A stretch of DNA of 23,093 nt from a virus. The translations under genes and the position numbers were made by a program. The notes beneath the pieces were generated by a model. The model worked only from the letters and a program-made list of their open reading frames with translations, had not been told where the DNA came from and did no database searches. Positions 1-23,093 of the stretch are shown here, piece by piece. The stretch spans positions 1-23,093 of IMG/VR virus record IMGVR_UViG_3300022413_000184. One strand, written 5' to 3'. Numbering within the stretch: the first letter of the stretch is position 1; the number at the start of each line of letters is the position of its first letter.

Positions 1-23
1 TCTTCTTCTTTTTGCTTAGGCAT
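1..23 (-). CDS. Start of a further gene, cut by the window edge
   Basis: The ATG at 23 opens MPKQKEE, only seven codons inside the window. It begins three bases after the adaptor stop, and TGGAGT lies about six bases upstream, so a coupled gene is likely. Nothing can be said about its product except a charged N-terminus. In a short-tailed phage this place could hold another connector or internal protein. Confidence 0.5.
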
Positions 24-26
24 ACA

Positions 27-1043
27 TTACTCCATACGATCAAACGCATTATTTACATCAAACCGACTTGTATAATTATATGGCGCTTCGGCATGATGCG
101 TGTAATGTGATTGTCGTGGCTCAATGCGTAATCGCTGGTCGCCCACCGACACGTCATTCACGATACGTTGCATAACGCTAATGTAATCTTGCAAAGCCTG
201 CTGTGCGCGAACATCATCTTTATGTTCGTAAAAGATTTTTAAGGCGTAATAATACAAGGCGTGACGATAGCGAAACGGAACAATCGGCTCATCACTATCA
301 AGGGTAAATTCTGTATGGAAGACGCCATTGCCGCAACACACTAAATTGGTTGTAATATACGTATACGGAATGTTGTACACAGCATCAGGCGGTGGCGTAA
401 AGACTATGCGCGGTCGCAGTTCTGGCTCTCCTACATTACCACTCGGCCCCAATTCAATTTGCGTTACCGCACGTGGTCTACCCGTTACCGAATTGCGTGG
501 AAATTTTCGTCGTAATTGTCGCCGGTCAACGAATTGAATCTCACGGTTATCATCGAAGAATTGCATATCAACGGGACGCAAATAATCTGATGCTGGTGTG
601 TATTCATCCTTAAACGCTTTATAGGTTCCGCCGGTTGTCGTTCCTATGTATGTGCTATCAAGGACAATATTGGTATCATCCGTAACGCTTGCAACGCGAT
701 ACACGACATCTTCCCCCGCTAAAACAATCTTATCCCCCGCTTCCACATTGTTCGCCCCATAGGTTCCGGCGGTGTCCCATAACGTCCCCACGCCAGAGAG
801 AGCCGTTGTCCCAGGTGAAATAATAACAGTCCCGGTAGTATATGGAGCTTTCAAAGTAAGATTGGCGCTTCGCTCTGCCCAATAAAATTGATAGTCTTGC
901 CCTAAATGCATATCTTGAAGGGCAATATTTACAGCACGTTTCGCTTGCGACACCGTTGACGCTTGCGTCGTCTGCGAACGAACGGCATTCAACACCCCGG
1001 TATAAAGATCTTGAAATGTAGTAAATTGCCCCGTTACGCTCAT
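27..1043 (-). CDS. Head-tail adaptor-like protein (338 aa)
   Basis: The N-terminus (FTTFQDLYTGVLNAVRSQ, TVSQAKRAVNIALQDMHLG, FYWAERSANLTLKAP) has the helical pattern of adaptor or tail-tubular-A-like proteins that sit on the portal. Residues about 68-145 are an inserted beta domain (YTTGTVIISPGTTALSGVGT, GDKIVLAGEDVVYRVASVTD, DDTNIVLDSTYIG). The C-terminal part is again helical (HALYYYALKIFYEHKDDVRA, LQDYISVMQRIV). A connector gene is normally near the portal. Here it is at the end of the fibre module. Recognised by pattern, so the assignment is probable rather than certain. Confidence 0.68.
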   Translation of the reverse strand: MSVTGQFTTFQDLYTGVLNAVRSQTTQASTVSQAKRAVNIALQDMHLGQDYQFYWAERSANLTLKAPYTTGTVIISPGTTALSGVGTLWDTAGTYGANNVEAGDKIVLAGEDVVYRVASVTDDTNIVLDSTYIGTTTGGTYKAFKDEYTPASDYLRPVDMQFFDDNREIQFVDRRQLRRKFPRNSVTGRPRAVTQIELGPSGNVGEPELRPRIVFTPPPDAVYNIPYTYITTNLVCCGNGVFHTEFTLDSDEPIVPFRYRHALYYYALKIFYEHKDDVRAQQALQDYISVMQRIVNDVSVGDQRLRIEPRQSHYTHHAEAPYNYTSRFDVNNAFDRME

Positions 1044-2047
1044 GTCCCCACCATTGCCGCATCTCGTATTGCGGCATCACTGTAATATCCTGATGCTCGG
1101 TAAATATTCGCAATGGCTCTCGGGTTCGTTCCAGTTAATTCCACATAACATCCATGCGTAACTTCGACTGGCACCCCTGCTGGGTCAACAGGCGTCTCAT
1201 CGGCATTCAAATTCCGAAGTTCTAACTTCATTGACGCATTCGTCGTATCCGCTCGATCTGTATCCCATATTCGCAAAATATTATCAGCGGCCCCACCTGA
1301 CAATAAACTGACATTATCGATAATGCCATGTCCGACAAAAAGATGCCGCGTTCCCTCGATTAACGCTTGCTTTTCAAATCGCTTCCCTCCTCGCCCAATC
1401 CGCGCTCCATTTTTATGCCCAACAATCGCATCAAATAGCACACGGCCTTTTGTCGTTCCAGCATCTTGTAGATCGACGCCAACCACCCCACTAGTAATGT
1501 TGGCATTCGTTAATGACCCCACTTGCGTAAAGGCACTATTATCAAGCCACCCGTCTAGTGTGCCTGCGGCCCCTCCGGCTGGATTAAAATACACTTCAAT
1601 ATCATGCCATTCACCAAGAGTCAGGCTTTTCCAAGACGATCCCGATGTCGCTCCCAACCCTAAACGATACCCATTGGCCGTCGTGTAATTTACAAAAACG
1701 CCAGCCTCTAATGTATTGGTAGAACTCCAAAACTGTAAAATGGCGAACTCATCGGTGGTAGCCATCGTCAAGTCTTTTGAAATCCACAACTTCAACCGAA
1801 GATAGATTTCATCTGTTCCTGCCGTAAGATCCCACGCCCCTGTTTCTTGGACAATCGCTTGGTTCGTCGATGGCGCTAAATCGACTCGCATGCAATAAGC
1901 GCCACGATATGGGGCTGGAAGCCCAGGATGCCGAGCTAACTCTGTATAATGTGGGAAATCTAATTTGGACCCAGTATCAGTTTCCGCATCAAAGTGGCCG
2001 AGCGTTCCGTCTTCAAAAGATGCCATTGTGGTATAAGGGAATGCCAT
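1040..2047 (-). CDS. Jelly-roll (LamG/lyase-like) virion protein (335 aa)
   Basis: The start at 2047 follows AAGGAGA by five bases. Residues 1-215 form a concanavalin-like sandwich (MASFEDGTLGHFDAETD, YRGAYCMRVDLAP, EIYLRLKLWISKDLTMATTD, WHDIEVYFNPAGGAAGTLDG, GRVLFDAIVGHKNGARIG). The C-terminal third (HLFVGHGIIDNVSLLSGGAA, then TDRADTTNASMKLE, HGCYVELTGTNPRAIANIYR) is a separate beta domain. Such proteins are taken for carbohydrate-binding fibre or tip proteins. A lyase site is not visible. The stop overlaps the adaptor gene as ATGA. It is distinct in sequence from the 242-aa jelly-roll protein. Confidence 0.72.
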   Translation of the reverse strand: MAFPYTTMASFEDGTLGHFDAETDTGSKLDFPHYTELARHPGLPAPYRGAYCMRVDLAPSTNQAIVQETGAWDLTAGTDEIYLRLKLWISKDLTMATTDEFAILQFWSSTNTLEAGVFVNYTTANGYRLGLGATSGSSWKSLTLGEWHDIEVYFNPAGGAAGTLDGWLDNSAFTQVGSLTNANITSGVVGVDLQDAGTTKGRVLFDAIVGHKNGARIGRGGKRFEKQALIEGTRHLFVGHGIIDNVSLLSGGAADNILRIWDTDRADTTNASMKLELRNLNADETPVDPAGVPVEVTHGCYVELTGTNPRAIANIYRASGYYSDAAIRDAAMVGT

Positions 2048-2094
2048 AAGACTCTCCTTGTTTTATAGTGATGTCTACTATATTAGGATCTCTG

Positions 2095-2340
2095 TCATCC
2101 GCAAAATCCTAATCGTTTCCTTACTAATAATCGCTTTTTCCGAATCACCGCAGGAGAACTCACGGGATACACTACGTCTTCCTCTTCTTCTCCGCCATCT
2201 AATATAATCCCTGCATACAAAAACAGTAATTGTGATCGGTCATCATCATCAACTGACCCATCAACTTCAAACAAGATGGACGCAGGCACACGACCAAAGC
2301 CCATCATCGAATATCGTTTTGCGGCGGTATCAATCGCCAT
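2095..2340 (-). CDS. Small companion protein of the fibre gene (81 aa)
   Basis: Starts by TAATG overlap with the fibre gene. The N-terminus (MAIDTAAKRYSMMGFGRVPA, then DGSVDDDDRSQLLFLYAGI) matches a short protein family I recall right after large fibre genes in many environmental phages. The DGxxDxxDRxxLLxLYxGI part is the recognisable signature. The acidic run (GGEEEEDVV) and basic C-terminus (RKKRLLVRKRLGF) are plain in this copy. Function unknown; perhaps a fibre chaperone or connector. Confidence 0.7.
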   Translation of the reverse strand: MAIDTAAKRYSMMGFGRVPASILFEVDGSVDDDDRSQLLFLYAGIILDGGEEEEDVVYPVSSPAVIRKKRLLVRKRLGFCG

Positions 2341-5225
2341 TACGGCCCATCCGTCATTTCTCCGCGTGTCGCGGTTCCCGCACTGTCCGAAACTGTCGCA
2401 TCATGGTCAACGGTTGCCGCATCATCGTTAAATAGACTATACGTTGTCGCGGTTTGCGTGGCTTTATTCCGCCATGCTTTATATGTATACCCAATCTTAT
2501 CTTTTAGCGAAAGCGTCGCCCCTGGCGCACCTTTTGGCGGTTCGGGATACGTTGTTACCGTCAAGGCGTTATCAACCTCTGCATTAATTTGTGCAACATC
2601 AATCCTCGCGTCATCATTTAAGGTTAAATTTGTAATGCCTGAAGTAGTAAAGTTCCCACGAATAGCCACAGTACCGCCCGTACACGTTCCTTCTACCACT
2701 TGCCCATGTCCTTCAACCGATGCGGTGTCGGTTCCGGTATCGCCCATCGCCTCCAATTGGATTCCACCACTATAATGTCGGATATTCAAATTGGTGTCCC
2801 CAATCGCCGTCCCAAAGTCAAACGTTGGCGTCGAGATTCCTGCAACCCCAGAATGGCAATGGTCAAAAAATATATCCCCCGCTTCCACCATTGTCTGTGT
2901 GCCTTGGATCGAACAAAACAGAACATGAGTCCCCTTAATATGACTACAGACATTAAGGAAACAATGCTCAAAGACTTGCGTGGTGCCGACACCTGATGCA
3001 ATCCCTGAAACCGTCGCCCCAATAAATTTTGACCCTACGATACTCTGTCCCCCGAGCGCCAATGTCCATCCATGGCCCTCAAGCACTTGGTTTGATTGCG
3101 TAGCCGCTAACGTAATCGTTGATCCTGGCAACACAACAAACCGACTAATGCCTAAAGAAGTTGCCAGGGTATTGGCATCCGCAATGGTGTTTACTGGGTT
3201 ACTGTCTGTTCCATTTTCATAATCTTCCGTCCCTGCCGAACCATTCACCGTATCAATGTAAACAGCCCCGCCAGCATAAGTGCCGTTTGTCCGTAATTGT
3301 CGCAGGAATTTGCCTGACGAATTCGCCACATTATGTGCGCCTGACGTAATCGATTCATCCCAAACGGCATCCACGGCACCCGCTGTTAATGCCATGGCAT
3401 CCCCAGCTTTCGATGGCGCATACGATGATTGCGTTGTCGCCAATGTCGCTCCATCGCTCCCGGTAATCGTGTCGAGGTCTGCTTGCGCCGTGGAAATAGG
3501 CGAGTCAAGATTGTTGCCGACAATATTCCCCGCTGTTCCTGCGCCGTATGCTCCAGGGAGTGCAGTGGCCCATGGGTCAGCCGCCCCGCCAGCATCATCA
3601 AGTTTCTTCCCTGCCGATCCTGCCGTTTGATGAGAGGTATCAACATCTTCGTCCCAAATGTTATCCACGGCGGTGGCCGTTATCCCGACATCATTGGTTA
3701 CGCTTGTCACCGTATCGACGGCTCCGCCGGTTGTGTTAATCGACGCTTCCGCCATCCGACTGCTAATTGTCGCATCAAGATTGGTTTTCAGCTTCAAGCC
3801 AATCGTTGAAGCGGTCACGATTGCCGACTCCAAGACATCCCAGACACTTAACGCAAGACTCGTTGAGAATGCCGTCAATGTTCGTGTCGCTGATGCCCAT
3901 ACTTTGTCGGCGCCCGCCTGTGTAATCCCAACATCATTTGTCACATTTGTCGCCGTAGTAATCGTCCCTGCGGTGATATTGGTTGGCGTCGCCAGCCCTG
4001 TTTGAATTTCCGTCACCGCTCCCGCCGATAATCCAGTGTTCGTAATCCAATCCGTTGGCATCGTGGGGAGATTCGTGAGGTTCGTCGCGGTATCGACAGC
4101 TCCGCCGGTAGTACTGATGGAGGCTTCCGCCATCCGACTGCTGACTGTTCCGTCAAGATTATTACCCACGATATTCCCGGCGGTTCCGGCCCCATACGCG
4201 CCAGGCAATGCCGTCGCCCATGGATCGGCAGCCCCGCCAGCATCATCAAGTTTTTTGCCTGCCGTTCCTGCTGTTTGGTGTGAGGCGTCAACATCTTCAT
4301 CCCAAATATTATCGACGGCAGTGGCGGTGATCCCCACATCGTTTGTGACGCTCGTCACGGTATCGACCGCGCCGCCCGTTGTATTGATAGAAGCCTCCGC
4401 CATGCGGCTAGAAACAGTCGCATCAAGATTCGTTTTCAGTTTTATTCCAATAGTTGAGGCCGTAACAATCGCTGACTCCAAAACATCCCAAACCGATAGC
4501 GCCAAACTGGTTGAAAATGCCGTCAAGGTACGCGTGGCAGACGACCACACCTTATCGGCTCCCGCCTGTGTAATCCCAACATCGTTCGTGACATTCGTCG
4601 CGGTTGTGATTGTCCCGGCGGTGATATTAGTTGGCGTTGCTAGCCCTGACTGAATCTCCGATACCGCCCCTGCCGACATACCCGCCGCCGTCACCCAATC
4701 CGTTGGCATTGTTGGAAGATTCGTAAGATTCGTTACCGTAGCAATAGTTGGGATTGCCGATAGCCCTGCACCATTGGCCCCAATTCTTGCGAAACTATCG
4801 CCTGTTTGGGCCGTATGACCTGTCAATGTCGTGACGGTCGGAATCACCGCGCCAGTATGTGTTGCGGCGGCTAATGTCACCGCCCCTGACGCATTAAAGC
4901 CATTGGCTGATGCGCCATATAATGCATCATACGTCGCTTCTTCCATCACTTGAAATTCATGACGTACCGGCAACGCATTGGCACTGGCTGCAACCGTTAG
5001 CACTAATTGCCCAACCGTATTCGTGTCGGTGGCATCTAATTCGCAATTATAATACCCGTCGGCATCATGCGTTGGCGTCGTCACATCATTTTTGGCGGCT
5101 AATGTTTGCCCATTCTTCGATAGCTTAACCGAAGGACTTTCACCAGACTCCGCCGCCGCCCCATCACTAATATCTAAAAAAGGACCAATAAGAACATCGA
5201 CTGCGATTGATTGCTTTAAAATCAT
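2340..5225 (-). CDS. Large fibre/appendage protein with internal duplication and beta-helix
   Basis: A 961-aa protein. Residues 1-100 are a beta domain (SIAVDVLIGPFLD, YYNCELDATDTNTVGQLVL). Residues about 163-575 hold two copies of a 216-residue block (see repeat entries) containing TNLPTMPTDW, ASATRTLTAFSTSLALSVWD and AVDNIWDEDVD. The part from GGAVYIDTVNGSAGTEDYEN onward looks like a right-handed beta-helix (RFVVLPGSTITLAATQ, HVLFCSIQGTQTMVEAG, IRHYSGGIQLEAMGDTG), typical of fibres that contact or cut host glycans. The end (YTYKAWRNKATQTATTY, ATRGEMTDGP) is a small beta tip. No catalytic site is evident. The ribosome binding site is weak (AAGG). Its stop overlaps the next start as TAATG. 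Confidence 0.85.
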   Translation of the reverse strand: MILKQSIAVDVLIGPFLDISDGAAAESGESPSVKLSKNGQTLAAKNDVTTPTHDADGYYNCELDATDTNTVGQLVLTVAASANALPVRHEFQVMEEATYDALYGASANGFNASGAVTLAAATHTGAVIPTVTTLTGHTAQTGDSFARIGANGAGLSAIPTIATVTNLTNLPTMPTDWVTAAGMSAGAVSEIQSGLATPTNITAGTITTATNVTNDVGITQAGADKVWSSATRTLTAFSTSLALSVWDVLESAIVTASTIGIKLKTNLDATVSSRMAEASINTTGGAVDTVTSVTNDVGITATAVDNIWDEDVDASHQTAGTAGKKLDDAGGAADPWATALPGAYGAGTAGNIVGNNLDGTVSSRMAEASISTTGGAVDTATNLTNLPTMPTDWITNTGLSAGAVTEIQTGLATPTNITAGTITTATNVTNDVGITQAGADKVWASATRTLTAFSTSLALSVWDVLESAIVTASTIGLKLKTNLDATISSRMAEASINTTGGAVDTVTSVTNDVGITATAVDNIWDEDVDTSHQTAGSAGKKLDDAGGAADPWATALPGAYGAGTAGNIVGNNLDSPISTAQADLDTITGSDGATLATTQSSYAPSKAGDAMALTAGAVDAVWDESITSGAHNVANSSGKFLRQLRTNGTYAGGAVYIDTVNGSAGTEDYENGTDSNPVNTIADANTLATSLGISRFVVLPGSTITLAATQSNQVLEGHGWTLALGGQSIVGSKFIGATVSGIASGVGTTQVFEHCFLNVCSHIKGTHVLFCSIQGTQTMVEAGDIFFDHCHSGVAGISTPTFDFGTAIGDTNLNIRHYSGGIQLEAMGDTGTDTASVEGHGQVVEGTCTGGTVAIRGNFTTSGITNLTLNDDARIDVAQINAEVDNALTVTTYPEPPKGAPGATLSLKDKIGYTYKAWRNKATQTATTYSLFNDDAATVDHDATVSDSAGTATRGEMTDGP
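3505..4092 (-). repeat. Internal repeat copy 2 (588 bp, lacks last 60 bp)
   Basis: The second copy, beginning at NLTNLPTMPTDWITNTGLSA and ending at NIVGNNLD, after which the sequence moves to non-repeated SPISTAQADLD. Protein identity to copy 1 is very high. Over about 155 residues I count roughly six differences, such as VWSS/VWAS, GIKL/GLKL and ATVSS/ATISS. In a 100-base stretch (3913-4012 against 4561-4660), 15 bases differ, almost all at synonymous positions. Confidence 0.88.
4093..4740 (-). repeat. Internal repeat copy 1 (648 bp) in the 961-aa fibre gene
   Basis: The first copy in coding order of a 216-residue block, beginning near NLTNLPTMPTDWVTAAGMSA and running through NIVGNNLD to a short extra segment (TVSSRMAEASISTTGGAVDT). 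Landmarks shared with the second copy (CGTTGGCA at 4701 and 4053 on the plus strand, TCAAGATT at 4153 and 3505) are exactly 648 bases apart. The frame is kept. A shorter element, SSRMAEASI-x-TTGGAVDT, occurs both inside and at the end of this copy. Confidence 0.9.
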
Positions 5226-5227
5226 TA

Positions 5228-5788
5228 CTACAGCGCCTTATTATGATGTCGTTGGTGATACACAAATAAAGGAACCGCCCCACCCTCTGGGTCGGTAAAC
5301 GGTGTATGCACTTCAGATAAAGCCGTCCCGGTATCCCAGATAGGACCTTTAGCACCTCCATGGGGCGCGTTGTTTGTGATGGTATACCGTAATGCTAATC
5401 GGTCACTTGATACCCACGTCCCTAATGAGGGATTCGTCACATTAAAAGACAATGATCCCGTTGACGCAGAACTTTGGGCACCCTCCGTAGAATTAATTGG
5501 TCCGTTTTGAATCGTCCCGCTACTATTGACGCGATACCAATCAACGGTAATCGTCGTGTTCGCCGTTGAGGTGCTGACTTCAACTTCACACGTAAACGTA
5601 CCAGTGCTTGTCCGCGTCACTCCGGTATCCTCATTTTCCTCATAGAAGCCATCGTTAGTCCCGCCCCCCGATGACGCCGTGGCTGTGTCTGTGGCATCCG
5701 CTGGATCGGTGGCTGCAATTTGATGGGTGAATGCCGTCCCCAAAGAATGCGTCCCATTGGCATTATGAATGAAGTACGTTTTCGCCAT
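5228..5788 (-). CDS. Beta-sandwich appendage protein (186 aa)
   Basis: I chose the ATG at 5788 (MAKTYFIHNANG). The longer reading begins at TTG and adds only four residues. The protein is Thr/Ser/Gly-rich with clear alternating strands (TFTCEVEVSTSTANTTITVD, GSLSFNVTNPSLGTWVSSDR, LALRYTITNNAPHGG), a jelly-roll or Ig-like sandwich. It lies between the small proteins and the 961-aa fibre gene, three bases from the latter. A virion surface or fibre-associated role is inferred. Confidence 0.65.
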   Translation of the reverse strand: MAKTYFIHNANGTHSLGTAFTHQIAATDPADATDTATASSGGGTNDGFYEENEDTGVTRTSTGTFTCEVEVSTSTANTTITVDWYRVNSSGTIQNGPINSTEGAQSSASTGSLSFNVTNPSLGTWVSSDRLALRYTITNNAPHGGAKGPIWDTGTALSEVHTPFTDPEGGAVPLFVYHQRHHNKAL

Positions 5789-6098
5789 CCCACCACCCAA
5801 GTTTTATTTCATTATGCTGTAAATCAGGAAGATAGACACATTGCCGTTCTTCCTGCTTTCCGCTTGGGAACGTGATGATTTCCGTAATCATATTAGGATC
5901 GTACTTTACCCCGGTCTGCCCAGCGACCCAATTCAATTCTTCACGATACAACCAATACAATGACGCCCCATGAAATACGTTACGATAGCGTCCATGAATT
6001 AATGTGATTTCTTGTACACCGTCACTTCGCATGGTTGCCCAATCTTCAGCGTCACCGCTGACTGTTGTGTGATCTTCATAAAGAATCTCAACATTCAT
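5763..6098 (-). CDS. Hypothetical 111-aa protein
   Basis: A compact alpha/beta protein (MNVEILYEDHTTVSGDAEDW, QEITLIHGRYRNVFHGASLY, WLYREELNWVAGQ). It is rich in Trp and Tyr. The N-terminus may be a small beta domain and the C-terminus (EERQCVYLPDLQHNEIKLGW) another strand pair. The start is given by ATGA coupling. It overlaps the next gene by 26 bases. Not recognised; the position suggests an appendage accessory. Confidence 0.65.
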   Translation of the reverse strand: MNVEILYEDHTTVSGDAEDWATMRSDGVQEITLIHGRYRNVFHGASLYWLYREELNWVAGQTGVKYDPNMITEIITFPSGKQEERQCVYLPDLQHNEIKLGWWDGENVLHS

Positions 6099-6283
6099 TG
6101 CCGTTCCTTTTTACGCCGATGCGTTGGCCTATTGGGGCGCTTAAGACTATGTTGCCGAAGAATCGCTGCCATGCCTGTACGGGTTATCGTGGTCGGCTCT
6201 GCGCTGCCAAATCCTAATGTTGGGATAAACCCAACAGAGCCAGGTGAGAACCCAATTCCACGACCAATAAGATGCTTAATCAT
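6095..6283 (-). CDS. Small Gly-rich structural-operon protein (62 aa)
   Basis: The ATG directly follows the preceding stop codon, so translation is coupled. The opening (MIKHLIGRGIGFSPGSVGFI, then PTLGFG) resembles a short protein family I recall from fibre regions of environmental phages. The C-terminus is basic (RPNRPTHRRKKERQ). No function is known to me. The stop overlaps the next gene as ATGA. Confidence 0.65.
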   Translation of the reverse strand: MIKHLIGRGIGFSPGSVGFIPTLGFGSAEPTTITRTGMAAILRQHSLKRPNRPTHRRKKERQ

Positions 6284-7210
6284 TTAGGCATTCCTTGTCC
6301 GTGACGTGGGAGATGTATCGCTATCCAATAAAAAGGTCATGCTTTGCGTTGTTCCGTCAAGTTTTTTGCAAGACATCGTGGTCCCGCTAATCGCAAATTG
6401 TGCCAGCGCAGACCAGAGCATATATTGCATTTGTGCGACGGTTGGTTGTGAGCCGTCTGTGGCATACGATTCCGTTATTTGCCGAGCGAGCAAAGCATCA
6501 GCAATCGCGTTCGCTCCGCCTGTTGATATTGCAGCGGCATCGATACTATCTGTTCCTGTCGATAAGGCGTTCGCATCCAATTGATTCGCAACGGTAAACG
6601 CCATTTGATCTGTCACGGCTTTAATCGCCGTCGTATCAACAAGCGCCAACGCCGCATCTGTTGCCGTCCCATCCGTCACGACATACAAACTACTCAAGGC
6701 GTCCGTCGCTGGCGTAAAGCTTGACCAATCCCCCGCCGCATTGGCTATCTTGGCAACAATAGAATTATCGACCGGATCATCCGCGTCAGCCACCGCAACT
6801 AAATGGTCAAGTTTCTGCGCGACCAAGGCATCATTGCACTCTGATTCAACTTCAGCATCCCACGATGCATTCCATGGAACCGCCGTTAACCCTGCCCCTG
6901 CAACACCTAAATCAACCTCATCACGCAAGTCAAATAAAAAAGCAGTATCCGCTCCATTCGTTGACACCATCTTAATAATCACTTGGTCATGGTTCATCTC
7001 TGCTGCAGATAACGTCACTTCATAAACGCCTGTCGAAGAAATCTCTACCACGGTGTCTACAATGGGCAAAGAAGTCCAGGCTCCAGCCCCATCTTTATAA
7101 TACCCAGTATCCAGCACCGTCTCCCCAGATTTAAAGGATTCGGGAGACGTTGTATCAACCATTGGAAAAGCTAAATAATACGCAGTATTTTTTTTGTGTG
7201 TAATTTGCAT
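6284..7210 (-). CDS. Modular fibre protein with Ig-like N-terminus (308 aa)
   Basis: The start at 7210 follows AAGGGGAC. Residues 1-100 form a beta domain (TAYYLAFPMVDTTSPESF, GVYEVTLSAAEMNHDQVI, FLFDLRDEVDLGVAGAGLTA). It is followed by a helix/strand region with PWNASWDAEVESECNDAL, a recurrent motif in environmental phage fibre genes. The end (MQYMLWSALAQFAISGTTMS, then TFLLDSDTSPTSRTRNA) looks like the trimerising C-terminus of such proteins. Probably part of the host-contact apparatus. A related N-terminal fold appears in the 406- and 206-aa proteins. Confidence 0.72.
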   Translation of the reverse strand: MQITHKKNTAYYLAFPMVDTTSPESFKSGETVLDTGYYKDGAGAWTSLPIVDTVVEISSTGVYEVTLSAAEMNHDQVIIKMVSTNGADTAFLFDLRDEVDLGVAGAGLTAVPWNASWDAEVESECNDALVAQKLDHLVAVADADDPVDNSIVAKIANAAGDWSSFTPATDALSSLYVVTDGTATDAALALVDTTAIKAVTDQMAFTVANQLDANALSTGTDSIDAAAISTGGANAIADALLARQITESYATDGSQPTVAQMQYMLWSALAQFAISGTTMSCKKLDGTTQSMTFLLDSDTSPTSRTRNA

Positions 7211-7513
7211 TTATGCTTGTCCCCTTGAAAGTCCACGCCGAAACCCTCGCGTAAAACCTCTCTCGTAATCCAAGACGGTTATTTCAGGGCTAATAGATGA
7301 AAACACCGCTGGACCAGGAATACCAAACAACCCTAATTTGTTTAAATCTGTAGGCCACTTAGGAATACCTGGATCGGGAGGAACAAGGCCACCCGGCATT
7401 CCAAATAACCCGAGTCCTAAGATTCTTAAATCTGTCGCTGGTTTTTCGACACCAAGGCCACCTGATTGCTTGCTGATGGGAAGACCGAATGGGCCAAGGC
7501 GTGACAGACTCAT
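7211..7513 (-). CDS. Hypothetical Gly/Pro-rich 100-aa protein
   Basis: Starts by ATGA overlap with no clear ribosome binding site, so it is probably translated by coupling. The motif G-L/P-F-G-L/M/I-P occurs three times (GPFGLPIS, GLFGMPGG, GLFGIPGP). The C-terminus is rich in Arg and Gly (RGFTRGFRRGLSRG). It may be an extended, oligomer-associated peptide of the appendage. Not recognised as a named family. The next gene begins immediately after its stop codon. Confidence 0.65.
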   Translation of the reverse strand: MSLSRLGPFGLPISKQSGGLGVEKPATDLRILGLGLFGMPGGLVPPDPGIPKWPTDLNKLGLFGIPGPAVFSSISPEITVLDYERGFTRGFRRGLSRGQA

Positions 7514-8130
7514 AATGTAATAAACGCTTCACCATTTGAAGGAACAGTAGGCATAAGACTCGTCACAAAATGTTTAGTTGACGCTGTATACGAAACGATA
7601 CTCACCATTGTACTTTGTAGATTCCCAGAACCGACCCACAAAACACTTTTCCCTGCATACGCATTATCTAATGATGATAATGTTCCATCAGCGCGAAATT
7701 CTGTTGTCGTGGGTGTAAAGAATGTATTGGTGACAGTGCCGTAATCCATCGATTGTTCTGCTTGCAACCGTGATGGATGAACAACATCATAAAAAAGATC
7801 AGCATCATATACATCCGTTACGACAACACTTACAAACACATGGCCTTGTGACGCCCAAACCGTATCGGGGATATCTAATGTATACAACCCTGGATGTTCG
7901 GTCGCGTCAACTTCAAACCACCTCAAGTCTGTGTGAGAGTCACTTACAGCGGTATGCGCCGCCGTTGGGTCAATAGCGTTAACTGACACCCCACGCCGAA
8001 ACCATGAAGCAGACACGGCGGTATAAGGGACGCCGGTAGCTGCTTGCCCTGCCGTTCCATATGTTGTCCCAACGTTACGCAGCTTAAATACGGCGCGTTC
8101 ATTACTATGATCTAACGGCACAGTAATCAT
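7510..8130 (-). CDS. Short modular fibre protein (206 aa)
   Basis: The start at 8130 follows AGGGGGC. The N-terminal half is an Ig-like domain of the same type as in the 406-aa neighbour (SASWFRRGVS, HPGLYTLDIPDTVWASQGHV, VVVTDVYDADLFYDV). The C-terminal half (AYAGKSVLWVGSG, VSIVSYTASTKHFVTS, VPSNGEAFITL) matches in pattern the end of the 406-aa protein. It lacks the long helical middle, so it reads as a shortened paralogue. Likely a virion appendage component. The stop overlaps the next start as ATGA. Confidence 0.72.
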   Translation of the reverse strand: MITVPLDHSNERAVFKLRNVGTTYGTAGQAATGVPYTAVSASWFRRGVSVNAIDPTAAHTAVSDSHTDLRWFEVDATEHPGLYTLDIPDTVWASQGHVFVSVVVTDVYDADLFYDVVHPSRLQAEQSMDYGTVTNTFFTPTTTEFRADGTLSSLDNAYAGKSVLWVGSGNLQSTMVSIVSYTASTKHFVTSLMPTVPSNGEAFITL

Positions 8131-8139
8131 GGCTGCCCC

Positions 8140-9360
8140 CTATATAATGACAAAAGGATTTCCATTAGCAGGCGCATGCGTAAACCCTTGCACCGTTAAT
8201 GCGTTTGTCCCGCTATCGTAAGCTGTAATTTTTGACCCTTGGCCAAACACAACGCCTGATGCATCCGTCGCATAACATGACCGATCATTATACATATCCG
8301 TAATCGTTCCGCTGAGATCTGTTTGTAAAACCGTCGCTGTTGACCCGGTTTGCGCCAAAAACGGGATGGCCGCCATCGACCCTTTCTTGAGGTTTGTTGC
8401 CGCTACGGTACTTTGGGTAATACTCACAAGATCAGATGGAACATTAATCCCCGATGCCTCAACGTTTACGCTTCCGTTCACAATATTATAAACCGACGTG
8501 GCATCCGGCGAAGTCGTCCAGTTTGGTGTCACTGTCGCCGTATCGGTGGAATTCACATAATCAGAAATCACTCGGCTTTGTCCTGCGCCAGTTCCACTTG
8601 TAATGTTGACGCAGCATCCATTTAATTCATCATCAGCAAACGTTTCCGCTGACGCAAGCTGAATCGTGCTTGATGTCCCAGCTTGAGCCGTTCCCGCTGC
8701 CAAGGCACGTATCGTCGCATCGAGTAACGCATCTAATCTGCCGCCATCCACCCAATCTGTTTGCAATTCACCAGTATCAGCAACAATCGATGCGGTTTCC
8801 GCTTTTATTGCAATGATATCTGCGGCGATATCTGCTCCCGCTGCATTCGTGATAACCGCCGCTTGGATTGCGTCAAGTTCCGCTTGCAACGTTGTCCCTG
8901 TGTCAACAAGAATAGCATCCATATCTAATCCGCCAGCATCACTAATCGGCAACCCTCCAGCGGCATCCGCCGCAGCATTCGGCAGGGCGGTTTGCCCCAT
9001 ACGAACGGCATCGTAAGGATCAAACGAGACAATATTAATTGTCCCGCCCAACACGATCATGCCAGTCGCCGTCCCACCCCACGTTACTTTCTTGACGCCT
9101 GCCGCAACGGCGGCATCCGGTAGGTCCAACCGATACACGCCATCATCAATATGTAAAATCCCTTTATCCGTATGGGCGGTTGTTAACAACGCTAAGTTTG
9201 TAATTGTCGCAAGAGAAGTCAAGACAGCGGCGTCACGTCGATACCACAACACTAACCCAGCGGTGGCGGCGACCACGCCTTCTTCTGGCGTTCCATCTGT
9301 ACTATCAATAACTTTAAACTCTACTGAAATATTTGTATCTCCGCCTTCAACAAGTAACAT
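8140..9360 (-). CDS. Fibre/baseplate-type modular protein (406 aa)
   Basis: The start MLLVEGGDTNISVEFKVID has AAAGGG seven bases upstream. Residues 1-115 look like the Ig-like N-terminal domain seen in BppU-type baseplate and fibre proteins (GVVAATAGLVLWYRRDA, GVYRLDLPDAAVAAGVKKV). They are followed by DPYDAVRMGQTALPNAAADA, a motif common in environmental phage fibre genes. A helical middle (LQAELDAIQAAVI) leads to a small beta domain (LNGCCVNITSGTGAGQSRVI, NWTTSPDATSVYNI). The C-terminus (TYDSGTN-type turn, APANGNPFVII) resembles that of the next protein. Likely a trimeric appendage with attachment N-terminal and host-facing C-terminal; this is inference. Confidence 0.75.
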   Translation of the reverse strand: MLLVEGGDTNISVEFKVIDSTDGTPEEGVVAATAGLVLWYRRDAAVLTSLATITNLALLTTAHTDKGILHIDDGVYRLDLPDAAVAAGVKKVTWGGTATGMIVLGGTINIVSFDPYDAVRMGQTALPNAAADAAGGLPISDAGGLDMDAILVDTGTTLQAELDAIQAAVITNAAGADIAADIIAIKAETASIVADTGELQTDWVDGGRLDALLDATIRALAAGTAQAGTSSTIQLASAETFADDELNGCCVNITSGTGAGQSRVISDYVNSTDTATVTPNWTTSPDATSVYNIVNGSVNVEASGINVPSDLVSITQSTVAATNLKKGSMAAIPFLAQTGSTATVLQTDLSGTITDMYNDRSCYATDASGVVFGQGSKITAYDSGTNALTVQGFTHAPANGNPFVII

Positions 9361-9766
9361 AGTGGCACCCTTTCCTTATGTGATACGAAATCCCGAATGG
9401 GCTAAACGGATCATGCAATAAAATCGGTGGCGGTGGGATCAACGGTTCCATAACGAAAGGCACCTCAGTTGATTCCACTGATTCATTACCTGATTGGTCA
9501 TACGCCGTAATCTTAGCGTAATACTGTCCCGATGTGATTGGACCAATAAGATGTGTTGTTGAGGGAGCTACCTCTGTCGCTGAGGGCGTCCCTGGAATCG
9601 TTTGCCCACCAGACGTTGCACTATAATATAGCCGATACCCCGCTAAATCAGGTTCAACGTTCGCATCCCATGTCAATGTCGATGTTGATGTTAGATTCGG
9701 CCCAGCGGCCCATGCAGAAGAAGCCATAAGCCCAATAATCACAAGGCATCGAAGGAACCATTTCAT
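9347..9766 (-). CDS. Sec-exported fibronectin type III protein (139 aa)
   Basis: The ATG at 9766 overlaps the previous stop as ATGA and opens a clear signal peptide (MKWFLRCLVIIGLMASSAWA, cleavage after residue 20 or 21). Residues 25-105 form one FN3 domain: STSTLTWDANVEPDLAGYRL (the Trp and Tyr of the B and C strands), then ITSGQYYAKITAYDQSGNES (F/G strands). The domain is followed by a proline spacer (LIPPPPILL) and a short tail with two cysteines. A small secreted FN3 protein is unusual in a phage structural operon. It ends inside the next gene with a 14-base overlap. Confidence 0.78.
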   Translation of the reverse strand: MKWFLRCLVIIGLMASSAWAAGPNLTSTSTLTWDANVEPDLAGYRLYYSATSGGQTIPGTPSATEVAPSTTHLIGPITSGQYYAKITAYDQSGNESVESTEVPFVMEPLIPPPPILLHDPFSPFGISYHIRKGCHYVTC

Positions 9767-10491
9767 TGTTGGCTCACCCAATAATGTCGTTGCGTCACAA
9801 TCGAAGCAACCGAAGATCCTCCCGCTGCTTCTGTTGTGCAAATTAAATCATCAAAATTCCAACTTGAGTGGGCGATATCCCCACTATCGATCAATGACCC
9901 TGCTCCGACCCCAAAATAGCCTGCTGCTGTGATAGAAGAATCTGTTGTACTTAAATTCGTAACTTCAACATCATTATGATACACCTTCAATGCCGTTCCG
10001 ACAGCTTCAAGCGTAAATGTATCATTAACGGAGATATTAAAATTGTCAGTTGATATATCGCTTGGCGTCCCTGACACCATTTTGACAATCTTACAGCTAT
10101 CTGTAGGAGTCGCACCAGTACGATACCGCGCCATCCCATACCAATTATTAGCATCAGCCACACGTAAGAGCAAAAAAAACGGGGTATTTACCGAACCACT
10201 CTCAACAGCTGTGACTTTTATTTTAATACTACAATCCGCAGAATCCGCAATAGGGTCCAGACGCCGCGCCCACCCTGTTCCTACGCCGCTATTATCATGC
10301 GTTTTATCAGATGTCAGTATCCGAAGAAAATTCGACGACCAAACCCAAGGGAACTGTTCTGTCCCTGATGTCACTTGTTGGATAAGATTACTCCACGCTC
10401 CTGATCCATGCGCATTCGCTCCAGCGGGAGTATGCGCCTCTAAATATGCGCTTGTCCCAATCGTAAAATCATCACCATTGAAAACCGCCAT
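9763..10491 (-). CDS. Concanavalin/LamG-like jelly-roll protein (242 aa)
   Basis: The start MAVFNGDDFTIG follows AGGAG by seven bases. The sequence has the repeating strand pattern of a LamG-like lectin sandwich. It opens with DDFTIGTSAYLEAHTP and GAWSNL, continues with CSIKIKVTAVESG, FFLLLRVADANNWYGMARYR and DTFTLEAVGTALKVYHNDVE, and closes with AAGYFGVGAGSLIDSGDIA and WNFDDLIC. Such domains in phage fibres often bind sugars. It has no signal peptide, unlike both flanking genes, so it is probably a virion or fibre component. It overlaps the FN3 gene as ATGA. The fold is fairly sure, the ligand unknown. Confidence 0.72.
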   Translation of the reverse strand: MAVFNGDDFTIGTSAYLEAHTPAGANAHGSGAWSNLIQQVTSGTEQFPWVWSSNFLRILTSDKTHDNSGVGTGWARRLDPIADSADCSIKIKVTAVESGSVNTPFFLLLRVADANNWYGMARYRTGATPTDSCKIVKMVSGTPSDISTDNFNISVNDTFTLEAVGTALKVYHNDVEVTNLSTTDSSITAAGYFGVGAGSLIDSGDIAHSSWNFDDLICTTEAAGGSSVASIVTQRHYWVSQQ

Positions 10492-10501
10492 CTGTAGACT
10501 C

Positions 10502-12742
10502 CTATGGGTTCGCCGTTAACCCTGTAACTGTGGCTGGAGGCGTTGTATCCAATGAATTGTTCCCTATCCCGTATCGATACAAAAATACATCACCTGGGCG
10601 ACCTTTAGGCCCAAAGACCATTAACGCATTTAAGTGAGGATCAAACACCGAATGTCGCCCACTAACCGTTTGGCCACCTGGCTGATTAGGGGTATATTCC
10701 TCCCAAGCTTGCGTTGAAGGATGATATGCATACAGCTTGATAATGTTGTTCGTATCCCCTACTGGAGTCGCAGGTTCTTCATCCCACAGCGGCCATAGAA
10801 GAACTTGGTTGATGGGGTCCCAGTGAGCATGACTTTCAAGCCGACGATAGGGGGCAGAAGATGCTGGGAGAGAGCCAAGATTCGTAAACGTCTCTGCTGC
10901 AATATTGTACCGCCACAACTTCCCATTAGCTTGATCCATCCAATTATCAATAATATAAATCACTCTGGCGTTAGGGTCATAGGCTGTATAATTTGTATTC
11001 CCAAACAATTGTCCATTTGGAGGTTTTATCCGCGTCCATGTATCCGTCGTAATATCATAGACATTCATTTGCTCGGTATTTGATACACCCATATACGCGT
11101 CCAACTCCACGTCATACCAAATAAACGCGAAATCCCCAAGTAACGATCCGACAATAGTTGCATTTTGACGTGCTTCATCTAGCCATGTTCCCGCCACAGG
11201 GTCATAGGACAAGACCTCACTGCGGTCAATATCTCCACCGATGCAAAAATTGGGGTCTAGCCCATGGTTCCAATTAAACCCCGGATTATGCCAAAGGACC
11301 TTTCGCTTAGAATCCCACGCCAGGCCAATCTCATCCGGTCCCATCGGCTGCACGCCTAAATCCGCACGACAATAATCTTGAATCTTCGCCCAGGTATCAG
11401 TAAAGATGTCATAGGTAAACATCTCTTGCCTGCCCGATTGCGGGGCAGAATAAAGGAGTCCACCCTGGTCACCGCCTAACGTATAGATTTTCCCATCATC
11501 AGGATTATGTGTAAGCCGTATATGTTTGCACCCTGTAATACAGGGCGCGGTTCCTTGCGGCCCAGGCGGATCACGGTTAATCCATGTTCCGCTCGCAATA
11601 TCTACCCATTCAGGTTTCCAGACAAAAAGATTTTGCTGAAAATCATTTTGGATAATAAACTCACGCAAGGTGGGATTATAGCGCCATCTTCCAAACGTAC
11701 CGCCAGCGCCATTCGGCCAAGATGGCCCACCCGTTGTCGTTTCGTATATCCATGCTCCGGTAGAAAGATTCAACGACCACACTCGATCCCCAAAGTTATC
11801 AATGTCAGATCCACCCCAAGCAACAATACGTTCCGTCCGTGGGTCCCACGCCAACCCAATACTACGTGGAGCAATGGCCGTAGGCCCAGTCCCATAGGTT
11901 GCGCCTGTGGTTGCCAAGACATGCATAGCATAGCTATCACTGCCATCCATCTTAAAGTATGCTACCCCGCTAGTTCCAATGCTCACCGCCCACCGCTTAC
12001 TACTGTCACCTGGATCTGGGACCAGCACAATTGAGGAGGTCTGTGTGGTGTAGCTATCAACTGCAAAGGGCGTCATGCGCGTCCAAACTTGGGTTGTTCT
12101 ATTGTACTGCCAAATCTTTTTATCAAGGTTGCCTCCGAACCACGCATATATATGCCCATCCACGTCATTATAAACAAGCTGAAAAATCCCTCCATTCCCT
12201 GGCAAAAATGGATCACCCGTTGAAGGCAACAAGACCCATGTATTTGTCGCAAATTGAAAGACCCACACTTCCACCCCAAACCCACCACTCCCACACGCTA
12301 GCGAGCCAGAATACACAAACATCTCATCCGTATTAGGTAAATACTCCAAGAGTTGATATGTATGGCGGCTATTCGCTGTCCCATCAGCCAACTCATCCTC
12401 ACATGCTTCACCTGGGCCGGGAGCCACTTGGCTTGGCTGCGTCAGTAATGTCCAAGCATTTGTCGCACGATCTAAGGCATAGATTTCATTGCCATTATAA
12501 TCGCCATGGCCTCCACCCCAAATCACATACCGATCACGCTTTGTATCGAAGATCCCGCCACCCCAGGCCGTGGGCACCCATCGACAATCATTGTGCTGGT
12601 TAGCGAATGAAGGATTCCCGCCAACACCGGGACACAACCCATCGTTGTAAGGCGCTGTGTTAAGAATTTCTACCCACTTACCGGCACCCCACGCTGGAGC
12701 CACGCTAAACAATATAACCAATAAACAAATCCGCCATATCAT
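10502..12742 (-). CDS. Sec-exported Kelch/beta-propeller protein
   Basis: A 746-aa protein. The ATG at 12742 (MIWRICLLVILFSVAPAWGA) gives an ATGA overlap and a clean signal peptide, with cleavage expected after residue 20. The body has about eleven Kelch-like blades, each ending in the pattern Y/W-x-D/N-x-x-T-x-x-W (for example YALDRATNAWTLL, WQYNRTTQVWTRM, YDITTDTWTRIKP). GG motifs such as YVIWGGGHGD occur between strands. The number suggests two propellers, about residues 35-400 and 400-730. It stops right after DTTPPATVTGLTANP, a typical linker into a fibronectin type III domain that is missing. Kelch propellers bind glycans or proteins. The galactose oxidase copper site cannot be confirmed by eye. 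Confidence 0.85.
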   Translation of the reverse strand: MIWRICLLVILFSVAPAWGAGKWVEILNTAPYNDGLCPGVGGNPSFANQHNDCRWVPTAWGGGIFDTKRDRYVIWGGGHGDYNGNEIYALDRATNAWTLLTQPSQVAPGPGEACEDELADGTANSRHTYQLLEYLPNTDEMFVYSGSLACGSGGFGVEVWVFQFATNTWVLLPSTGDPFLPGNGGIFQLVYNDVDGHIYAWFGGNLDKKIWQYNRTTQVWTRMTPFAVDSYTTQTSSIVLVPDPGDSSKRWAVSIGTSGVAYFKMDGSDSYAMHVLATTGATYGTGPTAIAPRSIGLAWDPRTERIVAWGGSDIDNFGDRVWSLNLSTGAWIYETTTGGPSWPNGAGGTFGRWRYNPTLREFIIQNDFQQNLFVWKPEWVDIASGTWINRDPPGPQGTAPCITGCKHIRLTHNPDDGKIYTLGGDQGGLLYSAPQSGRQEMFTYDIFTDTWAKIQDYCRADLGVQPMGPDEIGLAWDSKRKVLWHNPGFNWNHGLDPNFCIGGDIDRSEVLSYDPVAGTWLDEARQNATIVGSLLGDFAFIWYDVELDAYMGVSNTEQMNVYDITTDTWTRIKPPNGQLFGNTNYTAYDPNARVIYIIDNWMDQANGKLWRYNIAAETFTNLGSLPASSAPYRRLESHAHWDPINQVLLWPLWDEEPATPVGDTNNIIKLYAYHPSTQAWEEYTPNQPGGQTVSGRHSVFDPHLNALMVFGPKGRPGDVFLYRYGIGNNSLDTTPPATVTGLTANP

Positions 12743-13263
12743 TTTTCCGCATGCTCCATATCTTTCGGCCAATTCTCTTTCGCTTGCGTCGACATTGCAT
12801 GATGTCCAGCAATTTGCGCCGTCGTGTCATACCCGAATGGGCGTTCAGGACGAAACTTTTCATAACTTGTCAAGTCAGGATCATCAGAACTTGGCTCAAG
12901 ACGTTTCACGATCTCTCTCCATTCTAAAATCTTTGACTTGTTCGCGGCTTCCCACTTCATGTGTTTATGCACAGTCCCATCACCGCCACGGTTGCGGCGC
13001 ATCTCTTCCTTCGACGGAATCCCTTCCGTAAATTCTTCACGCAATTGTCGCTCACGTTTCATCGCCGTGTTCTTTTCTGTCGCGCTCTCAAACGGTTGTG
13101 GCGCTTGCGTATCCAAGGTGTCTTTCATCTGCTTCACTTGCTTCCGCAAGGCACTCTTATCTTGGATGTACGAAGACATATTCGGATTCGTCAACAACTC
13201 ATTCGACGCCGCTAAGTCTTGCTCAATCGCTGTTCGCTGTGATGGTTTTAATGTGCGCTTCAT
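12739..13263 (-). CDS. Helical structural-operon protein (174 aa), function unknown
   Basis: A charged, almost all-helical protein (MKRTLKPSQRTAIEQDLAAS, ALRKQVKQMKDTLDTQAP, ATEKNTAMKRERQLREEF). A conserved-looking middle (GIPSKEEMRRN, DGTVHKHMKWEAANKSKILEW, REIVKRLEPSSDDPD) matches my memory of an uncharacterised family found near capsid genes in environmental phages. It may be a virion or head-maturation protein, but this is positional. The ribosome binding site is modest (AAAGGG). The stop overlaps the Kelch gene start as ATGA. Confidence 0.7.
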   Translation of the reverse strand: MKRTLKPSQRTAIEQDLAASNELLTNPNMSSYIQDKSALRKQVKQMKDTLDTQAPQPFESATEKNTAMKRERQLREEFTEGIPSKEEMRRNRGGDGTVHKHMKWEAANKSKILEWREIVKRLEPSSDDPDLTSYEKFRPERPFGYDTTAQIAGHHAMSTQAKENWPKDMEHAEK

Positions 13264-13266
13264 ACA

Positions 13267-13407
13267 CTACATCCCTTTCTTTGGCTCCTCTGAAACCGGC
13301 GTAAACGATGGGGGGGCATCGCTTACGCCTTTGGTCCCAGGAGGAGGTGGTGGCAATGTTGCCTTTACAGGCACTTGTTTCAGTTCTGAATAATATCGAT
13401 TCGCCAT
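13267..13407 (-). CDS. Proline-rich hypothetical protein (46 aa)
   Basis: The ORF reads MANRYYSELKQVPVKATLPP... with five prolines in a row, then TPVSEEPKKGM and TAG. AAGGGGG lies seven bases before the ATG. It fills the gap between the decoration protein (15 bases) and the 174-aa gene (3 bases). Composition suggests an extended linker peptide. No function recognised. Confidence 0.65.
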   Translation of the reverse strand: MANRYYSELKQVPVKATLPPPPPGTKGVSDAPPSFTPVSEEPKKGM

Positions 13408-13422
13408 AATGTATCCCCCTTC

Positions 13423-13764
13423 TTACGATGTTGAAATCACCAACACTTTTACCGTCGCGGAAGCTAAGTCAATTGCCCCGCCTGTGTTATTCAACAACTG
13501 ATACGTCACCGTATCAGCGGCGGTGACATGCGCGTCAGCGGCAAGATCCGCGATATCAATGCTTAGGCTCACCAGGCAATAATCGCCAAGTGCCGCGCCT
13601 GTAATGGTCAACTCTCCAACTTCTTCGTCTCCATCGGCAATTGATCCGGCGTCATACGTTTCTGATCCTTCATACACGCCGCTGATTGCGGTTGTACTTG
13701 ACGCCGCTGTTCCCACTTTAAAGCCATTCTCTGCCACCACTGTTCCAAAATGTGACTCACCCAT
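13423..13764 (-). CDS. Small head decoration/stabilisation-type protein
   Basis: A 113-aa beta-rich protein (YEGSETYDAGSIADGDEEVG, LTITGAALGDYCLVSLSIDI, VTYQLLNNTGGAIDLASATV). The pattern, with ALGD-x-x-LVS and NNTGGAIDLASAT, is often seen next to phage major capsid genes and is taken for a capsid surface or cement protein. That assignment is from family memory and position. I prefer the ATG at 13764 (MGESHFG) over the one at 13770. GAAGGAG ends only one base before the first ATG but seven before the second. It follows the hairpin at 13779-13806. Confidence 0.7.
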   Translation of the reverse strand: MGESHFGTVVAENGFKVGTAASSTTAISGVYEGSETYDAGSIADGDEEVGELTITGAALGDYCLVSLSIDIADLAADAHVTAADTVTYQLLNNTGGAIDLASATVKVLVISTS

Positions 13765-13778
13765 ATCCATACTCCTTC

Positions 13779-13806
13779 ACGCAGACGCCCTTCCAGGCGC
13801 CTGCGT
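13779..13806 (-). promoter_or_regulatory. Strong RNA hairpin between the capsid gene and the next gene
   Basis: On the minus strand the arms ACGCAGGCGCC and GGCGTCTGCGT pair over 11 positions (ten Watson-Crick, one G-U) around the loop TGGAAG. It falls in the gap after the capsid stop and just before the ribosome binding site of the next gene. There is no U-tract after it, so it is not a standard intrinsic terminator. It could be an mRNA 3'-end stabiliser, an RNase processing site or a partial attenuator that raises capsid mRNA over downstream genes. Confidence 0.7.
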
Positions 13807-13824
13807 CGTTTAGGTTTATGTCGC

Positions 13825-14739
13825 TTAGACATCGTTTCCGAGAATCCACCGCCAGTCAATCCACGCATAAGAGAAGCGTGTATAGACTCTCCACTTCCGC
13901 ACGAAAGTATCGAAATCAGAAGTGTTAGCAAATTCCACAGGAATCCGATTAAACCACATAAGATTATCTTGACGTGATTCGCCGTCCATCATGAACCAAT
14001 CAGTGGCACTGGACATATAGTTCCATTCATAAATGGTGTACTGTCCGTAATGCACATTGGCATTGTTATCGGCGGTGTTCACTTTACCCAATGAACTCAC
14101 AATCTCGTATGAGGTTTCATAGAGATTTGGGGGAATCCAAATCTCGGTCGGCTCCACATTAATCCGTTCGCCACGATCCCCACGGAAGTTCCGCATCTGG
14201 ATACGATTAGCGGCGACCGATGTGGCACTTAACGCGGCGGTTGATAAGTTATCAAATCCCACCGCTGTCGATGCCCCACTGGTTGTGGTATGCGAGTTAC
14301 TACACAACGGCACACCTTCAGAATGGTTGTAAAACAAATTATCTATCGAGAAGGCCATCGTTAAGGCACGTGCGCCATGTGTCTCCAACGTCCGTTGCGC
14401 CGAACGCGCTAACTTCGCTGGTTGACGATCCATTTGATTGAACAGATCATCATCAATCAACGTTCGTCCAATCTGCATTCCCAAGGCGTACTCTTTATGA
14501 GTCGCCGTGACATCATACCCTTGTGATGTTGAATCATACGCGACGTTCCCATCAAACGCTTGCAAGTCGCCCAGCTCGCCAAGCTGGCTGAACCGTTCAT
14601 CGGCGCCTTTACGTGCCGTCTGCACGTTAAACAAGAGACTCCGCATATCCGGCAACCGTTTATACGTCGAATCGAAAATCTCTGAAAACCGTCGATCCAG
14701 CAGATCGGTATAGTCAGATGATATTTGTGGTACTGCCAT
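13825..14739 (-). CDS. Major capsid protein (HK97-fold type)
   Basis: The 304-aa coat protein. The start at 14739 follows AAAGGAG by nine bases. The sequence follows the pattern of major head proteins. It has an N-terminal arm (DYTDLLDRRFSEIFDSTY), then a beta-hairpin or E-loop-like region (about 60-90, ending EYALGMQIGRTLIDDD), then a long helix (PAKLARSAQRTLETHGARAL). A P-domain/A-domain region follows with RGERINVEPTEIWIPPNLYE (about 190-208), and TADNNANVHYGQYTIYEWNYM and ATDWFMMDG near the end. No prohead protease is seen, and the N-terminus shows no long propeptide. It lies directly upstream of a stable hairpin. Confidence 0.88.
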   Translation of the reverse strand: MAVPQISSDYTDLLDRRFSEIFDSTYKRLPDMRSLLFNVQTARKGADERFSQLGELGDLQAFDGNVAYDSTSQGYDVTATHKEYALGMQIGRTLIDDDLFNQMDRQPAKLARSAQRTLETHGARALTMAFSIDNLFYNHSEGVPLCSNSHTTTSGASTAVGFDNLSTAALSATSVAANRIQMRNFRGDRGERINVEPTEIWIPPNLYETSYEIVSSLGKVNTADNNANVHYGQYTIYEWNYMSSATDWFMMDGESRQDNLMWFNRIPVEFANTSDFDTFVRKWRVYTRFSYAWIDWRWILGNDV

Positions 14740-14753
14740 AATTTGTTACTCCT

Positions 14754-15494
14754 TTAGGCTAAAGCTGATCCAGCAAAAGCATGATCGGCGCAAATTAAAT
14801 TCACATAACTATTCAGCAACCCATTGTTGCCAATATCATTTAAGACCAACTCCACCGCACGCCAGGTTGGTGTCGTATTTAACGCCGTCGCCACCAAAGC
14901 GTCGTATTCATCTAATGTCGTGGTGAAGGTTGAGAATTGCACCGCGCCTTCCGTAATCGGACACACGATAAACAAATCATCCACGGCAATAGCAAACGGA
15001 AAGGCTTGCGTTAAATTTACATCAGTGGCATCGGCTGGCTCCATGCGTCGATACAACCCTGCGTTCGCGCCGGAGTAACAAAAAATCACCGTATCATCCA
15101 CGGCGGACATATCAACGGTTGACCCGCCACTCGTTGCCGATGGCGTAACCAATACCCCTGTCGCTGACGCTGCCGTATTGAAATATGGGATTAACGCAGA
15201 ACCAGAAGTTGCCGCACCCGACAACCGGCATTGCCATACCGCGTCAGCGTTCGTCACCACCGACACGGTTTGTGACGGATCACTGCTATCAGTCTGTTGG
15301 CCAGTATTATAGGTCGCCGTATCAATAGCCATCCCAACGGCATCAGCCGATGTTGTGGTCGTACCTAATAACACACCTTCATTATCCGCCGTGGCGCCAA
15401 TCACCGGCACACCAGGCGTGGTTACGGAAATTCCCACGCGCATCTTTTGTACGCGAGTTTTCGATCCACTATGTATATAGGCTAATTGTGACAT
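14754..15494 (-). CDS. Candidate capsid decoration protein (246 aa)
   Basis: The start at 15494 (MSQLAYIHSGSK) follows AAGGAG by five bases. The protein is rich in Thr, Ser, Ala and Gly, with alternating short hydrophobic strands (VGISVTTPGVPVIGA, DTVIFCYSGANAGLYRRM, FAIAVDDLFIVCP), pointing to an all-beta fold. The C-terminal part (ALNTTPTWRAVELVLNDIGN) is mixed. It sits directly before the major capsid gene and after the scaffold, a common place for capsid cement proteins. The function is inferred from position and fold impression. A minor structural protein is the main alternative. Confidence 0.6.
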   Translation of the reverse strand: MSQLAYIHSGSKTRVQKMRVGISVTTPGVPVIGATADNEGVLLGTTTTSADAVGMAIDTATYNTGQQTDSSDPSQTVSVVTNADAVWQCRLSGAATSGSALIPYFNTAASATGVLVTPSATSGGSTVDMSAVDDTVIFCYSGANAGLYRRMEPADATDVNLTQAFPFAIAVDDLFIVCPITEGAVQFSTFTTTLDEYDALVATALNTTPTWRAVELVLNDIGNNGLLNSYVNLICADHAFAGSALA

Positions 15495-15495
15495 C

Positions 15496-15888
15496 TTATC
15501 TCCTTCGTCTGTACTGGGGGTCTGCGACTTGCCGCTGGGTTGCCCGTCGCTGTTTCTGTTCATCAGGCGTTGCCCAGGCTTCAGGGCGAACTTCCTCATG
15601 CAAAAACAAGCGTCCGTCATTCCCAGTGATTTGTGTTCGGCACACATCACATGGTCCGAGTACGGGTTGGTGTTCATAACGATACACGGAATAATATCCG
15701 CTTCGTCGATAATCAAATTTCCCTTGACAGTTCCCGCACAAAATCAGCGTCTTTTGTAAGCTCACCATATCCGAAACGAGTGATCCACCAAGAGTTCCAC
15801 GCTTTCTTCCGCCAAACGCCATCGCCTTCATACGATCGAGCGCGGTCCATTGTTGGGGCGTCAGAATGTTAGGAGATGTGCTTTTCAT
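15496..15888 (-). CDS. Zinc ribbon protein in head operon (130 aa)
   Basis: The start at 15888 (MKSTSPNILTPQQW) overlaps the scaffold stop as ATGA and has GGAG eight bases upstream. Two CxxC pairs (Cys51-Cys54 in LCGNC, Cys80-Cys83 in CDVC) enclose a basic, Tyr-rich loop (DYRRSGYYSVYRYEH), fitting a zinc ribbon or a small treble-clef domain. The N-terminus is helical, and the C-terminus is charged and ends in RRRR. I do not recognise a named family. Its role in a head operon could be structural or in nucleic-acid handling. Confidence 0.75.
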   Translation of the reverse strand: MKSTSPNILTPQQWTALDRMKAMAFGGRKRGTLGGSLVSDMVSLQKTLILCGNCQGKFDYRRSGYYSVYRYEHQPVLGPCDVCRTQITGNDGRLFLHEEVRPEAWATPDEQKQRRATQRQVADPQYRRRR

Positions 15889-16670
15889 CGCAACAACTCC
15901 ACATGCTTCTCTCGAAGCCTTGGGTTCGACGTTTGCGCCGCCGCACCCTTCACTTCTTTCCGTACCGCATTCCAATCTTGATAAACCCCCTTGTCGATAT
16001 ACGATTTATACAATCGCTTCTCGCTCACTGATAACACATCAAGCGGATCTTTCTTCCCTCGACTGGAAGGCGGGGCACTCCGCCCACCGACTTCTTGCGT
16101 GGTGTCACGCAATTGCGCGGTGCGCGTCTGTGTCGCTCTCGCATCTTTAATGCGCTGCATGGGGCCAAAGGTTTTCTCTAGTGCCACAAGTCTCGTGGCA
16201 TTATTATCTGGAAACCCAAGCCCCAATAATCGTTGATATTCTGGGGTTGCCCGTTGGTTTGATGCCGTTCCGTTTTGATTCCACCCAGGGTAGACCTGAT
16301 TGTACTCATTGAGTTGATCGACAATGCGCTGCTCTTGCGCCTGTATTTGCATCGCACGCACCGCTTCTTGCTTGGCTTGCTCACGGTTCTGTAATTGCAT
16401 CTGGTCAACCATTTGATCTTCCGTAATGACGCCTTCACTTACCGCTTGCCGCAATTGCTGTGTCGTAAAGAACTTCACTTCCGGCGTCGGCTCTGTCACG
16501 ACTGGCGCTGCTTGCATTGCTGGCGCCTCGACAAATCGTGGGGCCTCCTCTACTGGCGGCGGCACTTCTTGTGGTGCTTCCACAACCACTTCCGGCGCTT
16601 CCTCAATAATCGGTTCAATCTCAGGATCGGGAAACGTCTCTTCTTGGCTCTCAACGATGTCGTCAGCCAT
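15885..16670 (-). CDS. Probable capsid scaffolding protein
   Basis: A 261-aa protein with the layout expected of phage scaffolds. The N-terminus is acidic and proline-rich (residues 1-66, EEAPEVVVEAPQEVPPPVEEAP). A Gln-rich helical middle follows (about 70-125, LRQAVSEGVITEDQMVDQMQ, REQAKQEAVRAMQIQAQEQ), then a basic C-terminus (LREKHVELLR). Scaffolds guide coat assembly and are then lost. Position between portal and major capsid genes supports this. No serine-protease motif is seen, so it is probably not a protease-scaffold fusion. Identification rests on composition and order, not on a sequence motif. The stop forms ATGA with the next gene. Confidence 0.7.
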   Translation of the reverse strand: MADDIVESQEETFPDPEIEPIIEEAPEVVVEAPQEVPPPVEEAPRFVEAPAMQAAPVVTEPTPEVKFFTTQQLRQAVSEGVITEDQMVDQMQLQNREQAKQEAVRAMQIQAQEQRIVDQLNEYNQVYPGWNQNGTASNQRATPEYQRLLGLGFPDNNATRLVALEKTFGPMQRIKDARATQTRTAQLRDTTQEVGGRSAPPSSRGKKDPLDVLSVSEKRLYKSYIDKGVYQDWNAVRKEVKGAAAQTSNPRLREKHVELLR

Positions 16671-16674
16671 ATGC

Positions 16675-16794
16675 TTACCCCTTTTTCTTTTGTAACATCA
16701 GGTGGATATTTGGGTTTTTCATCCCAATGTGAATTTTCCCTGGCTCATTTTTTTTGTTCCCTGCGACATCTGTACGCCCAGTCTTTCGTGCCAT
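16675..16794 (-). CDS. Tiny basic protein (39 aa) before the scaffold gene
   Basis: The ORF reads MARKTGRTDVAGNKKNEPGK... ending LMLQKKKG and TAA. An almost perfect AAAGGAGGGA site stands five bases before the ATG, the clearest ribosome binding site in this part of the window, which argues strongly for translation. It ends four bases before the scaffold start. It is basic, with no recognisable domain. Function unknown. A role with the neighbouring head-assembly proteins is only positional. Confidence 0.7.
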   Translation of the reverse strand: MARKTGRTDVAGNKKNEPGKIHIGMKNPNIHLMLQKKKG

Positions 16795-16810
16795 CACTCC
16801 CTCCTTTGTG

Positions 16811-16957
16811 TTACGCGCCAATCACTTGTGGCTGCTTTTTCTTTTTCTTCTTCTTTTTAATCGATCCCGTTGTAGGATCTTGCTTCATCCCTTTCTTGGA
16901 AATGCCTTCAACGTGTGATGTTGATTTCCCACTTGGTTCACCCTCAAAATTACCCAT
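16811..16957 (-). CDS. Tiny lysine-rich protein (48 aa)
   Basis: The ORF reads MGNFEGEPSGKSTSHVEG... and carries eight consecutive lysines near the end before QPQVIGA and TAA. An AGGGGG site lies seven bases before the ATG, and the gene begins 11 bases after the preceding stop. These features make it a real small gene. The Gly/Ser-rich acidic start and lysine block suggest an unstructured, nucleic-acid-binding peptide, but that is inference. It belongs to a run of very small basic genes between portal and scaffold. Confidence 0.65.
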   Translation of the reverse strand: MGNFEGEPSGKSTSHVEGISKKGMKQDPTTGSIKKKKKKKKQPQVIGA

Positions 16958-16968
16958 CCTAGAACCCC

Positions 16969-17466
16969 CTAAATAAACTCATCATTAATCAGCTTGCTTT
17001 TAACTTTCTTGGGCTTAAACTTCTTTAAAGCAATGATTGGGCGCAAAATAGGTTTCGGTGGTGGTGGTGGCATTTTTTTCACTAACTCAAACATCGCGCT
17101 GGTAATCTTCTCGAAGTTTGTCGGTTGCTCTTTCCGCACCTTCGTCTCTTTTGTCGCCAAATATTCTTTCTCTAACGCTTGGCGTTTCACTGATGGCCCC
17201 GCCTTCAGTGTAGTAGGACGCTGCTCTCTCACAGGCTTGAACGTCACGCTTGCTGGAGATGTGACAATAGGCGGAAGAGTGGAAGGCTTAGTTTTTTTCT
17301 TGGGAGAAGGTGATGCTGGAGGCGGGGCCGCTTCTTGTTGTATGGGAGGACGGCTTGAAACCGTTCCCGCTAACTTACTGAAATTGCTGGCGATATCTCG
17401 AAAGATCCGGCGTGCTTCCGCAGACCCTAGTGGAACATCTTTAGGTAAGTTGGTCTTCTTTGCCAT
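16969..17466 (-). CDS. Hypothetical basic, proline-rich 165-aa protein
   Basis: This Lys/Pro-rich protein (PPPASPSPKKKTKPS near residue 50, MPPPPPKPILRPI near 130, KKFKPKKVKSK at the end) has only a short helical segment around FEKITSAMFELVKKM. Such composition suggests disorder and possible nucleic-acid or acidic-partner binding. A packaged or scaffold-interacting head protein is conceivable. It overlaps the preceding gene by 26 bases. No family is recognised, and the proline runs make homology searches prone to false hits. Confidence 0.65.
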   Translation of the reverse strand: MAKKTNLPKDVPLGSAEARRIFRDIASNFSKLAGTVSSRPPIQQEAAPPPASPSPKKKTKPSTLPPIVTSPASVTFKPVREQRPTTLKAGPSVKRQALEKEYLATKETKVRKEQPTNFEKITSAMFELVKKMPPPPPKPILRPIIALKKFKPKKVKSKLINDEFI

Positions 17467-17770
17467 GCTCGCCTCCGTGTTCGTGATACGCGGCGATTGT
17501 TCGCTCCAAACGTTGTATCAGCAATAATTCTGCGGAAATAATATCAAGTAAGGACTTTTGTTTAGCTAAATATTCATACGAATAATCACCTGAGTATTTC
17601 ATGGTATCCAGATGTGCGTCAAGTTTGGCTTGAATCGCCTTTGTTTCCTCATGGATGGTGCCTTGCAGATCCACCCACGCATCCGATAACGCCATCACCC
17701 GAACTTGTGGCGTATCAGGTTGATACGGATTCGCCCACGTTTGGCGCACATCTGAAAAATCAATAGGCAT
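17441..17770 (-). CDS. Hypothetical 109-aa helical protein after the portal
   Basis: The start at 17770 is fixed by a strong GAGGGGGGAG site. After an N-terminal stretch (MPIDFSDVRQTWANPYQPD), the protein is mostly predicted helix (LQGTIHEETKAIQAKLDAHL, YLAKQKSLLDIISAELLLIQ). It ends in a His/Glu-rich tail. No cysteine motif or signal peptide is visible. It begins ten bases after the portal stop and overlaps the next gene by 26 bases. Its position suggests a head-assembly accessory protein, but I do not recognise the family. Confidence 0.7.
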   Translation of the reverse strand: MPIDFSDVRQTWANPYQPDTPQVRVMALSDAWVDLQGTIHEETKAIQAKLDAHLDTMKYSGDYSYEYLAKQKSLLDIISAELLLIQRLERTIAAYHEHGGEHGKEDQLT

Positions 17771-17780
17771 ACTCCCCCCT

Positions 17781-20147
17781 CTACGTTAATGTTTCATCAA
17801 GTAATTCATTCTGTTGCACTTGCGGATTACCGCTCACGCTTGAATTGGGCACCTCACCTTGCGCTTGTGGCCCTGGCGTGCCACCCCCGCCAAGCGACTG
17901 TTGAAACTGTTGCGCCTGTTGCAATAACTGTTGGCGCTGCGCTTCCTCTTGCGCTTGGCTTTGAACATTCGTGATATAGACCTGTACTAACGCCTGAACA
18001 AACTTATCAATCTCTTCCGCTTCCGGTTGCTGCATGAACGCTAAGATCTGTTGAATGTGTTGCTGTGGGCCTTCAGCGGGAGTTGTCCGCTGCGGCATTC
18101 GTCCATTCAACAATACATTAATCGCTTCTTGCGCTGTAATGGATAGCCGCCCTTCTGGATCTTTTGGTGAAGTGAGATATCGCGAGGGTTCATGCTGCAC
18201 CAACTTAATAAAGTCCGTCAGGATATTATGGACATGCTGCGGTTGCACGACACCCATTTGCAACGTTAAAGGATTAATTAACATCTGCATCAATGTTTGC
18301 AGCACTTCTATCGCGGTATTCTTGTCGGAGTTAAACGCCCCCGCCGTAAACTTAAATTGCATCCGCCCACTAATCATGGCGATATCATCCACCGACTCAT
18401 ACACGTTGCGCCCCTGGATGTCTGGCTCCATCAATCGAAATTGTTTTTGAGGCGGCAAGAACCGTTGATTGAGTTCATGCATAATCCGATAGATATCCTT
18501 GAAGCCTGAAAAGAATCGGCGCAAGATCCTCTCTGGGCGGGCATCGCCTTGCGATAAAATGCTTTGCATGCCTGACGCGGTTCGTAATGCCGACGCCTTG
18601 CCTTTCGGTACACGCCCAAACTGAATGTCGCCCTGCATCGACGCCTTCTCTTGAATCTGCGATAACAACTGCAACATATTCAACCCATACGCATCGCTCT
18701 GTGAAGTAAACGCCATGATTTTCAGATCCCGTTCAGGATCATTCATTGGCACACCTTCACCCGGCGCAATGCGTAAGGTTTCAGGGTTCACGCCGCTGGT
18801 CGGACGATACGCAAACCACGGCACATTCTTAATCGTCGCTGCATCGACCATTTGATCGTAGGTAATCTTTTGTAAGTCGTGGAGCGATTCCAAGAGTTCC
18901 AGTAAACTAATGCCATACGCTCGACCTTCCACGGGAAGAAATGCCGCAGACGCCAAGGGACGTAACGGCGGATCAGAAGGGTAGGCTTCCGTAAGATAGC
19001 GCACACGCAAAATCGTTTTCGTTTCCCGAATCATCCACACCACTAATTGCTCCTCTAAGCCATCCCCATTGACATCCCAACCTAAGAACGCCTGGATGCG
19101 TGTGAGCGGTTGAGCGCCAGAAACTTCATCAGGACGGCTTCGCCCTTGTCCGCCGTGGATACCTTCAAATTCATCCTTCAAGACTTTCTGCTCGGAGTTC
19201 TCTTCGCCTTCCGTGGGATCTTCATGTGTGGCGCCTTCGACTTTCGTTAAATCTTCATCGGTCATTAAGTCGTAATAGCCTTGCTTTTGAAGCCGACGAA
19301 TTTCATCTAAGGTGGGGTAGTCCAATAACAAGACATGCTCGGCGCCGTTGGGATTCGCGGGAGAGGGCGCTTGCACATTATCCGAGCGCCACGGCACCAC
19401 CCATTCATCGACACTCTTTGCAATAACCACCGGCCCATCATACGCTCGCACGTCACGTTGCAGATTTAACTCCAGGCGTCCGCCTTCCTCTTGAATATAC
19501 GCTTCCACCGTGACTTTACGTTCCACTTCATTATCGAGAATGGTGCCACGCCATCGAAACCCTTCTGTATCAATTTGCGTAAGCTCCACGATCTGAAAAA
19601 TTTGCTCCATCGCGCGGCGCACCCCATCCGCAATCGTCACCGTGTCAGGGATAGGGTTAAAGATATGCAGATCATTCACCGCTTCGTCGTACCGTACCCA
19701 GGGCACATGCGCCAGGAACACGCCATCAATGACAAACTGCTGCACAAGTGCCGCCACCGTTTCTTCCCCTGGCTGCTCCACAAAGAACTGATAGTCTAAG
19801 AGATTGTCGATATGCTTTTGTTTCTCAACATCCACCTGCTTAATCGCCATCGACTCCACCACTGGATGCCGCGCTAACACCGCATTATGAATGGTGTCTT
19901 GCGTCCGCAAACATTCCGTCATCAAGATCGGTAAATGCGCGTTACTAGCATTCGTCCACGGAAACGTTTTCGGTTCACGCCATCCGCGATACTTCGCATA
20001 GCGTTGCACCCGCATCTTATTCCATTCGTCGCGGTCTTCAAGATCGCGCGTTAATGAATCGCAGATATGTCCCGCAAGCGTCTTCTCGTCAATATTCAGT
20101 GAGGCGCGTTTCCTTGAGCGCATGGGTTTAACTTTTTTGCGTGGCAT
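17781..20147 (-). CDS. Portal protein
   Basis: A 788-aa protein that should form the dodecameric ring at one capsid vertex, through which DNA enters and leaves. The start MPRKKVKPMR at 20147 follows AGGAAGGA. An upstream in-frame extension lies inside the preceding gene and is not portal-like. Recognisable portal features are PWTNASNAHLPILMTE (about residues 64-78), LVQQFVIDGVFLAHVPW (about 134-150), and a long alpha/beta body. A helical stem and a Gln-rich C-terminus (EEAQRQQLLQQAQQFQQ) follow. That tail probably faces the capsid interior or is disordered. Placement right after the terminase supports the call. It is on the long side for portals, similar to those of short-tailed phages. Confidence 0.9.
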   Translation of the reverse strand: MPRKKVKPMRSRKRASLNIDEKTLAGHICDSLTRDLEDRDEWNKMRVQRYAKYRGWREPKTFPWTNASNAHLPILMTECLRTQDTIHNAVLARHPVVESMAIKQVDVEKQKHIDNLLDYQFFVEQPGEETVAALVQQFVIDGVFLAHVPWVRYDEAVNDLHIFNPIPDTVTIADGVRRAMEQIFQIVELTQIDTEGFRWRGTILDNEVERKVTVEAYIQEEGGRLELNLQRDVRAYDGPVVIAKSVDEWVVPWRSDNVQAPSPANPNGAEHVLLLDYPTLDEIRRLQKQGYYDLMTDEDLTKVEGATHEDPTEGEENSEQKVLKDEFEGIHGGQGRSRPDEVSGAQPLTRIQAFLGWDVNGDGLEEQLVVWMIRETKTILRVRYLTEAYPSDPPLRPLASAAFLPVEGRAYGISLLELLESLHDLQKITYDQMVDAATIKNVPWFAYRPTSGVNPETLRIAPGEGVPMNDPERDLKIMAFTSQSDAYGLNMLQLLSQIQEKASMQGDIQFGRVPKGKASALRTASGMQSILSQGDARPERILRRFFSGFKDIYRIMHELNQRFLPPQKQFRLMEPDIQGRNVYESVDDIAMISGRMQFKFTAGAFNSDKNTAIEVLQTLMQMLINPLTLQMGVVQPQHVHNILTDFIKLVQHEPSRYLTSPKDPEGRLSITAQEAINVLLNGRMPQRTTPAEGPQQHIQQILAFMQQPEAEEIDKFVQALVQVYITNVQSQAQEEAQRQQLLQQAQQFQQSLGGGGTPGPQAQGEVPNSSVSGNPQVQQNELLDETLT

Positions 20148-20331
20148 GGCGTCCTTCCTGGATCGTTGATCCTTGGCACTTCGGGCAAGCTGACGGTGGC
20201 TTCTCAGGCAACTCCTCTTCACACGGTTCCCAGCGCATGTAATACGAATCGCCGTAATACAATTCAGGGCATCCGAGATACAATGTCGCCTGACATTTCG
20301 TACACACAATGTACGTCTTAATATCCTTCAT
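20128..20331 (-). CDS. Small zinc ribbon protein (67 aa)
   Basis: The start at 20331 (MKDIKTYIVC) is chosen because AAGGAG sits six bases upstream. Longer readings lie inside the terminase gene. Two CxxC knuckles (Cys10-Cys13 in CTKC, Cys49-Cys52 in CPKC) are separated by a Tyr/Glu-rich loop (ELYYGDSYYMRWEPCEEE), the layout of a zinc ribbon. It overlaps the terminase end by 14 bases and the portal start by 20 bases, so it is translated within the packaging operon. Possible roles are nucleic-acid or protein binding during packaging, but nothing specific can be shown. Confidence 0.75.
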   Translation of the reverse strand: MKDIKTYIVCTKCQATLYLGCPELYYGDSYYMRWEPCEEELPEKPPSACPKCQGSTIQEGRHATQKS

Positions 20332-21973
20332 GCATGGCTCCTTGCGGCTTGATAATCGTCCCTTGGTTACGTAGCAATGTAAACGTGGGCATGTCATTCA
20401 TTAAATATTTTAAGAGCGCCGGGTAATCATCATACTTCGGTTTGGGTGTTTGTTTTTGATCGCGGCTCTCCTTGTTCTTGTAGTCATCCCACACGAAACG
20501 TTTCATTTGATGAATCGCTAACGCGCAATGCGCCTCATGGAATCGTAAGCGTGGGCGTTTCGTGAGCGCGTCAGGCTTTAAGTATTCATCTACCCGCATC
20601 CGCCCCACGGAACTATCCCCCGCTAAATCACACGGCAACCCCGCTGACGCAAACTCATCTTGCCAGGAGATTTCGCGCTTCGTTGACGCGGGAGAGGCAC
20701 CCATATTCGGATCCATAATTCGTTTCGCCACATACAACCCCAGTTCTCGCTCAATCTCGTTACATCGTTTCGCCACTTCCAATGGCTCATCCGCGCATTC
20801 TCCTGCGTACACCACCGAGTAATCATCATTGCCGTTGACCTGCACATACATAAACATATGCGGCTTGCGTGGATGGGGGTCAATGAGAAAGACAGTCGGC
20901 CACAACGGCTCAATCTTGAAGTCTGCTACATGCGTATAATAGGCGCCATCATCAGATAAACACTTCACGCAATGATCGCCGTCTAGCAAGGTTTCCTCGT
21001 TGCATTTAAAACACCACCACGCCTCCACCGACGTAAATAACGCATGCACCAAGTTGGAGAACCGAATAGGCTTCCCTTGGATACGGCACGCTCGTTCCAC
21101 TTCCGACATCGCCGCTGCTTCTCGCCGCACACTGGCTTGATCGATGTTGGGGTTTTCCGTGGTGACTAATTCAATCCATTCCACGTCAGGATGTTTTTTG
21201 GGGCCTTCCTGGCCAATGTCGTAAATCTCATCAAAGATCCAATCGACGGGAATACTGGGATCATCCGGCCATGTCATGCCAATATTCATGCGTCCGCCGA
21301 CACTCATAATCCGCGCACGATTCGCTCGGTAAATGCTGTAGCTTGGCGGTTCATCAATCACGACCAGATGAAATTCTCCCGACTCAAACTTCGCCGGATC
21401 TTGATCGTGACTCATGAACTGGAAAATGGAATGGCCTAGCACACGGTCTAAGTTGTCAGGGTCACGATTTAACACCGTCAATTGCCGCTTCGACTCCTTC
21501 CAACTTTTCTCCCAACTCCCATTAATCAGACAATCGCGTGGGATCCATCCCCAATGTCCCACCTCACTACCTTGCACTCCAAAGCCATTCCAACCGGAAT
21601 AGCGCAATTTCTGGAGAATCACCGGCGCTAACGTCGTCGTATGGGACTCACACACCACACGTACAGAAATCGGCCCACGGATCTTTTCGCGTGGATAGAC
21701 GGCACGTAACGATTCAGGAATGACGCCGGTCGCTTGAATCGCCGCTTCCGCTAAATTCGTATCCGTCTTGCCTGACCGATTCCCGCCGCCAATCCCCACT
21801 AAATGCGCCGTCGATTGGTGAATTTTCCAGGCGTTGGCGGAAGCTGGCTTGTAATACAACAACTGCCATTCCTGGCGGTCTTTTTGGGTGAAGGCTAACG
21901 CTTCGTTGGTCAGTTCAATGAGTTGATCGTCAGTCAGGAGGGAAAGGTCGCGTGGAAGGGTGGCAAGGCTCAC
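20318..21973 (-). CDS. terL: Terminase large subunit (packaging ATPase/nuclease)
   Basis: This is the motor that pumps phage DNA into the procapsid and cuts it. A Walker A motif GGNRSGKT is at about residues 63-70. Walker B is HLVVIDEPP (about 202-210), with Asp207 and Glu208 as Mg-binding and catalytic residues. GMTWPDD near 232 could be the coupling motif. An RNase H-like nuclease domain follows, with probable metal ligands in FLIDPH (Asp365), RIMDPNMG (Asp421) and YDDYP (Asp515/516). Between ATPase and nuclease sits a CFKC...HCVKC zinc ribbon (Cys321, 324, 335, 338), an insertion not typical of the family. Length, 551 aa, is normal. The start is GTG, preceded by AAGGA and overlapping the upstream small ORF. 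Confidence 0.93.
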   Translation of the reverse strand: MSLATLPRDLSLLTDDQLIELTNEALAFTQKDRQEWQLLYYKPASANAWKIHQSTAHLVGIGGGNRSGKTDTNLAEAAIQATGVIPESLRAVYPREKIRGPISVRVVCESHTTTLAPVILQKLRYSGWNGFGVQGSEVGHWGWIPRDCLINGSWEKSWKESKRQLTVLNRDPDNLDRVLGHSIFQFMSHDQDPAKFESGEFHLVVIDEPPSYSIYRANRARIMSVGGRMNIGMTWPDDPSIPVDWIFDEIYDIGQEGPKKHPDVEWIELVTTENPNIDQASVRREAAAMSEVERACRIQGKPIRFSNLVHALFTSVEAWWCFKCNEETLLDGDHCVKCLSDDGAYYTHVADFKIEPLWPTVFLIDPHPRKPHMFMYVQVNGNDDYSVVYAGECADEPLEVAKRCNEIERELGLYVAKRIMDPNMGASPASTKREISWQDEFASAGLPCDLAGDSSVGRMRVDEYLKPDALTKRPRLRFHEAHCALAIHQMKRFVWDDYKNKESRDQKQTPKPKYDDYPALLKYLMNDMPTFTLLRNQGTIIKPQGAMHEGY

Positions 21974-22074
21974 TTCCGTTTTTTCCTTTTCTTGCCTGCC
22001 TTAGTCAATGACGCCGCCACTCCCGCCTTCTTCATCTCCTTGATATTCTGGCTCGATCCACACTTGAGTGGCAT
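21970..22074 (-). CDS. Tiny basic phage protein (34 aa), GTGA-coupled to the large terminase
   Basis: The ORF starts MPLKCGSSQNIKEMKKAG and ends in a lysine/arginine-rich tail. A GGGAG site lies about six bases before the ATG, and its TGA overlaps the terminase GTG start as GTGA. The MPLK-x-GSS opening and the Ile-x-Glu-Met/Ala-Gly pattern resemble a family of very short proteins often seen in phage genomes, of unknown function. That resemblance is from memory and the sequence is short. It shares 74 bases with the 59-aa ORF in another frame, so possibly only one of the two is translated. Confidence 0.5.
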   Translation of the reverse strand: MPLKCGSSQNIKEMKKAGVAASLTKAGKKRKKRK

Positions 22075-22180
22075 AGAATTCTCCCTCAGCCTTTGTCAAT
22101 TGCGACACTTTTGCTGCCACTTCCAGGTGTTGCACCCGCTTCTCCAACTTCTTGATCTGCTCCCGTTCCGCTCTCGTCAT
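22001..22180 (-). CDS. Hypothetical 59-aa coiled-coil protein overlapping the small-terminase candidate
   Basis: The reading MTRAEREQIKKLEKRVQHL... gives a short heptad-like helix (about residues 3-30), then AEGEFYATQVWIEPEYQ and an acidic Gly-rich tail, ending at TAA. A strong AGGAGA site lies five bases before the ATG. It overlaps the low-complexity end of the small-terminase candidate by 95 bases and, in a third frame, the 34-aa ORF at 21970-22074. The amphipathic helix and good ribosome binding site argue for a translated gene. Its shortness and the overlaps argue for caution. The family is not recognised. Confidence 0.5.
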   Translation of the reverse strand: MTRAEREQIKKLEKRVQHLEVAAKVSQLTKAEGEFYATQVWIEPEYQGDEEGGSGGVID

Positions 22181-22628
22181 GATTCTCTCCTGGCGTCACA
22201 TTAATCGTCATCCGTTCACGCTTCCGCCGGTCTAACTCCTCGGTGAGCGCCGGTAACACATCCATAATCTTCTGTCTCCCTTGGAAATTGACGGTGGTGG
22301 TGGGCTTATCCAACTCCAATTGGCGCATATCAAAGCATTGCCGCGCCGCATTCATCCGATCCCGCACCGTCATCTTCTTAATCTCCTCACGGGTAATGCC
22401 CCGCGCCAACCGTAACCCCAGATTCCCGTAATATTTCGCCCTGGCGTCACTATCGGGTAACTCTTTCGCCCACAATTCCGCGTCCCGCGTCTTATCGGTA
22501 AGCTCCGCTAACTCCTCATCCGATAATTTCGTGGGATCGAGCGGCAATTCACTCAACGCCGTCGCTAATTCCTGCGTCGATGCCCGTTCACTCGATGGAA
22601 TATTGGGTGGGGTCTTAAACCGCTGCAT
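22086..22628 (-). CDS. Candidate terminase small subunit (by position)
   Basis: A 180-aa mostly helical, charged protein. I chose the ATG at 22628 (MQRFKTPPN). The longer reading from 22715 would run far into the preceding gene, whereas 22628 has GGAAGG just upstream and overlaps it by only 14 bases. Residues about 35-140 look like packed helices (LSDEELAELTDK, ITREEIKKMTVRDRM, RQKIMDVLPALTEELDRRKRE). The last 40 residues are low-complexity and rich in Gly, Glu and Thr. It lies just ahead of the large terminase, where many phages encode the small subunit that recognises the packaging site. I cannot see a definite helix-turn-helix, so the role is positional inference. The low-complexity tail overlaps a 59-codon ORF in another frame. 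Confidence 0.6.
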   Translation of the reverse strand: MQRFKTPPNIPSSERASTQELATALSELPLDPTKLSDEELAELTDKTRDAELWAKELPDSDARAKYYGNLGLRLARGITREEIKKMTVRDRMNAARQCFDMRQLELDKPTTTVNFQGRQKIMDVLPALTEELDRRKRERMTINVTPGENHDESGTGADQEVGEAGATPGSGSKSVAIDKG

Positions 22629-22839
22629 ACGCCTTCCATTCTCCCGCCATTTGCGAGTAATACACGCGCTCATACTCCGCTTTAGGCAAATATTCCATCG
22701 TCTCCGCCCCCTCACCCGCCAATCTCTTCTTCGTACACCACGCCGTTCCCCAATCTTCCACCATGTACCGCGCCAGTGTGCCCTGCTCCAACAACTTTTC
22801 CCCTCGTTTGCGCCGGAAAAACCATTTCGGATACGTCAT
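22615..22839 (-). CDS. Hypothetical 74-aa protein between peptidase and terminase genes
   Basis: A small basic, aromatic-rich protein (MTYPKWFFRRKRGEK at the start, then ARYMVEDWGTAW and AEYERVYYSQMAGEWKAY). The start is set by an ATGA overlap with the peptidase gene and a G-rich ribosome binding site (GGGGGGTGAA) just before the ATG. I see no signal peptide, membrane segment or metal motif, and I do not recognise the family. Its place immediately before the terminase genes suggests a late, packaging-side gene, but no function can be given. The last 14 bases overlap the next gene. Confidence 0.6.
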   Translation of the reverse strand: MTYPKWFFRRKRGEKLLEQGTLARYMVEDWGTAWCTKKRLAGEGAETMEYLPKAEYERVYYSQMAGEWKAYAAV

Positions 22840-23093
22840 TTCACCCCCCGATTCTTTTGAATGTGGAAATGATCTGCCTCCAACAACACCAAATAGTTAC
22901 TCCCTAACAACTCTTGCGCCGCCAATTGCACATTCTTCCGCAACTCAAACGGCACATCACGACTCCGAAAGTCCAAGCTCCTCGCTTCGTAGTGTCCTGA
23001 CGTGAGACTATGCGTACCATCCATTCCGCTCGTTAATGTCGGCTCGTATGCCATGGAAATCGTCCGCTGACACGCCTCCTCCCACGCCGCTTT
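22836..23093 (-). CDS. M15-type zinc peptidase / endolysin-like protein, 5' end outside window
   Basis: The visible 85 codons stay open to the window edge, so the gene begins upstream. The ATG at 23054 is probably internal, because the sequence before it (AAWEEACQRTIS) reads as a helix continuous with the domain. The metal-site pattern of the VanY/peptidase M15 family is visible. SGHYEARSLDF gives the H-x6-D spacing of the usual SxHxxGxAxD motif, and EADHFHIQ gives the C-terminal histidine. Members of this fold cut peptide cross-links in peptidoglycan, so a lysis or virion-entry role is inferred. The usual glycine and alanine of the motif are Ala and Ser here. The stop overlaps the next start as ATGA. 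Family call fairly sure; catalytic activity unproven. Confidence 0.7.
   Translation of the reverse strand, partial: KAAWEEACQRTISMAYEPTLTSGMDGTHSLTSGHYEARSLDFRSRDVPFELRKNVQLAAQELLGSNYLVLLEADHFHIQKNRGVK

Follow-up and report, generated by a model that had tools for sequence, protein, structure and literature searches.

The Kelch protein P0001 and the small FN3 protein P0003, encoded between the head and fibre genes of a tailed phage, very probably leave the cytoplasm of the infected cell, and this export is the best-supported step of the present analysis. They would be late phage proteins that use the host Sec pathway. The chances are about even that they form one exported set, in which a binder and an FN3 adaptor act at the host surface or in the lysate.

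The window, meaning the whole stretch of DNA that was analysed, is a complete IMG/VR record of 23,093 bases. It is a tailed-phage fragment with its coding on the minus strand, where the gene order is terminase, portal, capsid, P0004, the trio of Kelch, P0002 and FN3 genes, and then BppU-like fibre genes. The relevant features are as follows.

14739-13825, minus strand: capsid gene, upstream of the trio.
12739..13263, minus strand: P0004, conserved gene directly upstream of the Kelch gene; its orthologues follow the capsid gene in many relatives.
10502..12742, minus strand: P0001, Kelch protein of 746 aa with a Sec-type signal; Pfam Kelch models above cut-off; divergent sister P0006.
12686..12742, minus strand: P0001 residues 1-19, a predicted Sec signal; homology to the sister and the bacterial relatives begins just after it.
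12356..12517, minus strand: Kelch residues 76-129 with the invariant GGGHxD..N and RH (H79, D81, N85, R126, H127), identical in 12/12 sequences.
10505..10549, minus strand: the end of P0001, DTTPPATVTGLTANP followed by the stop, an orphan FN3 strand A; no FN3 in any frame before P0003.
9763..10491, minus strand: P0002, 242 aa, without signal, jelly-roll/LamG-like by eye only; no family match.
9347..9766, minus strand: P0003, FN3 protein of 139 aa with a Sec-type signal; AlphaFold pLDDT 81 and Foldseek FN3 matches.
9707..9766, minus strand: predicted Sec signal of P0003, residues 1-20; supported by the signal scan and the family alignment.
9449..9682, minus strand: the part of P0003 (residues 29-106) that forms FN3 strands B to G and lacks strand A; based on the alignment and on a model that shows six strands with high confidence.
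9350..9448, minus strand: proline-rich C-terminal tail of P0003; low model confidence (pLDDT <50 for residues 124-139).
8140..9360, minus strand: P0005, BppU-like fibre gene without signal; it overlaps the FN3 gene end by 14 bases.

The trio was originally predicted as three consecutive genes with chained starts between head and fibre modules, and all of this was borne out. The three minus-strand ORFs lie at the predicted positions, with the capsid gene upstream and the BppU-like fibre genes downstream. The P0004 stop overlaps the Kelch start by 4 bases (ATGA), and the P0002 stop overlaps the FN3 start in the same way; the Kelch stop is separated from the P0002 ATG, which is preceded by GGAG, by a gap of 10 bases. 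Some other features of the fibre region were also observed. Within the 961-aa fibre-type gene at 2340-5225 of the window, a 300-nt stretch is duplicated with a spacing of 648 nt (81% identity), and a 90-nt unit is present in three copies. Several phages (L007 ~13900-14675, L022 9261-10001, L057 9241-10032) have similar genes near the capsid/fibre region that share a GDDH motif and look like glycosyltransferases by eye.

The trio is not a conserved cassette in related phages. The closest relative is a sister phage represented by two contigs (L023/L024), whose terminase and capsid are 95% and 96% identical to those of the window phage. It has a Kelch gene without the P0002/FN3 pair, although the sister contig is a fragment, so that the part of the genome outside it may carry an FN3 gene. 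More distant relatives have terminases 44-51% identical, and one of them (L007) carries a look-alike P0002/FN3 pair elsewhere in its genome and no Kelch gene. When the fibre genes of the window (2340-10500) were compared with those of L023 (13368-20771), the order differed and the divergence was strong, while the head genes were 82-96% identical. By tblastn against INPHARED isolated phages, P0001, P0006, P0002, P0003 and two P0003 relatives had no match, so that no known isolated-phage family was found.

The Sec-type signals proposed for the two outer proteins, including their AWG/AWA-type cleavage region, passed a strict heuristic scan (n-region, hydrophobic core and AxA-like site, for ORFs of at least 140 aa). 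The N-terminus of P0001 is MIWRICLLVILFSVAPAWG, with cleavage placed before AGKW, and that of P0003 is MKWFLRCLVIIGLMASSAWA, with cleavage placed before AGPN; both have K/R in the n-region and a hydrophobic core. These were the only two ORFs of this length in the window that passed, and 26/524 ORFs passed over all loci. Alternative TTG starts are present upstream, but the starts given here are the likelier ones in view of the ATGA overlaps with the preceding genes. The sister Kelch P0006 starts with MTYFFAFLIYALLSGSLVFA followed by G at the cleavage site; its n-region has no positive charge, and the homology to P0001 begins directly after the hydrophobic segment. Because P0006 keeps a signal at 28% identity, the signal survives strong divergence. 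Together with the secreted bacterial relatives of the Kelch protein and the recurrence of exported FN3 proteins in unrelated phages, this supports the predicted export well.

The accompanying premise, that an export signal excludes a virion role, was weakened. Tail-fibre-like proteins with Sec-type signals are encoded in related loci (L052 3604-4908, L056 2819-4906 and L053 6334-8583), and the L053 protein resembles the BppU-like fibre genes, which are signal-less in the window. In L035 (relative L003), a different 154-aa ORF with a signal (4473-4937) overlaps the end of the P0004 homologue, which is the slot of the Kelch gene in the window; the slot after P0004 is thus repeatedly occupied by signal-bearing proteins. 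The Kelch and FN3 proteins could be virion appendages, that is, tail-fibre parts that are exported and attach to virions later, in the periplasm or once the cell has lysed, or that are retained with an uncleaved hydrophobic N-terminus. Their genes lie within the fibre module, P0003 has weak matches to PHROG tail families, and one Kelch protein of phage CBB is present in the virion (PMC5259590); the signal-bearing fibre-like proteins point in the same direction. However, the cleavage sites in both signals are ordinary, many P0003 relatives adjoin lysis genes instead, and virion proteins of tailed phages are normally assembled in the cytoplasm. We regard virion appendages as unlikely.

The Kelch identity of P0001 was confirmed by repeats above the Pfam cut-offs (PF24681, 62.6 bits, and PF24981, 59.2 bits, both with a cut-off of 50), and the Kelch models PF13415, PF13964 and PF01344 also matched. 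The AlphaFold model, built from two sequences, has a pLDDT of 36 and is too poor for a fold search or for placing the Cys-Tyr cross-link and copper ligands of a galactose oxidase (AA5). P0001 had no match at E 0.01 among PDB sequences and none among plasmids, and when viral and genome contigs were searched with the Kelch sequence, only the sister phage and one planctomycete matched. In the sister, P0006 follows P0004 and a beta-helix-like gene, in the same region as the window Kelch. The two Kelch proteins are 28% identical, in contrast to 96% for the capsids of the same phages, so that the Kelch gene must experience diversifying pressure or exchange. Relatives of the GGGHxDYxGNE..SRHTY family were present in 8/294 sampled Planctomycetota genomes (L087-L095); they are ~30-38% identical to P0001 over residues ~20-400 and have a signal or lipobox. 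Residues G76-H79, D81, N85, R126 and H127 are invariant in all 12 phage and planctomycete Kelch sequences, an indication that the P0001 propeller retains a site for a ligand or metal.

From the folds and this conserved site, we infer a binding role for the exported set. An exported binder may also serve superinfection exclusion or receptor masking, in which the proteins would attach to a surface receptor and thereby keep out further phages or prevent progeny from binding again. Export combined with binding folds is consistent with this, and the divergence of the Kelch proteins between the sisters is expected for a specific binder. In contrast, no receptor, membrane anchor or lipobox was seen, the position in a late operon is odd, and no PADLOC match was found, the result on which a defence system reading was rejected. 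Exclusion or masking is improbable.

P0003 was assigned to the FN3 fold by structure rather than by Pfam, whereas its relatives match PF00041. The AlphaFold model from 19 sequences (pLDDT 81) and Foldseek, which gave a probability of 1.00 to many FN3 structures, agree on this identity. The model contains six strands (B, C, C', E, F and G) instead of the complete seven-strand A-G set, and the predicted signal ends just before strand B; strand A is therefore missing in P0003. In a canonical FN3 domain (L061), ~24 residues precede the strand-B Trp, including PPAVPTGL as strand A. A search with an alignment of P0003 and its L007/L008 relative gave 45 viral loci, and a second search gave 66, partly overlapping. 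In the first set, 17 of 38 distinct loci have a short ORF in which only 4-18 residues separate the signal end from the strand-B Trp, so that small exported proteins of this kind are a recurrent feature of many unrelated IMG/VR contigs. A-less FN3 proteins without signal (L063, L100) also begin at strand B. Many of the exported FN3 proteins have a PPxxPxG-like strand at their own C-terminus; the C-terminal tail of P0003 is degenerate.

The exported FN3 genes recur in two kinds of surroundings: next to endolysin or holin genes, and in fibre modules that encode other exported proteins (L051-L053, L055-L057). In 6 of 22 exported-FN3 loci, an endolysin (amidase_2, M15 or GH19-like) is encoded within three genes, and holin-like genes are also nearby. 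The P0003 relative of L007/L008 (E ~5e-7) has a signal and an ATGA overlap with the gene before it, which encodes 240 aa and resembles P0002; the two lie near holin-like genes upstream of terminase. The exported FN3 protein could thus be a lysis accessory that aids envelope disruption, in which case the window copy would have been relocated to the fibre module. This is highly improbable, as the window pair and several others are not near lysis genes and no lysis role is known for a Kelch propeller.

The missing strand has a counterpart at the end of the Kelch protein. The Kelch protein ends in an FN3 linker and a strand A, without the rest of an FN3 domain behind them, and a programmed frameshift that fuses the tail to a downstream FN3 was rejected, since no FN3 is present in any frame between the tail and P0003. 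Five other large signal-bearing proteins have such an orphan strand-A end: L051 (DITPPAAPTGITIS..), L057 (DTTPPLAPTGVSV..), the beta-helix protein of L063 (DVTPPSIPTGVRVD, then the stop), L102 (DLTPPAPPTGISI..) and L109 (DTTPPAAPQNPYI..). The tail-bearing proteins have different folds, Kelch in the window and beta-helix, LamG-like and others elsewhere. All six adjoin A-less FN3 genes, a co-occurrence that is partly built in by collecting the loci through FN3 homology, with the window Kelch found independently. The signal test was passed by 10/15 tail-bearing ORFs versus 142/1,216 others (Fisher p ~1e-6), a comparison in which FN3 ORFs, two motif matches due to chance and two signals missed by the rule (L051, L100) are counted. 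P0006 has no strand-A tail, and no FN3 gene is present in its contig. L057 and L063 have an exported neighbour in common, while their large proteins differ and the tail is kept in both. This neighbour is a 142-aa protein, 75% identical between the two, encoded between the FN3 gene and the large protein (L057 5407-5835, L063 5316-5744); by eye it resembles a degenerate FN3 domain.

The orphan strand A of the Kelch protein may complete the A-less FN3 fold as a donor-strand joint. On sequence grounds strand donation is an attractive but tentative explanation, less likely than not, and it would account for three facts together: the A-less FN3 domains, the orphan tails, and the tail kept despite a differing large protein. 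Its main rival, which concerns this step alone, is that the tails are relics of module swapping by recombination in conserved FN3 linkers and represent a useless first strand. The tail matches ordinary FN3 linkers, such as DTTPPAVPTGLAATPGDAQVALSW of L061, and the fibre modules of the window and L023 are visibly shuffled, and relics explain two of the three facts. Six large proteins of several folds end just after the same strand, the tail is retained in L057/L063, and signal-less FN3 proteins begin at strand B as well, all of which speaks against relics; we place their likelihood somewhat short of even. If strand donation is real, it may extend to a modular exported adhesion system, in which interchangeable binders (Kelch, beta-helix, LamG-like) dock by the strand-A tail into exported or cytoplasmic A-less FN3 adaptors. 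This would be a natural tag-and-catcher, possibly a phage-made surface fibre built by Sec export and donor-strand complementation, and we consider it speculative and quite unlikely.

In the exported set that we propose, the Kelch protein would be the binding domain, the small FN3 protein the adaptor and P0002 a co-expressed partner, and the set would be an adhesive or ligand-binding device. P0002 was originally predicted to be a signal-less, lectin-like jelly-roll protein. The absence of a signal stands and counts against the exported set, as it fits poorly with a set spread over two compartments. The fold was not confirmed: P0002 had no Pfam, PHROG, NCBIfam or PDB match, and its jelly-roll label is a guess. 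Homology to the look-alike gene of L007/L051 was dropped, as the hhalign probability of 4.4 is not significant.

The usual view is that tailed-phage fibre proteins are assembled in the cytoplasm and work from the virion. If a Sec-exported set recurs in the fibre modules of uncultivated phages, such proteins would have a role outside the infected cell as well, either at lysis or earlier. The FN3 strand that is missing in one protein and orphaned in the other provides a concrete binding test with recombinant proteins, which needs no cultured phage. In the open literature we found no account of signal-bearing phage fibre proteins, of FN3 proteins near lysis genes or of phage donor strands, which is weak evidence of novelty.

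Several known systems resemble parts of this set. Giant phages encode Kelch propellers, as the window does (CBB_550/552/554, with CBB_552 present in the virion); the available part of their description mentions no signal and describes no FN3 partner (PMC5259590). In donor-strand pili (chaperone-usher, type V and archaeal threads), Sec-exported Ig-like subunits receive the missing strand from a neighbour (PMC9715654). P0003 is likewise an Ig-like domain without one strand and with predicted Sec export, whereas no usher, chaperone or anchor was found at the window set and strand donation is deduced here from sequence. The FN3/Ig-like domains of tailed-phage virion proteins share the FN3 fold with P0003, in line with its weak PHROG tail-family matches, but they are parts of large proteins assembled in the cytoplasm and include strand A, while P0003 is a single exported domain starting at strand B. 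The secreted planctomycete Kelch proteins are like P0001 in the signal or lipobox, in the conserved H79/D81/N85/R126/H127 and in the sequence over residues ~20-400. Compared with them, the phage protein has ~350 further Kelch-like residues, an FN3 strand-A tail and the setting of a phage operon.
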